The notes under the pieces: generated by a model
Seen by the model: only the letters and a program-made list of their open reading frames with translations
Told to the model about the DNA's origin: nothing
The model's database searches: none
Assembly (NCBI GenBank): GCA_019746975.1
Contig: JAIERK010000013.1
Span: 1-64,000, forward strand
Reading direction: 5' to 3'
Length of the DNA stretch: 64,000 nucleotides
Source of the DNA: Candidatus Obscuribacterales bacterium
GTDB taxonomy: Bacteria; Cyanobacteriota; Vampirovibrionia; Obscuribacterales; Obscuribacteraceae
Position numbers and translations under genes: made by a program
Shown here: piece after piece, positions 1-64,000 of the stretch
Layout of the letters: the number at the start of each line of letters is the position of its first letter
Numbering within the stretch: the stretch's first letter is position 1

Positions 1-70
1 AGTTCTCGAGCAATAACCCCTAGATGACCTTCAGGAACTCAAGATAACAATCAATTGAGCAAAGAGAAAT

Positions 71-1390
71 ATGACATCCACAACGATGCGGCACTCGGCT
101 TGGCTTAGCGACTACAGGAAGAAGGTGGTCAGCCCCGAGGCGGCCGCAAGTCACATCCGCTCAGGTGATCGAGTCTATATTCAATCGCACGCAGCAGCCC
201 CACTGCCGATCATCGAAGCGCTGGTTGCGCGTTCCAACGAGTTGAAAGGTGTAGAGATTTTCCATATTCTCACCATGGGGCCGGCCCATTACACCGAGGC
301 ACAATACAAGGACTCCTTCCGACTGCACGCCCTCTTCATAGGCCCTAATGTCCGAAGTGCCGTCAACGAGGGGCGTGGCAGTTACACACCGGTCTTTCTT
401 AGTGAAATACCTGGTCTTCTCCAGTCCGGTCGATTGCCTCTGGATGTCTGCCTAATCCAGGTTTCACCTCCGGATAATCATGGCTATTGCAGCTATGGTG
501 TATCGGTCGATTGCTCGGTCGCGGCAAGAAAGAGCGCCCGGCTTGTTATTGCGGAAGTCAACCAGCAAATGCCACGCACGCTTGGAAGATCATTCGTTCA
601 CATAACTAAGCTCGACTATATTGTCGAGTCCGACAGACCATTGCCCGAGCTAGTGGGCAAACCTCCAGACCAGGTAGCAACAGCAATCGGTCGGAATGTC
701 GCCTCTCTCGTAGAAGATGGGGCCACATTGCAACTGGGAATCGGCGCGATTCCCGATGCAACCCTTCATTTTCTTACAGAAAAGAAGGAACTCGGCATTC
801 ACAGTGAAATGTTTTCCGACGGGATTCTTGACCTTGTCGAGGCTGGAGTCATAACCAACGACTGCAAGACAGTTCTTCCTGGAAAGATTGCGGTCTCCTT
901 TGTTATGGGTACGAAGCGCCTTTATGACTTCGTCGATAACAATCCCTTCGTCGAGTTTCAAACGAGCGATTTCATCAATGATCCTGCCATCATCGCTCAA
1001 AACTCAAAAATGACTGCGATAAATTCCGCACTACAAGTCGACCTATCAGGTCAGGTATGTTCAGACTCCATTGGCGAGCAACTGTACAGCGGGTTTGGTG
1101 GACAGGTGGACTTCGTCAGAGGTGCTGCCCGATCACTAAATGGAAAACCGATTATCGCACTCAGATCGACTGCCAAAGACAATTCCATATCACGTATAGT
1201 AACGCATCTCTCCCATGGAAGCGGAGTCGTTACATCACGTGCGGACGTACATTATGTTGTCACTGAATACGGTATCGCAGACTTATATGGAAGGGATCTG
1301 AAGACAAGAGCCCGAGCCTTAATCGAGATTGCTCATCCTGATTTCCGCGAGAAGCTAGAGAAAGAGGCGGCGACCGTTCCATGGTTTTGA
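71..1390 (+). CDS. Acetyl-CoA hydrolase/transferase family protein (4-hydroxybutyrate CoA-transferase-like)
   Basis: 439 residues, the usual length of the family. It should move CoA between carboxylic acids or hydrolyse acyl-CoA in the cytoplasm. The glycine-rich CoA-binding motif GIGAIPDA is at residues 223-230. The catalytic glutamate, which forms the glutamyl-CoA thioester in this family, is best placed at E246 in HSEMFSDG. A conserved C-terminal block (SGFGGQVDFVRGA) is also present. The ATG follows a purine-rich AAAGAGA. The gene ends 10 bases before hypD and may share its transcript, though no functional link to hydrogenase maturation is obvious. Substrate (acetate, butyrate, 4-hydroxybutyrate, propionate) cannot be read from the sequence. 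Confidence 0.9.
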   Translation: MTSTTMRHSAWLSDYRKKVVSPEAAASHIRSGDRVYIQSHAAAPLPIIEALVARSNELKGVEIFHILTMGPAHYTEAQYKDSFRLHALFIGPNVRSAVNEGRGSYTPVFLSEIPGLLQSGRLPLDVCLIQVSPPDNHGYCSYGVSVDCSVAARKSARLVIAEVNQQMPRTLGRSFVHITKLDYIVESDRPLPELVGKPPDQVATAIGRNVASLVEDGATLQLGIGAIPDATLHFLTEKKELGIHSEMFSDGILDLVEAGVITNDCKTVLPGKIAVSFVMGTKRLYDFVDNNPFVEFQTSDFINDPAIIAQNSKMTAINSALQVDLSGQVCSDSIGEQLYSGFGGQVDFVRGAARSLNGKPIIALRSTAKDNSISRIVTHLSHGSGVVTSRADVHYVVTEYGIADLYGRDLKTRARALIEIAHPDFREKLEKEAATVPWF

Positions 1391-1400
1391 GATTGCATTG

Positions 1401-2510
1401 ATGAAGTACGTCGATGAGTATCGCGACCTGGAATTAGCTGGAAATCTAGCTAATGAGCTCAGGCAATTGTGTTCGAAGCGCTGGACGATTATGGAGGTTT
1501 GCGGAGGTCAAACCCATACGATCCTGCAATATGGTATTGAAGATCTTTTGCCAGAAACTATCAATCTTGTTCACGGTCCAGGGTGCCCGGTATGCGTGAC
1601 GCCAGTTGCATTGATCGACAAAGCGATCGCAATCGCTCTCGATCCCTCGGTGATTTTTTGTTCTTTCGGAGACATGCTCAGAGTGCCTGGAAGCGCAATC
1701 GATTTGCTGGAGGCCAAAGCAAGAGGCGCCGATGTTCGCATTGTGTACTCGCCGCTTGATGCCTTGAATATCGCGCAACGGAACAACGACAAGAAGATAG
1801 TATTTCTTGCAGTTGGTTTCGAGACGACAGCACCAGCCAACGCCATGGCCATTCATCAGGCGAAGAAATTGGGCATCTCCAATTTTTTCGTTTTGTCGAC
1901 TCAAGTGACCGTGCCCCCAGTATGTGCGGCCATTTTGCAAGCTCCAAATAACCAGGTAGAAGCATTGATCGGCCCCGGCCACGTTTGCACCATCACCGGT
2001 TTGAAAGAGTACAAATTCCTGGCAGAGCACTATAAGATTCCAATAGTAGTGGCTGGATTCGAACCGCTCGATATTCTCCAGGCAATATTGGCCTGTGCCC
2101 GTCAATTGGAATCGCAGAGATTCGACGTTATCAACCAATATTCTCGGGTTGTCGAATCAGAAGGTAATAGATTCGCAAGGAACTTATTGGAAGAGGTCTT
2201 CGATCTGTGCGATCGAGAATGGCGAGGACTGGGCTGGATTCCGAAGAGCGGATTGAAACTAAGCAGCGACTATCGCAGCTTTGATGCGGAGAGGGAATTC
2301 GCCAGCATTGCCACCTCGGAATGCCAGGAGTCACCGGAGTGTATCAGCGGACAGATCTTGAGAGGAAACAAAAAACCGACAGATTGTGCCGCGTTCGGCA
2401 TCACCTGCACACCGGGGCGGCCACTTGGTGCCACTATGGTGTCATCAGAAGGGACCTGCGCCAACTATTACAAGTTCAAACGCTTTGATCTGGGATCAGC
2501 CAATGCCTGA
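1401..2510 (+). CDS. hypD: [NiFe]-hydrogenase maturation protein HypD
   Basis: HypD is the iron-sulfur scaffold on which, with HypC, the Fe(CN)2CO unit of [NiFe] hydrogenases is built. Family motifs are clear: CGGQTHT at residues 34-40, GPGCPVC at 59-65, FGDMLRVPG, GFETTAPANA, GPGHVCTITG and the C-terminal Cys-containing block CAAFGITCTPGRPLG. About 369 residues, full length. I place the start at ATG 1401; an in-frame TTG three bases upstream is possible. The 3' end overlaps the next gene by 8 bases, so the two are probably translationally coupled. HypA, B, C and F and the hydrogenase itself are not in the window. Confidence 0.96.
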   Translation: MKYVDEYRDLELAGNLANELRQLCSKRWTIMEVCGGQTHTILQYGIEDLLPETINLVHGPGCPVCVTPVALIDKAIAIALDPSVIFCSFGDMLRVPGSAIDLLEAKARGADVRIVYSPLDALNIAQRNNDKKIVFLAVGFETTAPANAMAIHQAKKLGISNFFVLSTQVTVPPVCAAILQAPNNQVEALIGPGHVCTITGLKEYKFLAEHYKIPIVVAGFEPLDILQAILACARQLESQRFDVINQYSRVVESEGNRFARNLLEEVFDLCDREWRGLGWIPKSGLKLSSDYRSFDAEREFASIATSECQESPECISGQILRGNKKPTDCAAFGITCTPGRPLGATMVSSEGTCANYYKFKRFDLGSANA

Positions 2511-3108
2511 TATGATCGACATCTTGCTCCAGGAAGCGATTTTAAGAAAGTCCCTTGAGTCACAGCAGGTGATTGCTAAGTTTTTCGAGTCGAACGCCAA
2601 TCAAATCGCCCAGCTTAGCTCGACCATGAAGGAACGTTTCCTGTCTGGTGGGCGCTTGTTCTCCATCGGCAATGGTGGCAGCGCCTGTGATGCAGAGCAT
2701 GCTGCGGTAGAGTTCATGCATCCGATTTTTGAAAAGCGGAGAGCCTTGCAAGCCATCAGTCTAACATCCAGTTCCGCTTTGCTGACGGCGCTGGCTAACG
2801 ACATTGATTTCAAGAAAGTGTTTACCAAACAGTTGGAGCAGCTTGCGACGGAAGTCGACATGCTGCTTGCCATCAGTACTAGTGGCATGTCACCCAATTT
2901 AGTCGACGCTGTCAAGTTTGCCAGAGAGAAACGGATGCTGACCGTATCTTTCCTTGGCAAAGACGGAGGTCGAATGGCGGATCTGGCCGACTACAATTTT
3001 GTCGTTCCATCGTTCAGCATTCATCGCATACAAGAGGCACATACTTTACTGCTTCACGTACTATGGGACTGCGTGCATCTGTCCATGGGCGAGGACGACT
3101 TAATCTAG
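2503..3108 (+). CDS. SIS-domain phosphosugar isomerase (GmhA-like) within the hyp operon
   Basis: About 201 residues. It is a single SIS fold like sedoheptulose-7-phosphate isomerase GmhA, with an N-terminal helix, the phosphosugar-binding segment SIGNGGSACDAEHAAVEF, the second loop AISTSGMSPN, and the C-terminal helix HTLLLHVLWDCVH. GmhA makes the heptose precursor of lipopolysaccharide core. Here the gene sits between hypD (8-base overlap) and hypE (38-base gap), so expression with hydrogenase maturation is likely. Whether it has a role in maturation or is a passenger heptose gene is not shown. ATG 2503 is preferred because of the overlap and a weak GGGA upstream; ATG 2512 is the alternative. 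Confidence 0.85.
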   Translation: MPDMIDILLQEAILRKSLESQQVIAKFFESNANQIAQLSSTMKERFLSGGRLFSIGNGGSACDAEHAAVEFMHPIFEKRRALQAISLTSSSALLTALANDIDFKKVFTKQLEQLATEVDMLLAISTSGMSPNLVDAVKFAREKRMLTVSFLGKDGGRMADLADYNFVVPSFSIHRIQEAHTLLLHVLWDCVHLSMGEDDLI

Positions 3109-3146
3109 AGACAGACGGACTTTGTAATTGAAGGGGTGAATTCACA

Positions 3147-4181
3147 ATGGAGTCATGCGGAATTGCCATCGGGTTTTCAGACGTCATCAGGCTCGGGCAC
3201 GGTAGCGGCGGAAAACTGACTGAACAACTAGTGGAGAAGGTCTTCCTACCAAAAATTGGTAATTCGATTTTGAATGAACTTGATGACGCCGCTTCACTGA
3301 AAATCGGTGACGCCAATATCGCCTTTTCCACCGATTCCTACGTAGTAAAACCTTTGTTCTTCCCGGGAGGAAACATAGGATCGCTTGCGGTTCACGGTAC
3401 TGTCAATGATCTTTCCATGAGACTGGCTAGACCACTGTACCTTTCCGTCTCCTTCATCATCGAGGAAGGTTTCCGAATCGGCGAGCTTTCGAGAATAGTC
3501 GAATCGCTCAGCCAGGCTGCGAAAGAATCTCAAGTGGATGTGGCGGCGGCCGACACGAAAGTGGTTAATCGTGGTGCCGGCGACGGTGTCTATATCAATA
3601 CCACCGGTATTGGTATCATTGAAACGAGGCATCCTCCGGCGGTCAGGAAGGCTCGCCCTGGAGACCTGATAATTATCAGTAGCGATTTAGGTCGCCATGG
3701 CATTGCCATTCTTTGTGCAAGAGAAGGGCTGGAACTAGAAACTGATCTGTTGAGCGACAGCGCATCGCTTAGCGCACTTGCCCTGCGGCTAGCCCGGTTA
3801 GGTCCAGCGCTGCATTGCATGCGAGACTTGACTAGAGGCGGTCTCTCAAGTGCACTTAATGAGATTGCCCATGCCTCCAAAGTCGGCATAGAGATAAACG
3901 ACTCGCAGGTACCGATCCACCCGGCCGTACGGGGCGCCTGCGAGCTCTTGGGTCTTGATCCTCTATATGTCGCCTGCGAAGGACGTTTCATCTGCATTGT
4001 CGAGGCCGACCGCGCAGATGAAGTCGTCGAAAACTTGAAATTGGATCCACTGGGTCAAGAATCTGCCATTATCGGCAGAGTAACGGAGGAACACCCAGGA
4101 AGAGTGGTATCACGCACTGCCATCGGTGGCAGAAGAATCGTGGACAAGTTATCCGGTGATCAACTGCCAAGAATTTGCTGA
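3147..4181 (+). CDS. hypE: [NiFe]-hydrogenase maturation protein HypE
   Basis: 344 residues, normal length, PurM/AIR-synthase-like fold. HypE receives a carbamoyl group from HypF on its C-terminal cysteine and dehydrates it with ATP to the thiocyanate that gives the CN ligands of the NiFe site. The protein ends exactly in PRIC, the diagnostic carbamoylated tail. The N-terminal GHGSGGKLTEQLVEKVF, the segment DDAASLKIGDANIAFSTDSYVVKP (given here in part: AFSTDSYVV) and DLTRGGLSSALNE are typical of the family. AAGGGGTGA upstream of ATG 3147 is a good ribosome site. It closes the hypD-SIS-hypE run. Confidence 0.96.
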   Translation: MESCGIAIGFSDVIRLGHGSGGKLTEQLVEKVFLPKIGNSILNELDDAASLKIGDANIAFSTDSYVVKPLFFPGGNIGSLAVHGTVNDLSMRLARPLYLSVSFIIEEGFRIGELSRIVESLSQAAKESQVDVAAADTKVVNRGAGDGVYINTTGIGIIETRHPPAVRKARPGDLIIISSDLGRHGIAILCAREGLELETDLLSDSASLSALALRLARLGPALHCMRDLTRGGLSSALNEIAHASKVGIEINDSQVPIHPAVRGACELLGLDPLYVACEGRFICIVEADRADEVVENLKLDPLGQESAIIGRVTEEHPGRVVSRTAIGGRRIVDKLSGDQLPRIC

Positions 4182-4399
4182 GCAAGTCAATTCGACAGGA
4201 GTCCTTCGCGACTCAATTGCCGGGCTCGCTCTGCGCGAACGCTCGACCAGTGTTTAACAAACCTTCAGGTTTATTCTCCTATCATTCAAAAGGAGCATGT
4301 TTCTCAGCCTTATAGTCGATGTCCCAACGCTCGACCGGCCGGCATAGTTGATCATGACCAGTCACAAAAACGTTCGATTCAAGACGGCTAGAGGAAACA

Positions 4400-5314
4400 A
4401 TGAGTCTGACGAGTCAGCAACTAATTCTCGATAAGCGTCTCGTTGACATGCGAGGCGCGAGGACTGTATTTGTCCAAACGTTGGGACTGAACCTGCTTGT
4501 TTCGATCGCCAAGCTGGTATGCGGGTTTATGACATGCACGCTCAGTATGATCGCAGATGGTTTTCATTCGCTGCTTGATGCATCCTCAAATGTAATTGGA
4601 ATTATCGGTTTGACGATTTCGATTCAACCAGCGGATGCCGGACATCCCTATGGCCACAAGAAGTTCGAGGCCCTGGCGGCTATGGCAATATCGTTCCTGA
4701 TGTTTTTTGCTTGTTTCAACGTGATCTCGCAGGTCTTCGATAGAGTAGCCTTCGATCATGGGACACCGCCCAAGGTGACAGCGGCATCGTACATCGTGAT
4801 GGTGGTTACCGTGCTAATCAACATCGGCGTAACCTCCTATGAGCGCAGAAAAGCTCAATCGCTAAAGTCGCCTCTTCTGAGGGCCGACGCCGCACACACC
4901 CTCTCGGATATCTATGTATCAATGAGCGTAATAGTCGCCATTATTGCTGCGCAGTTTCAACTCTACTGGATTGACTTGACGGCCTCGGTGCTCATCGTAT
5001 TAGCAATATTCCGGGCCGGTTACGGCATCATTCTGGCTCATTTAGGCACTTTGGTAGACGCAGCCATTCTTGATCCGTCATTCGTCGAGAAGCTTGTACT
5101 TGATGTACCTGGAGTATTGAGCTGCCACAAGATTCGAAGTCGCGGCATGCACGATTACATTTTTCTTGACTTACATGTTCAAGTCCCCGGTCACCTCACC
5201 GTAGAGGAAGGTCATAAAATCGCAAGCGCCGTTGAGGCTAAGCTAAAGTCTGAATCAGAAAGAATTATGGACATAACCGTCCACATCGAAGATCCTGTTG
5301 AAGCGCTCGCATGA
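4400..5314 (+). CDS. Cation diffusion facilitator (CDF) family metal exporter
   Basis: 304 residues with about six membrane spans and a soluble C-terminal metal-sensing domain. CDF proteins exchange cytoplasmic Zn2+, Fe2+, Mn2+ or Co2+ for protons. The family metal sites are visible: ADGFHSLLDASSN (first D-x3-D pair in TM2), HPYGHKKFEALAA, and RADAAHTLSDIYVS in TM5 (H-x3-D). The C-terminal part has the CDF cytoplasmic fold, with H residues in HDYIFLDLHVQVPG. AGAGGAAAC precedes ATG 4400. The 218-base gap after hypE holds a small hairpin (4259-4272) but no gene. Metal specificity is not assigned. Confidence 0.93.
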   Translation: MSLTSQQLILDKRLVDMRGARTVFVQTLGLNLLVSIAKLVCGFMTCTLSMIADGFHSLLDASSNVIGIIGLTISIQPADAGHPYGHKKFEALAAMAISFLMFFACFNVISQVFDRVAFDHGTPPKVTAASYIVMVVTVLINIGVTSYERRKAQSLKSPLLRADAAHTLSDIYVSMSVIVAIIAAQFQLYWIDLTASVLIVLAIFRAGYGIILAHLGTLVDAAILDPSFVEKLVLDVPGVLSCHKIRSRGMHDYIFLDLHVQVPGHLTVEEGHKIASAVEAKLKSESERIMDITVHIEDPVEALA

Positions 5315-5610
5315 TCTCCTACAAGCGGTACCCAAGTCGGGATTGAGGATGATGTCGTTGACTTAATCCGACTGATGTAGGTTTGATCAGCGGAGTTTTG
5401 GCGTACCGCTTCCGTCACATAGAGCTGAATAAGTGTTCAACAACTCGAGATGGCCTCTTGACCTATGAAAATTGTGGATTCCTCCAATCCTCTACCTACC
5501 CAACAGCCGCTCTCTCGTCCTTTCGGTTGATATCCATCAATTCAAAGGCGGATGCGCATGTGGCAACATATTGGAGACAATACCAGTACACACGTACCGA
5601 GGTCTCGTCA

Positions 5611-7494
5611 GTGCCTAGCAAAACCACTAAAGCCAACCCTGATCTACCAAAGCCGACGATGCCGGGCATGGGAGGTATTATCCTGTGGTGGTTTGGAATA
5701 ATCTTATTGATTGGTTCCTTTCAGTCCATGCAGATCAAGGAAATTCCATACAGTCAATTCCTGTCAGCGCTGAAAAACAGCGAAGTAGAAGACGTTCGTG
5801 TTAAGGGAAAAGAGCTGATTGGCAAATTCAAGGTCGGGAAGAAGCCAGGTACAAAGGTCTCCGAGTTCAAAACTTTCATTGTTGATCCTCCTCTGGCTAA
5901 AGTGTTAGGGTCAGACTCGAATCTCAAATTCACGGCAGAAAGTGATCCAGGATTTTTCAGCGGAATTATTTACTGGTTGATTCCAATTCTTTTGGTGTGG
6001 TTCTTGATCAATATGCTGATTTCCCGCGCACAAGGAGAAAACGGACCGGCAGGCGGACTTCTGTCAGTTGGGCGGAGCAAAGCACGCGTATATGCCGAAG
6101 AGCAAATAGGTGTCACATTCCGAGACGTTGCTGGTGTAGACGAAGCGAAAGAAGAGCTCAAGGAAGTCATCACATTCCTCACAGAGCCGGAGCGCTACCA
6201 GAAGCTCGGCGGAAAGCTGCCGAAAGGGATTCTGCTTGTTGGACCGCCAGGCACTGGCAAGACGCTGTTGGCACGCGCGGTAGCCGGTGAAGCAGGAGTG
6301 CCATTCTTTTCAATTTCGGGTTCTGAGTTCGTCGAGCTATTTGTCGGCGTAGGCGCGGCCCGGGTTCGAGATCTTTTCGAACAGGCCAAAGCCAAGGCCC
6401 CTTGCATCATCTTCATAGATGAGCTGGATGCGCTTGGACGCGCACGAGGAGTTGGTCCGTTGAGCGGCGGTCGCGACGAGAAGGAGCAAACGCTCAACCA
6501 GCTACTCTCCGAACTTGATGGCTTCGCCAGCAACGATGGGGTGGTATTGCTTGCCGCCACCAATCGACCGGAGATACTGGACCCGGCGTTGCTAAGAGCG
6601 GGTCGATTCGATAGACAGATTCTGGTCGATCGACCGGATAAGAGTGGACGTGTGGAAATTTTGAAAGTTCATCTTCGCGGTGTAGTTGCCTCACAAAAAA
6701 TCTTGGTCGACGATCTTGCCGCAATGACACCAGGGTTCACCGGCGCTGATCTCGCCAACCTCGTCAACGAATCGACGTTGCTTGCCGCTCGCCGAAATGC
6801 AAACGAGGTAGACGATCAGGATGTGCTAGCCGCATTCGAAAGAATCGTAGCTGGTCTGGAGAAAAAAAATCGTTTGCTGAACGCTCAGGAGCGCAAAGTG
6901 GTGGCATACCACGAAATGGGCCACGCCTTGGTTGCACTGAGCCTACCGGATAGTGAGTCTGTCCAGAAAGTATCAATCATACCAAGAGGTATCGGCGCAC
7001 TTGGTTATACGTTAAAACGTCCTATAGAAGACCGGTTTTTGATGTCTAAGCACGAGCTCGAGAACAAGATGACTGTGCTGATGGGAGGACGCGCTTCTGA
7101 ATGTATTGTTTTCAACGAGACCTCTACAGGAGCGGCTGACGATTTTTCGAAAGCAACAGAGATCGCTCGCAACATGGTCACCAGATACGGTATGGTCGAA
7201 CAGGTAGGTATGGTTTCCTATATGGAAGACCAATCGCCCTTCTTGAACGAGGGAGCCATGCTCACTCCTGGCTATCTGCTCAGTGAGAGAACGAAAAAAG
7301 ACTTGGATTTGGCCGTAAAGGAGCTCATCAAGGACGCCTTCGAGCGCGCTGTAATAATACTAACCGACAAGCGGACAGCCCTAGACGAAGGAGCCAAATT
7401 GTTGCTTGAAAAAGAAACGATTGGCGAGGAAGAACTAAAAAATTTGCTTGCCACCTTTGAGCGCAATCAAGCTGCCGAAAGCAAGGTAGCATAA
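5611..7494 (+). CDS. ftsH: ATP-dependent zinc metalloprotease FtsH
   Basis: Membrane-anchored AAA+ protease that degrades misfolded membrane proteins and short-lived regulators. About 627 residues from GTG 5611 (GAGG 8 bases upstream). The reading frame is open to 5383, but that stretch lacks FtsH similarity. In order: TM1 ([13 protein letters not shown]), periplasmic domain opening with IPYSQFL, TM2 ([18 protein letters not shown]), AAA domain with Walker A GPPGTGKT, Walker [12 protein letters not shown], the second region of homology ([19 protein letters not shown]), then the zinc site HEMGH and a third-ligand Asp in [10 protein letters not shown]. Complete and likely active. It appears monocistronic. 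Confidence 0.96.
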
Positions 7495-7513
7495 GCGTTT
7501 TATCCGTTTCACT

Positions 7514-8296
7514 TTGTCCAGGTATCAATTGAACTATGAAAATTTTCTACCTACCAAAACAAGACCAGATCAATTCAGCAGAATAGGCGGAATTGGTTTG
7601 TTTGCAGCGGCAGCCTTTATTGTTCACACGTGCGACCCCTTTTCTCCTGAAGCTAGAGTTGAAGATAACTCCGTGCTCAAAACTACCATGGCACCTCCTC
7701 GATGGTTCCCAGAGAACGCGGTTAAATCGAATAAGTGGATAATGATTCCAGACTGGCTGGCAGGAACTTGGCGAGCTAATTCAGAAGTGGTCATGGAGGC
7801 CTACGATCTAGTCCATAATCAGAGTCTCTTGACGCAGCCCAAAACAATATCTATTGAAAGGACAAGAACAATCGGGATGCAGAGAGATCAGCGGGGCAGG
7901 ATCTGGCATTTCGCCGGAGTACCATACACACGCGTCAACAACGCAGGAAACATTGTAGAATCTCAAAAAATTGAATCAATCGTTTTCCAGCGAATAACCA
8001 ATTCGGAGGTTGTGGTTCGGTCAACCGCCACCATCGTCCACTTTCGAAAGGACACAGTTGATGTATCGGATATGTTCCGGGAAGAGACTGTCACCACCTA
8101 TACGCCAGTGGAAAGCGGAATAATTAGAGTGAATTTTGTCATTAAAGACACCAGGCTGGAAGACAATACTCCGATCTTATACTCGGAAAAAATGTCGTTG
8201 GAAAAGCGCATCAAGCCTTTTACTGTAGTCGACTATGATTCTGAAAGAGGCGACCTGAAAATGAAGTTCAAGCAGTTCTGTCAAAGACCAGAATAG
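7514..8296 (+). CDS. Hypothetical secreted or anchored protein with PDWLAGTW motif
   Basis: Up to 260 residues. The start is uncertain: TTG 7514 gives an N-terminus with a hydrophobic stretch (GGIGLFAAAAFIVHTC) resembling a signal peptide or anchor, with a Cys near its end. The body is predicted beta-rich, with alternating short strands after IPDWLAGTWRANSEV, and may be a calycin-like barrel. The motif loosely recalls small cyanobacterial proteins of unknown function (DUF6816-type); this is only a resemblance. No catalytic motif is visible. It follows ftsH by 19 bases on the same strand. Confidence 0.65.
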   Translation: MSRYQLNYENFLPTKTRPDQFSRIGGIGLFAAAAFIVHTCDPFSPEARVEDNSVLKTTMAPPRWFPENAVKSNKWIMIPDWLAGTWRANSEVVMEAYDLVHNQSLLTQPKTISIERTRTIGMQRDQRGRIWHFAGVPYTRVNNAGNIVESQKIESIVFQRITNSEVVVRSTATIVHFRKDTVDVSDMFREETVTTYTPVESGIIRVNFVIKDTRLEDNTPILYSEKMSLEKRIKPFTVVDYDSERGDLKMKFKQFCQRPE

Positions 8297-8522
8297 TATC
8301 GCTAGAATTGCCGAGCATAAATCTTGGGGATGGATTTGATACTTAGTTGGATTATCCAAAATGCCAAGAACGCACGATTGTTCGTTTTTCATTTACGGTT
8401 GTGCATAAGAGCAAATACTGACTCCGCGGCGAATCACGAAATTACCGCCGGTTACACGAAAAGCCCACGAGCGCTTCTTCTACTTCTGGTTTTTCAGGGG
8501 TTCTTTCTTGGTTTTGGACAGC

Positions 8523-8969
8523 TCAGCCAGTCTGCTTAAGATTAATAACCTCGACCGAACAGGAAGACTTTCTCAAAACTTCTTCGGCGACACTTCCCAA
8601 CAGGAGATGTGCAATTCCCTTTCGTCCATGCGAGCCTAAAACTACGAGATCAGCATTCCAGCTCTCGGCCGTTTTGCAGATCGTCTCGGCGGCAAAGCCG
8701 CTTGCTACCTGGACTTCTACTTTGAGATCTGGAACTGCGTTTTGAATTTTGGCGGCGGAATCGCCACAGACCTTGGCAGATTCGTCATAGCAACGAGCTT
8801 CTATGGATCCATTCGGAGGTGGAAACGCTCCCACACCGCAGTCTTGTGGCACCGGCTCTACAACGCTCAGCACCAGCAATTGATCGTCCTTTTGCCATGG
8901 TCTTTCAATGATAAAATCTACTGCTCGTGCTGAACAGTCTGAATCATCTAATGCAACCAAAACTTTCAT
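8523..8969 (-). CDS. Universal stress protein, UspA family
   Basis: 148 residues, a single Usp domain. The N-terminus MKVLVALDDSDCSARAV and the C-terminal signature VVLGSHGRKG-x4-LLGSVAEEVLR match the ATP-binding class of Usp proteins (G-x2-G-x9-G-S/T). Such proteins act in the cytoplasm during starvation, hypoxia or oxidative stress. The upstream region (8970-9030) carries a perfect 14-bp palindrome listed separately. The gene precedes, on the same strand, no obvious partner. The histidine kinase at 9208-9936 lies upstream and also runs on the minus strand. Confidence 0.92.
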   Translation of the reverse strand: MKVLVALDDSDCSARAVDFIIERPWQKDDQLLVLSVVEPVPQDCGVGAFPPPNGSIEARCYDESAKVCGDSAAKIQNAVPDLKVEVQVASGFAAETICKTAESWNADLVVLGSHGRKGIAHLLLGSVAEEVLRKSSCSVEVINLKQTG

Positions 8970-9012
8970 GATTTTTGTCCTCTAAAGCGTATTATGAAAT
9001 GTTGACAAATTT

Positions 9013-9026
9013 CGAAAGATCTTTCG
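9013..9026. promoter_or_regulatory. 14-bp perfect palindrome upstream of the usp gene
   Basis: CGAAAGATCTTTCG is its own reverse complement and lies 44 bases upstream of the usp start codon, about where a -35 region would fall for a CATAAT -10 hexamer at 8990-8995 on the minus strand. It could be a dimeric repressor or activator site. No protein is assigned. Confidence 0.35.
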
Positions 9027-9207
9027 TCCACCGTTTTTAGTAGTTTCCCCGACGAAGACATAGTACTTTAGACTGATCGCACCAACAGGGCAGGGTTTGG
9101 TTCGGACAATCGGCAACGAAATCATTTAAGTTAGAGCGTCAATGGACGACTGCGGAGCTTGCGCCTCCGAATGATCGGCAATAACCGCGGGAGGAACAGA
9201 CGAACTT

Positions 9208-9936
9208 CTAGACTTTGGCAGCGCGATGCATCGGAACCACCAACCGAAAAACGGAGCCTTTCCCTGGGGTAGACTGGCACTCAATCGTCCCGCCATGTGC
9301 CTTAGCGATCTGAGCACAGAGACACAATCCAGTACCTGTAGCAGGAGCATACTTTCCATCTGACGAGACATCATAAAAACGATCGAACAGGCCGACCAGA
9401 TCGGGAGCGCAAATACCGCACCCGTCGTCCTCTACTCGGATCTCGACAAGGTTGTTGTCAACTGACGTTGCGCCCAGTTTTACGATTGAACGACAATGTT
9501 TAAAGGCATTATCAAGCAGATGCCACAGAAGCTTGCGTATTTCGGCGCGATCAGCATCAAAGGACAAATCATCGGCTCCCGCAATTGAGCTTGAAAGCCT
9601 GACACCCTTAATGATTCTCGGGCTGAAGGCAGCCTCTAGTTCCGAGAAAAGCAATGATACCGTCACCGGTGCCGAATTCAACATCTTTGTGTTGTTCTGA
9701 TAGCTGTAAATATCTTTCATAACATCGATCAGATCTAATAGATTACGCTGGTCCTCGTGGAACGCCATTACTACCTGTCGTTGCTGACTGGTTAGCGGTC
9801 CGAACTCGTCTTCTAGGAAAAGCTGGCTGATTCTAACGGCGGCACTAACAGGCGTCCTCATCCGGTGTTTAAGCGCCGAGACAAAATCGGCACGTTGCTT
9901 TGCCATCTTGTTCTCAAACTCGTTATTATCGGGCAT
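9208..9936 (-). CDS. Soluble sensor-less histidine kinase
   Basis: 242 residues with only the kinase core. The HisKA helix contains H24 in FVSALKHRMRTPV as the phosphorylation site. The HATPase_c domain has N box LLDNAFKH, G1 DDGCGI and G2 GTGLCLCAQIAKAHGG. There is no membrane span and no PAS, GAF or HAMP input domain, so it must be driven by a partner protein or be cytosolic. No response regulator is adjacent; the nearest is at 11935-12651. It lies upstream of, and on the same strand as, the usp gene. Confidence 0.88.
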   Translation of the reverse strand: MPDNNEFENKMAKQRADFVSALKHRMRTPVSAAVRISQLFLEDEFGPLTSQQRQVVMAFHEDQRNLLDLIDVMKDIYSYQNNTKMLNSAPVTVSLLFSELEAAFSPRIIKGVRLSSSIAGADDLSFDADRAEIRKLLWHLLDNAFKHCRSIVKLGATSVDNNLVEIRVEDDGCGICAPDLVGLFDRFYDVSSDGKYAPATGTGLCLCAQIAKAHGGTIECQSTPGKGSVFRLVVPMHRAAKV

Positions 9937-10290
9937 TCTCGTAGGACCTCTTGCCGCTTCGACCGGACTAATAATTGACTATAGATCATCCAGATCACCA
10001 ACGAATCAGCCGCGATGTGTATTTGCAAGAGCTTCCGTCATCAGCTCGAAGGATGAATGAGGCACAAGCAGCTATCAATTAAGCACCACCGGTAGAGAAA
10101 GCTCGCCAAACACTCCACCACACAAGATAGGGATTCCTATGGGAAATCAGTCGAATTGAAGCGGCACCTAAATCCGCCCGGAACGAAACGCAAGGGAAGC
10201 ACATCGCGCTCATGCTTCCGATGGATGTTTGTTTTACTGCTCAGAGACACAATGGGAGCATGGAAGTAATATGTATTGGAGGGAACGTCC
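9937..10290. other. Intergenic stretch between divergent kinase and acyltransferase-like genes
   Basis: 354 bases. It should hold the promoters of both the minus-strand histidine kinase and the plus-strand gene at 10291. I see no RNA gene, no repeat and no convincing reading frame here, only the ribosome site TTGGAGGG just before 10291. Confidence 0.4.
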
Positions 10291-11124
10291 ATGGTTACAC
10301 TGAGCGAACTGCCGGGCAGTCGCATCGAATCAGACTATGAGACGAATCCCACATGTGCATACGAGATCAGGAAAGCGACGCACAATCGTGAGAATGTCCT
10401 TGATTTGCTCGAACTCTTTTGGAGAAAAGCTCGTCAGGCGCACATTGTATGTGATGTGGACATGTCATCAGTGGAGCGACAGCGAGCAAAACTTTTAGCA
10501 TCAAATTATCACCTTACAGTGACAAGTTTTGTGCTTAAAGCCATCTGTATGGCCCAAGTATCGCATCCCATTAGTCGAACTATGCGATTACCCTTCGGAA
10601 GACTGTTTACACTAAACAGCATCGTCGCGGGATTTACAGTCGAGAGGATAGTTAAAGGAGAGCCAGTTGTTTTTTTTGGTAAGATCGAAAATCCACACAA
10701 CAAGCCCCTAATCGAAATTGCGGAGGAATTGAAGCAATACTCAGATGCTCCAATCGAACAGGTGAGCGAGTTGCGTAGACAGCGGCAATTTACCGGATTA
10801 AACTGGTTTTTGCGTCGATTTATATTTGTCCTTGGAATATTTTGTCCGCCTATTAGATTGACTTGCAATTCGGCGACCTTCGGCTTGAGTTCGCTTGGTG
10901 CACTCGGCGTGGAAATGGTTTTGGGGCCTAGTGTTTGCACATCGGTATTCGGACTGGGATTGGTGGAGTCACGTCCGGTCGTCCGCAATGGGAAAATTGA
11001 GATTCGGCCGATAATGACCGTCTCGTTGAATTACGACAACAACATAATGGACAACGAGCAGGCGGTCCGTTTTCTTTCTGATGTTCGTGAACTTTTGGAA
11101 GACGGATTGGACGAGAACGAGTAG
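10291..11124 (+). CDS. Stand-alone 2-oxoacid dehydrogenase E2-like acyltransferase domain, active site degenerate
   Basis: About 277 residues from ATG 10291 (GGAGGG upstream). The protein matches the catalytic domain of dihydrolipoamide acyltransferases (E2) and chloramphenicol-acetyltransferase-like folds from end to end, with ATFGLSSLGALG as the conserved inner strand. It has no lipoyl domain and no E1/E3-binding domain. The family active-site motif near the C-terminus (H-R-x3-D-G) reads SLNYDNNIMDNEQAVRFL here. The catalytic histidine is replaced by Asn and the final Gly by Asn, so transacylation by the standard mechanism is unlikely. No E1 or E3 genes are near. Confidence 0.82.
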   Translation: MVTLSELPGSRIESDYETNPTCAYEIRKATHNRENVLDLLELFWRKARQAHIVCDVDMSSVERQRAKLLASNYHLTVTSFVLKAICMAQVSHPISRTMRLPFGRLFTLNSIVAGFTVERIVKGEPVVFFGKIENPHNKPLIEIAEELKQYSDAPIEQVSELRRQRQFTGLNWFLRRFIFVLGIFCPPIRLTCNSATFGLSSLGALGVEMVLGPSVCTSVFGLGLVESRPVVRNGKIEIRPIMTVSLNYDNNIMDNEQAVRFLSDVRELLEDGLDENE

Positions 11125-11242
11125 TGCAAAATCGAGACCATTCTAAAGGATGAGACAGAACTTGTTTGAAAAGCACATAATTAGACTCCGCAAGTCTCGC
11201 TGGTTTCGCTAATAAAAGGGTCAATTACAAACGATTACAGGA

Positions 11243-11452
11243 ATGCTGCTCGTCAATCTAGATCCGTCATATGTGGGCTTCGTCGCCGAGAATCAATCGA
11301 AATGGCGCCACTTATCCAAAGAAGAGTTGACCCGCTTCCTCGTGGAGATGGAGGCGGCCAAGCCGGGTCATCGCTTGCCGCAAGACTACCAGGTTCGCTT
11401 GCCCGGCAGTTATTCCGTTGCCAAACTTACAAAATTTGGTCTGCTGAGCTAA
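11243..11452 (+). CDS. Small hypothetical protein
   Basis: 69 residues, ATG with ACAGGA just upstream. It contains a short amphipathic helix (KEELTRFLVEMEAA) and a basic, proline-containing second half. I do not recognise a family. It converges with the decayed permease on the other strand, overlapping its end by four bases. It may be a genuine small gene or a chance frame. Confidence 0.4.
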   Translation: MLLVNLDPSYVGFVAENQSKWRHLSKEELTRFLVEMEAAKPGHRLPQDYQVRLPGSYSVAKLTKFGLLS

Positions 11453-11925
11453 TGCAAGAGCGCATGATCTAACCATCGCGAGAACGAGGCCGTTCTGTCG
11501 AGCAACCAGTACCCAGCCATCTGTCCCGTCGGGAGATCCTCATCAACCGAGAATTTAACCTTTTTACGCTCAGTCAGATAGATTAGAAAGAAGCCTAAAA
11601 TGGCAAGCTGATTGATCCAATACCATAAATCGTTTAAGCCCGCGCCTTGCAAAATAATGCCACGCTGAATCTGAAGACAGTACGTCAATGGAATCAGGTA
11701 GTCAAGCCAGTTCAGAAACAGTGGCATAGACTCTCGGGGAAGATAAAACCGGATAACAACACGGAAGGAATCAAAACAAACGAGGCAAGATGCATGGCCT
11801 GCTCTTGCGATTTTGCAGGCGTGGAGATCAAAATTCCGATTGAATGCTAAACAAACACAAAAACGGCAACGCAAAGCTCGAACAAGAAGATGCTGCCGTT
11901 AATAGATTAGATGAAATCGAGTGTC
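11449..11925 (-). pseudogene. Decayed ABC-2 type transporter permease (C-terminal remnant)
   Basis: Read on the minus strand, the remnant begins near 11925 immediately beyond the end of the response-regulator gene and runs to a stop at 11449. Translation across two frames gives the conserved ABC-2/YhhJ C-terminus: a TM helix ending FELCVAVFVFV, then GILISTPAKSQEQAMHLASF, PSVLLSGFIFP, ESMPLFLNWLDYLIPLTY and IQRGIILQGAGLNDLW, then a last hydrophobic helix. It is broken by a stop at 11847-11849, another at 11907-11909, and a one-base frameshift near 11741, between FIFP and ESMP. The N-terminal half and the ATPase partner are absent. Confidence 0.8.
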
Positions 11926-11934
11926 GCGCTGAGC

Positions 11935-12651
11935 CTACTGCATCTCACCCGAATCCCCAATGTTGCTATCGGAAGCGGAGAGAATGTGCAGTTTGTATCC
12001 GAATCCAGGTTCTGCGACGATTGTTGTCTGGCAACCATATGAATCCAGTTTTACTCGAAGACGAGAAATAGAGACCCTGACTGCTTGATCGGTAACCGCA
12101 TTATCGGACTTCCAAATGCGGTTTATTAGTGAATCCGTGTTGAAACACTTTTCCGGGTTTCGAATGAAAAAATCGAGGAGCGCAAATTCCTTCGACGTCA
12201 ATTTGAGTTTTTGTTCTTTGTGAAAAACGGCATTCTTCGCCAGATCAAGCGTTAAAGAACCATATTCATATTCGGTCTTGCTTACCTGTACTTGTCTGCC
12301 TAACAGTGACCGAACTCGCAGTAGTAGCTCCTTCGGATGGAACGGTTTTGTCAGATAATCATCAGCGCCGGACATGAAACCCTTCTCTTTCTCTTCAATA
12401 GCCCCTTTCGCTGTCAGCAGCAGGATGGGTGTTTGCCCGTTAGCATCTCTAAATTCTTTGCAGATCTCTGGACCGCTCTTGCCTGGCATTTGCCAGTCCA
12501 TAATTACTACGTCGTAAGTAGTCGTGCGAAGAAGCATGGATGCGGCGGCTCCATCTGCAACCGTTTCCACTGTGAATCCCTGGGTAGTTAGCCAGTCCGC
12601 CACATTGCGCAGCAGTTTTTCATCATCATCGGCATAAAGAAGTTTCGGCAT
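11935..12651 (-). CDS. OmpR/PhoB-type response regulator
   Basis: 238 residues. The receiver domain (1-120) has acidic pocket residues DDD 8-10, phosphoacceptor D52 (VVIMDWQMPG), and K102 in KPF. A winged-helix DNA-binding domain (about 130-225) contains SRLRVKL and the GFGYKL hairpin. It is divergent from the histidine kinase at 12909, with 257 bases between, and the pair probably forms a two-component system. The gene's 3' end abuts a decayed ABC-2 permease. Confidence 0.94.
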   Translation of the reverse strand: MPKLLYADDDEKLLRNVADWLTTQGFTVETVADGAAASMLLRTTTYDVVIMDWQMPGKSGPEICKEFRDANGQTPILLLTAKGAIEEKEKGFMSGADDYLTKPFHPKELLLRVRSLLGRQVQVSKTEYEYGSLTLDLAKNAVFHKEQKLKLTSKEFALLDFFIRNPEKCFNTDSLINRIWKSDNAVTDQAVRVSISRLRVKLDSYGCQTTIVAEPGFGYKLHILSASDSNIGDSGEMQ

Positions 12652-12908
12652 TCAAAGGTCGTCTCCTGCGCCGAATATACCTCAAATTCCGAGTAAAGAA
12701 ACTGTGTCATCGAGAATAAGGCGATGCTTGTAGTGCCACGTGGCGACGTACCTCACGCCATTTGTGCGGAGCGGGCACCTGCTATATACGATGCCCTCGA
12801 GTGACCGTACATGGAACCAACTTTGACCAATAAAGAGAATTGGGGTTTATGATAAGTTGTGCGGGTAAAGCCATCGGCAGTTGAATCTTTTATACGACGC
12901 GAAAATCT

Positions 12909-14363
12909 ATGAGCCGGAAGAAAGTAAATAGCAAGAGTCTGTCATTGCAGCAGAAGCTAAGGCTACTAGTAGCGCTTCCACTGTTGTTCTTATTTGTTTT
13001 CGTCATCTCTCTGACGGCTCTTCTAATAGTTGCGCAGACGGACGTAGAGCGCGTTGAACGAGCGAAGGAAACGCAGTTGGCCGGCAACGATATCGTGCAA
13101 GGCATGTATAAGATGGTGTCAATGGCTTATCTTTATTCTCAAAAAGGTGACGCGACCGTCCTTTCCGAGTACTTATCCAGTAAAAAATCAGTGAAACCGC
13201 AATTGAAAAGACTGCGCGCTGTGTGTGCCACCAATGTCAGTGCAAAGCAATCGGCAGAGCGAGTCAGCGTCCTGTTGAACAGATTGGTCGATACGCTCGA
13301 CGAACTGACGGACGCCTCCAAGTCTGGTTTCGTTGGATACGCGACGGCTTTATCCTCTTCAGTAATTACCTGTCGTTTGATCATGCAAGAGTGTGCCAAG
13401 ATTGCGGAAGTTCAAAGACAGATTCATCCGCAGCCAACCACCAATACCGATTGGCAGCGAATTATTTTTATTGTGTTGGCGGTTGGTCTTCTCTCGTGCG
13501 TTGTGGTATCAGTTGGTGCTTTGCGTTTTGTTCATCTCGATATCTTGCAACGTCTGTCTTTGATTATGCGCAATACTGAGTCTCTCGGTCGACGAGAACC
13601 TCTTACGGAATCCGTCGGTGGTTCGGATGAAATCGCAGATCTGGATCAATTTATTTATTCGACTGATGATTCGTTGCGTCAACTGGAGCGCACTCGACAG
13701 GAGTTTGTTTCCATGCTTACGCATGATATGCGAGTGCCGCTTACACAAATTCAGTTTTCTGTTGGCCTATTAGCCGAAGGAGCGTATGAAGATAATCCTG
13801 CAAAGCGGCAGGACATGCTGGTTACACTAGTTCCTGAGATTGGCCGCCTGAATCGGATGATAGATGATCTTTTGACTGCAAACAAACTAGATGCTGAACC
13901 ATTGAAGTTGAATTTAGAAACATTGTCCGCCAGAGAACTGTTGAATCAGGTTTGCGAAGCGATGCAGATTGAGGCTTCGAGCCGAGAACGGAGTGTCAAA
14001 GTTACGGCCGACGACAGTAAAGTGTTGGCGGATCAATTTCAGCTCAGTAGAGTACTTACAAATTTATGCGCGAATGCTCTAAGATACACTCCAGCCAATA
14101 GCGTTGTAGAACTGCGATGCCGAGCCGAGGACGAACACGTTGTCCTGGAAGTTATAGATGAAGGACCGGGAGTACCCGACGAATTGGCACCACACTTGTT
14201 CGAGCGCTATCGTCAAGGCTCGGAAGAGCAAGACCGCTCCGGCTTCGGTCTTGGCCTGTATATCGCCAAGTCGATAGTCGAAGCGCATGACGGAGAGATC
14301 GGTTTTCAGAATCGACTAGACCGAGGTTGTGTGTTTTTTGTAACGCTAAAGGCTCACTCCTGA
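12909..14363 (+). CDS. Membrane sensor histidine kinase, partner of the divergent response regulator
   Basis: 484 residues. TM1 is near 19-43 and TM2 near 184-207, flanking an extracytoplasmic helical sensor of about 140 residues. A HAMP-like linker covers 208-262. HisKA carries H272 in FVSMLTHDMRVPL. The HATPase domain has LTNLCANALRYTP, DEGPGVP, and GFGLGLYIAKSIVEAHDG. The sensor has no recognisable fold beyond four-helix character. It was probably acquired or kept together with the regulator at 11935-12651, across a shared promoter region. Confidence 0.93.
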   Translation: MSRKKVNSKSLSLQQKLRLLVALPLLFLFVFVISLTALLIVAQTDVERVERAKETQLAGNDIVQGMYKMVSMAYLYSQKGDATVLSEYLSSKKSVKPQLKRLRAVCATNVSAKQSAERVSVLLNRLVDTLDELTDASKSGFVGYATALSSSVITCRLIMQECAKIAEVQRQIHPQPTTNTDWQRIIFIVLAVGLLSCVVVSVGALRFVHLDILQRLSLIMRNTESLGRREPLTESVGGSDEIADLDQFIYSTDDSLRQLERTRQEFVSMLTHDMRVPLTQIQFSVGLLAEGAYEDNPAKRQDMLVTLVPEIGRLNRMIDDLLTANKLDAEPLKLNLETLSARELLNQVCEAMQIEASSRERSVKVTADDSKVLADQFQLSRVLTNLCANALRYTPANSVVELRCRAEDEHVVLEVIDEGPGVPDELAPHLFERYRQGSEEQDRSGFGLGLYIAKSIVEAHDGEIGFQNRLDRGCVFFVTLKAHS

Positions 14364-14367
14364 GCCT
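14350..14367 (+). terminator. Small hairpin at the stop codon of the histidine kinase
   Basis: AGGCTCA and TGAGCCT pair across a four-base loop, and the stop codon lies in the right arm. A T-rich run is lacking, so this is a weak terminator candidate. Confidence 0.3.
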
Positions 14368-14526
14368 CTTCGGCGAGATGTTCGAATCGAATTCAGGCAC
14401 TAGTTAATTTGGCGAATTCAGAAACGTGCCACTTTTTGTGAGGCGTTTGTGAATCCGCCCCACTTATGCTTGCAGCGTTCGAAACCCACGCGACTGTTTT
14501 ATCCTGAACTAGAAGGAGTTCCTTTT

Positions 14527-16176
14527 ATGCTAGATCCGAGAAATGATAATGCTCCTCCAAGCAAAAGTTTGACTTTTTCCTTGTCCGACGCAGTAGCTTC
14601 ACGATTTCTTGATGACTTCTACAGTCAGCAACCCGACCCTGAATCGATTCAAGATGCTGCATCTGCGGCTACTGCTAGCTCGGATGCCACACCACCTACT
14701 CCCGGATCTTCCGATTCAAGTGTTTTCGTTCCACCTCTTCCAGGAAGCTCCGATGCGGCCGCTCCTAGCACTTCAGGAAAAAAACCTTTTGTTCCACCTA
14801 CACCGGGTACGTCTGACCCGGACGGATGGCAAGTTGGGCGTGGCAGCGTTAAACCCGGAGATTATCTAGATGTTGATGCATCGACGCTGTTTAAAAAACC
14901 GACTTCAGAAAAAGCAGTGCAGGTTCGCATTGATGAACTTCGCAAGCTCATGCAAAATGATCCGGAGCTGAAACAAGCGTATTCAGACAAACTGCAAGCT
15001 TTGCAAAAACCTCCGAGCAAATTGACGGATACTGACTACCTGAAGCTAAAAGAAGGTGCCAAAAAATTCTTGGGATCTGAGAAAAAAGTTCCAGGTTTCA
15101 ATGACAAACTAGATTTGCAAGACATTCCGTTAGACCAGGAAAAAAAGGGACGCGAACGTGAACAACTAACGGACGCCCAAATAGCTAAGATGAAAGCATC
15201 GGCGAATAAATTTCCACTTTCGGAGAAGGTGATACCATCGTCCGCAGGCAAACTAGACATGCAAGACGTACCGAAACAGAAAGAAATCGATAAGACTTCG
15301 GAGCTAACCAATATCAAGAAAGACAAAATCGTTGGCGGTCAACATGGCGATGGCAACATTCAGCAAAAGCCTCTCAAAAAGCCAGCTCCGGTAAAAGATC
15401 TACAAGATGAACCCGCTCAGGTGAATGGTGAAGACGAAGCGATTCGAGAATTCGAAATGAGCGGTCAGCCCTCAGGGAAAAAGCCAGTGACTTTGCCTGA
15501 AGAAGACTCGACTATTCAACCCAAGCCTCTCAAGAAGCCAGCCCCGATCAAAGACGTGCAGGAAACTCCTCAGACGAATGCAGAAGATGATGCAATAAGA
15601 GAATTCGAATTGAGCCGTTCTCCTTCGAGCTCAAGCGATTCTGGAGATAACGACGCGGAGTCCGCTGATGAGGCTGAAGGAGAATCTGAAGAAAGCGAAT
15701 TTTTCACATCCATTGAAATTGCGGAAGCCGAATCAGAGAACGAGAATCCCGCACCAGCAGTTGATAACTTTAATATCAATGATCTTGGACCAAAATCCGA
15801 GGATCTGACGGCGGTGAGAAACGAGCAAAAGAATTTCGTTGCACGCACCAATGACGGTAGCAATATCGAAGTGCGTCGAGACGGAACTTGCATACTGACC
15901 TCCGCTGAAGGGCGAACAAAAGTCACTCCTGATGGAGTTGTAACAATCACAGCGAATGGTACAGAGCAACACTTTCACTTCGACAATGCCAGTCGAATCA
16001 GAGTAAATCCAGATGGTTCTCGAACTCATTACTTCCGTGAAGGAACGACAGTCACTGAATTGAGGCAGGGCGGCGAGCCTAGCGGTCTTACTGTCAGACA
16101 ACCGAAAGGTACGGCAGTTCGCACAGATTACAATCTTCCATCCCAGCTCCGATACTCTCCATCGACAGAAAAATAA
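14527..16176 (+). CDS. Low-complexity repeat protein with Pro/Ser, Lys/Asp repeats and a beta-repeat C-terminus
   Basis: About 549 residues from ATG 14527 (AGAAGGAG upstream). It has no signal peptide, membrane span or known enzyme domain. Layout: an N-terminal disordered part with three variants of PPTPGSSD; two copies of a roughly 50-residue Lys-rich unit around KFLGSEKKVPG and KFPLSEKVIPS, each ending KLDxQDxP; two 34-35-residue copies of IQxKPLKKPAPxKD...DDAIREFExS (DNA 15358-15462 and 15514-15615); an acidic Ser/Glu stretch; and a C-terminal set of short beta units (IEVRRDGTCILTSAEG, RIRVNPDGSRTHYF). I read it as a modular scaffold or surface-associated protein. Function unknown. Confidence 0.75.
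   Translation: MLDPRNDNAPPSKSLTFSLSDAVASRFLDDFYSQQPDPESIQDAASAATASSDATPPTPGSSDSSVFVPPLPGSSDAAAPSTSGKKPFVPPTPGTSDPDGWQVGRGSVKPGDYLDVDASTLFKKPTSEKAVQVRIDELRKLMQNDPELKQAYSDKLQALQKPPSKLTDTDYLKLKEGAKKFLGSEKKVPGFNDKLDLQDIPLDQEKKGREREQLTDAQIAKMKASANKFPLSEKVIPSSAGKLDMQDVPKQKEIDKTSELTNIKKDKIVGGQHGDGNIQQKPLKKPAPVKDLQDEPAQVNGEDEAIREFEMSGQPSGKKPVTLPEEDSTIQPKPLKKPAPIKDVQETPQTNAEDDAIREFELSRSPSSSSDSGDNDAESADEAEGESEESEFFTSIEIAEAESENENPAPAVDNFNINDLGPKSEDLTAVRNEQKNFVARTNDGSNIEVRRDGTCILTSAEGRTKVTPDGVVTITANGTEQHFHFDNASRIRVNPDGSRTHYFREGTTVTELRQGGEPSGLTVRQPKGTAVRTDYNLPSQLRYSPSTEK
15358..15615 (+). repeat. Two in-frame copies of a ~104-bp coding repeat
   Basis: Copy 1 is 15358-15462 and copy 2 is 15514-15615, separated by 51 bases. 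They encode the same Lys-Pro then acidic segment. The copies have diverged at third positions, so the duplication is old and kept under protein-level constraint. Confidence 0.75.
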
Positions 16177-16200
16177 CTAGCTCGAGAGTAACCTGCGTGT

Positions 16201-16247
16201 CAAAGGGAAAGAGCAGACTTGTCGGAAGACGAGTTTGCTCTCCTTTG
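16201..16247 (+). terminator. Strong hairpin with GGAA tetraloop
   Basis: A 14-bp stem (16210-16223 with 16228-16241, two G-U pairs) closes on a GGAA loop. An outer CAAAGG/CCTTTG stem adds six pairs, with a three-base bulge. It lies between the repeat protein and the TPR gene and is best read as a transcription terminator, although the following T-tract is short. Confidence 0.65.
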
Positions 16248-16290
16248 ATTGTTGACTTATGCTATTTCCAGTCGAGGACAATAGTAATAA

Positions 16291-17628
16291 ATGGATAGCC
16301 CTAACCTGCTCAAGAAGATAGTTCGTTCTATCATTTTTGTCTCAACAACAATAATTCTGCCGATTCAATGGTGCATACCTGCAGGCGCAATACCGCCGCC
16401 GGAGATGATACAGGTCAGAAGAACTGGTAATTGGCTTGGAATCCGAGCAACCGCCAATCGGCTTCTGGCGCGAGATCCCGGCAACCAGTATTGTCTCGAA
16501 TGTCTGGTTGAGGCTAGCATTCAACTAAAGCGTTACGATGAAGCAAGAGCTGTTTTGATTCGGCTGAGAAAGGACCACGCCAACCCGCAACCATATTTAT
16601 GGGCGCTTCTGGAATCCATGTTGGGCAATTACAAGGAGGCCGATAAATACGTCGAAGCGATGCTCACCTCTGGACCTCCTAGTAAAATTCAATTGCAGTT
16701 GTCCGAAAAAATTGCATACAAGGTTGACCGAGATCGCTGGATGCAACTTTGTGTGAAACACTACAAATTACATCACGCTTCATGGTATTTCTCCGGGGGC
16801 AACTCAGGAGACCACGACATCGCTCTCCGTGAAGTAATGGCTTTAGCAAAGGATCGAAAACATGGTCCGGAAAATTCGAATGAGTTCTTCATTGCACTTA
16901 TCACACCGGTTCCAAAAACAAAATTGACTCCTTCTGAGAAGCTTTTGGTGGCAAGAGCACATGTGCATCTGGGTAATGAAGAGTCTGCTCTGGAGTGGTG
17001 CGATTCAGTTGCTCTTACCAATCCACAAGAGACGCTAAGCGTAATATCTGGCCTGGCAGGTCTAAATTTCAAGTCGCACTCTAAATTCAGGAAACTGTTG
17101 GAGAAAATGGAAGCTGTTTGTAGTAATGACCACGAGTATTGGTACATTCGAAGCGTCCAATCCTGGAAAGAGGGACGTGCGGAAGACGCTTTGCAGTATT
17201 GTGAACGCAGTTTGGCGTTGAGTTCAAACGAAAAGTCCCTCTGGCTACGCTTTAGTATTGATCGCCAGGAGGCATCGGTGCGAAAGAGCACTGAGGCTCG
17301 GAGTCGGCTTTTGCCCGATTTACAGCCACTGGTGCAAAAATACCCTTCAGTCCAAAGTTACTCTCAGAGAGCTATAGTCCTTCATGAATTTGGCCGACTT
17401 GAAGAAGAGATATCGGATCTCACTCACCTGATCTCGATGCTACCTTCCGGTCCCGAAAATCTAGACAAGCGTTTGCACAAAGCAGAAGTCGAATATACTT
17501 TGGGTGACTTAAGAGCTGCTAAGAAAACGACCATATTAGTATTGCAAGTGCAGCCGGACAACGCTCGCGCCAAGGTCTTAATGGACAAGATTGGGAAAGA
17601 GATGAAACGCGCTTCTATGCAAGACTAG
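16291..17628 (+). CDS. Secreted TPR-repeat protein
   Basis: 445 residues. The N-terminus has a positively charged start, a hydrophobic core (IIFVSTTIILPIQWC) and an AGA cleavage site, a typical Sec signal. The remainder is helical, with degenerate tetratricopeptide units such as LLARDPGNQYCLECLVEASIQ, EDALQYCERSLAL and LGDLRAAKKTTILVLQVQPD near the end. It probably serves as a periplasmic protein-interaction scaffold. No enzymatic motif. It converges with the acidic protein at 17641, 12 bases apart. Confidence 0.75.
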   Translation: MDSPNLLKKIVRSIIFVSTTIILPIQWCIPAGAIPPPEMIQVRRTGNWLGIRATANRLLARDPGNQYCLECLVEASIQLKRYDEARAVLIRLRKDHANPQPYLWALLESMLGNYKEADKYVEAMLTSGPPSKIQLQLSEKIAYKVDRDRWMQLCVKHYKLHHASWYFSGGNSGDHDIALREVMALAKDRKHGPENSNEFFIALITPVPKTKLTPSEKLLVARAHVHLGNEESALEWCDSVALTNPQETLSVISGLAGLNFKSHSKFRKLLEKMEAVCSNDHEYWYIRSVQSWKEGRAEDALQYCERSLALSSNEKSLWLRFSIDRQEASVRKSTEARSRLLPDLQPLVQKYPSVQSYSQRAIVLHEFGRLEEEISDLTHLISMLPSGPENLDKRLHKAEVEYTLGDLRAAKKTTILVLQVQPDNARAKVLMDKIGKEMKRASMQD

Positions 17629-17640
17629 TGTTCTCTTTCA

Positions 17641-18123
17641 TCAGGCTGCGCAGAAGCTGGACTCGGGTGTAGACGTAGTAAACTCTTTAAACGCGATTCC
17701 GTTGACTGTCAGAGTGGTGCCGATAGTGTCGTAAAGTCCGTTCCATGCTTCCTTCGTGCAGTCCGTCGCAATTATTACTAGCATTGTTTTCCCTTCGCCG
17801 ATTGCCTCGAAATTGAATTGAATGCCATCTGGCAGGGTTACTGGAACGGCAGACAGGACCGTGTCACAGAAACGGATTGTCTCGCAGAGGCCTAGTTCTA
17901 AGACCATTTCAAGTGCCGACAGGTGGGGTAGGTTCTGGGTTTCTTCTTGAAGTGCACTCTGGTGCTTAATGAGCACATCGTTGTCGATCATGCTCATTAG
18001 AGATGATTCGTCTGTCTCCGGGGCGAAGCAAATTTCTTCGCCGGACTGGGGTCCTGTGTCCTCAGTTGAGTATTGGGATTCAAGATCCAACTGTTGCCCG
18101 CGATCAGTAGTATCCTGCTTCAT
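17641..18123 (-). CDS. Hypothetical acidic protein
   Basis: 160 residues, ATG 18123 with GGAGG eight bases upstream. The first 70 residues are acidic and probably disordered. The second half is a small alpha/beta domain (TLPDGIQFNFEAIGEGKTMLVIIATDC is its core, residues split by conserved Gly). I do not recognise a family. It is preceded, on the same strand, by the amidohydrolase, 91 bases away. Confidence 0.6.
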   Translation of the reverse strand: MKQDTTDRGQQLDLESQYSTEDTGPQSGEEICFAPETDESSLMSMIDNDVLIKHQSALQEETQNLPHLSALEMVLELGLCETIRFCDTVLSAVPVTLPDGIQFNFEAIGEGKTMLVIIATDCTKEAWNGLYDTIGTTLTVNGIAFKEFTTSTPESSFCAA

Positions 18124-18214
18124 CTGCCATCCTCCGCAACGCTGTTTGACTATAAAAGTTTTTGCGTGACGGAGTTCGGACTGAAGTGTGACAAATTCAT
18201 GACGTCATGCCGAG

Positions 18215-19222
18215 TCAGACCGCGTGCTCTCGAGGTGGAGCGCTTTTAGCATCTTCATTTGTCCATGCCAAACCCAATAGCTGTTCTGCGTTTTTGAATG
18301 CTACCTGTTCGAACTCTCTTTCGGTCAGTGCTCGGCGAACCTCTGCGAGTGCCTGCCACTGTTGAAAAAGCGGAAAGTCCGATCCGAAGAGGATTCGCTC
18401 ACTGCCCACGTTATCGACCGCTCTTCTTATTATGCGAGCTGGTTGCCACGACGTTTCAAGATATACGTTCGGGTACTTTTTCGCGATGCCTATTGCCTTT
18501 CGCCAGGATTCCCAGCCCATGTGCATGAGGATAAATTTGCACTTTGGAAAATCGCGGATGAGTGGAGCAATCACGGAGAGCTCGCTGCACGCCTCCTGAT
18601 CTGTTATTCGTTCGATTGGAATATCGCCAGTGTGGATAGCGACAGGGAGACCGAAATCGCTGGCTAATGCGACGAATTCCTTTGTATCTTCGTATAGGTC
18701 GTCTGAATGATAGCCCCCCACCATTGGATGAATTTTGATACCGCTTATTGCTTTAGACTGTACGAATGGAAGAAGATAACCAACCGGATCCGGCTCTGCA
18801 TGAGCAACGGAGCCAAACACAAAAAATCGTTCTCGAAATTCGGCGGTTTGATCGATAATTTCCTGAGTGGTGGTCAGTGGCTCGAGCGAGTGGATTACCG
18901 CTCTCTTGATGCCGAGTTTGTCCATACTGTGGATTAACCGATCGAAGCCGTGTCTCTTAAACAGACGCAGTGCTTCCATGAGAAACAATTCTCCGCAGTG
19001 CGAGTAGATCAGTCTGCTTATCTTGTCGTTGAAATGCATAGCTACATGTCGACAAATCTGGTCATGTATCCCTTCTGTCAGGTCTGCGATTGGCTCGACT
19101 ATCGGGACCATGTGCTTGAAGAATTGTGATTGTCGAGTATGGGGAAAGACCTTTTCGATGCCGGCTAGCGACATCAAATGCGTGTGGAAATCGATAACAT
19201 CGAGTTGCGCTGGGTGGGCCAT
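18215..19222 (-). CDS. Metal-dependent amidohydrolase (amidohydrolase-2 / ACMSD-like family)
   Basis: 335 residues with a TIM-barrel hydrolase or decarboxylase pattern. The N-terminal metal motif is DFHTHL, followed by IKIHPMVGG, the metal-site strand VAIHTGD, FILMHMG, and the C-terminal acidic residue in LFGSDFP. Members act on aromatic ring-cleavage products (alpha-amino-beta-carboxymuconate semialdehyde or resorcylate decarboxylases) or hydrolyse amides. The nearby FAD hydroxylase on the same strand makes a role in catabolism of an aromatic compound plausible but unproven. GGAAG precedes ATG 19222. Confidence 0.85.
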   Translation of the reverse strand: MAHPAQLDVIDFHTHLMSLAGIEKVFPHTRQSQFFKHMVPIVEPIADLTEGIHDQICRHVAMHFNDKISRLIYSHCGELFLMEALRLFKRHGFDRLIHSMDKLGIKRAVIHSLEPLTTTQEIIDQTAEFRERFFVFGSVAHAEPDPVGYLLPFVQSKAISGIKIHPMVGGYHSDDLYEDTKEFVALASDFGLPVAIHTGDIPIERITDQEACSELSVIAPLIRDFPKCKFILMHMGWESWRKAIGIAKKYPNVYLETSWQPARIIRRAVDNVGSERILFGSDFPLFQQWQALAEVRRALTEREFEQVAFKNAEQLLGLAWTNEDAKSAPPREHAV

Positions 19223-19601
19223 AGTCTTCTTCCTTTTGCTCGGCTTGCATTGGGCGCTGAGTACTCACATGATCTATAGCTCAATTTGTCGGTCACGTGG
19301 CTCATGTTCTTAGCTTTCAGCACATCACCTTCGCTAACATGAGCAGATTCGTTGTCAAAACCGCTTTATAGTCAGGGAAATAACTTAACGAGACTTGAGC
19401 ATTTGAAGCAAGGCTCTTACCGTGTTCGTCTTGCGCCAGGATTTGAATCTGATTGCGCAGAGATGACTTCGACTTCTTGCGTCAAAGAACCACGCAAATG
19501 TGGGAGCACTCAAACATGCGGAGCGGCGACCATCGATTGTTTAACGCCTATTGCTTGCGGAATTCGGACAACTCGTTCCACTTGGCGCGGTGCCCATGGT
19601 T

Positions 19602-19721
19602 TTACCGTCGGATGCGGGGAGCCTTCCTTTGAAATTCATCCGATGTCAGAGTCGAGATATGCTTCAGCAGTGAATCGTGAGAAATGTGCTTGCTTGCTGC
19701 CGATGAAACTGTATTGGTCAT
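19602..19721 (-). pseudogene. Possible M28-type aminopeptidase remnant
   Basis: The minus strand has a good start (AAGGA then ATG at 19721) opening a 39-codon frame reading SHDSLLKHISTLTSDEFQ then RKAPRIR before a stop. This closely resembles the N-terminus of M28 zinc aminopeptidases (I-S-x3-L-x2-HI-x2-L-x-SDEFEGRAPGT). A one-base shift gives GRLPASDGKT, which continues the family pattern. Beyond it only broken frames are visible. The rest of the 19223-19769 gap (547 bases) contains no gene I can support; a 175-codon plus-strand frame crossing it overlaps the hydroxylase and looks non-coding. Confidence 0.4.
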
Positions 19722-19769
19722 GGTTTAATTTCCTTACAGTAGATGGCGAAGAAGTAAAACCTGCGCGGG

Positions 19770-21584
19770 TCAAATACGAGCCAGTTGAACTTTGTCGAAA
19801 ATGCGTTCCAAATACTTCGTCAACAGTTTGTGAGCTACTGGCTGACTGCGGAAGCCGACGTAGCCGTCAGGCCTTATGAGATACAGGCAGTTGGCTCCGG
19901 CACCATACTTGTGGTGGCAAGACATCTCCCAATCCTCGACGATCATCACGTTGGGTTGCATCTCCGGCGCATGAGTTTTTAAAACTTTCTCGAAGTGAGG
20001 AATGCATTTGTTTCTGCTGTCGTCTGAGTCCACAATCGCCACCACGTTAACGAGGTCTGAATAGGATTTGGTGAGAGCCCGCGCGATGCCTCCAAATATG
20101 TCGATCTCTTCATTGCTGGTTTCATCTCCTGAAAACAACAGAAGAGTATGTTTGGTGCCCTGGAAGAGTTCATACAGTCTCGTAGTACCCTCTAACAGTG
20201 ATGGCGGAAAGTATGCGTCACCGCGTTTGAAGGCACGCAGCGGACCCTGCGTCGCGGCGACAACGAAGCCGTCCGGCGCACGGTCGCCTGCTTGTGGGCC
20301 GTTCTTGAACGCGAAACAATCCTCCAGATGCGGCATGTCGTTCTTACGGGCGAGGGCATCGATCATAGAAGAAAGGTGCTCTTCCACGATTGGGCTTTCT
20401 CTATAGTTGAGCGACAGTTCTGCGATGCTGCTCTGCATCCTTTTCTGAATAACTTCATGTGCTGTGAGAACCGGCGCGAGCGTGTTCCTCAAATGCTTGG
20501 CCACCGGATTTTTCAGAGTATTGACCTTCATCATGAAATCGGTCATCTTTAGCACACCGAGGGCGATACCAAGCCTTTCGACACCATACGAGTCTAGAAG
20601 CGCATCATCCGCCTTTCCTTTGGTTACGAGCGCTAGTTTCCAGGCCAGGTTGTAACTGTCCTGAATACCGGTGTTCATCCCCTGACCGCCTGCTGGGCTA
20701 TGAATGTGGGCCGCGTCACCGGCGAGAAAACAGTTGCCTTTTCGGTATTGCGATACGTGGCGTCGATGCAGATAGATACCACAAGACCAGAACTGCTCAC
20801 TCAAAACCAAGCTGTAAGGGCTTCTCCTTTCGACTTCTGCTTGCATCTCTTCAAGCGAGGGCTCCTTAACCGACTTGAGCGCTTCCGCTTGATCCTGTTC
20901 TTCACCCATGCTGCATGCTATGCGATAGCGACCGCCGCCGTAAGGGAAGAGTGCCAAAATTCCATGGTCGGAATTGAATACGTAAATCTCGTCGGGATTG
21001 ATTGCGCCTTCGATGTGCACGTCGTTGAGATACATCAGATCCGGATAATTCTCTCCGGAGAACTCCAGGTTGAGCGCTTTTCTTACTGTGCTATGGGCAC
21101 CGTCCGTGCCGACCGTGTAACGTGCATTGATAATCTCTTCCTGTCCGTCGGCGCTTCTGAGGCGGTTTTCTACGGAGTCTTTGCCTTGAGTCAATCCAAC
21201 CAGTTGTGTCGAGCGCTCGACCTGAGCGCCGAGCTCGGCTAGTCTTTCCATGAGGATGCGTTCTGTATCACTTTGCGGCAAGGTCAACGCGAAGTCGTAC
21301 GGGCCATCCAGCTCGTCGAAGGTCATGTGTGCTATTTGCTTGTTGTCGGCGAAGATGTTGATGCCCCGCATCTTTAGCCCGAAGGTCAAGAATCGATCGA
21401 CGATTCCCATGTCTTCAAATACTTCCAACGAACGGGAATGAACTGCCAGTGCTTTGGACTTCTCTGAGGCGTGCGCTTCTTTATCGATGATGCGAAAGCT
21501 CACACCATATCTGGCCAACTCGCAAGCCAGGGTTAGTCCAGTCGGACCGGCACCCACTATCAGGACTTCGACATCATTTGACAT
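19770..21584 (-). CDS. FAD-dependent aromatic-ring monooxygenase (PheA/TfdB family)
   Basis: 604 residues, full length for class A flavin hydroxylases with the extra C-terminal thioredoxin-like domain. The FAD Rossmann motif VLIVGAGPTGLTLACELARYG is at the start. The FAD/NADPH motif DGAHSTVRKAL and the ribityl-binding GDAAHIHSPAGGQGMN follow. The C-terminal domain (from about 430) ends with IRPDGYVGFRSQ, typical of the family. It would hydroxylate a phenolic substrate with NAD(P)H and O2, so this organism, or a close ancestor, uses oxygen. AAGGAG precedes ATG 21584. It lies 56 bases after ispF, same strand. Confidence 0.93.
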   Translation of the reverse strand: MSNDVEVLIVGAGPTGLTLACELARYGVSFRIIDKEAHASEKSKALAVHSRSLEVFEDMGIVDRFLTFGLKMRGINIFADNKQIAHMTFDELDGPYDFALTLPQSDTERILMERLAELGAQVERSTQLVGLTQGKDSVENRLRSADGQEEIINARYTVGTDGAHSTVRKALNLEFSGENYPDLMYLNDVHIEGAINPDEIYVFNSDHGILALFPYGGGRYRIACSMGEEQDQAEALKSVKEPSLEEMQAEVERRSPYSLVLSEQFWSCGIYLHRRHVSQYRKGNCFLAGDAAHIHSPAGGQGMNTGIQDSYNLAWKLALVTKGKADDALLDSYGVERLGIALGVLKMTDFMMKVNTLKNPVAKHLRNTLAPVLTAHEVIQKRMQSSIAELSLNYRESPIVEEHLSSMIDALARKNDMPHLEDCFAFKNGPQAGDRAPDGFVVAATQGPLRAFKRGDAYFPPSLLEGTTRLYELFQGTKHTLLLFSGDETSNEEIDIFGGIARALTKSYSDLVNVVAIVDSDDSRNKCIPHFEKVLKTHAPEMQPNVMIVEDWEMSCHHKYGAGANCLYLIRPDGYVGFRSQPVAHKLLTKYLERIFDKVQLARI

Positions 21585-21640
21585 TTTGGTCTCCTTCGCT
21601 GAGAGCGAGATTCTAGTGAGTACTCAACTCGGCAGTCAGA

Positions 21641-22129
21641 CTATTGAGATTGTTGGATTAAACAAACCGCATAGGCTGCAATAGCATCACCATCGCCGAT
21701 ACTTCCCAATTTCTCTGCTGTTTTTGCCTTGACACTGACTCGATCCTCGTCGATCTGCAAAACGCTCGCGAGTCGCTTTCGCATATCTGAAAAATGCCTG
21801 GAGAGCTTGGGACTTTCCAGTACGATGGTGGCATCGACGTTGATTATCTCGTATCGCCTTTCGGCAAGCATTGCCATTACCTTCTTCAGCATCACCATGC
21901 TGTCGATTCCTTTAATGGATTGATCGGATGGCGGAAAATGCATGCCGATGTCGCCGAGGGCTAGGGCGCCGAGAAGTGCATCTATGATCGAATGCACGAC
22001 AACGTCACCGTCGGAGTGTCCGGCGCTGCCTTTGTCGTGAGCTATCTGCACTCCGCCGATAATGAGCGGGATACCAGCCTCCAATCGGTGAATATCGAAG
22101 CCATTGCCAATTCTCATTTCTGATGACAT
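21641..22129 (-). CDS. ispF: 2-C-methyl-D-erythritol 2,4-cyclodiphosphate synthase
   Basis: 162 residues. Converts CDP-ME 2-phosphate to MEcPP in the non-mevalonate isoprenoid pathway. Signature residues are seen: GFDIHR (metal-binding D and H), the G-HSDGDVVVHSIIDALLGA block with the second metal His, DIGMHFPPSD, and the C-terminal KAKTAEKLGSIG-GDAIAAYA. Start ATG 22129 with GAGG upstream. It sits 28 bases behind the biotin carboxylase gene and is probably cotranscribed with it. Confidence 0.96.
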   Translation of the reverse strand: MSSEMRIGNGFDIHRLEAGIPLIIGGVQIAHDKGSAGHSDGDVVVHSIIDALLGALALGDIGMHFPPSDQSIKGIDSMVMLKKVMAMLAERRYEIINVDATIVLESPKLSRHFSDMRKRLASVLQIDEDRVSVKAKTAEKLGSIGDGDAIAAYAVCLIQQSQ

Positions 22130-22157
22130 TCAGAACCTCGATTGCTGTTCCTGCGAA

Positions 22158-23990
22158 CTAGTCTCCAACGGTCATTAGCAGGATATCGCTTTCTACCGTT
22201 TCACCGACTTTTACCTTGATACCGGTTATGGTGCCGCTTCGAGGTGATACCAGATCCGATTCCATCTTCATGGCTTCGAAGACCATGACTTTCTGTCCTG
22301 CCTCAACCTTTGCGTTTTCTTGAACCAGGATCTCTTTAACTACTCCGTTCATTGCCGATCGAATCTCATTGGCGGAGCTGGTTGGATGCACTTGTGCCCG
22401 GCGCGTTTTCAAACTTACCGGGCTTTTCTTTTCTACAGCCTCGGTGGATTTGGCCTGACCGGGAGCAACCAATTCCTGGACAGCAACTTTGTAGACGCGC
22501 TGTTCGACTTCGATTTCGAAGGACCGGGGCGTGCTTCGCTCCACCGGTGGTGCGGACCCATTGGGGGCAGACTCCGTCGCTGCTGCACCGTTATTCCGTG
22601 CTCCGTTGCTCGCCGCTTTCTGCAGGCAATACTTCGGAGCCAGGTCCTTCCAGTGTTTCATGAACTCGCCTTCAACGTAGGAGGTATGAACTTCACCGGC
22701 CTGAAATGTCGGATCGTCCATTATCGCAAGGTGGAAAGGTATGGTAGTCGATACGCCCTCGATCTTATAATCACGCAGAGCAAGTCGTGTTCTCGCTATC
22801 GCTTCCTGCCTTGTTCTACCCCAGATAACGAGCTTCGCCAAGAGCGAATCATAGAACGGTATGACTTTGTAGCCTGGGTAGCAGGCGCTGTCGACTCTAA
22901 CCCAGGGCGTTGACGGCTCTATATATGCCGTCAGCTCTCCGGGATTGGGCATGAAATTTTTGTTGACGTCTTCAGCATTGATTCGACATTCGATAGCGTG
23001 ACCGCGCTGTGATACGTCTTCCTGTTCGAATGACAGCTTGTGACCACAGGCGATCAGGATCTGCTCTTTCACGATATCTACGCCGGTCGTCATCTCTGTG
23101 ATCGGGTGTTCCACTTGCACGCGCGTATTCATTTCAAGGAAGTAGAACTCGTCTTGAGTGACCATGAATTCCAGCGTTCCGGCGGAGGTGTATTTCAAGG
23201 CCTTTGTTCCACGTACGGCTGCTTCGAGCAATTTCGCTTTGAGCTTTGAATCGAGCTTGGCAGCGGGAGTCTCTTCCACCAGCTTCTGGTGACGTCTTTG
23301 ACTCGAGCAGTCTCTTTCGAATAGATGAACTACGTTTCCGTGCTCGTCACCTAGAACCTGGACTTCGATGTGTCTGGGTTTATCCAAATATTTTTCAACG
23401 TAGACTTCGGCTGACCCAAAGTAGCTTGCGCCTTCCCTTTGCGCACCGGATAGGGCATTTTCGACATCTTCGTCTTTTCTGACGACGCGCAGCCCTCTGC
23501 CACCACCGCCGGCACTAGCCTTAATTGCCAGCGGATAACCGTATTCGATACCGAGCTTTTTCACTACTTCTGGATCGGTGACGGGGTCAGTGGTACCTGG
23601 AACGACAGGAACACCTGCCTGAGACATTACACGTCGGGATTCGACTTTCGATCCCATCCTTTTAATGACGTCCGGTGCCGGACCGATAAATTTGATCCCC
23701 TGATCGATACAGGCTTGCGCGAATTCGCTGTTTTCGCTGAGAAAGCCATAACCTGGATGAATCGCGTCGACTGATGCGCGTTTTGCAATATCAAGAATTT
23801 GTTGATAATCCAGATAGACTTTGCCCGGTTGCCCGTCGAGACGCCACTTCTCATCAGCCAGCTGAACGTGTTTTCCATCTTTATCCGGATCTGAGAATAT
23901 GGCTACTGTGGTGATGTCAAGTTCGCGGCAGGCCTGGATGACTCGTGCAGCGATTTCGCCTCGGTTAGCAATTAGGATTTTTTTGAACAT
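22158..23990 (-). CDS. Acyl-CoA carboxylase alpha subunit: biotin carboxylase fused to biotin carrier
   Basis: 610 residues. The biotin carboxylase half has IANRGEIAARV at the N-terminus, the ATP-grasp glycine loop SAGGGGRGLR, the catalytic/metal block FLEMNTRVQVEHPITE and HAIECRINAED. A linker rich in Ala/Asn/Ser follows. The C-terminal biotinyl domain carries the biotinylated lysine K575 in EAMKMES. This fusion is typical of propionyl/acetyl-CoA or methylcrotonyl-CoA carboxylases, and also of some pyruvate carboxylase A-type subunits. No carboxyltransferase gene is in the window, so the substrate is open. It heads the minus-strand run to ispF and the monooxygenase. Confidence 0.9.
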   Translation of the reverse strand: MFKKILIANRGEIAARVIQACRELDITTVAIFSDPDKDGKHVQLADEKWRLDGQPGKVYLDYQQILDIAKRASVDAIHPGYGFLSENSEFAQACIDQGIKFIGPAPDVIKRMGSKVESRRVMSQAGVPVVPGTTDPVTDPEVVKKLGIEYGYPLAIKASAGGGGRGLRVVRKDEDVENALSGAQREGASYFGSAEVYVEKYLDKPRHIEVQVLGDEHGNVVHLFERDCSSQRRHQKLVEETPAAKLDSKLKAKLLEAAVRGTKALKYTSAGTLEFMVTQDEFYFLEMNTRVQVEHPITEMTTGVDIVKEQILIACGHKLSFEQEDVSQRGHAIECRINAEDVNKNFMPNPGELTAYIEPSTPWVRVDSACYPGYKVIPFYDSLLAKLVIWGRTRQEAIARTRLALRDYKIEGVSTTIPFHLAIMDDPTFQAGEVHTSYVEGEFMKHWKDLAPKYCLQKAASNGARNNGAAATESAPNGSAPPVERSTPRSFEIEVEQRVYKVAVQELVAPGQAKSTEAVEKKSPVSLKTRRAQVHPTSSANEIRSAMNGVVKEILVQENAKVEAGQKVMVFEAMKMESDLVSPRSGTITGIKVKVGETVESDILLMTVGD

Positions 23991-24226
23991 TGCATCTCAC
24001 TTTCGCAGCTGAAGCTAAATTCGCTCTCAGGCTGCGATATATCAATCGACATCACTCAAGCTATCAGCATTGCAATAAAAAGGAATTAGAAAACACGAAA
24101 AAATCATTTTTGCGTCTCCGAGCGGTCGATCCTGGCAGTTTTTATACTGTTGCGTTTACCTCGACCACCTTTTCTATTTGATGCTAGGATCTTGCTGTTA
24201 GAAGTGTGGGTTACTAGGTAAGTTAA

Positions 24227-25105
24227 ATGCCAACTGCGGCAACCTTTTCCAGGGTTTTCATGTCTGGGAGCGGCTTCATGGGTCGGGCGATTGCCTACTT
24301 GATCGCGACCAAGACCACCGCGACGGTGCATCTTTTCGATGTTTCCGAAGCGGCTTTGCAACTCGCGAATAGCGAAATCGACAAATTCGGCAAAAAATCG
24401 GTCGAAAAAGGCGTGCTTTCAGAGAGCGAGCTCCAGGACGTCAAGAAGCGGATAGTCTCGACTACGTCTATCGATTCGGCTAAGGGTTGCGATCTGGTCA
24501 TAGAAGCTATTGTTGAAGATCTGAAGGCGAAACAAGACCTTCTCAAGAGGTTGGATGCGATATGCGGACCTGATACCATTTTTGCTTCCAACACATCCTC
24601 TTTGCCGATCACGAGCCTCGCCTCCGCAACCAAGAGGTCTGACAAATTTATAGGAATGCATTTCTTCTCGCCCGCTCACGTAATGAAATTGCTCGAGATT
24701 ATTCCGGGTCTGGATACGTCGGAGAAGACAGTCGACAGCATCAGGAGATTCGGCGGAGAACTCGGAAAGACTATCATCAAATCGAAAGACTTCCCGGGTT
24801 TCATCACCACGAGACTGGGATTGTGTCTGATTAACGAAGCGTCTTTCGCGCTGATGGAGGGACTCTCCACGCCAGAGGAGATCGATCAAGGCATGACGCT
24901 CGGATACAATCATCCGATGGGACCCCTGGCTTTAGCAGATTTTGTCGGATTGGATATAGTCCTGCATGTTATGGAGACGTTGCAGGAAGGCTTCGGCGAT
25001 CCGAAGTACCGTCCATGCCCCTTGCTGAGACAGATGGTCTCGGCAGGACATCTGGGGCGGAAGACGGGTAAAGGGTTCTACGAATACAGTGCGGTTAAGG
25101 GGTGA
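24227..25105 (+). CDS. 3-hydroxyacyl-CoA (3-hydroxybutyryl-CoA) dehydrogenase
   Basis: 292 residues, single-domain length typical of 3-hydroxybutyryl-CoA dehydrogenase. The NAD-binding motif [11 protein letters not shown] is at the N-terminus, NTSSLPIT holds the active-site region, and [17 protein letters not shown] contains the catalytic His/Glu context. The C-terminal domain ends [14 protein letters not shown]. It oxidises 3-hydroxybutyryl-CoA to acetoacetyl-CoA, or works in reverse. The first Gly of the usual G-x-G-x2-G is Ser-flanked but intact. Its stop overlaps the next gene's GTG start by four bases (GTGA), so the two genes are coupled. Confidence 0.93.
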
Positions 25106-26340
25106 TATCCGTGTTTATTTTCTTGTTGAGCACCCTGTTGATGTTAGGCTTGTATGGCTTAACATGCGCGTTTTATTGTTTTTTAAAGCCGGTGGAGAGA
25201 TCACGGTTTGATAACAAGAGTTTGCCTCTTGTCTCTGTGATCGTGCCCGCACGCAACGAGGAGACGAAGATCGCGCGCTGCATTGAGTCGCTACTCAAGC
25301 AAGACTATCCTAATTTCGAGCTCGTCATCATCGACGATCGCTCCACCGACTCGACCGGCACGATCATTGCTGAATTCGCAGCCAAAGACAGTCGTATCAA
25401 GTTCGTGCAAGGTAAGGATGCGCCCTCCGGTTGGATCGGAAAGTGCAATGCTCTAGCCCATGCTGTTGGGTATGCCTCGGGCGATTTCTTCGTTTTCACT
25501 GATGCTGACACATATCATCATCCCAATTCGATTCGGGATTCAATTTCTTACGCCATATCCAACAAGATCGATTTGATTTCATTCGTTCCCGTCCAAGAGT
25601 TGGGCAGCCCAGCGGAGCGGCTTATCATGCCGGTCTTGCTTGGCTCATTCTTGCTTGGCGATCCATTCCACACGGTTAATGATCCAGAAGCGAAGCGCGC
25701 CTATGCCTACGGACAATACATCGTTTGCCGCCGCAGCTCTTATCACGCCATCGGCGGTCACCAGAGCGTTCGCGACGAAATTGTGGAAGATCATGCCATC
25801 GGCAGAGTGTTCAAGGAGAAGGGCTACAAGATTGCAGTTGCCGACGGTAAAACACTTTATAGCGTTCGCATGTACACCGATCTCGAATCGCTATGGTTGG
25901 GATGGACAAAGAATCTCTACTCCTTGATCGATGGAAAGATAGGCAATCTGCTCTATCTCCTCGCCTTGCTCAACACAGTTCTACTCTTGCCTTATCTCGA
26001 GTTGGCCTGGGTTGTAGCCGAGTGGTGTCAGGGTGAGGTCTCCGGCAGTCTTTACCGCCTCACGTCGCTGGTTGTGGTTCAATACGCCATCTTCGCGCTC
26101 TGGTGGAAGAGAATCAGCGAGCATCACGCCGGCGTCAACTGGTTTCATTTCTTCCTTATTCCGTTCGGCGGAATAGGGGTGACGGTTCTCTATCTCCACT
26201 CCGCCTACATGGTTCTCTTCGGTGCGCAGGTCAACTGGAAAGGCCGTCGGTATGTCGTCAACAAGCATAAAACGATCAGATCGGACGAACCTGTGCGCAC
26301 ATTAGAGAAGGCTAAACTACGAGAGTCGTCTGACGTTTAG
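25102..26340 (+). CDS. Membrane-associated family 2 glycosyltransferase
   Basis: 412 residues. One N-terminal membrane helix, then a GT-A domain: [33 protein letters not shown], the DxD-type DADTYHHP, and an acceptor motif IVEDHAIGR. The C-terminus has three or more membrane helices. The layout resembles CruC-type hydroxycarotenoid glucosyltransferases and related ceramide or carotenoid GT2 enzymes; substrate is not determined. The start is GTG 25102, inside the stop of the dehydrogenase gene. Confidence 0.87.
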
Positions 26341-26461
26341 TTAATCTTAGTCCGCTGAATGCTTTGAATGCTCGATTCAAGGTTTCGGCGCAAGTTCTGG
26401 AGTCGTTCTCTCTGAATTATGGCGGCTGTCAAGAGATCGTGATCAAAGGAAATTGCTCCTC

Positions 26462-26683
26462 ATGTCAATGTCGACAAGTGAAGGTAAACCACCGTCAATA
26501 GCGGAGTTACAGCGTTATATCAAAGACGGAGAGCGACTCACTTTTAAAACCGTCGACGGTGGCAGCTACACCGGAAAGTTGCGCTGGTTCGACGACTTCA
26601 CGTTCGCGTTAGCACTCGACAACGGCGATTTTACGCTGGTGAAGAGCAATGTAATCGGATATGGGATTAGTCGGAAGAAGTAA
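26462..26683 (+). CDS. hfq: Hfq-like Sm-fold RNA-binding protein (cyanobacterial type)
   Basis: 73 residues from ATG 26462 (AAAGGA upstream; TTG 26453 is an alternative). The order matches cyanobacterial Hfq: PSIAELQRYIKDG as the N-terminal helix, the Sm1 strands with GKLRWFDDFTF, and the Sm2 end VKSNVIGYGI. Cyanobacterial Hfq lacks the strong proximal RNA-binding residues of enteric Hfq, and this one likewise lacks the classical KH motif. It would be a hexameric RNA or protein-interaction ring. It stands alone 123 bases before mreB, same strand. Confidence 0.78.
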   Translation: MSMSTSEGKPPSIAELQRYIKDGERLTFKTVDGGSYTGKLRWFDDFTFALALDNGDFTLVKSNVIGYGISRKK

Positions 26684-26806
26684 CCTCTTCGATATCTAAG
26701 TGGTCATCGGTTATTTCTCGCTTTAGTTCTCAACAAAAATTTTCGCTTGCATGCTAAACTTAAGCGTGGTAGCGGATTTTTACGCCCTATTGTGGAGTGA
26801 CGAGAA

Positions 26807-27841
26807 TTGGGATTCTTCAAAAGTTTCTTTAGCAAAGGCGTTGGCGTGGATCTCGGTACCGCCAATACTCTTATTTACGTCGAGAGCCATGGTGTTGTGC
26901 TGAGAGAGCCGTCTGTCATCGCGCTCGACAGCAACACCAATACACCTATCTGTGTCGGTGAAGAAGCTAGAGCCATGATCGGCAGGACACCGCAGGGTGT
27001 TCGAGCCAGCCGCCCACTCAAGGACGGGGTGATTGTCGAGCTCAATGACGCCACCTACATGCTGAACATGTTTATGCAACGTGTCTCCCAGCAGGAGACG
27101 ACTTTACGCAATCCCGAAATCGTCATCGCTGTCCCGGCAGGAATTACGAGCGTAGAGAAGATTGCCATCAAGCAAGTCGCTGAAAATGCCAAAGCCAGCC
27201 GCATCTACATGCCTGAAGAGCCGATGTGCGCCGCTATGGGAGCCGAGCTACCGGTGACGGAAGCAACAGGCAGTATGATTGTTGATATCGGGGGCGGTAC
27301 CACAGAAGTGGCCGTTCTCTCCTTGTCCGGTATCGTCGTTCATGAGTCTATCCGGATTGCCGGAGACGAGCTCAATGACGCAATTCGCGTATATCTCAAG
27401 AAAGTGCACAGTCTCGATGTCGGCGAAAAGACGGCTGAAGAGCTGAAATTCCGTCTCGGTTCTGCCTGGAAGACCGAGGTCAACGACAAATTCAATGTCC
27501 GTGGACTCAACTTGATAAATGGACTGCCGCGCACGGTTACCGTCAGTCGCGGTGAAGTGCGAGAAGCTATTGCCGAGCCGCTCAAAGCGATTGTGGCCGC
27601 GGTCAAGCGTACCCTGGAGCGTACGCCTCCTGAGCTCGCGTCGGATATCTACAACCGTGGTATCGTCTTGGTTGGTGGTGGCGCCTTGCTTCAGGGTCTG
27701 GATGAGCTCATCTCGAGCGAAACCGAAGTGCCGGTATTTATCGCGGATGATCCGTTGTCCAGCGTCGTAGTAGGAACGGGCAAGATATTTACAGACCCGA
27801 TGTATTCCCGGGTTCGCGATCTCTGCGAATTTCGTAAGTAG
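26807..27841 (+). CDS. mreB: Rod-shape determining actin homologue MreB
   Basis: 344 residues, full length. Actin-fold motifs: phosphate 1 VDLGTANTLIYV, connect/phosphate 2 MIVDIGGGTTEVAVLS, adenosine motif GIVLVGGGALLQGLDEL. MreB filaments guide lateral wall synthesis. The start is TTG 26807 (GGAG about 10 bases upstream). The N-terminal FFKSFFSKG may be an amphipathic membrane helix. First gene of mreB-mreC-mreD-PBP2. Confidence 0.97.
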   Translation: MGFFKSFFSKGVGVDLGTANTLIYVESHGVVLREPSVIALDSNTNTPICVGEEARAMIGRTPQGVRASRPLKDGVIVELNDATYMLNMFMQRVSQQETTLRNPEIVIAVPAGITSVEKIAIKQVAENAKASRIYMPEEPMCAAMGAELPVTEATGSMIVDIGGGTTEVAVLSLSGIVVHESIRIAGDELNDAIRVYLKKVHSLDVGEKTAEELKFRLGSAWKTEVNDKFNVRGLNLINGLPRTVTVSRGEVREAIAEPLKAIVAAVKRTLERTPPELASDIYNRGIVLVGGGALLQGLDELISSETEVPVFIADDPLSSVVVGTGKIFTDPMYSRVRDLCEFRK

Positions 27842-27852
27842 GAGATTGTTGC

Positions 27853-28644
27853 GTGGCCGTTGGCGAACGCGATACTAGTTCGATCGCCGAGGCGATTTTT
27901 CTCATCATAGTTATCATTATGGTTGGTGGTCCGGCTGCGGGCTTGCTACTGGGGGCCTCTACCTGGGTGTCCGGCGTGATCACCAAGAGTGCATACCAGG
28001 TCGAGTCGACGCGCAATCTAGCCGAAGAGGTCTTTGTCTCGTCTCAGCGGATTCGAGAACTCGAGCGCAAACTTGCCGCTTCGGAGCTTGAGCTGACGAC
28101 GCTCAGACGACAGGCGAGAGATACCAATAATCTCCGAGGTCTACTTGGTTTAAAACAAAAATTGACGCGTAAGACAATCGCCGCCGAGGTCATCGCCCGC
28201 AACCCGGACAATTGGTTCGAACAAGTAGTTCTGGACAAGGGAATGGTGGATGGGATCACCAAGGGCAGCGCGGTTATAACGAGAGATGGAATTGTCGGAC
28301 AGGTTGTTAGTGTCTCGCAAAATGCCAGTGTCGTGCGTCTTATTACCGACCCTGAGCAAAAGCTTGGTGTACTGATAAAACGCATCGGGTTGCCCGGTAT
28401 CATCTCCGGCAACGGTCAAAATCTGGCATTGATGGAGTACATTCCGGTAGGCACCAATGTCGATATAGGCGATAAGATTGTCTGCTTCGGCAAAGGTGGA
28501 GTTTTCCCGGAAAACCATCCGGTTGGTACCGTTGCGGCGATCAAGCGTGATACCGATGGCGCTTCGATGCAAATTGACGTCAAACTCGCAGAAAATTGCT
28601 ACGATTTGAATCAGGTGCTGGTACTTCCTCCGCTTTCTAAGTAA
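27853..28644 (+). CDS. mreC: Rod-shape determining protein MreC
   Basis: 263 residues, GTG start 12 bases after mreB. One N-terminal transmembrane helix, then a coiled coil (IRELERKLAASELELTTL) and the periplasmic beta-domain with VVLDKGMVDGITKGSAVI and QVVSVSQNASVVRLITDP, typical MreC repeats. It links MreB filaments to PBP2. It is cotranscribed with its neighbours. Confidence 0.93.
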   Translation: MAVGERDTSSIAEAIFLIIVIIMVGGPAAGLLLGASTWVSGVITKSAYQVESTRNLAEEVFVSSQRIRELERKLAASELELTTLRRQARDTNNLRGLLGLKQKLTRKTIAAEVIARNPDNWFEQVVLDKGMVDGITKGSAVITRDGIVGQVVSVSQNASVVRLITDPEQKLGVLIKRIGLPGIISGNGQNLALMEYIPVGTNVDIGDKIVCFGKGGVFPENHPVGTVAAIKRDTDGASMQIDVKLAENCYDLNQVLVLPPLSK

Positions 28645-28646
28645 AC

Positions 28647-29255
28647 ATGTCTATTGTCTCGATCAGAACGAAAAGACGGATTGGTGCCATAACTATGGCC
28701 GTGATAATCGTGGCCGGTGCCTGGGTTCTGCAGCTCGGTGTGATCAGCCGCCTGTTCGTCACGGGTGTGCAGTGCTCACTGCCGCTCACTTTAATCATCG
28801 TCTGGGGCGTAACGTTCGGCTCGCCAATAATCGCTCCCAGCAAGGATGAGCTTAGACTGAGCACCGTCAACGCAGTCGTTTTGCGTCAGGCACTATCCGG
28901 CTCGATCTCCGGTGCGCTGCTTGGTGCCGCGTTCGCGGCGCTCTATTCGTCGGTGCTGCCTGCGTACCCTGTTGCTTATCCGCTCGTCGGTTGGATTGCC
29001 GGCTATTTTTGTTTGCGCAACTTCAATAAAGCACTTATCCTTTGCATTCCGCTGGTCCTGATTTTGACATTCCTGGCCGAAGCGATTACTGCGGTGGAGC
29101 TGCTCGCGCTAGGCAGACCGAATGTGTTCGAGAGTTTTGTCGACATGGCGATGACAGAGGCAGTACTCAATTCGCTAATCGCGCCGTTTGTGTTCCTCCC
29201 GATGAGAGGATGGTACGAATTCGCGCGATACATGAACATGATGGAGTCGAGATGA
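28647..29255 (+). CDS. mreD: MreD-like integral membrane protein
   Basis: 202 residues, about five or six hydrophobic helices. Similarity to MreD is weak, as usual in this fast-evolving family, but the position between mreC (2-base gap) and the PBP2 gene, the size and the topology all fit. The GW-GYFCLRNF region and the final helix (IAPFVFLPMRGWYEF) correspond to MreD conserved segments. Confidence 0.8.
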   Translation: MSIVSIRTKRRIGAITMAVIIVAGAWVLQLGVISRLFVTGVQCSLPLTLIIVWGVTFGSPIIAPSKDELRLSTVNAVVLRQALSGSISGALLGAAFAALYSSVLPAYPVAYPLVGWIAGYFCLRNFNKALILCIPLVLILTFLAEAITAVELLALGRPNVFESFVDMAMTEAVLNSLIAPFVFLPMRGWYEFARYMNMMESR

Positions 29256-29256
29256 G

Positions 29257-31092
29257 ATGGCTCAGTCTGTCATGCATAGAGTAAACTCCGATGAACTGGC
29301 GTTCAAGGCGATTGTGCTGGCCAGCGTCGTCCTGACTGCTTTGGGTTTGCTTGTCTTGCGATTGGGTTGGTTGCAGATTCTGCACCACCAACACTATGTC
29401 AATCAAGCCGTGGAGAACTCGACGCGAGTCACTTTTCTTCGGGCGCCGAGAGGCAGTATATACGACAGGCATGGCAATCTGCTGGCCACCAATAAGCAAT
29501 CGCTCTCCATGATTGCCGTGCCGAATCAACTCGAGCATCTTGAAGATCTCGCTACGAGAGTCTGCAAAATTCTGGCTCTGCCTTATCCCGAGGTCCTCGA
29601 TCGTCTGCTGAAAGCGAAAGCATCTGGTTCGGTATTACCGGTGGTGATCGAACACGATCTCGATATGGATATCGTCAGTCGCTTTTACGAGCAGAAGATT
29701 TTTCTAACAGGCATCGACATTCTCCCCGACATAAGCAGAACCTACCCGTATGCCGAAGCCACGGCGCACGTCCTCGGCTATTGCAGGGAAATTACATCAA
29801 ACCAGCTCAAAGATAGACCGGAGCGGAAGATGGGTGATGTCTGCGGACAGGCTGGACTGGAAAAACTATATGACGATCAACTTCGCGGTGTAGACGGCGA
29901 ACAGCGGGTTCGGGTCAACGCCTCAGGTCACGCGCTCTCTCCGGAGACCTCGAAACCTGTTATTACCAAGAAAGCCAAACCTGGTCTTCCAATCGTTATT
30001 TCGCTCGACGTCGATCTGCAACGTCACGCCTACAACATTCTTGCCGAGAAATCAGGAGCGCTTGTCGGCTGCGATCCTCGCAGTGGTGAGGTGCTGTTCC
30101 TCTGCTCTCGACCGAGTTTTGACCCCAACGTCTTTACTCGCCGAATGACAAAAGAGGATCGCAAGGTCCTCAACTCTCCGAGCCATCCTCTACATAATCG
30201 CGCGCTTTCCGGCTTTCCGCCAGGCTCAATCTGGAAGCCCGTGACCTTGCTTGCCGCCCTCGACAAGAAAGTCGTGAAACCAGATACGATGCTTCATGTC
30301 TCCGGTGGCTTGAGCCTGGGCGGCTTTACATTCCACGACTGGACGGGCAAGGCGGCGCATTACAATCTGGTGCAGTGCATGCAGTGGTCTCGTGATACCG
30401 CGTTCTACCAGATGGCTCTTGGGTTGGAGCCCGAAGACATTAAAAAGTGGGGTAATCGCTTTGGCGCTGGTCGCCCAACGGGAGTGGAGCTTCCCAATGA
30501 GCGCTCTGGTCTCGTACCGGACTCGGCCTGGAAGAGGAGGCGGCTGCATGAGCCATGGTACAAAGGCAATACGTTGCATATGTCCATCGGTCAGACCTTT
30601 TTGCAGGTCACACCGGCGCAGGCCGCGCGGATGTATGCTGGTTTTGGCATGAAAGGACGTGTACCTTTCTTGCACTTCGTAATCAAGATCGATGACCGTC
30701 AGGTGCCGGCACCGAAACCTGAATTCTGGAAGGTAAATCCGGTGCATATGAAGATTCTCTCCGACGGACTGAAAGCTGTCGTCGAAGCTGGTACGGCAGG
30801 GCGCTCGCGTATCCCGGAAGTGCCAATGTCGGGTAAGACAGGATCTGCCGAGGCGCCGCCTAAGGGCAGCAAGACTCACGGTTGGTTTGCCTGTTACGCT
30901 CCTTCGGACAAGCCTGAGCTTGCTTGCTGTGCCTTCGTCGAGCACGGCGGCCACGGTGGAACGGCCGCGGCGCCTCTAGTGAAGCAAATGGTCGAGAAAC
31001 ATTTTGGTATCAAACGAGCTGCAACGGCATTACCAGGAGAGGCGGCTGCCAAGCCGAAAGCCAAGCCAAAAACCAAGCGCAAGCCCGAGTAA
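29257..31092 (+). CDS. mrdA: Penicillin-binding protein 2 (transpeptidase of the elongasome)
   Basis: 611 residues. An N-terminal TM helix is followed by the PBP dimerisation domain (GSIYDRHGNLLATN). Transpeptidase motifs: S-x2-K as SIWK in GFPPGSIWKPVT, the second motif as SRD in QWSRDTAFYQ (an SxD form is known in PBP2), and KTG in MSGKTGSAEAPP. The C-terminus is an unusual Lys/Pro/Ala tail (KPKAKPKTKRKPE). ATG 29257 follows the mreD stop by one base. It completes the cell-shape operon. Confidence 0.95.
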   Translation: MAQSVMHRVNSDELAFKAIVLASVVLTALGLLVLRLGWLQILHHQHYVNQAVENSTRVTFLRAPRGSIYDRHGNLLATNKQSLSMIAVPNQLEHLEDLATRVCKILALPYPEVLDRLLKAKASGSVLPVVIEHDLDMDIVSRFYEQKIFLTGIDILPDISRTYPYAEATAHVLGYCREITSNQLKDRPERKMGDVCGQAGLEKLYDDQLRGVDGEQRVRVNASGHALSPETSKPVITKKAKPGLPIVISLDVDLQRHAYNILAEKSGALVGCDPRSGEVLFLCSRPSFDPNVFTRRMTKEDRKVLNSPSHPLHNRALSGFPPGSIWKPVTLLAALDKKVVKPDTMLHVSGGLSLGGFTFHDWTGKAAHYNLVQCMQWSRDTAFYQMALGLEPEDIKKWGNRFGAGRPTGVELPNERSGLVPDSAWKRRRLHEPWYKGNTLHMSIGQTFLQVTPAQAARMYAGFGMKGRVPFLHFVIKIDDRQVPAPKPEFWKVNPVHMKILSDGLKAVVEAGTAGRSRIPEVPMSGKTGSAEAPPKGSKTHGWFACYAPSDKPELACCAFVEHGGHGGTAAAPLVKQMVEKHFGIKRAATALPGEAAAKPKAKPKTKRKPE

Positions 31093-31256
31093 ATGGTGCT
31101 ATAAAAAACATTTTACCTCGAAGCTTTCACTGCAATGATGTCGTGAAACTGCTCGTCAACTTGTTGTTTTCCGTAGGCTCGTACTGTTATCAATCCGGTT
31201 GTTGGATTGTCGCATATATACTGCATAGCCCCGCGCTTGTGCACTAGCTTGAGGTG

Positions 31257-31274
31257 GCACTGCATATGGTGCAT
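31257..31274. repeat. 18-bp sequence shared with the region upstream of the pseudouridine synthase
   Basis: The 18-mer GCACTGCATATGGTGCAT occurs here and at 57300-57317, each time in a non-coding region within about 105 bases upstream of a start codon. It has partial dyad symmetry (GCAC...GTGC). It could be a regulatory site shared by the two genes. Confidence 0.4.
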
Positions 31275-31304
31275 ATCGCACCGCATATAGCATCATGGTA
31301 TCAC

Positions 31305-31334
31305 TGGACAACCCACGATTCGATAGAGGATAAT
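31305..31334 (+). promoter_or_regulatory. Sigma70-type promoter for the coiled-coil protein gene
   Basis: TGGACA and GATAAT, each one base from consensus, are separated by 18 bases. A start of transcription near 31341 would give a short leader before GGGAG and ATG 31361. This suggests the 31361 gene is transcribed separately from the mre operon. The rest of 31093-31304 has no gene. Confidence 0.6.
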
Positions 31335-31360
31335 CTTGATAGAGTTGGCGGGAGAGTAGC

Positions 31361-32329
31361 ATGAGTCAGTCACAACCACTTGGCGTGCCGGACCCTATTT
31401 CATTGGACGGTCTCGATCAGATGTTCACGGGTGAAGAGCGGCCCTCGGCAGATCAAGCTCCAGCGGAGCAAGCCGTCGAACAACAGCTCGATACTCCGCA
31501 AGAAGAGTCCACAACGCCGCAACCACCGAGCGGTGTGAAGATACACAGAGAGTTGCCGAGCGATCTGTTTACTCGCGACATCGAAAATTTCGATCCGCAA
31601 CCGGCCCAACCGGAATCATCGGGAGTCTTCAACATGGTCGATAGCGTAGGCAGCTTCGACTATTCCCAGATGCGAGCGAGCTCGAGCAGAAAGTCCAAGC
31701 CGCAGCCTGTACCGGTTGTTGGTCGTCCGCCAAAGATCAACGAAATTACATCGGTGCCGACGAGCAGCGGTCCGGACTCTTTTCAATTGCAAACGCCCTT
31801 CGTTGCTGAAGACGACCGTGTCTCTCGCTCCGATTTGGTCGGACTCTTGGAAGGCTTTGTCAAGATTCTTCGCAAAGACGGCGATCCGAGCGGCAAGTTG
31901 AACCTGGCTAAAGCTCAAAAGCTGATGATGCAAGAGGAAGTTGAAGACATCCGGGTCGAAGACAAGACTCAGGAGCTCGAAGAAATGCGCCGATTGGTCA
32001 TCGAGGCGCAAGAGACAATTATCAAACTTTTGACCGATCGAGTCGAAGATCGGGCCCGCATTGCTACCTTAGAGACGGAACTGCGACTGCTTCCGGACCT
32101 TCAAGAGCAGGCTGATCGCGCCATGGCTGTTGCATTCAAGACAGAAGAGTTCAGATCCGAGCTTCATAAAGTCAAATTCGAGCTAGAGCGTTATCGATTT
32201 GCCAGTGTCCGTGGACATGTGGAGCGAGGACCTCGATTCTGGCTTACTCGCGTACGTCGGTGGTTACTCAAGGCGCAAGGCGTCACCTTGCGTAACTACA
32301 GTGATGCCAACCGACGCATCGATAGATAA
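31361..32329 (+). CDS. Hypothetical coiled-coil protein downstream of the mre operon
   Basis: 322 residues. The first 150 are disordered, rich in Pro, Gln and Ser. Residues about 150-280 form a charged alpha-helical coiled coil (KLMMQEEVEDIRVEDKTQEL, then LETELRLLPDLQEQADRAM). The basic C-terminus (RFWLTRVRRWLLKAQG) could be an amphipathic membrane-binding helix. No family is recognised. Position after mreBCD-PBP2 suggests, but does not prove, a role at the cell envelope; it has its own promoter. Confidence 0.7.
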   Translation: MSQSQPLGVPDPISLDGLDQMFTGEERPSADQAPAEQAVEQQLDTPQEESTTPQPPSGVKIHRELPSDLFTRDIENFDPQPAQPESSGVFNMVDSVGSFDYSQMRASSSRKSKPQPVPVVGRPPKINEITSVPTSSGPDSFQLQTPFVAEDDRVSRSDLVGLLEGFVKILRKDGDPSGKLNLAKAQKLMMQEEVEDIRVEDKTQELEEMRRLVIEAQETIIKLLTDRVEDRARIATLETELRLLPDLQEQADRAMAVAFKTEEFRSELHKVKFELERYRFASVRGHVERGPRFWLTRVRRWLLKAQGVTLRNYSDANRRIDR

Positions 32330-32399
32330 TTCGCGAATAGCAGAAAATATCAAGACGTGAAATTTCTTACGCTCTACCATTTGTGTTGATGGTGGGTTT

Positions 32400-33272
32400 A
32401 TGGACTACCTCGATGGTACGAAGAAGGCAATAGCTTTCATCGAAGCGAATTTGCAAGGCGACCTTTCTCCAGAATCGGTTGCTAGCGAAATCGGTTTTTC
32501 GGAATTTCACTTTCATCGCATTTTCAAAGCGATGACCGGAGAAACAATTGCGGAGCACATTCGCAAGCGTCGCCTGGCGCTCGCCGCCAGACGATTGCTT
32601 TTGTCCGACCAACCGATTATTGAGATAGCTCTTGAAGCTCGCTTTGAGAGTCAGGAATCTTTCACTCGGGCATTCAAAAAAATGTTCGGTGGAACTCCAA
32701 ACATTTATCGCAAGTCACGTATACCGTCTCCCATCGTCGGCAAGGAGATTTTCCTCCCGGAATTACTAATACATTTGCGAAATGGAGTAAATATGGAACC
32801 GAAAATTGTAGATCGAGGAGAAGAGCTGGTCGTCGGTATGGCTGACAGCTTTCATGAAGGTGAACATAAAGAGATTGGTGAGCTCTGGCCGAAATTCATG
32901 GCGCGCGTCTCGGAAATTCATGATACCAAATCCGGTTACACCTTGGGTGTATGTGCAGCATCGCATCCGGATGTGAAGCTGCAAGACGGTGACACTTTCG
33001 TGTACATCGCCGCTATGCCGGTAAAGGATCTGGAAAATCCGCCGAAAGGGATGGTGGCAATGAAGATTCCAGCGTCCAAGTACGCTGTATTCACGCACAA
33101 GGGACCGATATCGGAGCTTCCGCATACGATACGCTACATCTGGGGAACTTGGGTTCCGCGCAACTCTGATCGGCACAAGAAAAATGCGCCCGATCTGGAG
33201 ATATATGATGAGCGCTTCAATCCAGAAACGCTGGATGGAGAATTCGATATCTACGTACCGATCAACAACTGA
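32400..33272 (+). CDS. AraC-family regulator with GyrI-like effector domain
   Basis: 290 residues. N-terminal AraC/XylS DNA-binding domain with two helix-turn-helix motifs (SPESVASEIGFSEFHFHRIF; PIIEIALEARFESQESFTRAFKK), then a GyrI-like (effector-binding) domain from about 130 to the end, with YIAAMPVKDLENPPKGMVAMKIPAS core (split at conserved Pro) and EIYDERFNPETLDGEFDIYVPI. Proteins of this layout (Rob/SoxS-like, BmrR-type effector domain) bind small hydrophobic or cationic compounds. No obvious target gene is adjacent. A 40-bp palindrome follows it. Confidence 0.9.
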   Translation: MDYLDGTKKAIAFIEANLQGDLSPESVASEIGFSEFHFHRIFKAMTGETIAEHIRKRRLALAARRLLLSDQPIIEIALEARFESQESFTRAFKKMFGGTPNIYRKSRIPSPIVGKEIFLPELLIHLRNGVNMEPKIVDRGEELVVGMADSFHEGEHKEIGELWPKFMARVSEIHDTKSGYTLGVCAASHPDVKLQDGDTFVYIAAMPVKDLENPPKGMVAMKIPASKYAVFTHKGPISELPHTIRYIWGTWVPRNSDRHKKNAPDLEIYDERFNPETLDGEFDIYVPINN

Positions 33273-33286
33273 AGCACGGCTACTTA

Positions 33287-33326
33287 GCGTGTTCTTCCAG
33301 GTAAGCGCTTACCTGGAAGAACACGC
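33287..33326. terminator. 40-bp perfect inverted repeat with no spacer
   Basis: Arms 33287-33306 and 33307-33326 are exact reverse complements, so the whole 40 bp is one perfect palindrome. It starts 14 bases after the AraC-type gene's stop. As RNA it could form a stem that ends the transcript, though no T-run follows. As DNA it could extrude a cruciform or be a symmetric protein-binding site. Confidence 0.7.
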
Positions 33327-33508
33327 ATGGTTTGCCGTAAAGGACAAAGGCAGTGGTTCTATCGCAAGCTCGGATGATTGGTAACTATCCAACTCAACTT
33401 GATATCGAAAATCGGTCGCTCGTTTTAGCAGTATTGAGGCAACAAATTACTAGATTAACGTAAGCTCTTCGAATGACGTCCAACAACTCGTTTCACCGCG
33501 TAAGGCTG

Positions 33509-33860
33509 TCAATCTGGAGTTCGTTGCGATTTTAAGTCGAATGCAAGACTTGTTCGAAACTGTGGATCGTTGATGTTGATCGGCACCTGTCCTTCTGATT
33601 GGTTAGCCGACTTTGGCGAGCTATCCTTGAATCCGGCGCCTTTAGTTTGTTCCATCAGAATATCGAGAATGATACCGTTGGGACCCAGGTAAAAGCTCTT
33701 TTGGGTGCCAGTTGACAATAGTTTCGCCCGTCCGAGTTGCATTGACCGGGCACAGGAGTGTAGCGTCTTCTGGGAAATGAGTTCGACGGGAAGTTGCATC
33801 AAAGGTCGCTTCGCACGTAGGACATATTCTCGCCTCGTTGAGGCGAAATTTTGAGACCAT
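33509..33860 (-). pseudogene. Small CxxC protein interrupted by a frameshift
   Basis: Two overlapping minus-strand frames join into one plausible protein of about 113 residues. The first (ATG at 33858-33860) gives VSKFRLNEARICPTCEATFD and LLCPVNATRTGETIVNWHPK. Its third and fourth parts run off into noise. The second frame continues SFYLGPNGIILDILMEQTKG and ends at 33509. The switch falls at an A-rich tract (CCCAAAAGAG) near 33689-33698, a typical indel site. The paired Cys (ICPTC, then LLC) suggests a partial zinc ribbon. It may be a pseudogene, a sequencing error or programmed frameshifting. Confidence 0.5.
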
Positions 33861-33934
33861 CTTTTCCCATGCTTTTATCCAGGCCTAAATGTGTCGATTC
33901 AGCATGGCAAGCCGGAGTACGTATGTCAACAGGG

Positions 33935-34067
33935 GAATGATGGAGTAAATAACGGACCAACGAGAATTAACAGCACGATTGTTCGGCTAGCAAAGCGAAT
34001 GATGGAGTTAAGAACGGACCAACGAGAATTAACAGCGCGATTGTCCTGCCGGCAAAGCGAATGATGG
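33935..34067. repeat. 62-bp tandem direct repeat, two copies plus a partial third
   Basis: Copy 1 is 33935-33996 and copy 2 is 33997-34058. They differ at roughly seven positions. A third copy begins at 34059 (first nine bases) and runs into the 3' end of the GT-C-like gene. It does not code for a repeated peptide that I can support. Between 33861 and 33934 nothing else is recognised. Confidence 0.85.
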
Positions 34068-35954
34068 CTAATTGTTCTTCGAAGAGATCGAGGCATCATC
34101 AGGTTTGATCAAAATCACTGCGGTACCATCACTATAATGTTCTTTCCATGAGTACTCTTTCTTGAGTTTCTCCAAAATAGCAAATTGGGCCGGCAGGAAG
34201 CACCAGCGAAAGTCATAGCGGTCTACGAGATCGTGCCAGCCTGGCTTCAGTGCGACGATCGTATTATAATCGGTGACAAGCGGCGCGCCGTACATGTCGA
34301 AGCGAGTATCGAAAAACACTTTTGGCTTTTCCTTCACGCTAGTAATCTCTATGGGATCGTTAAACAGGATAGGGCGCTCTCGAGCGATCATGTACCAAAT
34401 CATCATGTCTCCGTATTGAGCGTCATTCAGAACGCCGCCCTCAGGTAAGCCGTTGGCGCTCAGATACGCGATCGCTTTGTACGGAGCTTTGAAGGCGTCG
34501 CTGCTGGCTGGAATGACCGGTCTAGCTGCTTCTTTTGTAATGCAGATGAGACCGAAAATCGAGAATGCCAGCATCACTGCCTGCCAGCCCTGCATGCTAA
34601 AGATTGCATTTAGTCTATCGTTGGTACTCAGATCCTCAACTGCAGCGACGCTGTTGTTGGCGCTATTTGTGGTGCTATCTGTGGTGCCGCTAGCGCCGTC
34701 ATTGTTGGCATCATCCGTGGCCTTGGCTATGCTGGTGTCATTCGGGGCTCCACTGGATTCGATACCGTCTACGGTGCTCCGTTCGGTCGGCGCTCTTCCA
34801 GGTTCTTTCACCGCCGAAAGGTCGCCTTTGAGTAGCCATGCGAGCTCTGCGACGATGAACAAAGAGGCGAAGGGAATCAGGCGTAAACACTTGATTCCAG
34901 CGATGAATACAGCTATGGGAAGGAGTATTGAGAAAGCGCAACCAATCGGAGCATTTCCACTCGATTTCCACTTTCTCACAGATCTGAACTGGAAGAAGAG
35001 ACTGAGCGCACCAAGAATAAAGTACGGGTAGAATGTCCATTCGGTCAGGTGTTTTGGTGTTATTGCGCTGAGCTCCCGAATGAAATGATTGAGCGGTGAG
35101 AAAAACAGCTCTGGAATGTACTTCCACAAGCCAACTCCGAACGGATTGATGAAAGTGGCTCCGAGCATGACGATGAAAGCAAGCCAGGGCAGTACGAGTA
35201 TGGATTTGTGGACCTTCGGTCTGAACAAAACTTCAATTGTAAGTATGAGCGGCAATAAACTCGCGACTATCATTCCCGAGGTAAATCCCGTGTGGAAGTT
35301 GCACCACAATGCCATTAAAACTGAAAGAGGAATTAGGAGAAGCAGATCTCTCTTGTCGAACGGTTGATTACCCTCTACTTTGAACCGAATTGGGATAAAG
35401 AGGTAAAAGAGGACACTGAAGAAAAGATAGGAGAATATCTCAGGACGCGCGATAAAGTGGAAACAGGCTGCCACTACTCCTAGTATCACAAATAGTGCGG
35501 CAAGCACCATCGAGCAGCGGAGCTTTCGATAAAGCATTAGCGGACCGATGAACATGCCGCCCAAAATGACGGAGGACGCTAGAGCGAGTACGCCGTACCC
35601 GGCAGCTAACTTGTAGCACAGAAAGAAGGAGAGCTCTGTAAGCCATTGGTATGGAACAAATATGCGATTGTTCGGGACAGTGGTGTTGTTGACAAGGGCG
35701 TTGAAGTTTACTGAGCCATCTTGAGATAAGGCGTGAAAAGTATATGAGAAAGGATCGCTAGACGGAACAGAGCCGGTTGCCAAAATATGCTTGCCCATTG
35801 CCAGAAGCCAACACGTGTCAGGATCATGGAATCCGACTCCAGCTACCCAGCCACCCATAATGAAGGCAAAGAAAAACAAGGTGCCGGCGATGCAACGTGC
35901 ACCAATAGTGGTTATCCATTTTCGAACAACAAGTCGTCCGTTATTGCTTGTCAT
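34068..35954 (-). CDS. Large polytopic membrane protein, GT-C glycosyltransferase-like
   Basis: About 628 residues from ATG 35954 (GAGGG nine bases upstream on the minus strand). About 10-12 membrane helices. Its first large loop carries HDPDTCWLLAMGKHILATG followed by VPSSDPFSYTF and VPYQWLTELSFF, a pattern seen in GT-C polyisoprenyl-phosphate glycosyltransferases and related proteins, where acidic residues of the loop bind metal. A low-complexity Ser/Thr/Asn/Asp insert sits before the last helix. Likely acts in cell-surface glycan transfer; the function is inferred. The 62-bp tandem repeat abuts its stop. Confidence 0.7.
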   Translation of the reverse strand: MTSNNGRLVVRKWITTIGARCIAGTLFFFAFIMGGWVAGVGFHDPDTCWLLAMGKHILATGSVPSSDPFSYTFHALSQDGSVNFNALVNNTTVPNNRIFVPYQWLTELSFFLCYKLAAGYGVLALASSVILGGMFIGPLMLYRKLRCSMVLAALFVILGVVAACFHFIARPEIFSYLFFSVLFYLFIPIRFKVEGNQPFDKRDLLLLIPLSVLMALWCNFHTGFTSGMIVASLLPLILTIEVLFRPKVHKSILVLPWLAFIVMLGATFINPFGVGLWKYIPELFFSPLNHFIRELSAITPKHLTEWTFYPYFILGALSLFFQFRSVRKWKSSGNAPIGCAFSILLPIAVFIAGIKCLRLIPFASLFIVAELAWLLKGDLSAVKEPGRAPTERSTVDGIESSGAPNDTSIAKATDDANNDGASGTTDSTTNSANNSVAAVEDLSTNDRLNAIFSMQGWQAVMLAFSIFGLICITKEAARPVIPASSDAFKAPYKAIAYLSANGLPEGGVLNDAQYGDMMIWYMIARERPILFNDPIEITSVKEKPKVFFDTRFDMYGAPLVTDYNTIVALKPGWHDLVDRYDFRWCFLPAQFAILEKLKKEYSWKEHYSDGTAVILIKPDDASISSKNN

Positions 35955-36061
35955 AGCCAGTTTGCCCTCAACACAATCATACCCGGAGGTTCCGTAAGGC
36001 AAAACCGGCTTGAACAATTGCTAACAGACCGGTAATATATGCCGATCCTGACTGCAGACCC

Positions 36062-37516
36062 ATGATGATCTACCCATCTCTGTCGAATAAGTACAGCACT
36101 TTTCAGCCCAGCAAAGGGGCGGGGTCTTTCAATAATAAGGCGGCGATTTCTCGCACGACCTTGCTGCATCTTGCTGTCGGTGTAGCATTGCTCATCCCCA
36201 CAGCTGGCTTAGCGCAGTCAGCGGCTGAAGACAAAAATCGACCGCCGCAGCAATCCACTCTACAACCTACGCAGGCGCCTGCGGCCTCAGCTCCTTCGGC
36301 TCCGGCCCGAGATTCCTTACCGGCCACTTTTGCCGGTAAGGAATTGTTCGTCATCTACTCTGGCGGCTCAGATCAGCCGGCCTCGCAACGTGCTCAAACT
36401 CTGTCTTCTCAACTCGACAAAGTGATCTCTGATCAACATTTCGAACCTGCGCAACTGCGAATCAAATTCTTCCCAGATCACAATGCCATCGTCTACGGTG
36501 ACGCAACTCTGGTGACTGTAAGTCAGACTGATGCCAACTCGGAATCAGTCGCGATGGAGGCTTTGGCAGAAAGGCGATTGGCTACTATTCGAGCCGTTAT
36601 AGATTCTGAGAGGGCAAAACGTAATCTCAATGATGCGATAGATCAGGTTCGATTCGGTACGGTCAAATCGAATTTGCTGTATTTACTTGGCAATCCGCTC
36701 TCACTGCGCATCGGTATCAGCATTCTGGGACTCTTCATTCTGATAGTTGTTACCTACTCGGTTCGACGGTCCATTCCGATATACTTTCACGAGTCGTACA
36801 AACGCTATACAGTCTCCAAGATCGCTGAGTTCTCCTCATACTTCTTCGGACTCGTGTTTCTCTCCGTCGTTTTCAGCGACACGCTTGGCAGTCTGGCTGT
36901 AATCATTGGGGCGGCAACCGCTGGTATCGCTCTTGCACTGAAAGAGCTGATTGTCAGTATGGCAGGTTGGCTTGCCATCACATTCGGTGACACGTATCGC
37001 GTTGGCGATCGGGTTCAGATTGCTGGTATCAAGGGCGATGTCATAGACGTCGGACTGGTGCGGACCACGCTAATGGAGCTAGGCGAGTGGGTCAATGGCG
37101 ACCTGTACACGGGAAGAATTGTTCGCGTCGCCAATGGTTCCATATTTGCCGGTCCGACTTTCAACTATACCCGTGATCTCTCCTTTCTCTGGGATGAGGT
37201 GGTTGTTTCAGTTACCAACGATTCAGACGCCGAAGCTATGCGGTCTATCATTCAAAAGATAGTTGACGAGGTCGTGGGTGATTATGTGTTAGAAGCTAAA
37301 CTTGGCTGGGAGCGGCTGAAAGAGAAGTATCTTGTCGAAGATGAGAAAATCGAGCCTCTTGTAACCTTCGCGATCTTGGATAAGAGTGTTGCGTTCACTG
37401 CTCGTTATCCCGTCGATTTCCGTCAGAGGCGGATTGTGAAGGATGAGGTGTTCACCGCAATAATGAAAGAGATCCGCCAGAGCGAGGGTCGCATTAGGCT
37501 GCTCACTAAGGAATAG
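36062..37516 (+). CDS. MscS-family mechanosensitive channel with signal peptide and extra N-terminal domain
   Basis: 484 residues. A signal-like segment (TLLHLAVGVALLIPTAGLAQ) is followed by a Pro/Gln/Ala linker and a periplasmic domain. The MscS core then follows: helices near 215-235 and 255-275, the pore-lining TM3 region VIIGAATAGIALALKELIVSMAGWLAI, the beta domain (GDTYRVGDRVQIAGIKGDVIDVG) and the alpha/beta C-terminus. It opens on membrane tension to release solutes. ATG 36062 is preferred; ATG 36065 is next. A hairpin lies inside the coding linker (36312-36344). Confidence 0.9.
   Translation: MMIYPSLSNKYSTFQPSKGAGSFNNKAAISRTTLLHLAVGVALLIPTAGLAQSAAEDKNRPPQQSTLQPTQAPAASAPSAPARDSLPATFAGKELFVIYSGGSDQPASQRAQTLSSQLDKVISDQHFEPAQLRIKFFPDHNAIVYGDATLVTVSQTDANSESVAMEALAERRLATIRAVIDSERAKRNLNDAIDQVRFGTVKSNLLYLLGNPLSLRIGISILGLFILIVVTYSVRRSIPIYFHESYKRYTVSKIAEFSSYFFGLVFLSVVFSDTLGSLAVIIGAATAGIALALKELIVSMAGWLAITFGDTYRVGDRVQIAGIKGDVIDVGLVRTTLMELGEWVNGDLYTGRIVRVANGSIFAGPTFNYTRDLSFLWDEVVVSVTNDSDAEAMRSIIQKIVDEVVGDYVLEAKLGWERLKEKYLVEDEKIEPLVTFAILDKSVAFTARYPVDFRQRRIVKDEVFTAIMKEIRQSEGRIRLLTKE
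36312..36344 (+). other. Hairpin inside the mscS-like coding sequence
   Basis: Exact 13-base arms (36312-36324 and 36332-36344) close a seven-base loop within the linker codons behind the signal peptide. A stem this perfect in coding sequence is unusual and could affect translation or mRNA stability. Confidence 0.6.
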
Positions 37517-37704
37517 CGCAGACGAATCGAGAGATATTGCGGCTACTGGCGTTCGTGAAAGCCTCGCTGTGCTGTGAATTGCTAAGATTGGTGGGAAGTT
37601 TCTCTTGACAATTCGAGCAAATCAAACGTACGATACCGCCATTGTTTGAGCAGTCTTCCTCCTTGACTGCCCTGGCGTTTGGATATTGACTGAGGAGAAA
37701 TGCT

Positions 37705-38094
37705 ATGAGCTGGTGTTGTCCATTTATGGTGCGACCTCCGGAGGACGAACGAAAACGGCGTAAGCCTGGCGAACCTGAGCGACCGCCCTTTTTTCAACTT
37801 TTGACAGGTTTCATTCGACAGCAGGCAACCGTCGCCTGGACTGCGGTCACTGCGAAATTCAGAAAGGAAGTGCAACTGCATACGGCACCGCTGGAGGTCC
37901 GCATGAAGAACGCTCGGACATCTAGACTAACGGAGTTGCAAACCGAGCAACTGTTGCGCGATCCCAGCCCACTGGTGCGGATAGAGCTCGTATTTAACGA
38001 TACCATATCTGGTGAAACACTGGAGCGCCTGAAGCGCGACCCGGACTTTACAGTCTCAACCGTCGCACGCAGAAAGGAAATGCAACTTCGCTAG
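37705..38094 (+). CDS. Hypothetical basic protein
   Basis: 129 residues, GAGGAGAA seven bases before ATG 37705. The N-terminus has a CC pair and is followed by a Lys/Arg-rich stretch (DERKRRKPGEPERPP), then a helical middle. The C-terminal third (RLTELQTEQLLRDPSPLVRIELVFN) resembles a HEAT or leucine-rich variant unit, and the last 25 residues repeat the type (ETLERLKRDPDFTVSTVARRKE). No family assigned. It converges with the Clp ATPase gene nine bases away. Confidence 0.6.
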   Translation: MSWCCPFMVRPPEDERKRRKPGEPERPPFFQLLTGFIRQQATVAWTAVTAKFRKEVQLHTAPLEVRMKNARTSRLTELQTEQLLRDPSPLVRIELVFNDTISGETLERLKRDPDFTVSTVARRKEMQLR

Positions 38095-38103
38095 CGACGT
38101 TGT

Positions 38104-40356
38104 TCAGCTGTCCGGCGGGAATGCTTCCTGCTCAGTGTAATGCGCGAACTCCATTTCGTCTCCATTCAAATCTAAATGGAAGTGGCTAGCGCTCGAAGAG
38201 TCGCATTGCAATAGCAACTTCGACAATGGGACCTGGATCAGTTGGCGAATCAGTCGTCGCAATGGTCTGGCACCATATGCGGGGCTATAGGCTCTCTTCG
38301 CCAAGTGAGCCTGCGCCGCGGCTGATAGAGACACCATTGCGCCTTGAGCCTGCAGGCGTTCATTCAGTTGCGAAATCTGGAGCTCGACAATTCTGCGCAA
38401 GTCCGATTCGGTAAGCGGTGAGAATACCACTATGTCGTCAATCCGATTCAGGAGCTCAGGTCTGAAGCGGCTGAGCAAAAGTTGACGCAGGCGCTCGGGA
38501 AGAGCGTCCACACCGCCAGATTGAGGCAGACTCGAAGTTGAGACGGATGTTTTTCCGTCGTCTCTAGAGCAGGTTGCCTCGGCAGGTGCAATTGAGCGGT
38601 TGTCATCCGATTGTTGCTCTGCGGCCTTATCCAGGACAAAGTCGGCTCCGATATTAGAGGTCATGATGATTATCGTATTCTTGAAGTCGACAACCCTTCC
38701 TCGTGCATCCGTCAGGTGTCCTTCGTCCAGAATTTGAAGCAAAATGTTGCCGACGTCTCGATGTGCCTTTTCCAGCTCGTCAAAAAGTATGCACGAATAA
38801 GGTTTTCTTCGCACAGATTCCGTCAATTGACCACCTTCGTCGTAGCCTATATAGCCGGGTGCTGCGCCGATCAGTCGAGAGACGGTATATCGGTCGAAGT
38901 ACTCGGACATATCGAGGCGAATGAGCGCCTGGGAGTCACCAAATACGGTATCGGCAAGAACTTTGGCAACTTCGGTTTTTCCCACACCAGTCGGACCGAG
39001 AAATAGGAAGCTGGCTAATGGCCTGGCAGGGTCGTTGATTCCTGAGCGCGCTATTCGAATAGCATCGGCGACTCGTCGGGTAGCCACAGTTTGTCCAATT
39101 ACATGTAATCCCAGAGACTGTTCCATGTTGATGAGCGCATTGGCATCCGTCTCGCCGACCTTGGAAAGGGGTATCCCGGTCCATTCGGAAAGTTGCGCCG
39201 CGACGTCTTCTGTTGTTATCTCGGCAGGAACCGAAAATTGAAAATCTTCGGAGCTGTCGAGATTGTCTTGCAATTCCTTGACGAGTGGCGCTTGCTGAGC
39301 CTCCAGATGGCTTACGGTATGAAAGTCCAGCCGGCGCTTGGCTCTCTCCAGCTCCCCGTCAAGCGCCTTGAGCTGTTGCTGCAGTATGCTTCGCCTCTGA
39401 ATCGCGGCAAGAAATTGGCGCCACCGAGTGTTCATAATCTCCGACTGTTGCCTGATCTCGAGTAGGTTTTTTTCCACGATCTTCAGGCGCTTTCTCGCGC
39501 TTGCATCGTCATCTCCACGCAACGATGCTTGTTCCAGTTCAAGTCTGGCAGTCCCTTCGATGACCTCCCGCAACTCGGAAGGCATTGAGTCTATTGCAGT
39601 CCTTCTTCTCGAAGCTGTCTCATCAATTAGATCAATTGCCTTGTCCGGCAATCTCCTGTCAGGAATGTACCTGGCAGTCAGGTTTGCCGCAGCAACCAGT
39701 GCGGAGTCTCGCACCTTCACCCCATGATGGGCTTCGAATCCTGGCCGTAGTCCTCGTAATATAGCCACGGTATCGTCCACGCCGGGCTCTTTAATTTCGA
39801 CCTTTTGAAACCGCCTGGCTAAAGCCGGATCGCGTTCTATGTATTTTGTATACTCACTAATGGTGGTGGCACCGATACATTGCACAGTTCCTCTGGCGAG
39901 ATGCGGCTTTAAGGTATTGCTAACATCCAGGGCGCTTTCGCCTGCGGCGCCTGCCCCAGACATCAGGTGCATTTCATCGATGAATAGCAAGATCTCGCCG
40001 GCCGCTTCAGTTACTTCGCGAATCAGTGTACTGAGCTTTTCTTCGAGTTGCCCTCGCATCGAGGTCCCGGCTATGAGATTGGCGAGTTCCAGCGAGAGTA
40101 TTCGTTTGCCCTTCAACCTTTCGGGCACCTCGCCATTAACTATTCGTTGAGCAAGACCTTCGACAATCGCGGTTTTCCCCACGCCGGCCTCTCCAATCAA
40201 GGCGGGGTTATTCTTCGTCCTTCTGGTTAAAATATTGATGAGTCGCGCAATCTCCTCATCCCGACCTATCACCGGCTCCAGCTTCCCTGCTGATGCCAGT
40301 TGCGTCAGATCCGTCGCGGTGGTCGATATTACTCCGACTGTCGATGTCTCTGACAT
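38104..40356 (-). CDS. ClpA/ClpB-type AAA+ ATPase lacking the N-terminal substrate domain
   Basis: About 750 residues from ATG 40356 (GAGGAG at 40361-40366). Two AAA+ modules. NBD1 has [18 protein letters not shown] and [12 protein letters not shown] short coiled-coil middle domain follows. NBD2 has [15 protein letters not shown] and [11 protein letters not shown], plus the sensor/arginine block AYGARPLRR. Unlike ClpB (about 860 residues) there is no N-terminal Clp-N repeat domain, and the middle domain is shortened. A Ser/Asp-rich insert of about 45 residues follows [17 protein letters not shown] see no ClpP-docking IGF/LGF loop, so it is more likely an unfoldase or disaggregase. It follows the LRR gene by 26 bases. 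Confidence 0.9.
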
Positions 40357-40382
40357 TACACTCCTCAACTTCCTGAGAAGTT

Positions 40383-41264
40383 CTAAGGACCGAATACATT
40401 GCAGGCTGGTATCGCGGAGCGCAATCGCTGCAACGCAATATCCGTGACCTTGTTGTCTCGAATCTCCAGGTATTCGAGATTCTTCAGTGGTTCAAGATTT
40501 GTCAGACCTTTGTCTGAGACTTTTGTCCCGCTGATGTAGAGAGTGCGTAGTTTTGCTAGACGCGAAAGCGCAGTCAAACCAGCGTCACCAACGGCGGTAT
40601 CATTGACGCAAAGAGTCTGCAAATTAGCCATGGTCGACACGAACTCCAGCCCCTGATCTGTAACTCTTGTATTTGACAGGTCCAGGTGAATCAGATTGTC
40701 GAGATTGGCCAGCTCCTCGAGTCCATTGTCCGTTATTTCGGACGGCAAGAGCAGGGTGCTTAGCTGCTTTGCATCGCGTAAGTGTACCAGACCACCATCT
40801 GTGATCTCGGTTTTTTTCAATATCAAATGTTGTAGAGATGGCAGCGATGCCAAATATCTCAGGCTCTTGTTGCTGATAGATGTATGAAGGAACCAGACAG
40901 TCGCGAGGTTCTTCATTGGTGCGAGTTTTGCGACATGGTTGTCCTCGAAGGGCACAAAGTCCAATCTCAATTCGACTGTATCTTCGAGTTGAGTGATCTC
41001 TTTGAGGACGTTGTCGGAGAATCTCACTGTCGAGAGATCGAAGGACTGGAGCTTCTTTAGAATCGGCTGAAACTCCGCCAGCATTGATTCCGAGATGTGG
41101 CCGCTGATCTGCAAACCCAATAACTTATCTTCCGCTAAAGCAGGAGCGACTTCGCCGACTGCCTCGCCAACCCACTTTCGTTGATGAGGGAATGACTTGC
41201 CGGCCAAGTACAGTCCACCTAGTGATATGCGATCTGGGAAAGTGAATTTTGTTGCGGATGTCAT
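40383..41264 (-). CDS. Leucine-rich-repeat protein
   Basis: 293 residues. From about 95 onward it has roughly eight LRR units of 23-24 residues with the pattern L-x-x-L-x-L-x-x-[TN]-x-[VI]-[ST]-D-x-G-[LV] (for example [20 protein letters not shown] and [20 protein letters not shown]). The N-terminal 90 residues are not LRR. It has no signal peptide or membrane span and is probably cytoplasmic. It is the first gene of a two-gene unit with the Clp ATPase. The same D-x-G-L type of repeat forms the C-terminus of the kinase at 48011. Confidence 0.85.
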
Positions 41265-41618
41265 TTCTGTTGATTCCTAATCGAGTGCTTGTTGACTACT
41301 CTCAAGAAGCAGCTAGGATGTTGAGTATATCATTGCTGCGCCTACCGCTTGTCAGTAACGGCAGATACAATTCTGGATAGTTAATAATCGATACTTTGGA
41401 AATGGTTTGGTGATGGACGTAAATAGCTCATTGCTGCGCCCTTCTATCGCCTGAGAGCAGTAGTTGCTGCCGAGAAACGGACTCTGGTAGCCAGCTGCCA
41501 TAGCCATTTTTGCAAAGATTGTTCGCGGAAACATTTTGCCGAAGTGGCTCAGCAGACCGGCATGAAACTCTTCGAGTAAATGAACACATAGTTCGTGCTT
41601 ACCCCAGCGACAGGCTCC
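41265..41618. other. Gap between the LRR gene and the TPR gene
   Basis: 354 bases. It should hold the promoter of the LRR-Clp unit. A short repeat, CATTGCTGCGCC, occurs at 41331-41342 and 41430-41441. On the minus strand a frame from about 41612 to 41352 encodes LLEEFHAGLLSHFGKMFPRT and AMAAGYQSPFLGSNY, which looks more protein-like than random, but it lacks a good start and is not recognised. It could be a gene fragment. Confidence 0.35.
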
Positions 41619-43079
41619 CTATCCGTCAGAGTTGGCTTGGGTTGGTCTATCGGTGTGGCGACCTTGCTTTTGTTCTGATTTTCTCTTTTCCGCTTTAGCT
41701 TTTGTAAGAAATTCCGCCGCCTCGTCATCTCTTTGAAGCGCCGCAAGGCAGCGAGAGTAGCCGTTAAAGACCTCGTACTTGTAAAGCTCGCCAATCTTGT
41801 TTTTTTCTACTTCAGCGACCGCTCTCTTGTAGATCTCTTCCGCTTCAGTCGGCTTATTCTGATTGACTAAGCAGTCTGCAAGTTTTAGATTGAGCCAGTC
41901 GAAATCGCTGCCGATGGGAGCCTCTTTGTATCGTGCTGTGCTTTGCGCTATCGATTCACGGTAATACTGCTCGGCTTTTTTGAATTGCTTTTTCTGATAG
42001 TAGAAATCTGCCAGAGGCGTAGCCGCATGAATTATGCGCCAGCCTCGCGTGGTGGGAGTCACTTGCTTGTTGTGGTCAGCTCTTGTGGCCAACTTGTACG
42101 CTTGCTTGTATGTGTCTTCCGCCTCTGCAATCTTTCCTGATTTCTCGAGTATCCTGGCAATGTCAGCGAGGCACTCGATATATTCACCGCTCTGATCACC
42201 GCTTTGTGAGACTATCATTTGCGCGGTCTTCTTATACAGTCGCAACGCCTCCGGTAGATTGCCTGCACTTTCACGTTGGTAGCCAAGGCAGTGCATGGAC
42301 ATACTTCGAACTTCGTCCCCGTTTTCTTCCGTGCTCGCCTCGGAAATGGACTTCTCTTCGGATAGCAGGAGCTTCTTCGCTTCTTCTGTTCTATCTTGTT
42401 GCGTAAGAAATTTGCTATACGCCGTCAACGCGTGAGTGCGCTTCAATGTGTCTGACGTATCAATTGCTTTTTTGTACAGTTCTTCTGCCTCTACGATTTT
42501 CCCCTGCTTTTTCTTGATAGTTGCGATCTCGCAGAGTATTGACTGCTTGTCCTGTGATGGCAGTGGGAACCGAAGCCCCATGATGTCGCTTACCAGGAGC
42601 GGCAAAGTCTTCATCTCTATCGAGTCTTTAGAGCCAAGCAGTTGCAAGGCTCGATTGAAGTAAGCTTCTGCCTGTGAGGTGTCCTCGTGCTGATTGGCGC
42701 ACGCTGCAAGTATGCATAGAACACTTACTTGACCCCCAACATCCTTGTTTTGTACAAATTCTTCTAGATTCTTCTGTGCACTTTCTTCTATTTTTGGCCA
42801 ATCGTTCGCCGCACAGTATTGTGCTGTTAACAGGTTGCGTACGTACGGCTTGTGATACTCGTCGGCTGAGTCGACGAGTCGCTGGAGACCTGGTAGAGTC
42901 TCGCTGGTCGTCGGTCCAGCGAGTGTCTCGGTGAATTTCATAAATTCAGATTCCCATTGCAAGCGCTGGACCAGCCCGCTTGATGCCACTACCGATAGTA
43001 CGATGACATCAAGAAGTACGAGGACAATGCAGATCACTGCTGCCTTCCTCATTTTTTCCGATTTCACTAGAACCTGCAT
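41619..43079 (-). CDS. Membrane-anchored TPR protein
   Basis: 486 residues. An N-terminal TM helix (AAVICIVLVLLDVIVLSVVASSG) is followed by about 8-9 tetratricopeptide units, e.g. IVEAEELYKKAIDTSDTLKR, GKIAEAEDTYKQAYKL and KPTEAEEIYKRAVAEV, then a Lys/Gln-rich tail. It begins 21 bases after the upstream kinase gene and so is the third cistron of a kinase-kinase-TPR unit. It may be a scaffold for the kinases or their substrates (inference). Confidence 0.85.
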   Translation of the reverse strand: MQVLVKSEKMRKAAVICIVLVLLDVIVLSVVASSGLVQRLQWESEFMKFTETLAGPTTSETLPGLQRLVDSADEYHKPYVRNLLTAQYCAANDWPKIEESAQKNLEEFVQNKDVGGQVSVLCILAACANQHEDTSQAEAYFNRALQLLGSKDSIEMKTLPLLVSDIMGLRFPLPSQDKQSILCEIATIKKKQGKIVEAEELYKKAIDTSDTLKRTHALTAYSKFLTQQDRTEEAKKLLLSEEKSISEASTEENGDEVRSMSMHCLGYQRESAGNLPEALRLYKKTAQMIVSQSGDQSGEYIECLADIARILEKSGKIAEAEDTYKQAYKLATRADHNKQVTPTTRGWRIIHAATPLADFYYQKKQFKKAEQYYRESIAQSTARYKEAPIGSDFDWLNLKLADCLVNQNKPTEAEEIYKRAVAEVEKNKIGELYKYEVFNGYSRCLAALQRDDEAAEFLTKAKAEKRKSEQKQGRHTDRPTQANSDG

Positions 43080-43100
43080 GCTTGGCAGAACCTCGGTGTT

Positions 43101-44753
43101 TTACTCTGGCGGTAACCGTTGCTCTTGCACCAGGGTAAAGAGATCACTCTTGAGCGATTGGCAATCCTGATATCGCGTTGATAAACCGAGCGAGGTGCAT
43201 TTTGCTACGATCTCGTCAAGGTTGGTGCTGATCTCTGGACGCAGTCGGCGCGGACGCGCCTGGGAGATGGGCTCGGGATCTTTACCCGTGAGAAGATAAT
43301 CTAGCGTTGCCCCAAGGGCATATACATCACTTTGTGGAATGGCCTTCCCTCGGAATTGTTCTGGTGGGATGTAGGAGTGCTTCCCAACGACGGTTTTTGT
43401 CGTCTGCGCCTCGAGTTGTTGGGCAACGTTGAAGTCAATGAGTTTGAGCTTCTCGTCTTTGTCCATAATCAAATTGTCTGGCGTAAAGTCACGATGAACT
43501 ACGGAAGGCTGACGGCGGTGCAAGTATGAGAGGATATCGCACATCTGGATTGCAAGTTGTACGACCTTGTGTTCCGGCATGATACCAGAAATGGTGACCA
43601 CATCCTTCAAGGTAGTTCCTTCCGCATGTTCTAGCACCAGATAAGCGCGCTGATCTTCGACAAAGAAATCTAACAATCTGACTATATTCGGATGGCGCAG
43701 CTTTTTCCAGAGCTTGGCCTCTCTTTGAATGTTGTCGAGAACGCGTTTGCGAATATTGACTCCGGCTTGAGCAGGAAGGACAAATTCCTTGAGCACCACT
43801 TCTGGAAGCTCGCTGTTTTCTCCGCTTTCGATTGCGATTGGCAAATCGGACAAGTCGACCAGAGTCTCACCCTTCTTTCCATCCAGGCTCGCGCCGTCCG
43901 GCAGCTCGCGATGCATTGAGGCGAGGTATACCAGAGCCTGTCCTCCGGCACCTATGTGACTGATCACCTTGTATCCACCGCCGGCCAGTTCAGTCCCTGC
44001 TTCCAGTGCTGAATCTCTCTGACGGCCGGACCCATCTTGCAGTTTGTCCAACCAGAGATCGGTGTACGAGTCCTGGCGGATGTACATGTTCAGATCGTCG
44101 GCCACCTTAGGTTCGATTCTGTATGATGGCAAAAACTTTTTTAAGGCTAGTTGTAATCGCTTCCTATCGTCACTGGAGGCGATTGCGTCGACTTCAAAGC
44201 GAATCAAGGCTCGGTCACTGCTCAGCCATCCCCATGTCAGAATAGGAGCGAGTACAAAGTAAGCCAGTCGCTTTTTGAGCGGGATACCACGGGCGATGGC
44301 ATTAAATTCTATCGTTATCTCCTCGGTTTTGTTGACGGTGGTGTTGACGGTCGTGACGTGTGAGATTCTGTCCCAGCTCAGAAGCGGCGTGCTGAGTTGG
44401 TACAACAGGTGCAGCCAGTGAAATTGCAGTCCTTTGTCGCTGAGTTCAATATGCGTCGGCGCGATCAATTTCCAGGGGCCAATGCCGGTTATAGTAGACA
44501 ACGTCATATAGATTGCGGAAGCGATGAGCGAGTATCCCACCAGGGACTGTTGAAGAAATAGCATTCCTGCGCCTATTATCGCAGTCGCCAAAATAGTCAG
44601 CGATAGTATCAGCTTTGAGCCAGGTCGCTTGAGTCTTTGTCTGTTCAGTCGCTCCGGCTTGTATCTAATCCAGAATGCCGTATAGTCCTCGGCGCTCTGG
44701 CTGGTTTTTGAGAAGAAGTATCTCTTGGCTAACGATTGTTTGGAGTATGACAT
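43101..44753 (-). CDS. Membrane Ser/Thr protein kinase with DFN in place of DFG
   Basis: 550 residues. N-terminus with two TM helices, then a beta-rich domain of about 130 residues resembling a bacterial PH-like fold, a linker (SYTDLWLDKLQD), and a C-terminal kinase domain (about 265-545). Glycine loop IGAGGQALVYLA, catalytic Lys in VVLKEF, alphaC Glu in IQREAKLW, HRDFTPDN at 420-427, and the Mg motif as D440-F441-N442. The Asp that binds metal is retained; the Gly is Asn. The activation segment GKHSYIPPEQFRG is intact. The closest relative is the adjacent gene. Three bases separate them, so they are cotranscribed. Confidence 0.9.
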   Translation of the reverse strand: MSYSKQSLAKRYFFSKTSQSAEDYTAFWIRYKPERLNRQRLKRPGSKLILSLTILATAIIGAGMLFLQQSLVGYSLIASAIYMTLSTITGIGPWKLIAPTHIELSDKGLQFHWLHLLYQLSTPLLSWDRISHVTTVNTTVNKTEEITIEFNAIARGIPLKKRLAYFVLAPILTWGWLSSDRALIRFEVDAIASSDDRKRLQLALKKFLPSYRIEPKVADDLNMYIRQDSYTDLWLDKLQDGSGRQRDSALEAGTELAGGGYKVISHIGAGGQALVYLASMHRELPDGASLDGKKGETLVDLSDLPIAIESGENSELPEVVLKEFVLPAQAGVNIRKRVLDNIQREAKLWKKLRHPNIVRLLDFFVEDQRAYLVLEHAEGTTLKDVVTISGIMPEHKVVQLAIQMCDILSYLHRRQPSVVHRDFTPDNLIMDKDEKLKLIDFNVAQQLEAQTTKTVVGKHSYIPPEQFRGKAIPQSDVYALGATLDYLLTGKDPEPISQARPRRLRPEISTNLDEIVAKCTSLGLSTRYQDCQSLKSDLFTLVQEQRLPPE

Positions 44754-44756
44754 CGA

Positions 44757-46355
44757 TTAACTTTCGCCATCGCGAGCGCGAATATCGATAACGCCACCAG
44801 GACCCTGTTCCAAAAGTTGTTCTGCTGCGGCATAAAAAGTGGTGGCATCGGCGATGCGCTCTTGTAATTCTTGAGCCGTTGCGCGTGCCACCAGCTCGTC
44901 GACATCGGGTGAGATATCTGAATTGAGGCTGCGTGGGTGCGATTCTGCGAGAGCCTCCGGATCTTTTCCCGTCAGCATATAATGAAGCGTGCCGCCGAGC
45001 GAGTAGATGTCGCTCTGTGTCTGAGCCCGACCGCGAAACTGCTCTGGTGAGATGTACGCCTGTTTGCCGACCAGCGTTCCTGTAGCGGTGCCTAAGAATT
45101 CGTTGGCTGCGCCGAAGTCGATGATAACGATCTCGTCATCCTCTCTCAAGACGATGTTGTCCGGTGTGATATCTCGATGGATTACCGGCGGATTTTGACA
45201 GTGAAGATACTCCAGAATGTCGGCGATTTTCATGGAGTATGTAAGTACATCGCTTTCGTTGAATGGTCCGTTCTGTCTGACAAGCTGTCTGACTGTATGA
45301 CCTGGGACGAACTCCAGAACAAGATAGTCGCGATTGTCCTCCACGAAGTAGTCCAATACGCGAGCAATCTTCGGATGCGAAAGACGCTGTAGAATGGTGG
45401 CTTCTCTAAGGAATAGCTCTTTTGCTTTTTCTCTAGTGCTCTCAGCGAGCGTCAGTGGAAGTGTCGCCTCTTTCAGCACACGAAGCTCTTTCTCGGGTGT
45501 TTCTGCCAAGTATATGGCGGATAGACCGCCAGCGGCAATCTGCATCAAAACGCGCAAGCGCCCTGCCTTCAAGAGCTTTCCTTTCTTCAATGGCACAAAG
45601 TTGGTCGCTGAAAAATGGTCTTGCATCTCCTGCTCCCAGAGTTCCGTAAAACTTTGTGGGATTTCTTTTTCGGGATTGGCTTGCTTTCCGATGAAACGGC
45701 TGTCATCGCTATTCTCGCCCAGGCGAAATTGCGGGGAGCGGCTGAACTCTAAACACCAGGATTCGAGCGCAACGAATAAAAGCTCAGCTCCCTTTTTTGA
45801 CATGCGGTTGAGGTCGATCGTGGCATGACCACCAGATTTGAAATAGATGAACAGTTTTTTGCTATCGTCTGCCTTCTCCAGGTCGAACTCATATGCACCT
45901 TTTGCGTCGTTGAGCAGCATCGAACCAAGAAGTATGTTGGCGATGTCGGACCAGGGGCGCATGGGGCGAAACAGCATGTCGGGTTTGAACATGTACGGAA
46001 AGGTAATACCTTCGTCGCAGACTTTGATTGAGATGCGCTTAGCAATATCCCGCTCGAGAGTGATGAATGCGCAGATAACAGCAGACGCAATCACTGTTAG
46101 TGGAATTGTAATCGGCAACACATATGCAGGCATGTTGATCAGCTGACTTGCTACGATGCAGGCGATGGATGTTATCCCCATGACAAGTGCCGTGCCGGCG
46201 ACGAGATATCCGGCTCTACGGCTGAAAGGAAGGTACGGGATAATGTATGTTTTCGTGCGCAGCTCCCGCTTCTTCTCGGCTGAGCTGTTCGAGGGCTCAC
46301 GCTGTGCAGCGGCTTCCATGGTCTCCTTATTCGTCTTGATATGCGACCCGGACAT
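44757..46355 (-). CDS. Membrane Ser/Thr protein kinase with PH-like N-terminal domain
   Basis: 532 residues, paralogue of the previous kinase. Two N-terminal TM helices (GYLVAGTALVMGITSIACIV and the next), a PH-like beta domain ending with DLNRMSKKGAELLFVALESW, the shared linker SFTELWEQEMQD, then the kinase domain. Glycine loop IAAGGLSAIYLAE, Lys in RVLKEA, alphaC Glu in LREATIL, HRDITPDN at 393-400, canonical DFG at 413-415, and activation segment GKQAYISPEQFRG. The kinase lies C-terminal to the membrane segment, opposite to the common PknB order. First gene of the kinase-kinase-TPR unit. Confidence 0.92.
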   Translation of the reverse strand: MSGSHIKTNKETMEAAAQREPSNSSAEKKRELRTKTYIIPYLPFSRRAGYLVAGTALVMGITSIACIVASQLINMPAYVLPITIPLTVIASAVICAFITLERDIAKRISIKVCDEGITFPYMFKPDMLFRPMRPWSDIANILLGSMLLNDAKGAYEFDLEKADDSKKLFIYFKSGGHATIDLNRMSKKGAELLFVALESWCLEFSRSPQFRLGENSDDSRFIGKQANPEKEIPQSFTELWEQEMQDHFSATNFVPLKKGKLLKAGRLRVLMQIAAGGLSAIYLAETPEKELRVLKEATLPLTLAESTREKAKELFLREATILQRLSHPKIARVLDYFVEDNRDYLVLEFVPGHTVRQLVRQNGPFNESDVLTYSMKIADILEYLHCQNPPVIHRDITPDNIVLREDDEIVIIDFGAANEFLGTATGTLVGKQAYISPEQFRGRAQTQSDIYSLGGTLHYMLTGKDPEALAESHPRSLNSDISPDVDELVARATAQELQERIADATTFYAAAEQLLEQGPGGVIDIRARDGES

Positions 46356-46414
46356 AGCTATCCCAAACTGGACTGTCCTACACTATGTGCCCGGTAGACG
46401 AGGTCTGGAGACAG

Positions 46415-46780
46415 TTAACTGGCGTTCCTGGTTTTTTTTCTTTCTTCGGCCTTTTCTCTAGCTTCGATAAGCTCCTTGGCATGGATCTGAGCCCATTCTT
46501 CCAGCTTGTTGAGAACAGGGACCAGTGTTTCACCCAGCGGTGTCAAGGAATACTCCACCCGCGGTGGCACTTCCGCATAAATTTTGCGCGACAGTATTCC
46601 GTCGTCTTCGAGCTCTCGGAGCTGACTTGTTAGCACTTTTTGTGTCACACCTTTTAAGGCACGCATGAGTTCGTTAAAACGCATCGTACCGCCCCTCAGT
46701 TTGCAGATTATTAAGACCTTCCATTTATCAGAAATCATGGCCATCGTCGACATGATTGGGCATTCTAGTTTCCCTGGCAT
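46415..46780 (-). CDS. HxlR/DUF24-family winged-helix regulator
   Basis: 121 residues. The HxlR fold is clear: SDKWKVLIICKLRGGTMRFNELM, then GVTQKVLTSQLRELEDDGI and PPRVEYSLTPLG. C7 in LECPIMS corresponds to the conserved N-terminal Cys that senses thiol stress in YodB/HypR-type members, so redox or electrophile sensing is plausible. ATG 46780. It is divergent from the rhodanese gene, with repeated operator-like sequences between them, and probably autoregulates and controls that gene. Confidence 0.92.
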   Translation of the reverse strand: MPGKLECPIMSTMAMISDKWKVLIICKLRGGTMRFNELMRALKGVTQKVLTSQLRELEDDGILSRKIYAEVPPRVEYSLTPLGETLVPVLNKLEEWAQIHAKELIEAREKAEERKKTRNAS

Positions 46781-46792
46781 TGGCTCTCCTCG

Positions 46793-46867
46793 GTATCAAA
46801 ATGGATACTACGGTTCAAAATGGATACTACAGCACTTTTGGGTGTCTACTTGCGACTGGATACTAAC
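46793..46867. promoter_or_regulatory. Operator-like repeats between hxlR and rhodanese genes
   Basis: The element TCAAAATGGATACTAC occurs at 46796-46811 and again at 46815-46830, with a third partial copy TGGATACTAAC at 46857-46867. The first copy also forms an inverted repeat GTATC-N6-GATAC (46793-46808), the dyad expected for an HxlR dimer. The site lies next to the regulator's start codon and upstream of the rhodanese start. Confidence 0.6.
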
Positions 46868-46957
46868 TCATTCTATTCTGGAGGGCATGAAAGTTGCAAC
46901 GTCTGTAAAGGGCCGTTGCTATCGCCATTCGCTTTTTTCAGAAAAGGAGAATTAAAA

Positions 46958-47374
46958 ATGACTACCGATTTACTGACAAAACAATCTGCTAAAGCAGTTG
47001 AATACTTCGAACAAAAGCTCGCTTTCGAAATTGGACCTATCGGCCTCAAGTATGCACTTGAAGCGAAAGAATCGCTGACCATAATCGATCTTAGAACACC
47101 CGAGCTGTTCGCTAAGAGCCACGTGCCTGGTGCTATCAACGTCTCTTTTGAAGAGTTGGACAAGGCTGCAGATAAGTTCAGCAAAGACAAAACCACAGTC
47201 GTCTATTGCTACGGAATTACCTGCCATCTCGCGGCAAAAGCTGCATTGCTTCTGGCGAAGAAAGGTTTTCCAGTCAAAGAGCTTTATGGCGGATTTGACG
47301 AATACCATGCGGCTCAACTGCCCACGGAAGGAACTCATACCAAGAGCAGCTGCGGCACTTCGAGCTGCGGCTAA
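46958..47374 (+). CDS. Single-domain rhodanese-like sulfurtransferase with Cys-rich tail
   Basis: 138 residues from ATG 46958 (AAAGGAGA upstream). The rhodanese domain carries IIDLRTPELFAKSHVPGAINV and the active-site loop CYGITC, the first Cys being catalytic. Rhodaneses move sulfane sulfur between thiols and are often paired with thiol-stress regulators. The C-terminus SSCGTSSCG adds two Cys in a flexible tail, perhaps a metal or persulfide carrier. It is divergently transcribed from the HxlR regulator, and a hairpin follows it. Confidence 0.92.
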   Translation: MTTDLLTKQSAKAVEYFEQKLAFEIGPIGLKYALEAKESLTIIDLRTPELFAKSHVPGAINVSFEELDKAADKFSKDKTTVVYCYGITCHLAAKAALLLAKKGFPVKELYGGFDEYHAAQLPTEGTHTKSSCGTSSCG

Positions 47375-47385
47375 TTGCAAGAGAC

Positions 47386-47414
47386 ACATGCGCGAGGCTT
47401 GTCCTCGCGCATGT
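47386..47414 (+). terminator. Hairpin between rhodanese and cupin genes
   Basis: Perfect 12-bp stem (47386-47397 with 47403-47414), five-base loop, then a T-rich stretch ACCTTTGCTTT. It lies 11 bases after the rhodanese stop. It may terminate part of the transcript or act as an attenuator before the cupin. Confidence 0.65.
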
Positions 47415-47446
47415 ACCTTTGCTTTGATTATGAGGAGGTACAGCAC

Positions 47447-47919
47447 ATGAATTTGAGTAAAGTCGCTGCTGAGCAGAACGTTCCATCTGCAAAAGGTAAG
47501 AATTTATTCCCTTGTAAATGCAGGACGCTTTGCTGATTTGCTCCAATACGAACTGCAGAATCCGTTGAGAGATTGTAAGACTAACGGCAAACTGTTCCTG
47601 AAAGATCATCTTGGGCTCACGGGCATGCAGGTGAGTCTCAATCTTTTTCCGGCTGGTGCTTCTATGCCGTTTTATCATCAGCAGAATGAAGAACTATATA
47701 TTTTCACGCGAGGCGAGGGACAGATTCAGCTCGACAACGAAACATTCGATGTCGAGGTGCACAGTCGTTCGCATTGCACCTGCCTGTGAAAGAACTTGGA
47801 GAAACAATTTCTCCGAAGACGTTCAGTACATCGTCATTCAGGCGCGTGAGAACTCACTTGCACAGGACACCTTTGATGATGGCCTCCCAGGTGAAAGACC
47901 GGTCGTTTGGCCTGATTAG
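47447..47919 (+). pseudogene. Cupin-domain protein broken by two frameshifts
   Basis: AGGAGG precedes ATG 47447. Frame 1 encodes NLSKVAAEQNVPSAKGKNLF. The protein then continues one frame over (NAGRFADLLQYELQNPLRD, LTGMQVSLNLFPAGASMPF and YIFTRGEGQIQLDN). From about 47750 it continues in the third frame (VVRIAPACERTWRNN, YIVIQARENSLAQDTFDDG, ending RPVVWPD at 47919). Joined, it is a complete single-cupin protein of about 155 residues. Each switch is a one-base change in the same direction. The gene is broken if the sequence is right. Confidence 0.85.
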
Positions 47920-48010
47920 GCACAATTCTTCCAACTCTGCTGTTCGAGTTGACACATCACTGTAGTACAGTCATCTGCCGAAAGTGTATGATCCCTACTA
48001 CGGGAAGTGA

Positions 48011-50608
48011 GTGAGTGCGGAATACACTGTGGAAACCTGTCGAAAGTGTGGAATGAGTCGAAGCAACTCCGGACCGGGCAGTATCACTCAGTGGATTGCC
48101 ACGTGTCATTGCAGTGAGCTTGTCATTCCGGATGACAGTATCGGAAAAGATCCGATACTACTTTGTACACTATGCAACAAACGCATCTCAATGGGACGAG
48201 TCGGAAGCCTGACGCAGTGGGTTTTTCGTAGCGATCTCTGCCGTTGCGAAAATCCTTCGCCGGTCCAGGCAACCGATGCCGAGGTGCAGAGCGCCGTCGG
48301 CACGATGATGGATGACTTGACGCTCAGTCAGGAGTTCGGTCAGGCCGTAGAAGGTCTGCTCATCGATGAAGATGTCTTTCCAATCGATCGATATAAGCCT
48401 TTGCGCGAAATTGGCAGAGGCGTCTCCGGCATCGTGTATATGTCGGTCGATCGGATGCTGAGAAAACATGTTGCAATCAAGTGTTTGCAAACGCTTAGTG
48501 CTAAGCAATTAGTGGACTTTCAGAAAGAGGCTCAGGCCACGAGTAAGCTCGATCATCCAAATATTATCAAGGTCTTTGACTTCGGTGCGACCGAAAGCGG
48601 TGCACCATATATGGTTATGGAGTATGCCGAGGGTAACAGCCTCGATCACTACATCGAGACCAATGGGGTCTTATCCGAGCCGATGGCTTTGTCTGTGTTG
48701 ATGCAGCTCGCCAGCGCGCTTGGGCATGCGCATGCCAGAGGTATCTTTCACCGCGACATAAAAGGTTCAAACCTATTGATCGTGAAAGGAAATGCTGAAG
48801 ACGATACCACTCCGGCACCACTGGAAGTGCGGGTCATAGACCTGGGCATCGCGACGCTCAAGGAGGCATTGTTCGAAACGAACAAAGGAAATACTATTGC
48901 CGGAACACCTGCATATATGTCGCCGGACCAATTCTATGGAAAGCCTTTCGACGCCAGATCTGAGGTGTATTCGGTCGGTTGTTTGTTTTTCGAGATGCTG
49001 ACCGGTCGCCCTCCTTACGTCGCGCAAGGAGCGATCGAGGTTGTCAACCTCCATGTAAATCAAGAGATTCCCCGTCTGTCCGAGGCTAACCCTGATTCCA
49101 ATTTCAGTCCGGTTGCTGACGAGATTGTTCAGCGTTGTCTTGCCAAAGAGCCCGACGAAAGATTTCAAACCATGGCAGATCTGCAGGCCTTTATTGAAGA
49201 TCCAGACTTAGCGGTTCTGGAAGCGCCGCTGTCCGACAGTCAAGCCGCGCTAACACCTGTTGCCTCGGGGCGGAGAGATCGCGTTATGCCATTGATTGCT
49301 TTTCTTGTAGCAACTGTTTTCATCATATTCGGCGGTATAGCCTACTCAATTTGGCAAAACCTTGATGCTGCAACTACTCCGACTATTGCTCTCCGTTCTG
49401 CAGGCACACCGACTTTTTCTGAGAATGAGGATGCCTTCGAGCGAGTGCTAAAGGGCGCATCACTTGGTGAAAGTCAGGCATTTAAAATTGTAAGTACTGC
49501 TCCGAACCAAGTCGTTGTGGAAGGTGCCGACACAACGTCTTCGTTTGCCAAACTCAGGTCGATCGTAGGTCTCAATGATGTTTTCCTGCGCAACAGCACC
49601 ATTAACGGGTCCATGATATCGGTTCTCAGAGACTGCAAGCTTGCAACGCTGACTATTGAACTTTGTCGGTTTAGTAATAGCGCTCTCGTCGGGTTGTCTG
49701 AACTGACGACGCTTAACCGTCTGACCATTCGCAAGACTCCTGCATTTGCCGTTGACGGCTTGAAATATCTCAAAGGGCTTTCATTGACTCGCTTGCTGAT
49801 TGAATCGATCGACCTGAGTGAAGCCTCTCTTAAATTGCTTGGCCGAATGCATACTCTCTCCGACTTAACCATTCAAAACTGCACAACATTCGACGAGCAT
49901 GGTCTGGTTTATCTTCAGAAATTACATCTTAAATCCTTGCAACTTATGGATACACCTTTTGCTGCTGACGGGTTGAGATCCATTCAGAAAATGGACTCTC
50001 TTCAAACGCTGGCTTTGACGAGCACTGATTTCGTTGAACGTCCGGGCTACAGTGAAGAAATTAAGCACACTCTGGGAGCGCAAAGGGACAACCAGACTCC
50101 GTACGATCCAGAGGCTTTCGCTGGGATTGCTTCGCTTCGGTCTCTTAGTACGCTGGCTATTGATTGCGATCGGATGGAACTTAGTCAATTTGTCGCACTG
50201 AAGAATTTTGCCGATTTGAAATCTCTATCTTTATCTATTAGGCGTCCGATGAGCGATGACAACTGGGAAGCTCTGCGTGACCTCTCGAATTTGCGCTCCC
50301 TCAAGATAATCGGGGCGATAAACGGAGATAATTTATCCAAAATTGTAAAAATGAATCGGCTTCAGACTCTCATCCTCTGTAATTCTGAGTTGACCGATAG
50401 CGATGTGAGCGAACTAGCTGATTCGAATCTCGAAACGTTGTCGATTTTGGGAGACAACACACTTTCGGACAGCGGTTTAAACTCGCTTAGTAAAATGCCG
50501 ATGTTGGCAAAACTGAGACTTCCGGAGGTCTCGTTCATTACTGCTTACGGTTTGGAAAGTTTTGTCAAACTCAAGCCTAACTGCCAGTTAGTCAAACGCG
50601 ACCTATGA
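48011..50608 (+). CDS. Ser/Thr kinase with tandem Cys motifs, membrane span and LRR domain
   Basis: 865 residues from GTG 48011 (GGGAAG upstream). N-terminus: two units of about 45 residues, each with a CxxC pair, a GS(I/L)TQW block and a later CxC pair, likely two zinc sites. Kinase domain about 130-400: IGRGVSGIVYM, Lys in VAIKCLQ, Glu in FQKEAQAT, HRDIKGSN, DLG instead of DFG in VIDLGIATL, activation segment GTPAYMSPDQF. TM helix LIAFLVATVFIIFGGIAYSIW near 440. The extracytoplasmic C-terminus (about 420 residues) is a beta/LRR domain with about ten D-x-G-L-type units. It could sense an external ligand and phosphorylate cytoplasmic targets. No near neighbour identifies the substrate. Confidence 0.92.
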   Translation: MSAEYTVETCRKCGMSRSNSGPGSITQWIATCHCSELVIPDDSIGKDPILLCTLCNKRISMGRVGSLTQWVFRSDLCRCENPSPVQATDAEVQSAVGTMMDDLTLSQEFGQAVEGLLIDEDVFPIDRYKPLREIGRGVSGIVYMSVDRMLRKHVAIKCLQTLSAKQLVDFQKEAQATSKLDHPNIIKVFDFGATESGAPYMVMEYAEGNSLDHYIETNGVLSEPMALSVLMQLASALGHAHARGIFHRDIKGSNLLIVKGNAEDDTTPAPLEVRVIDLGIATLKEALFETNKGNTIAGTPAYMSPDQFYGKPFDARSEVYSVGCLFFEMLTGRPPYVAQGAIEVVNLHVNQEIPRLSEANPDSNFSPVADEIVQRCLAKEPDERFQTMADLQAFIEDPDLAVLEAPLSDSQAALTPVASGRRDRVMPLIAFLVATVFIIFGGIAYSIWQNLDAATTPTIALRSAGTPTFSENEDAFERVLKGASLGESQAFKIVSTAPNQVVVEGADTTSSFAKLRSIVGLNDVFLRNSTINGSMISVLRDCKLATLTIELCRFSNSALVGLSELTTLNRLTIRKTPAFAVDGLKYLKGLSLTRLLIESIDLSEASLKLLGRMHTLSDLTIQNCTTFDEHGLVYLQKLHLKSLQLMDTPFAADGLRSIQKMDSLQTLALTSTDFVERPGYSEEIKHTLGAQRDNQTPYDPEAFAGIASLRSLSTLAIDCDRMELSQFVALKNFADLKSLSLSIRRPMSDDNWEALRDLSNLRSLKIIGAINGDNLSKIVKMNRLQTLILCNSELTDSDVSELADSNLETLSILGDNTLSDSGLNSLSKMPMLAKLRLPEVSFITAYGLESFVKLKPNCQLVKRDL

Positions 50609-50899
50609 CACCGATTCGTTGCGAAAGCCATAGTCGTCTGTCGTCCTTTCGCGGTCCTTTCTGATTCTGATAATCGTTCGGTAAAGCTCTTGCGCTCGCT
50701 CTAGATATCCGTGAGCGTGATAAAAATTGGCGAGTAGCTGGAGCTCCCGAGATAAATCAAGCCGTGTACGCCTAGCCAAACACTCCTGAAGGACGACTTT
50801 CATCGGCTCTCCGCAAGTACTTGCATTGGTTTGAGCCTCTTCCTGAACCTGCATCGCTTGCTGTCTTTCCGAGTTTTTTTGCGGTACACACGACACCAA
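50603..50899 (-). CDS. Small TPR-like protein
   Basis: Up to 98 residues. The start is uncertain: TTG 50899, or ATG 50854 with GGAAAG upstream. The C-terminal half is a TPR pair (LDLSRELQLLANFYHAHGYL, ERAQELYRTIIRIRKD). It begins 38 bases after the end of the next TPR gene on the same strand and may be its partner or a separated piece of it. It overlaps the end of the kinase by six bases on the opposite strand. Confidence 0.55.
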   Translation of the reverse strand: MVSCVPQKNSERQQAMQVQEEAQTNASTCGEPMKVVLQECLARRTRLDLSRELQLLANFYHAHGYLERAQELYRTIIRIRKDRERTTDDYGFRNESVS

Positions 50900-50937
50900 T
50901 TGCTATTCGAGAAATTTCCAAGGACAGACAACTGTGT

Positions 50938-51576
50938 TTAAGCTGGTGTGAAGTTTATATAGCTGTCGGCGGAGACAGCCGCGGGGAGCACGATTCTCGT
51001 TCCGTCTATGTTTCGCCGGCCGCGTTGGATGTCATCGCAGTGCTCTTGGAATACGCTCCATCTCGACGAGAGAGCCGTCCCATCTTCCTTCTTGAGCAGC
51101 CATCGAACCGCTTCCTGGCAGACCTGCGAGGCTCGGGTGTATTTACCGGTCGTGTAGTAAAGTTTGAAAAGTTTGCTGAAAACAGTGTCCAACTCCAAAA
51201 CCGATAACTTGGATGCAATGCGTGAAGTCGAAAGAATTTCCTGATATGTGCGCGACGACCTTCGTGGCTTGTCCCAGCGCGCATATAGATCGGACAGTTG
51301 CATAAGGACACGATACTCTGATTCGAGATCCTTTTGCTCACGGCAGATCGTCAGTGCGCTTAGAAAACAACTTTCCGCTTTCTTGTAGCGCTTCTGGTGA
51401 CAGTAGTACAGACCAAGGTTGAATCTAATCATACATAAGGTTTCGCCTTCGCAGTTCGCTTCACGCGCTTTTTTCAATGCCATTATGAACATTCGACCAG
51501 CTTTTGCATACTGTCCGTTGTTATAGGCTTTGCAGCCAGAATGAATGAAATCGTTCGATGCTTGGAGCGGATGCAT
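50938..51576 (-). CDS. Cytoplasmic TPR protein
   Basis: 212 residues, ATG 51576 with GAGGA nearby. No signal or TM segment. TPR units: ASNDFIHSGCKAYNNGQYAKAGRMF (here in part: KAYNNGQYAKAGRMF), GLYYCHQKRYKKAESCFLSA and KLYYTTGKYTRASQVCQEAV. The last 40 residues are basic and non-TPR. Its proximity to the kinases and membrane TPR protein suggests shared use, but this is inference. Confidence 0.72.
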   Translation of the reverse strand: MHPLQASNDFIHSGCKAYNNGQYAKAGRMFIMALKKAREANCEGETLCMIRFNLGLYYCHQKRYKKAESCFLSALTICREQKDLESEYRVLMQLSDLYARWDKPRRSSRTYQEILSTSRIASKLSVLELDTVFSKLFKLYYTTGKYTRASQVCQEAVRWLLKKEDGTALSSRWSVFQEHCDDIQRGRRNIDGTRIVLPAAVSADSYINFTPA

Positions 51577-51664
51577 GGTGTTTAGTCCTCCTCTGTATAT
51601 GTGTCAGGTTGGTCGAGCAGCTTTGCTCGAACAATGTGGGGAGAATGTTTTGAAAATTAGTGGG

Positions 51665-52204
51665 CTATTGTGTACTCGTGCTCTTCCATCGCATCTCATG
51701 CATGATGGAACCACAGACGATGCGCACTGGTCTTTGTCGTACGTCGCTTTCCACGAAGTACGTCTCATTTACTCCAACGTGACCTACTTCGGTCCGTCGA
51801 CGGCAGGTGCGCGTGTCTACTCTGGTCAAGTTGTCGAAGTCGATAAGCGAGACCGTTCCCGACTCTTGATCGAGTTCGATGGAGCCGCGCCAGGGCTGGC
51901 GTCCCGGTTGAAGCCAGCTGTACATCGGTGTTGGATCCGTGGCGAAAATCATGTTGCCGCGGACATATTCACCGGTCGAATCTTGAAACCATTTGATACC
52001 ACCCAGATTGTCGTACTTGACCTCGAGCGTCTTTCCATCAGGGTATCTGATTGACATTATTCTGCCGCTTCTGTCGAAGTTTAGCGTCGATCCATCGGTT
52101 TTTTGTCGACTGCCTTGTATTGCCGATTCGTATCTCCCAAATAAAATCCATTGTGCAAAAGTCATTAGCCATAACCTCTTTGCCAACCCCATGAGTGACA
52201 TCAT
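51665..52204 (-). CDS. Hypothetical protein with YD/RHS-like repeats
   Basis: 179 residues from ATG 52204; ATG 52165 has a better ribosome site (AAAGAGG). The core LNFDRSGRIMSIRYPDGKTL, then EVKYDNLGGIKWFQDSTGEY, matches the YD/Rhs-type beta repeat, in which short strands are separated by D-G or N-G turns. The remainder is basic. No signal peptide is obvious. The same strand also holds the TPR genes downstream. A plus-strand frame of similar length over the same bases looks like a shadow. Confidence 0.6.
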   Translation of the reverse strand: MMSLMGLAKRLWLMTFAQWILFGRYESAIQGSRQKTDGSTLNFDRSGRIMSIRYPDGKTLEVKYDNLGGIKWFQDSTGEYVRGNMIFATDPTPMYSWLQPGRQPWRGSIELDQESGTVSLIDFDNLTRVDTRTCRRRTEVGHVGVNETYFVESDVRQRPVRIVCGSIMHEMRWKSTSTQ

Positions 52205-52526
52205 AGTTAGTCGATGATGGCGGAATACGGACGGATTTGTGACAAATTAGGGACAACTCTGTTAACTTCGCATCGACGGAAGTCAGTTCACGCATTGGTG
52301 CTTGGATCGGACTACGGAGATAACAGCTTATAGCCGACCCCATGCAGGTTTCTTATAATAGATGACTCGTCGCCGTCAGCGCTCAGTTTTTTCTCAGTCA
52401 GTCCAGGATTACTGCCTCATATTTATAGGTTGTGAGCAGCTCATAGCCAGCCTCTCCGCTCGAGCTGGTCTCGACCTTCAGGTGGGAAAAAGACTACATG
52501 CGGATAACTAATGGGCAGACGAAGTT

Positions 52527-52745
52527 ATGGGAAAAGTTCTCATCGTAGACCGTCGAAAGTCTTCTCGACACTGTAGCCAATTGGCTCACGTACAAATATT
52601 GGAGAAAAGACCTGCGCACTTCCGTGTCGGCGGTTTTATACAGTCGTCTCGTGTTGGTCCCAACGGCTTTAGCGCGTACTCAGGCTTGAGCCGACACACA
52701 TCCGCCAGATTGATCTGTTTTGCTCTAAGCCATCAAACCGCTGCG
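52527..52745 (+). pseudogene. Probable remnant of a low-molecular-weight arsenate reductase (ArsC)
   Basis: The frame from ATG 52527 reads GKVLIVDRRKSSRHCSQLAH, then RPAHFRVGGFIQSSRVGPNG and LSRHTSARLICF. This lines up with thioredoxin-type ArsC (VLFVCxxNSCRSQMAEA, FRVxSAGxxPSRVNPNA, DISGHTSxxID). The catalytic P-loop Cys is lost: the motif is scrambled by small insertions and deletions, and the rest of the enzyme is missing where it runs into metG. The remainder of the 528-base gap (52205-52526) has no gene or RNA I can name. Confidence 0.5.
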
Positions 52746-54292
52746 CTAACCGCGTCTTCCGCTGCCAACTCTAGACGTTTGAATACAGGGCCCGTTTGAT
52801 TGATCTTCATGCCTGGACGAATCATATCGAAGAAATCGTCGTCTTTCTTGTCGCCGATCACGCCGACGTCGTCGGTGTAGCCGAGTTGGTGCCAGATGTC
52901 GTTGGCTAGTTGTGGGGTAAACGGATAAAGATTCATGGCTATGCGACGAAGTACCTCGAGGCAGGTAAATAGCACTTCTTCGCCTTCTTTTCTCTTCTCT
53001 TGTTTGAACAGAGCCCACGGTTTTTCGTCGTTGAAATACTTGTTGGCTTGATCGGACAACGCAAAAATCGCTTCCAGAGCCTTTGCAAACTCGAGAGCTT
53101 CCATATGTTTTTGCACAACCACATGAATCTCGTTTGCCTGACTGCGTAACGTGTGCTCTGGATCGCAGTTGGGGACGACCGCTCCGCAATGATCCGTGAC
53201 TAATTTGAGAACTCGATTGAGCAGGTTGCCCAGGTTGTTTGCCAATTCGGCGTTGACTTTCTCGATGAAGTCCTTGAGAGAAAAGTCACCGTCATTGTCG
53301 AATGGAGTGCCTGCAAACAGATAGAATCGCACGGCATCAGCACCGTAATTGTTGACCAATGAGATTGGATCTATCACATTGCCTAACGATTTGCTTAATT
53401 TCTGTCCGTTGACAGTGATAAAACCGTGAGCAAAAACTTGTCTGGGCACTTCAATATCCGCAGCCATTAATAGTGCTGGCCAGAATATCGAGTGAAACTT
53501 ATTGATGTCCTTGCCGATGAGATGCAGGTCTGCTGGCCAATAGCGCGCGAACCTTTCCGGATCGTGCGGGTAACCTGCGCCCGTGATGTAGTTGGAGAGG
53601 GCGTCAATCCAGACGTAAATTACTTGATCTTCTTTCCCGGGAACCGGAATGCCCCAGGTCAACGACTTTCTCGATCGTGTGACGCTGAAGTCGGCGAGCT
53701 CGGGATCGACCAGCTGATTGAGGATCTCCTTTTTTCGACCCTCTGGTCTAACCGCGTTGGGGTGCGTGTCGAGCCAGGTTCGAATTCTATCTTTGTACTT
53801 GGTGAGGCGGAAGAAATAGTTTTCTTCTTCGAGTTTTTTCGGTGGACGCTTGTGGTTGGGGCAATTGCCGCTATCGTCGAGATCTCGCTCTCTGACGAAG
53901 TCTTCGCATCCCTCGCAGTACAGTCCGGTATACGTGCCTTTGTAGATGTCACCCTTTTCCAGCAGTTTCAAAAATAAAGTTTGAACTGCTTTTTCGTGAT
54001 AATCATCGGTGGTGCGGATGAAATGATCGTAGGAGAGATTGAGCTTTTCCCACGCAGTTTTGAACTTGTCGGCCATCTCATCGCAAAATTCTTTCGGCGA
54101 CTTTCCGGCGTCCTGAGCCGATTTCTCGACCTTGCTGCCATGCTCGTCCACACCGGTCATGAAGAAAACGTCTTTTCCCCGCATGCGGTAATAACGCGCG
54201 ACGATATCGGCGGCTATCTTTTCGTAAGCGTGGCCTATATGGGGGGTGGCGTTGACGTAGTCGATCGCCGTGGTGACGTAAAACTTTTCCAT
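52733..54292 (-). CDS. metG: Methionyl-tRNA synthetase
   Basis: 519 residues from ATG 54292 (GAGGAAGAG upstream); a longer frame to 54364 lacks similarity. Charges tRNA-Met. HIGH is exact at 18-21, the KMSKS loop is KLSKS (in GQKLSKSLGN), and the metal-binding knuckle CEGCEDFV with CPNH is present. The anticodon-binding helices follow. The C-terminal tRNA-binding (EMAP-like) appendage is absent, so it is the short type. It converges with the arsC-like remnant, overlapping it by about 13 bases. Confidence 0.96.
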   Translation of the reverse strand: MEKFYVTTAIDYVNATPHIGHAYEKIAADIVARYYRMRGKDVFFMTGVDEHGSKVEKSAQDAGKSPKEFCDEMADKFKTAWEKLNLSYDHFIRTTDDYHEKAVQTLFLKLLEKGDIYKGTYTGLYCEGCEDFVRERDLDDSGNCPNHKRPPKKLEEENYFFRLTKYKDRIRTWLDTHPNAVRPEGRKKEILNQLVDPELADFSVTRSRKSLTWGIPVPGKEDQVIYVWIDALSNYITGAGYPHDPERFARYWPADLHLIGKDINKFHSIFWPALLMAADIEVPRQVFAHGFITVNGQKLSKSLGNVIDPISLVNNYGADAVRFYLFAGTPFDNDGDFSLKDFIEKVNAELANNLGNLLNRVLKLVTDHCGAVVPNCDPEHTLRSQANEIHVVVQKHMEALEFAKALEAIFALSDQANKYFNDEKPWALFKQEKRKEGEEVLFTCLEVLRRIAMNLYPFTPQLANDIWHQLGYTDDVGVIGDKKDDDFFDMIRPGMKINQTGPVFKRLELAAEDAVSAAV

Positions 54293-54485
54293 CTCTCTTC
54301 CTCTAAATTCGCGTAATCGAGCGCCCTTGGCTGATACGAGCAATCGATCCCATAGTCCGAGCAAAAGTTAACTTATGAAACCGAGATCCAGTCCCAAAAA
54401 TTACACACTTGATTACTTCATGTGTGTAGCTAATTAGTGCAAGTAGAATCATAATAATACAGGGAAAGCTGCGCTCGAGGTGGTT

Positions 54486-55784
54486 ATGAAAAACAAGGGG
54501 CAATCGAAGTCTTCTAAGGGAAAGGAGAAAAAGCGGCACGGCGATGAGCTGGACAACTTCGTTCCACTTGAAAACAAAACTATACTTTTAGGTGTTTCCG
54601 GTGGGATCGCTGCCTACAAGGCCTGCGATATCGCGTCTGCGTTAAGGCGCGCCGGAGCTGATGTTCACTCGGTTCTTACACCTAATGCTCGTGAGTTCAT
54701 CACCCCGCTCAGCCTCACCACTATTACGCGCAACCCTTCCCATTGCGAGCAATTCGGGCAGTCAGGCAATTGGAGACCAGAGCACATCGAGCTCGCTAAG
54801 AAAGCCGACCTGATTCTTATTGCTCCAGCCACCGCCGATATGATCGCCAAGCTCGCCAACGGCCTCTGCGACGATCTCCTTACAACTATGGTATTGGCAT
54901 CGCAGGCCAAAGTCATGATTGCACCGGCGATGAATCCCAATATGCTCGCCCATCCCGCTACTCAGCACAATCTAGAGATTCTGGAGAATCGCTTGCGCTA
55001 TGACATCATCCCGCCAGAGTTCGGCGAAGTAGCCTGTGGTGACATTGGCTCCGGTAAGATGGCTTCCGTTGAGTCTGTCGTAGCGGCAGTTGCAGCGCGG
55101 CTTCTGGCGCACAGGACGCTCGCCGGGAAGCAGGTGATGGTCACCGCCGGCGGCACCAGAGAACCAATCGACCCGGTTCGATTTATTGGCAATCGGAGTT
55201 CGGGCAAAATGGGGATCGCAATGGCCGACGCTGCCGCAGCACGTGGTGCTGAAGTGATTCTGGTTTCTACGGTTCAGGTAAATCGCAGCTACCCCGTTAT
55301 AGTGGTCGAAACTGCCCAGGATATGCAGGAAGTGGTCGAATCCGAATTCGACGGTTGTGATGCGCTGGTGATGACCGCAGCCGTAGCCGATTTCCGACCG
55401 CTGCGAGTTTCCAATCAGAAAATCAAGAAGACCGAGTCCGAGGACTTTACGCTCGAGCTTACGAAGAATCCCGACATCATCGATCTGCTTGGTCGCGTTA
55501 AGCGTCGAGATCAAGTAATCATTGGCTTCGCCGCTGAGTCGGAAGAATTGCTCACCAATGCTAATCAAAAGCTGAAGAGAAAGAATCTCGATATGATCGT
55601 GGCTAATGACATCACGGTTCCCGACATCGGCTTCGGCAGCGATGATAATGCTGTCATCATTCTCAATGCCGACGGCGGTCGCGAGAATTTGACTCGTATG
55701 CCAAAACGCGCTATTGCAGAGCATCTCTGCGATCTACTTGTGGAGCAGTTTCAGCGAATAGAAGAAAAGCAGCCCGTTTCCTGA
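54486..55784 (+). CDS. coaBC: Bifunctional phosphopantothenoylcysteine decarboxylase / phosphopantothenate-cysteine ligase
   Basis: About 432 residues. CoaC half: flavin-binding LGVSGGIAAYKACDIASALR, HIELAKKADLILIAPATADM, the PAMNPNM motif, and substrate-flap GDIGSGKMAS. CoaB half: VMVTAGGTREPIDPVRFIGNRSSG as the nucleotide-binding signature, TAAVADFRP, KKTESEDFTLELTKNPDI (in part KKTE-x4-LELTKNPDI) and GFAAESE. Makes 4'-phosphopantetheine for CoA. ATG 54486 follows CGAGG; GTG 54480 is an alternative. The extra Lys/Ser-rich N-terminus of about 30 residues is unusual. Confidence 0.95.
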   Translation: MKNKGQSKSSKGKEKKRHGDELDNFVPLENKTILLGVSGGIAAYKACDIASALRRAGADVHSVLTPNAREFITPLSLTTITRNPSHCEQFGQSGNWRPEHIELAKKADLILIAPATADMIAKLANGLCDDLLTTMVLASQAKVMIAPAMNPNMLAHPATQHNLEILENRLRYDIIPPEFGEVACGDIGSGKMASVESVVAAVAARLLAHRTLAGKQVMVTAGGTREPIDPVRFIGNRSSGKMGIAMADAAAARGAEVILVSTVQVNRSYPVIVVETAQDMQEVVESEFDGCDALVMTAAVADFRPLRVSNQKIKKTESEDFTLELTKNPDIIDLLGRVKRRDQVIIGFAAESEELLTNANQKLKRKNLDMIVANDITVPDIGFGSDDNAVIILNADGGRENLTRMPKRAIAEHLCDLLVEQFQRIEEKQPVS

Positions 55785-55912
55785 CTTAAGCAGCTCAGGT
55801 GAAAACGCCCATATATTGCAACAATTCGGTGCTCTCCATGGGCCGATTGCGAATATTTTTGGTAAAGTAAGCAGATTAAAGCTAAGTCAAGTGGTCTTTC
55901 GGAGTAACTTAC

Positions 55913-56269
55913 ATGGCTAACGAATCCAGAGAACGAAGCTCCGGTGGCGGGATCGCATCCTGGCTTGCTGGCGCTTTGATAGGTGCGGTCGGTGGCGCGA
56001 CGCTCGCTCTCCTTACCACGCCCAAGTCCGGCGACGAAGTTCGCGGAGTTATCAAGAAAACAGCGAAGGATGTGCCGGAACGTATGGGTGAGTTGGTTGA
56101 CGACTCGCTCGACCTATATGCTTCTGCTCTCAACTACTGCCAGTTGGTCGTAGAAGAGCAGACCGTGAGGCTCAAGCAGGCTGTGGCTGCCGGTAAGCTA
56201 GCCGCCGCGAAAAGACGCGAAGAGCTGGAGCTGGGTGGCGGAGCGGTTCTGCCCTTCCAACACAAATAA
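55913..56269 (+). CDS. YtxH-domain protein
   Basis: 118 residues. The glycine-rich hydrophobic helix ALIGAVGGATLALLTTPKSG followed by a basic helical stretch is the YtxH signature, found in small membrane-associated general-stress proteins. The tail is helical and charged. It is the first of three small membrane proteins in a row (55913, 56306, 56800) that form a likely stress cluster. The promoter probably lies in 55785-55912. Confidence 0.82.
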   Translation: MANESRERSSGGGIASWLAGALIGAVGGATLALLTTPKSGDEVRGVIKKTAKDVPERMGELVDDSLDLYASALNYCQLVVEEQTVRLKQAVAAGKLAAAKRREELELGGGAVLPFQHK

Positions 56270-56305
56270 GGCTTCCTTACCGTCACTCATCTCGAGGCTG
56301 TCATT

Positions 56306-56728
56306 GTGGACGCTATGCCAATACTGGACATAATTGTTGTTGTTCTCTTTCTAATCCTGGTTGCTGTAGTCGTATTTATGGCGACGCCATTAAGCAATTT
56401 GCTCAAGCAGTCGGAGCGCACGCTCGACGCCACGGAGACCTTGATAAGGACTCTCGATAAAGAGCTTGGACCGACACTCAACGAAGTAAATCTCGTATTG
56501 GGGAGTGTTCAAGAGATTAAAGCTATCGCCGAGCAACGCATCACCGATGTAGGCACTAAGGTTGAAGATGTGACCGGCAACATCACGAAAGTTGCCGATC
56601 AGGCGAAGACGAGTACATCGATCTGGGGCGCTGGGCTGATGGCTGGCTGGAAAGCGTATCTCGAGGCCAAGCCGCACAGTAAGGAAGAGAAAGCCGAGAA
56701 AAAGCTCGGCAGTTCATCACGAGCATAG
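56306..56728 (+). CDS. DUF948-like membrane-tethered coiled-coil protein
   Basis: 140 residues. Start GTG 56306 (CGAGG upstream), or ATG 56315. An N-terminal hydrophobic helix (ILDIIVVVLFLILVAVVVF) is followed by a helical tether (LKQSERTLDATETLIRTLDK) and a Lys/Ser-rich end. This resembles the DUF948 proteins often found beside YtxH genes in Firmicutes and Cyanobacteria. Same strand and close spacing to both YtxH proteins. Confidence 0.72.
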   Translation: MDAMPILDIIVVVLFLILVAVVVFMATPLSNLLKQSERTLDATETLIRTLDKELGPTLNEVNLVLGSVQEIKAIAEQRITDVGTKVEDVTGNITKVADQAKTSTSIWGAGLMAGWKAYLEAKPHSKEEKAEKKLGSSSRA

Positions 56729-56799
56729 ACAGCCGTGTGACGAGAAATTGTGGTTTGATGAAGGTATCTAAGTAGACACAGGAAGGTGAGGTGACGACA

Positions 56800-57180
56800 A
56801 TGGCTGATAATTCCGGGCGATTTCTCGAGGGACTTGTTGTAGGTGGGCTTATAGGCTTCATTTTCGGCATTCTTTCCGCTCCCAAGTCTGGCGCAGAATT
56901 GCGCAAACAGTTGGCCGACAACAGTGAAGATCTCTACAAGCAGGCCTCCGATCAACTAGGTGAACTGTCCAGTTTGACCGGCTCCAAGCTTCACGATCTC
57001 AAAGACAAGAGCCAGCATGCTATTGAAGATATCAAAGGCAAGGGCGGCGACGTCATCAAAAAAGCCAGCGATAGCGTACAACAGACCAAAGATCAGGTAG
57101 CCACCAAGATTCAGGAGATGGCTGGTCAGAGTACACAGGTTCTCGTTGATGACGTAGAGTCCGCGACCTCGGGCAGTTAA
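56800..57180 (+). CDS. YtxH-domain protein
   Basis: About 126 residues from ATG 56800 (GGAAGGTGA about ten bases upstream; GTG 56791 is too near to that site). VVGGLIGFIFGILSAPKSGA is the YtxH motif. The second half is a long amphipathic helix (KGGDVIKKASDSVQQTKDQV). Together with the two genes upstream it makes a three-gene run with the layout YtxH-DUF948-YtxH. Confidence 0.82.
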   Translation: MADNSGRFLEGLVVGGLIGFIFGILSAPKSGAELRKQLADNSEDLYKQASDQLGELSSLTGSKLHDLKDKSQHAIEDIKGKGGDVIKKASDSVQQTKDQVATKIQEMAGQSTQVLVDDVESATSGS

Positions 57181-57299
57181 GAGTAATTAGAGAAGACTTC
57201 AACTCCCTTCTTTTGGCGGATAGTTGATTTTGAATCCGGGACCACGTGCAACACCACGCCAGATGCCGTTATCTCAGTACTGGCGCAACTCTCGATAGC

Positions 57300-57317
57300 G
57301 CACTGCATATGGTGCAT
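57300..57317. repeat. Second copy of the 18-bp sequence also at 31257
   Basis: Identical to 31257-31274, here 31 bases before the pseudouridine synthase start codon. This position, close to both start sites of transcription and translation, suggests an operator, but the copies could also be chance remnants of a small repeat. Confidence 0.4.
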
Positions 57318-57348
57318 TGGCAGGACCGTTTAATCCAGGGTTGTATTC

Positions 57349-58083
57349 GTGGCAGAATCAAAGTCGAATAGTGGTAGTCTCCGATTGAATCGCGCGCTTG
57401 CTTCGACAGGCGCCATGTCTCGACGGCAGGCTGATGTAGCCATTGAGGCGGGTCGCGTCAGAGTCAATGGTGTCGTCGTCACGGAGTTCAATCGTTTGAT
57501 CGACCCCGTCCGTGACAAGCTTTCCGTGGATGGTAAATCTCTTTCGTTCAAAAAGAAGATCTATATTGCGCTCAATAAGCCGAAAGGTATCGTCACGACC
57601 GTAGCTGATGAGCGCGGCCGCGAAACTGTCGTCGACCTTCTGCCGAAAACTCTGTCTCATCTCAAACCTGTCGGGCGTCTTGATAAAGACTCTGAAGGTT
57701 TGCTCATCATGACCAATGACGGCGACGTGGCCTACAGGCTTACCCATCCATCAAAAGATGTCTGGAAGAAGTACCAAGTTACCGTCAGAGGGATACCTCC
57801 GGATAGCGTTTTTGAACAGCTAGAAGAAGGTATCGAGTTGTTGGATGGAATCACTCTTCCGGCGCGCATAACGGATATTCAGGACAGGACCGATCGGACA
57901 TCTTTTCATATTGCTATTTGCGAAGGCCGAAACCGGCAGATCAGGCGGATGTGCGATGAAGTTGGCCATCCAGTGATTCGTTTGGTCAGAGTTGCCATTG
58001 GTAGGTTACAATTGAAGCCGATGGGGCCTGGAGAGTGGCGTTACCTATCGCCAAAGGAAATTGAGTGGTGTTGCCATTTATAG
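57349..58083 (+). CDS. RsuA/RluB-family pseudouridine synthase
   Basis: 244 residues, GTG start at 57349. An N-terminal S4 domain (LNRALASTGAMSRRQADVAI) is followed by the catalytic domain, with the family Asp in GRLDKDSEGLL, YIALNKPKGIVTT before it and GRNRQIRRM near the end. It converts uridine to pseudouridine in 23S or 16S rRNA; family placement (RluB versus RsuA) is uncertain. Its end is followed at once by the RodZ-like gene (11 bases), so they may be cotranscribed. Confidence 0.92.
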   Translation: MAESKSNSGSLRLNRALASTGAMSRRQADVAIEAGRVRVNGVVVTEFNRLIDPVRDKLSVDGKSLSFKKKIYIALNKPKGIVTTVADERGRETVVDLLPKTLSHLKPVGRLDKDSEGLLIMTNDGDVAYRLTHPSKDVWKKYQVTVRGIPPDSVFEQLEEGIELLDGITLPARITDIQDRTDRTSFHIAICEGRNRQIRRMCDEVGHPVIRLVRVAIGRLQLKPMGPGEWRYLSPKEIEWCCHL

Positions 58084-58094
58084 GAGTTGTCGGG

Positions 58095-59174
58095 GTGTCC
58101 AGCCTAGAGCAAATTGGTCAAAAGCTGAAAAACACTCGCGAAAGCAAGGGTTTGACCCTCGGTCAGATATACGATAAGACCAAGATCCCGACCAGCAATC
58201 TCGAAGCAATCGAGACGGGCGACAGCGAGCAGCTGCCGGAGCCGGTTTATGTGGCCGGTTTCATCAAGCGATATGCCGATATTCTTGGATTAAACGGTCG
58301 CGGTCTCTCCGAAGAGTACAAACAATACATCGAAAACGCTCATGATAACGGCAAAGGCATCTTTGCTAATTTAGTCGCGCCGAAGTCTAAAGGCGTTGCC
58401 GTGCAATCACATCCGGTCATGTCGCCGTCGATGAGCAAGGTCACTATGCTGGAGCCGCCCAAGCCCGGGTTTCTCAAGACCTTCTTCTGGCCTACGGCAT
58501 TGATTTTTCTTGTGCTCATGGGCATGGTCTATATCTTCCTATATCAGAATCGCATGTACATGGAGCAGCACGATCCCTCCATACTTGCCCTGAAAGAATC
58601 CGCTTCTCGGTTTAACCAGGTTCAACCGGCAACTCCTCCGACGCCTACTACATCTGCCTCGCCGGCGACCACGCCGACCGCTGCCGTAGGGGAGAAAGAC
58701 TGCCGCATCACCCTATCAGCCAGTCAGCACGTGTACGTAGCCGTACAGTCGGTTGCTTCAGGAGAGTCGAAGTTTACCGGTTTTCTTGAAGCTGGCGATC
58801 GCCGCGATTTTCAGGATGAGCAAGGGCTCAAAGTGCGCGCCGGCAATGGTGCAAGCGTGACAGTCAATTACCTCGGCAAGAATGAGACCTTCGGAGCGGC
58901 TGGACAGCCGGTCAACCGGGTCTTCATGGCGCAGACCGGGCAGCCTGGAGTATCGACGCCAGGCACAGACGTTGCTGTTGGCGACGCGACAACTGCTGCT
59001 GTTAAGCCAGTTGCCGTCAAGAAGCCGAAGCCGGTGGTCCGTAAGCCCAGGCCTCAGCCGACTCGTCAGCTCGAGGACGCTCCCTCCCGTTACATTCCAG
59101 GGGAATCGAGTGGCTCTACTAGATCTATAGGCGTGCCTTACCGCTATACTGAAGGACGTCTTGACAGCGAGTAA
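58095..59174 (+). CDS. RodZ-like membrane protein with N-terminal helix-turn-helix
   Basis: About 359 residues from GTG 58095. HTH_25 domain at about 5-70 (LKNTRESKGLTLGQIYDKTK; VYVAGFIKRYADILGL), a single TM helix (WPTALIFLVLMGMVYIFLY) near 150, and a Pro/Thr linker. A DUF4115-type beta domain (SASQHVYVAVQS, SKFTGFLEAGDRRDF) and a Pro/Lys-rich tail follow. The arrangement is that of RodZ, which connects MreB to the wall machinery. Here it is outside the mre operon (26.8-31 kb). The C-terminal tail is longer than in enteric RodZ. Confidence 0.87.
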   Translation: MSSLEQIGQKLKNTRESKGLTLGQIYDKTKIPTSNLEAIETGDSEQLPEPVYVAGFIKRYADILGLNGRGLSEEYKQYIENAHDNGKGIFANLVAPKSKGVAVQSHPVMSPSMSKVTMLEPPKPGFLKTFFWPTALIFLVLMGMVYIFLYQNRMYMEQHDPSILALKESASRFNQVQPATPPTPTTSASPATTPTAAVGEKDCRITLSASQHVYVAVQSVASGESKFTGFLEAGDRRDFQDEQGLKVRAGNGASVTVNYLGKNETFGAAGQPVNRVFMAQTGQPGVSTPGTDVAVGDATTAAVKPVAVKKPKPVVRKPRPQPTRQLEDAPSRYIPGESSGSTRSIGVPYRYTEGRLDSE

Positions 59175-59247
59175 CATTGGCTTCTGTTAAGCGCATCTAA
59201 TTCGTCACTTTGCGCTCTTGCACGGCAAGGGCATGGAGCACTATCTA

Positions 59248-60630
59248 ATGCGTAATCCGAAGGTAGGAGTCGTCACGCTCGGCTGCCCCAAGAATGCGAC
59301 CGACACGGAAGTGATGCTGGGCTTGCTTAACGAGGCAGGCTTTCAAGTCACGTTTGACCCTGACGATGCTGAAATGTGTCTGGTCAACACCTGCTCTTTC
59401 ATCGGCGACGCCCGCAAAGAGTCGGTCCGGACGCTCGTCGAGCTCGCCGACCAGGGCAAGGAGCTCATTATCGCAGGTTGCCTGGCTCAGCATTTCAAAG
59501 ATGAGCTTTTGGTCGAGATTCCGGAAGCAAGAGCCGTGGTTGGTACTGGCGACATCTATAAAATTGTCGATGTTATCAAATCAGTGGCAAGCGATTCATC
59601 GTTGAGAGTAGTGGAAGTCAGCCCCATACCCAACGATTACTCGGACGAAGTTTTGCCGCGCATGCTCACAGGGCTTGGAGCATCCGCATACTTGAAGATC
59701 GCCGAAGGCTGCGATCACACCTGCAGTTTTTGCATCATCCCGATGCTTCGAGGAAAGTTTCGATCGCGTTCTATCGAATCGCTTCTAAAAGAAGCTCGTA
59801 TCCTCGCCAAAGCTGGAGTAAAAGAGATCATTCTGGTTTCGCAGGACTCGACCTATTACGGACTTGATTTGTATGGTCGGTTGGCACTCGCTGATCTCTT
59901 GATCGCGCTCAATGAAATCGAAGAGCTGGACTGGATTCGCGTGATGTATTTTTATCCGACCGAGACGACCGACGAAATTCTCGAGGCGATTAATCGTCTA
60001 GACAAGGTCGTCAAGTATGTGGACATTCCGCTTCAGCACAGTCATCCTGAAGTATTGAAAGGGATGAAACGACCGCTTCACCCAGAGAAGGTGATGGACA
60101 AGGTCCGGAAGCTCGTGCCCGATGTTAGGGTGCGCTCGACATTCATCGTCGGTTTCCCGGGTGAGACGGAAGAGCATTTCGAACACCTGCTCGAATTTAT
60201 CACCCGATACAAATTTGACAGACTTGGCGTATTCACCTATTCCAAACAAGAAGAGGTCCCCAGTGGTCACATGCTGGATCAGCTTCCTGAGCGAGTTAAG
60301 AAGGCTCGTCGCAGTAAGCTCATGAGAGCCCAACACTCAATCGCGACCGAATTGAATCAAGCGATGGTTGGTCAGGAAATTGACGTTATCATCGAAAGAT
60401 ACGACGAAGCAAAAGATGTCTATATCGGCCGGTCTCAGTGGGATGCGCCAGAGGTAGACAATCTCGTGTATGTTAAGGATACAGAGGAAAAACTGGTTGA
60501 GATGGCCGAAGTGGTGAAGGTGCGAATCGATTCTGCAAAACCATATGATCTATTCGGAACTGCAGTAACCAGCGATCGCGATGCCACCACATCTGATGCC
60601 CGCACTCTGGTGGCGAGCTCTGCCAATTAG
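59248..60630 (+). CDS. rimO: Ribosomal protein S12 methylthiotransferase RimO
   Basis: About 460 residues from ATG 59248 (GGAG nine bases upstream). N-terminal UPF0004 domain opens VGVVTLGCPKNATDTE, with two further cluster Cys (VNTCSF, IIAGCLAQ). The radical-SAM Cys motif is CDHTCSFC. A TRAM domain forms the C-terminus. The opening motif, with its 'LGCPKN' form, separates RimO from MiaB, which has a different sequence there. It methylthiolates Asp of S12. It is followed by a membrane TPR gene 17 bases on. Confidence 0.94.
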   Translation: MRNPKVGVVTLGCPKNATDTEVMLGLLNEAGFQVTFDPDDAEMCLVNTCSFIGDARKESVRTLVELADQGKELIIAGCLAQHFKDELLVEIPEARAVVGTGDIYKIVDVIKSVASDSSLRVVEVSPIPNDYSDEVLPRMLTGLGASAYLKIAEGCDHTCSFCIIPMLRGKFRSRSIESLLKEARILAKAGVKEIILVSQDSTYYGLDLYGRLALADLLIALNEIEELDWIRVMYFYPTETTDEILEAINRLDKVVKYVDIPLQHSHPEVLKGMKRPLHPEKVMDKVRKLVPDVRVRSTFIVGFPGETEEHFEHLLEFITRYKFDRLGVFTYSKQEEVPSGHMLDQLPERVKKARRSKLMRAQHSIATELNQAMVGQEIDVIIERYDEAKDVYIGRSQWDAPEVDNLVYVKDTEEKLVEMAEVVKVRIDSAKPYDLFGTAVTSDRDATTSDARTLVASSAN

Positions 60631-60647
60631 ACAACGAGTGTTTTCGC

Positions 60648-61898
60648 ATGCCTGGAGAACGAGACAGCGCTCCACGACCAAGACCCGTCGCTAAAGTAGC
60701 TGGCGCGAGTTTGTTCGGACTCTGCGCATTCTTAATCTGGATGATGATGGGCGCAATGTTCTCGCTTGCATTTGCCGCATCCGATCCAGTACTTCGAAGT
60801 CTTCTCGTGATCCTTGTTCTGGTTTGGTCGCTACTCGGACCCTTTGCGCTTTCGTTCTTTCTTGTAGAACTCGGAGCCTGGTTGGTTCAGAATGGGGCAT
60901 TCCGCAAAGCTCTGTCGGTGGCTCGAGTCGGTGTGACCGTAGACAATGCAGTCGTGCCGCTGGTCAATCTTTTTGGTATGGTTGATTCACCGCTAGCGGT
61001 GCTTAATCTGCTCAATGAAGCCACCGCAATGATGTTCCTCTCTAGATTTGACGAAGCAGCTGTGAATCTGGAAAGCGCAGTCGATAAATCTCAGGGTGCC
61101 CTGGGATGGGATCATAATCTGACGCAAATCGTTGTCGGTCAGCTGGCTAAGTGCCTGTGTTATCTGGGCCGGTTTGATGAGGCGGAGCGATATTTCAAAA
61201 GAGCGACAGCCGCAAAGAAGCTCGTTCTGAAAAATCTAGAAGAGACCAATGATAAGCCGGCGCAACTGCCAGTGGTGGCAGGTATGAGCATGGATCTCTA
61301 TGGTCTTGGCCGTCTTTCGGAGAAAAGGAGCCTTTTCTCTCAAGCCGAAGAAAACTATAACGCCGCGATTACCTTAATCGACAAATACATTTTCGAGGAC
61401 ACTGAATATCTCGCCAACCATTTGAGCGCGCTCGGCGAGCTCTATGTCAAACTCGGAAGGGTGGAAGAAGCCGAACCGCTTATCAATCGAGCCCTTGTGA
61501 TTCGCAAAGAGATCTATGGCACCAACCATGTCGTGTCTGCAGAGTCATATCATGCGCTTGGATTTCTGTTCTTGAAACAAGGCAACTTTGTCGAAGCTAA
61601 GCGCTGTTTAAATGATTCGGCTCGGATCAAAGAGCGATACATCGGCACCGATCATCCGGACGTGGCAGATACTTATCTTGCCTTGGGCGAGTTAGAGTGT
61701 GCGCTCGGCAACTTTGAACAATCCGACATGTTTTTGACAAAAGCTCTGAGAATATTCGAAGATTCACACGGATCGCCTTCCGATATCCTCAGTGTGCTTG
61801 CTGCATTTTGCCAGCTTTATGATAAGTCTGGAAAAGTAGAAGAGTTTGAGAAAACCAGGCGACGCGCTGACGAGTTGCATGCCCGGCTAGAACAATAG
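60648..61898 (+). CDS. Membrane protein with kinesin-light-chain-type TPR domain
   Basis: 416 residues. Two N-terminal membrane helices (LFGLCAFLIWMMMGAMFSLA; SLLVILVLVWSLLGPFALSF). The rest is TPR. The later units have the 42-residue kinesin-light-chain form (AEENYNAAITLIDKYIFE; AEPLINRALVIRKEIYGTNH; AKRCLNDSARIKERYIGTDH; SDMFLTKALRIFEDSHG). It is probably a cytoplasmic scaffold fixed to the membrane. It sits 17 bases after rimO. Confidence 0.85.
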   Translation: MPGERDSAPRPRPVAKVAGASLFGLCAFLIWMMMGAMFSLAFAASDPVLRSLLVILVLVWSLLGPFALSFFLVELGAWLVQNGAFRKALSVARVGVTVDNAVVPLVNLFGMVDSPLAVLNLLNEATAMMFLSRFDEAAVNLESAVDKSQGALGWDHNLTQIVVGQLAKCLCYLGRFDEAERYFKRATAAKKLVLKNLEETNDKPAQLPVVAGMSMDLYGLGRLSEKRSLFSQAEENYNAAITLIDKYIFEDTEYLANHLSALGELYVKLGRVEEAEPLINRALVIRKEIYGTNHVVSAESYHALGFLFLKQGNFVEAKRCLNDSARIKERYIGTDHPDVADTYLALGELECALGNFEQSDMFLTKALRIFEDSHGSPSDILSVLAAFCQLYDKSGKVEEFEKTRRRADELHARLEQ

Positions 61899-61903
61899 TT
61901 GCG

Positions 61904-62488
61904 TTGTCATCCTATTTCTTAACATCTGAATCTCTGGTAGTATCAGCAGTGGTGGCAAAAGCTGTATGCCTCCCTCCGAGCCTTTTCGGGACTTTACCAA
62001 AAACGATGACCGGCGATAGGTCGGAAATTTTCAAAATTAAGACGGTATCAACCATTCAAACCCGTGAACGGTTGAATATCCGATATTCTGTTTTTCCGTT
62101 AGAAGGAGTCTGGCGTTTACTGGACAAGAAGATTGGTTTCAGCAAGCCTGAAAACATTGAAGGGCATATGATGGTCAAGCAGCCCCTCGAATTATCAGTT
62201 GACCTATTCACGACAGTCAAAGCCGACGTCCTCAAGGCCGAAGAACACGATTACCTTGCTGAATATATCGAAAATGCCGAGCTACGCTTTCGTGAATCAC
62301 ACAACGCCATTCAGAAGTTGCATACCGGGCCGTACATCGAAGAACCCTCTACTTTCAAGATCATGAATTCTTTTGCCGAAAGTCTTGGTCTAAGTGGAAA
62401 AGGTGAATACCACCGCGAGATCTACCTGAAAGACGTTCGCCACGCGTTACCGGATGCGTTTGAAACGATCATTAGAATGTCCGTTTAG
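61904..62488 (+). CDS. GyrI-like small-molecule-binding protein, N-terminus probably incomplete
   Basis: Up to 194 residues from TTG 61904; ATG 62006 (160 residues) is more likely. The last 130 residues follow the stand-alone GyrI-like family: VFPLEGVWRLL, LHTGPYIEEPSTFKIM, and HREIYLKDVRHALPDAFETIIR. The family normally starts with a segment containing an 'IDGxGDPN' motif and an early beta sheet; that part is not visible here. It may have been lost or replaced. A second GyrI-like domain lies at the end of the AraC-type regulator (32400). Confidence 0.7.
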   Translation: MSSYFLTSESLVVSAVVAKAVCLPPSLFGTLPKTMTGDRSEIFKIKTVSTIQTRERLNIRYSVFPLEGVWRLLDKKIGFSKPENIEGHMMVKQPLELSVDLFTTVKADVLKAEEHDYLAEYIENAELRFRESHNAIQKLHTGPYIEEPSTFKIMNSFAESLGLSGKGEYHREIYLKDVRHALPDAFETIIRMSV

Positions 62489-63134
62489 ATTGCAGTTCTT
62501 TCAATTACTTCCGATAATGCAGTACGGTGCGTACGAAAAATATAGAGCCGGGAATGACCTTGCAATAAGCTTCTCCCCGTTTTCATTTGTCTGATGAACC
62601 ATTTTGTTTCTTGTCGGACGCCGTTGAAAGTCGGCAGGGGATTCTCATAAGGATTCCGAACAGGGCGCAACCCGCATAACGCGTTCGATGTATGGTCAAT
62701 AATTTTGATCTGTGTCAGAATGGTTCTATGACCAAGAATCGCATTCAAGTTCTAGTTCTTAGCACTGCCGTAGTTATTGTCGCCGCAGCGGCTCTCGCCT
62801 TGGGCGCTCCGTTGCTCTTAGCTGTGAGTGGCAGCTGTCCGCCTTTTGCGTGACACAAGCACTAGCCGGGCGTGACCCAGGCAACAAGTGTAAACCTGCC
62901 TGGTGGCAGCTAAACGAGCAATCCAATTGTGTATGCGGCAATCAAACCGAGCGCCACTGCCGGATACGACTTTCCGATTTCCAATCACCAAAACGGAACC
63001 TTTCGGATTTGGGCTTCAATTTTTTCCGGTAGCGACAGCTTCCTCCCTCCGAGCCAATTTCATTCACCCAACCCAACTTCAACAGCTGTCGAGTTTCGAT
63101 ACCGAGGAGTAGCAATCTTCTTGAACGCGATAAC
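62489..63134. other. Gap between the GyrI-like and J-domain genes
   Basis: 646 bases. It includes a small possible membrane peptide at 62728-62853. The rest, including frames on both strands of 60-95 codons, shows no family signal, no RNA gene and no strong repeat. It may include degraded sequence. Confidence 0.3.
62728..62853 (+). CDS. Possible small single-span membrane peptide
   Basis: 41 residues from ATG 62728 to TGA. A basic start (TKNRIQ) is followed by a 25-residue hydrophobic helix (VLVLSTAVVIVAAAALALG and onward) and a short Ser/Cys/Pro tail. There is no clear ribosome site. It could be a true small protein or chance. Confidence 0.35.
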   Translation: MTKNRIQVLVLSTAVVIVAAAALALGAPLLLAVSGSCPPFA

Positions 63135-63815
63135 TCAAAGCTTGGTCAAATGCTGCGCCCTGGCTGCATGCTCAAGCGCGATTTTGAAAAGGTTGCTTGC
63201 CATACTCAGATGATCGTAATCGTAGTTGCCGCAAAAGTGGTGTAACTCATCCAGACCATCGGACGCCTGTGCAATGGAATGGCGCATCCAGCGGACCGAA
63301 CCGACGAGTGTTTCGGGCGACTCGTTGAGTGTGAAAGAGTTGGATGCTTCGCGCAATGTTTTCTCAATCATATCGACGTACTTGCTGAACTGCTCCAGGA
63401 GCTCGTCATCATAGATGTCTTGCTCGAGAATCGATAACCTTTTTTTGTATTGATTCAAGATCTTCACTATCGAGCGTCGAGTGGGATTAAATACCTTGCC
63501 GAGAAATTCCTCGCGTCTGCGTTCTTCATCCTTAGTAGAAAATGAATTCTCTTGCTTGACGCGCCGCAACCTGGTTCTCAAGCCGATGGTGTGGTCGTAG
63601 GCCTGACGTTTCTTTCTGTCAACCAGGATTTCATATGCCTGGTTGATTTGTTGCATGAGCTCTTTTGCTCTTTGTCGCTCGGAGTCATTTTGCCGGCTGT
63701 ACTCGAGGTCCGGGTGACATTTCTTGACTAGTTGTCTGAAGGCTTTCTTGATGTCACTTTGCGTGACATCTGGTTGTACGCCCAGTACTTCATAGTGATT
63801 TTGGCGCTTGACCAT
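63135..63815 (-). CDS. DnaJ-type J-domain protein
   Basis: About 226 residues from ATG 63815. J-domain at residues about 6-75 with the HPD tripeptide (KKCHPDLEY) and QINQAYEILVDRKKRQAYD. No Gly/Phe stretch or zinc fingers, so it belongs to the class C type. The remaining 150 residues are charged helices (LSILEQDIYDDELLEQFSKY). J-proteins stimulate DnaK ATPase and direct it to specific clients; the client is unknown. An earlier in-frame start at 63836 is possible. Confidence 0.9.
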   Translation of the reverse strand: MVKRQNHYEVLGVQPDVTQSDIKKAFRQLVKKCHPDLEYSRQNDSERQRAKELMQQINQAYEILVDRKKRQAYDHTIGLRTRLRRVKQENSFSTKDEERRREEFLGKVFNPTRRSIVKILNQYKKRLSILEQDIYDDELLEQFSKYVDMIEKTLREASNSFTLNESPETLVGSVRWMRHSIAQASDGLDELHHFCGNYDYDHLSMASNLFKIALEHAARAQHLTKL

Positions 63816-64000
63816 ACTGTATATAGAGGCGGGCAAACTTCGTGGGGAGACGGCTGTCAGTCATTACAAGACCCTTCAAATGCGGAATTTAATCGAGCTC
63901 TGTATCGGACTGGCACTTCCATTTTACCCGGATGCACCGAAAGTCTTCGTCCTGCAGGCCGGAGAGACTGTCAACACTAATAAGGTCTCGTTACAGACCG

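Follow-up and report, generated by a model that had tools for sequence, protein, structure and literature searches.

We found that two adjacent membrane-kinase genes, K1 and K2, of Candidatus Obscuribacterales bacterium, a relative of the cyanobacteria that is non-photosynthetic, form an unequal kinase pair of which the home genome has about 14 copies, nearly all with one member of each type. They lie in the window, by which we mean the whole analyzed stretch of 64,000 nt (contig JAIERK010000013.1, assembly GCA_019746975.1). An earlier note on positions 38104-46355 had described a minus-strand run of five ORFs coding for two kinases, a TPR protein, an LRR protein and a Clp ATPase; all five were found at the places it gave, and Pfam and NCBIfam bore out the kinase, TPR, LRR and double-AAA (Clp) assignments. 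The ORF coordinates leave gaps of 3 bases between K1 and K2, 21 between K2 and the TPR gene and 354 between the TPR and LRR genes, while the 26 bases claimed between the LRR and Clp genes hold when counted from the next ATG and become 14 from a TTG start. The features of the run are:

44757-46355, minus strand: K1, A-type kinase, 532 aa, with a membrane hairpin, a small beta domain, a T-x-L-W linker helix and a C-terminal kinase domain with DFG
46035-46220, minus strand: K1 predicted two-helix membrane hairpin, residues 46-107 (AlphaFold helices 46-73 and 79-107; membrane role suggested by the hydrophobic sequence)
45615-45650, minus strand: K1 conserved linker helix FTELWEQEMQDH, residues 236-247
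45156-45179, minus strand: K1 catalytic loop HRDITPDN, Thr replacing the usual catalytic-loop Lys
45111-45119, minus strand: K1 DFG motif
45063-45068, minus strand: K1 P+1 loop Gly-Lys, replacing Gly-Thr
43101-44753, minus strand: K2, B-type kinase, 550 aa, K1-like architecture with DFN instead of DFG and an insert between beta2 and beta3
44466-44621, minus strand: K2 predicted two-helix membrane hairpin, residues 45-96
44031-44066, minus strand: K2 conserved linker YTDLWLDKLQDG, residues 230-241
43473-43496, minus strand: K2 catalytic loop HRDFTPDN, Lys replaced by Thr
43428-43436, minus strand: K2 DFN motif, DFG glycine lost
43380-43385, minus strand: K2 P+1 loop Gly-Lys
41619-43079, minus strand: TPR protein, 486 aa, hydrophobic N-terminus, accessory, home genome only
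40383-41264, minus strand: LRR protein, 293 aa, invariant F-P..G-LY..FPH..W-G-A motif at the N-terminus; 17 relatives carry a syntenic orthologue, beside kinases in some and not in others
38104-40368, minus strand: Clp, 754 aa, divergent second ClpB paralogue with an M-domain stretch and a D2-loop insert, without an N-domain or IGF-like motif

Both kinases are of the Hanks type, as indicated by their matches to PF00069 (130.7 and 122 bits against a cut-off of 31.7) and by the presence of the beta3 Lys, the HRD Asp and the DFx Asp. The conventional Ser/Thr kinase active site, taken as an HRDxK catalytic-loop Lys with a Ser/Thr in the P+1 loop, is absent from both, being replaced by HRDxT and GK. 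Their best sequence and fold matches are kinase domains of the PknB/StkP/Stk1 group, with solved structures of the StkP/PknB type among them; however, they differ from that group in lacking PASTA repeats, in placing the kinase domain C-terminally after the membrane hairpin, in the exchanged catalytic-loop Lys and P+1 Thr and in occurring as A-B pairs. The match to the PASTA kinase model NF033483 covers the kinase part only, at 158-162 bits against a curated cut-off of 450. The topology and N-terminal fold come from predicted models with a mean pLDDT of 75 and a pTM of 0.5, and the N-terminal region yielded no Pfam or PDB match; its strand order bears a passing resemblance to the bacterial PH-like fold, which is an impression from the model only.

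We define an A-B pair as an A and a B gene adjacent on the same strand, with the T-x-L-W linker and the P+1-loop GK in their products, a description that fits K1-K2 and 13 further loci of the home genome. Across five genomes all 42 of 42 pairs were of the A-B type, besides a surplus B gene in a run of the form B..B-A (G029); an A-like kinase of another genome (G010) had no partner in the fetched flanks. The genes of most pairs overlap or abut in an operon-like manner, and A and B share a common architecture of predicted membrane hairpin, T-x-L-W linker and C-terminal kinase domain. Each forms a single clade (98/93 and 86/82 for A and B, respectively), and together they form a joint clade separate from the conventional kinases of the same genome. 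The A and B distances across 13 pairs are correlated (Mantel r 0.77, attained in 1 of 20,000 permutations), which indicates that the two clades duplicated together. As the pairs stem from one ancestral pair, their constant composition reflects retention and not independent assembly. The replacement of the catalytic-loop Lys by Thr, Ser or Ala and of the P+1 Thr by Lys or Arg extends to all 103 A and B rows, whereas all 36 conventional kinases in an overlapping scan have HRDxK with GT or GS. Our search covered the phylum itself, plasmids and viral contigs; the last returned only four conventional kinases, and two motif scans and one protein scan were empty. Literature searches for such kinase pairs or motifs returned nothing relevant. 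A fixed extra partner gene was also considered and rejected, because no single family is represented in all ten neighbors at other pairs: a TPR protein occurs at two loci and a HEAT protein at one.

Over and above the observed pairing, we infer a heteromer with distinct roles for its two members. We consider it fairly probable that K1-K2 is an obligate asymmetric membrane-anchored receptor pair of Hanks-type kinases, with A as the catalytic subunit and B as an ATP-binding regulator, and that the pair expanded as a unit within this bacterial order. A and B would form a heteromer via their N-terminal parts or the linker, and a signal at the membrane-proximal part would bring the kinase domains into register. 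B, locked DFG-in with ATP bound, would act mainly as an allosteric activator and/or first substrate of A, which would phosphorylate B and a local target. Candidates for a local partner or output at K1-K2 are the LRR protein and, in some genomes, the ClpB paralogue; the TPR protein is a putative accessory. The alternative that A and B are two active kinases, working in a cascade or cross-phosphorylating each other, strikes us as rather unlikely. Nearly all B rows retain the beta3 Lys, the alphaC Glu, the HRD Asp, the DFx Asp and the metal-binding Asn, and as all three classical catalytic residues are thus kept B may indeed be an active kinase; however, the DFG glycine is systematically missing, in 56 of 57 B rows (DFN/DFD/DFT, a single row having DFG), which together with HGD, HCD or HND variants in nine of the 57 argues for relaxed or changed catalysis. 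A has a complete set of kinase motifs, with DFG present in 43 of 46 A rows and absent from three.

The proposed division of labor between A and B recalls HER2-HER3 (PMC4718504), where a full kinase likewise stands beside a partner with an altered site, a role that B would fill as a predicted ATP-binding regulator; HER3 activates its kinase partners (PMC4718504). B differs in having retained the Lys, the HRD Asp and the DFx Asp, and so falls outside a strict definition, under which a pseudokinase has lost its beta3 Lys, its HRD Asp or its DFG Asp (in K2 only the glycine is gone); furthermore, the putative A-B partners are bacterial and gene-paired. Replacement of the third DFG residue is shared by B with ILK, which has DVK, and RNase L, which has Asp in place of the glycine; in ILK this loss probably locks the DFG-in state (PMC4718504). 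More tentatively, and at clearly less than even probability, the A-B pairs may represent a large bacterial family of kinase receptors with two subunits, a DFG-type kinase being obligately controlled by its DFN-type partner, multiplied up to about 14 per genome into separate, insulated membrane sensors with a logic like that of animal kinase-pseudokinase receptors. To our knowledge, surveys of bacterial kinases regard every Hanks-type kinase as a unit by itself. The near-constant joint encoding of A and B and their multiplication as one block point to two-subunit bacterial kinases with many natural replicates, so that sequence comparison could reveal how partners are chosen and insulated, as it did for two-component systems.

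The LRR, TPR and chaperone genes are local additions and not fixed parts of the pair. No LRR or Clp protein was among the neighbor genes checked at the 13 other pair loci, which makes it unlikely that the pair needs them for its core function. As kinases, TPRs and LRRs abound in the home genome (at least 150 Pkinase matches and 48 matches to the LRR protein), one run of them is not improbable by itself; the weight lies on conserved arrangement and not on the co-occurrence of these gene types. From the kinase-kinase-TPR-LRR-Clp order anticipated in relatives, a kinase-kinase-LRR core recurs, with orthology, at eight of the 18 loci with an LRR orthologue (the home genome, G001, G002, G009, G003, G032, G015 and G034, the last cut short by a contig end), and at the other ten the LRR gene stands without kinases. 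The TPR protein is confined to the home genome (no match at E<=1e-25 among 39 relatives) and the Clp clade to four genomes, a distribution that rules out the five-gene island as a unit; taken as a whole, the interpretation in the earlier note is partly supported.

The Clp protein is a separate, fast-evolving second ClpB, encoded in addition to the canonical ClpB of the home genome (C219). Its best NCBIfam match is ClpB, with 904 bits against the cut-off of 1232 for full-length ClpB (TIGR03346); the match begins only at model position 154, in agreement with the claim that the N-domain is missing. An M-domain stretch of 130 residues (129-135 in other ClpBs) and the absence of an IGF-like ClpP-binding motif from the D2 loop mark it as ClpB, and it carries a long Ser/Thr-rich insert in this loop. 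It thus resembles ClpB and its truncated isoforms (PMC6168691) in its two AAA modules, M-domain stretch and lack of the ClpP loop motif, but differs in being a separate fast-evolving gene without an encoded N-domain and with the D2-loop insert.

That the kinases phosphorylate a scaffold-bound target, with the LRR protein as adaptor of this ClpB in place of its N-domain, appears improbable to us. The ClpB paralogue is indeed found only where kinases accompany the LRR gene (four of eight such loci against none of ten without kinases), adjoining it in the home genome, G001 and G003 and lying 4.5 kb away on the same contig in G009; the LRR-Clp gaps are short (64 bases in G001), and the loop insert and the lack of the N-domain in three of the four lineages would suit such a scheme. 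However, besides the restriction of the TPR protein to one genome, the LRR protein persists without kinases in ten genomes and without this ClpB in 14. Moreover, in G003 the ClpB orthologue is extended at its N-terminus although it lies next to the same LRR protein, so that a stand-in for the N-domain is not required, and both E. coli and M. tuberculosis normally produce N-terminally truncated ClpB isoforms, which form without an adaptor (PMC6168691). We give even chances to the reading that the LRR and Clp genes are unrelated to the pair and adjoin it merely by descent in a stable region, as the locus sits between mreBCD-pbp2 and metG-coaBC and synteny of these housekeeping flanks extends to nearly all loci, kinase-free ones included. 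Against it stand the shared strand, the short gaps (96 bp between K2 and the LRR gene in G001) and the absence of the ClpB paralogue elsewhere in 60 genomes. This reading concerns the LRR and Clp genes only and is compatible with the A-B receptor pair. Promoter and terminator scans gave no more sites than shuffles, and an Rfam search gave no match.

The active-site Lys/Thr exchange offers a clear test of the flexibility of kinase chemistry. That it might be unique to this order is ruled out by alphaproteobacterial plasmid kinases (Leisingera, Sinorhizobium, Mesorhizobium), which have HRDLSPDN and GK; the exchange is therefore not unique to A-B pairs. Unlike B, these kinases keep the DFG, and the stretches retrieved around them showed no A-B pairing; the one from Mesorhizobium follows a PP2C gene.

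An ORF check of the window placed five minus-strand genes exactly where an earlier note had put a proposed kinase-kinase-TPR-LRR-Clp island, and searches with Pfam and NCBIfam profiles recovered the domains it had named:

44757-46355, minus strand, kinase K1
43101-44753, minus strand, kinase K2
41619-43079, minus strand, TPR protein
40383-41264, minus strand, LRR protein
38104-40368, minus strand, Clp ATPase

While that observation is right, we reject the five-part system, as gene order across relatives is conserved for kinase-kinase-LRR but not for the full set. Syntenic orthologues of the LRR gene occur in 17 relatives, flanked by the mreBCD-pbp2 block and metG-coaBC and encoding proteins with an invariant N-terminal motif. 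Kinases lie upstream on the same strand at 8 of the 18 loci (window counted), including that of the relative G034, where K2 stands alone at a contig end; the remaining 10 lack kinases, and in two of these (G007 and G016) the LRR gene directly follows metG. A search of 39 other genomes at E<=1e-25 found no relative of the TPR protein. The window also encodes, at 48011-50608, a kinase of the conventional HRDxK/GT type with a fused C-terminal LRR region. In G001, G002 and G009 a different kinase lies directly upstream of K1; it has 762-856 aa and shares 33-35% identity with the fused kinase along the best segment.

The Clp protein is of the ClpB type and retains an M-domain stretch. It is distinct from the canonical ClpB of the same cell (C219), which branches beside a cyanobacterial ClpB, and in the tree forms its own fast-evolving clade with orthologues from G001, G009 and G003 (support 100). 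The absence of an N-domain, for which the LRR protein had been suggested to substitute as adaptor, holds for the window protein but is not general in this clade, because the orthologue in G003 is extended at its N-terminus. The D2 loop of the window protein is Ser/Thr-rich, 60 residues long against 24-41 in most of the other ClpBs that were measured, and no IGF-like motif was found in it. The paralogue adjoins the LRR gene in the window, G001 and G003, lies 4.5 kb from it in G009, and occurs in no other of 60 genomes; it is thus present at 4 of the 8 LRR loci with kinases versus none of the 10 without. The LRR protein and ClpB may be local outputs at the window locus; the surrounding region is syntenic in its own right, so their linkage lends this little support.

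Judged from sequence, the pairing of the two kinases is genuine and recurs. The home genome, a 7.5 Mb draft in 263 contigs, has at least 150 Pkinase matches, and the two-gene arrangement was met again among its other low-scoring kinases. Scanning the DNA for their atypical activation segment (GK[HQ]..Y..PEQ) gave 23 matches versus none in a reversed control, nearly all in adjacent pairs. Each pair joins an A-type kinase (K1 here), typically with DFG, to a B-type (K2 here), typically without the DFG glycine. Searching profiles of B (alignment A3) and A (alignment A4) over five genomes and matching the scores yielded the following counts:

A-B pairs per genome (profile search)
Home genome: 14
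G002: 10
G029: 8
G025: 9
G007: 1

All 42 pairs comprise one A and one B; a B..B-A run in G029, scored by script as one B-B pair, was counted as one B-A pair with a surplus B, the only linker-bearing member inside a contig without its own A, and another B (C223) is truncated at a contig end. Under random dealing of labels the chance of 42 mixed pairs is about 3e-12 (hand calculation), a figure that measures retention and not independent origin because the pairs share ancestry. A and B form two clades (support 98/93 and 86/82), jointly split from conventional kinases, and the distances between A proteins track those between the B proteins they pair with (Mantel r 0.77 over 13 pairs, reached by 1 of 20,000 permutations); the pair therefore duplicated as a unit. 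One stretch of the home genome (L152, C197:1-20000) carries two successive pairs separated by a 496-aa gene without a Pfam match; the A member of the second is degenerate, with Arg for the beta3 Lys and DFA for DFG.

The survey covered Cyanobacteriota, plus plasmids and viral contigs. Pairs also occur in the sister family f2 (G036-G038); in G004, G008 and G024 only conventional linker-less relatives were found, and in G010 the fetched flanks of the one A-like kinase contain no partner. A 292-genome sample of the phylum gave no score near the pair-like range outside the home genome, the best being 244 bits with the linker not covered; the best of these matches that were examined carry a conventional DFG kinase. 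The home genome also encodes two conventional kinases without the linker, some 20 kb from each other (C240:22896-23651 and C240:45726-46502). They appear to be the closest relatives of the pairs that lack the swap, and this couple recurs in most family genomes examined, including ones without pairs. Photosystem II proteins were found in 20 of 59 sampled genomes of the phylum, with none in the home genome or the sampled members of its class; together with the branching of the canonical ClpB, this agrees with a class of Cyanobacteriota that does not photosynthesise (Vampirovibrionia/Melainabacteria).

Among 103 distinct sequences (46 A, 57 B), DFG is kept in 43 of the A kinases, and its glycine is lost in 56 of the B kinases (Asn 35, Asp 6, Thr 4, Ser 4, Lys 3, others). 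Since nearly all B kinases keep the catalytic Lys, the HRD Asp and the DFx Asp, the usual definition of a pseudokinase does not apply to B. All 103, of either type, carry Thr, Ser or Ala for the catalytic-loop Lys and Lys or Arg for the P+1-loop Thr (Lys168 and Thr201 in PKA); conventional kinases keep Lys and Thr/Ser in 36 of 36 (overlapping scan of 148 sequences). In solved kinases these two positions are neighbours in space, and the Lys may thus have crossed the active site, by analogy with the beta3 Lys relocated in WNK kinases. Plasmid kinases of Leisingera, Sinorhizobium and Mesorhizobium (HRDLSPDN plus GK) have the same exchange, which is therefore a trait of a wider class and not a novelty of the A-B pairs. 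In other families of the phylum, four loci (L159, L163, L164, L169) encode a zinc-ribbon kinase and then a kinase-like protein without HRD/DFG (HLDLxPR, LTGF) that continues into an apparent PP2C phosphatase domain, which looks like another kinase-plus-degenerate-partner arrangement.

The sequences establish co-encoding, co-duplication, asymmetric motifs and a shared linker for A and B. We infer that the two would form a heteromer in which A would be the main enzyme and B either an activator that binds ATP or the first substrate. Described kinases support this by analogy only: ILK, having lost the DFG glycine, is probably locked DFG-in, RNase L has Asp at that position, and HER3 activates its partners (PMC4718504). 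The A-B pair is apparently undescribed so far, no precedent having been found in a literature search of a limited library.

Predicted models of K1 and K2 (15 sequences each; pLDDT 75, pTM 0.5) contain a hairpin of two helices, a small beta domain that ends in a helix, a segment of poor resolution carrying the T-x-L-W helix of the linker, and the kinase. A fold search with K1 matched PknB-like kinases; sequence searches with the K1 beta domain found nothing in Pfam or PDB. Two B kinases have far longer N-terminal parts (L149 8940-11504, 854 aa; L121 7400-9577, 725 aa), which may hold repeated hairpin-plus-beta-domain units.

Follow-up and report, generated by a model that had tools for sequence, protein, structure and literature searches.

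The window analysed in this study is a 64,000-nucleotide stretch of contig JAIERK010000013.1 from a Candidatus Obscuribacterales bacterium, whose genome (G000) comprises 7.55 Mb in 263 contigs. The gene under study encodes a predicted receptor-type protein kinase with a paired Cys module at its N-terminus, and its start codon is a GTG immediately 3′ of an in-frame TGA. The features of the locus are listed in Table 1.

Table 1. Features of the module kinase gene and its flanks (window positions).
Feature	Position	Strand	Remarks
Module kinase gene	48011..50608	+	double Cys unit - Ser/Thr kinase - TM - LRR (predicted); 865 aa
Cys unit 1	48038..48112	+	aa 10-34: CRKC, GSITQW, CHC; unit HMM 38.7 bits
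Cys unit 2	48164..48247	+	aa 52-79: CTLC, GSLTQW, CRC; unit HMM 56.7 bits
Hanks-type protein kinase domain (predicted)	48392..49174	+	aa 128-388; HRD kept, DLG replaces DFG
Single transmembrane (TM) helix (predicted)	49283..49339	+	aa ~425-443; RRDR at kinase side; hydropathy 2.58
LRR ectodomain	49487..50605	+	aa ~493-865; predicted extracytoplasmic solenoid
HxlR regulator, flanking	46415..46780	-	87% identity at syntenic locus
Rhodanese-like protein, flanking	46943..47374	+	80% identity at syntenic locus
Methionyl-tRNA synthetase, flanking	52733..54364	-	84% identity at syntenic locus

The first-pass annotation had described two tandem CxxC-GS(I/L)TQW-CxC units followed by a kinase, a TM helix, and leucine-rich repeats (LRRs). 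Both units were found, with their eight Cys residues at positions 10, 13, 32, and 34 and 52, 55, 77, and 79. A unit regular expression matched the six-frame translation of the whole window twice, both times inside this gene, and when the first 100 residues of the ORF were shuffled 200,000 times, one shuffle contained a unit. Pfam matches and hydropathy confirmed the domain order. The Pkinase match (E = 1.2e-49) scored 169.5 bits against a cut-off of 31.7, and the predicted active-site motifs are VAIK at 154, HRDIKGSN, and DLG. With a catalytic Lys, HRD, and an Asp of the DFG type, the protein is predicted to be a Hanks-type Ser/Thr kinase. The net charge around the TM helix is +2 at the kinase side and −1 at the LRR side. 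Because the kinase must be cytosolic, the module should be cytosolic too and the LRR outside. The predicted topology is that of a receptor, with one TM helix between a cytosolic kinase and an outer sensor.

The LRR_14 profile matched residues 610–839 with 47.2 bits (cut-off 40). The AlphaFold2 model of residues 448–865, built with 20 relatives, had a pLDDT of 77.6 and a pTM of 0.77, and its strands and helices alternate from about residue 493. Foldseek gave 436 PDB chains at E ≤ 0.001, of which internalin A, a Legionella LRR protein, and an FBXL2 complex ranked at the top and ribonuclease inhibitor fourth. The likeness to internalin A (E = 4.1e-10) and ribonuclease inhibitor (E = 5.4e-9) lies in the predicted solenoid at 16–20% identity, and is one of fold only that does not imply a common function. 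The profile score over the cut-off and the modelled solenoid point to an LRR protein. Charge bias and structure prediction place the LRR part across the membrane from the kinase, in agreement with the exterior LRR proposed earlier. The repeat style was also said to be common with a separate LRR gene at 40383, and that gene is 27% identical to the ectodomain (E = 9e-9). On the minus strand of the window (38104–41264), a ClpA/B-like AAA protein adjoins a short LRR protein with repeats like those of the kinase ectodomain.

Twenty regions were fetched from each of G000, G001 (same genus as the window), and G002. After removal of 9 duplicate loci, ORFs shorter than 400 aa, and ORFs without a match to the HRD regular expression, 65 module kinases remained, including that of the window and two loci from a species-wide pattern scan. 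Nearly all of them have the order unit(s), kinase, one TM helix, and C-terminal part. The exception L113 carries the module between kinase and TM helix. A unit precedes the post-kinase TM helix in all 65, and every module copy is predicted to be on the cytosolic side. The C-terminal parts, apart from two very short ones, matched LRR_14 (33/63), LRR_4 (30/63), TPR_2 (11/63), and Sel1 (3/63) at E ≤ 0.001, in overlapping sets. Dozens of module paralogues stand before kinases with LRR, TPR, or Sel1 ectodomains in each genome. The DLG noted in the first-pass annotation is real and private to the window copy: the third kinase motif reads DFG in 61 of the 65, DLG in 1, and DFA in 1, with 2 left unresolved by the regular expression, and the syntenic orthologue has DFG. 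A special mechanism based on DLG was rejected. Standalone module proteins were also rejected as a separate class, since most of them are truncated or frameshifted; L153:3290-4735 (G002) is the only clean example that lacks a kinase, and has a double module before a TM helix, a PDZ domain, and a weak TPR match.

The paired Cys module is a real and previously undescribed domain. Conservation was counted in 63 double modules, which are the 64 extracted minus the degenerate L160; L116, in which one unit was detected, was never included. Cys occupies its eight columns in 62, 63, 62, 63, 63, 63, 63, and 63 rows (one miss is a gap in the truncated L114), the Thr of TQW is present in 63/63 rows in both units, Q in 59 and 63, and W in 56 and 53 (units 1 and 2), and these figures lean upward because the rows were chosen by a profile that rewards the same residues. 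Across 29 more varied units, the four Cys are the only invariant positions, and other kinases and genera have TSW, TAW, TNW, TGW, TSF, or TSY in place of TQW. L116:3389-4675 and L160:675-1952 encode kinases of about 430 aa with a degenerate module that keeps the Cys and has lost the TQW of unit 2. The TM helix of L160 lies about 6 residues before the C-terminus, with no ectodomain after it.

The window module had no Pfam match at E ≤ 5. Three other modules were scanned singly against Pfam; two had sub-cut-off ribbon matches and one had none. Weak matches to Zn_ribbon_3 (19/63) and Zn_Ribbon_1 (15/63) occur among the modules, with a best E of 1.1e-4, and the inspected matches remained below the cut-offs (19.9 vs 25 bits). 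The first-pass annotation had not recognised the module, and in the members examined no Pfam family, known zinc ribbons included, scored above its cut-off; on this scoring the window module appears to lie outside the Pfam zinc ribbons. Zn_ribbon_3, Zn_Ribbon_1, and DZR share the CxxC(G) knuckle with it, but its second pair is a CxC after the GSxTQW stretch. Among 57 unit-less kinase ORFs of G000, 7 have an ordinary CxxC...Cxx(C/D/H) ribbon at the same place and 3 match CxxC...CxC, with L162 in both sets. In a profile comparison with the ordinary ribbons of these sister kinases, the first CxxC knuckle alone aligned, with a probability of 31–34%. The AlphaFold2 model of the module (63 rows; pLDDT 73, pTM 0.42) has a short helix at each TQW. 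A known solved fold was rejected both by sequence (best E 0.57) and by structure, as Foldseek matched none with this model, although a match of so small a domain from a weak model is easily missed. Neither GSLTQW/GSITQW nor a zinc ribbon combined with a Hanks-type kinase was found in the literature searched. Structural disulphides are unlikely at a cytosolic location, so zinc is the simplest guess for the Cys. The predicted location and the Cys as sole invariant residues favour a metal site.

The distribution of the module was determined in the order and class using a 29-row single-unit profile. This search with the Cys units, proposed in the first-pass annotation, matched 36 of 53 genomes of the order at E ≤ 0.001, of which 34 belong to the family of the window and 2 are among the three genomes of a second family. 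The 17 genomes without a match include the large G319, G320, G326, and G327. In the class sample, 37 of 240 genomes matched at E ≤ 0.01; the window's family accounts for 34 of them and the second family for 2, and the last lies outside both and has a marginal E of 0.0027. The phylum sample gave one match in 292, the window's own genome. Since other members of the order were apparently scarce or absent in that draw, the result is informative only for the remainder of the phylum. One genome from each of 84,980 species was also scanned with a strict peptide pattern, which gave 40 stretches and 13 relatives; because the pattern was strict, looser forms of the unit may occur elsewhere. All of these are accounted for by the genomes treated here. 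The closest named relative of the module is in the Candidatus Obscuribacter MAG isolate MP9P1 103 (L049; 68% identity). Four of the 13 loci (L050, L054, L057, and L061) carry the NCBI title 'Proteobacteria bacterium Centralia_MAG_505', which is probably a mislabelled Obscuribacterales MAG, as its ORF sizes and spacing match G009. The module kinase family is so far restricted to Obscuribacterales in the collections searched.

There are 46 units in the window's own genome, 58 in G001, 48 in G002, and 94 in G009 (same family). A lone exotic gene was rejected, the first search of the own genome having given 31 matches at E ≤ 10. A horizontal or mobile origin was rejected too: a search of 72,556 plasmid and 50,697 phage records came back empty, and viral contigs gave 11 pattern stretches and no relatives. 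No Melainabacteria with a protein kinase and leucine-rich repeats were found in the literature searched. For bacterial LRR and Hanks-type kinases, that literature gave papers listed as insect and potato transcriptomes, and broader searches of it gave nothing on point.

A tree was built from 81 kinase domains found in the window's genome (15 double-unit, 10 single-unit, and 56 without a unit), in which the best 150 of 217 candidate places had been scored; the unit-less kinases were taken from among those that Pfam ranked higher and are not a random sample. The labels of L105:9322, L110:1168, and L116 were set by hand, both L181 kinases, which have a Cys-pair N-terminus, were labelled as unit-less, and the bootstrap is incompletely settled. 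One clade (99/98) holds 14 of the 15 double-unit kinases together with two unit-less ones, and L113 falls outside it. L194:167-2335 and L182:3779-6406 lie in this clade without a module and keep their LRR ectodomains; the module is therefore not needed by every member. Single units require 8 changes on the tree, at least 4 of them forced by starred branches. The tree thus indicates that the double form expanded mainly as one lineage duplicated, whereas single units moved from kinase to kinase. Broken copies in the own genome have an in-frame TGA (L105 copy), a TAG (L012), or a frameshift (L110; possibly an assembly error), and the kinases of L104, L109, and L114 are cut short. The 1373-aa product of L105:583-4701 combines a single Cys unit with a tandem pair of kinase domains, each of which has close relatives in the double kinase L198.

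Different parts of these proteins change at different rates. At the syntenic locus of G001, the flanking genes are highly similar (Table 1; next gene, 87%), and the module kinase is 36% identical over the whole alignment. By domain, the identity is 61% for unit 1, 83% for unit 2, 27% for the linker, 54% for the kinase, and 28% for the ectodomain. Among ten pairs examined for synteny, two more are clearly syntenic: L104/L123, with well-conserved flanks of 68–87%, two more matches near 31–35%, and a module kinase at 48%, and L106/L132, with flanks of 66–93% and a module kinase at 41%. L102/L142 have some neighbours in common, and the other six pairs little or no common flank. For 20 reciprocal-best pairs drawn from 52 double-unit kinases with ectodomains, the median identities were 54% (unit 1), 64% (unit 2), 57% (kinase), and 28% (ectodomain). 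The kinase exceeded the ectodomain in all 20 pairs. Unit 2 exceeded the kinase in 15 and was no more conserved than it in 5; in the L115 pairs the kinase is better conserved than the units. Synonymous sites have probably reached saturation over such distances. The family of module kinases is large and fast-diversifying in the order.

Among the closest known arrangements is that of the PknB/PASTA receptor kinases, which also have a cytosolic kinase, one TM helix, and an extracytoplasmic C-terminal sensor. The window kinase aligns with PknB_PASTA_kin over residues 126–399, but with 242.8 bits against a cut-off of 450 and in the kinase part only, and the Pfam scan found no PASTA repeats. On these sequence comparisons the protein appears to fall outside the PknB/PASTA kinases, from which it differs by LRRs outside (TPR or Sel1 in relatives) and by the N-terminal Cys module.

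We lean towards reading the protein as an inside-out receptor Ser/Thr kinase, in which variable outer repeats sense ligands and a conserved, probably zinc-binding module serves as a cytosolic adaptor or dimerisation plug. The N-terminus and kinase would be cytosolic, one helix would cross the membrane, and an LRR solenoid of about fourteen repeats would lie outside. Binding of a ligand or partner to the LRR may be signalled through the helix, probably by altered dimerisation, and turn the kinase on. Each Cys unit may fold round a single metal ion, for which CxxC and CxC would be the ligands and zinc the likeliest candidate; GS(I/L)TQW would be a short, presumably capped helix between the Cys pairs. 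Together the two units could make up a small, rigid adaptor that serves dimerisation or the docking of a family-wide partner. We infer the metal, dimerisation, docking, and ligand sensing from the pattern described above: variable outer repeats joined to a slow, portable cytosolic Cys module are in keeping with a common inner plug in a receptor family.

The Cys pairs might instead act as a redox switch, in which oxidation (joining of Cys or release of zinc) toggles the kinase. A redox-controlled kinase with a Cys-rich N-terminus, Synechocystis SpkB of the wider cyanobacterial phylum, has already been reported; its activity is stated to be redox-modulated, with the Cys-rich N-terminal extension as the thioredoxin target (PMC10651672). 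Cytosolic CxxC pairs are chemically suitable, and sister kinases of the same genome also begin with Cys pairs (7/57 unit-less kinase ORFs). However, all four Cys and T, Q, and W are constant in both units, which looks like a folded metal site and unlike a switch pair. A separate periplasmic LRR is already available as a sensor, and the unit is also found without a kinase. The likeness to SpkB is one of reported architecture. We regard a redox switch as unlikely. The earlier suggestion that a zinc- or redox-gated kinase with an LRR exterior would be novel in bacteria stands in part: the module has no Pfam match above the cut-off in the members examined, but SpkB offers a redox precedent (PMC10651672) and dozens of paralogues leave no singular gene.

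Another reading, in which gene duplication has simply passed on a divergent but ordinary zinc ribbon that has no particular role, seems quite improbable. The weak Zn_ribbon_3 and Zn_Ribbon_1 matches, the ordinary ribbons that sister kinases carry at this position, and the loss of the module in some clade members would suit such a ribbon. But the inspected matches are below the cut-off, the window module has none, and its unit 2 is conserved like the housekeeping neighbours; as the rest of the window protein diverges, this conservation is not drift. Very unlikely, finally, is an autophosphorylation site at the invariant Thr of GSxTQW that recruits a phospho-reader while the Cys merely hold the loop, for although this Thr is steadier than Trp and the unit nearly always travels with a kinase (except in L153 and truncated copies), in the model the stretch forms a short helix, in which S-x-x-Q would presumably be an ordinary helix cap, the decayed L116 and L160 keep the Cys and lose the TQW of unit 2, and L153 has a module without a kinase.

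Returning to the proposed inside-out receptor with a zinc plug, plant LRR receptor-like kinases offer a comparison, with LRR outside, one TM helix, and kinase inside. They form large families with fast-changing ectodomains. The predicted order of the window protein is not the plant-type LRR - TM - kinase but its reverse, with the kinase N-terminal and the LRR C-terminal, and no common descent is claimed. It is conceivable, albeit doubtful, that the receptor kinases of Obscuribacterales are a bacterial equivalent of the repertoires of plants: in each genome, dozens of inside-out kinases would connect through a shared, slow Cys plug to one downstream partner, while LRR, TPR, or Sel1 ectodomains diversify and genes are born and lost quickly, tracking changing biotic partners (rivals, prey, hosts, or kin). 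The fast change of the ectodomains could also reflect relaxed constraint instead of ligand tracking. The domain, for which there is no Pfam model, marks a large signalling expansion in a non-photosynthetic sister lineage of the cyanobacteria. Should the module prove to be a docking plug common to the family, a single interaction screen using one small domain would reveal the output of the entire set of receptors. Ligand tracking by the outer repeats would mean that a function like that of plant receptor kinases evolved independently in bacteria.

Two further observations were made upstream of the gene. A cupin-like gene (47538–47919, plus strand; Cupin_2 E = 0.0046, below the cut-off) has an apparent frameshift near 47780, and no counterpart was found at the syntenic G001 locus. 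Two tandem divergent kinases (43101–44753 and 44757–46355, minus strand) are sisters on a very long branch. Their Pkinase match begins at profile position 35–39, as if there were an N-lobe insertion, and both are syntenic in G001 with 64% identity each.
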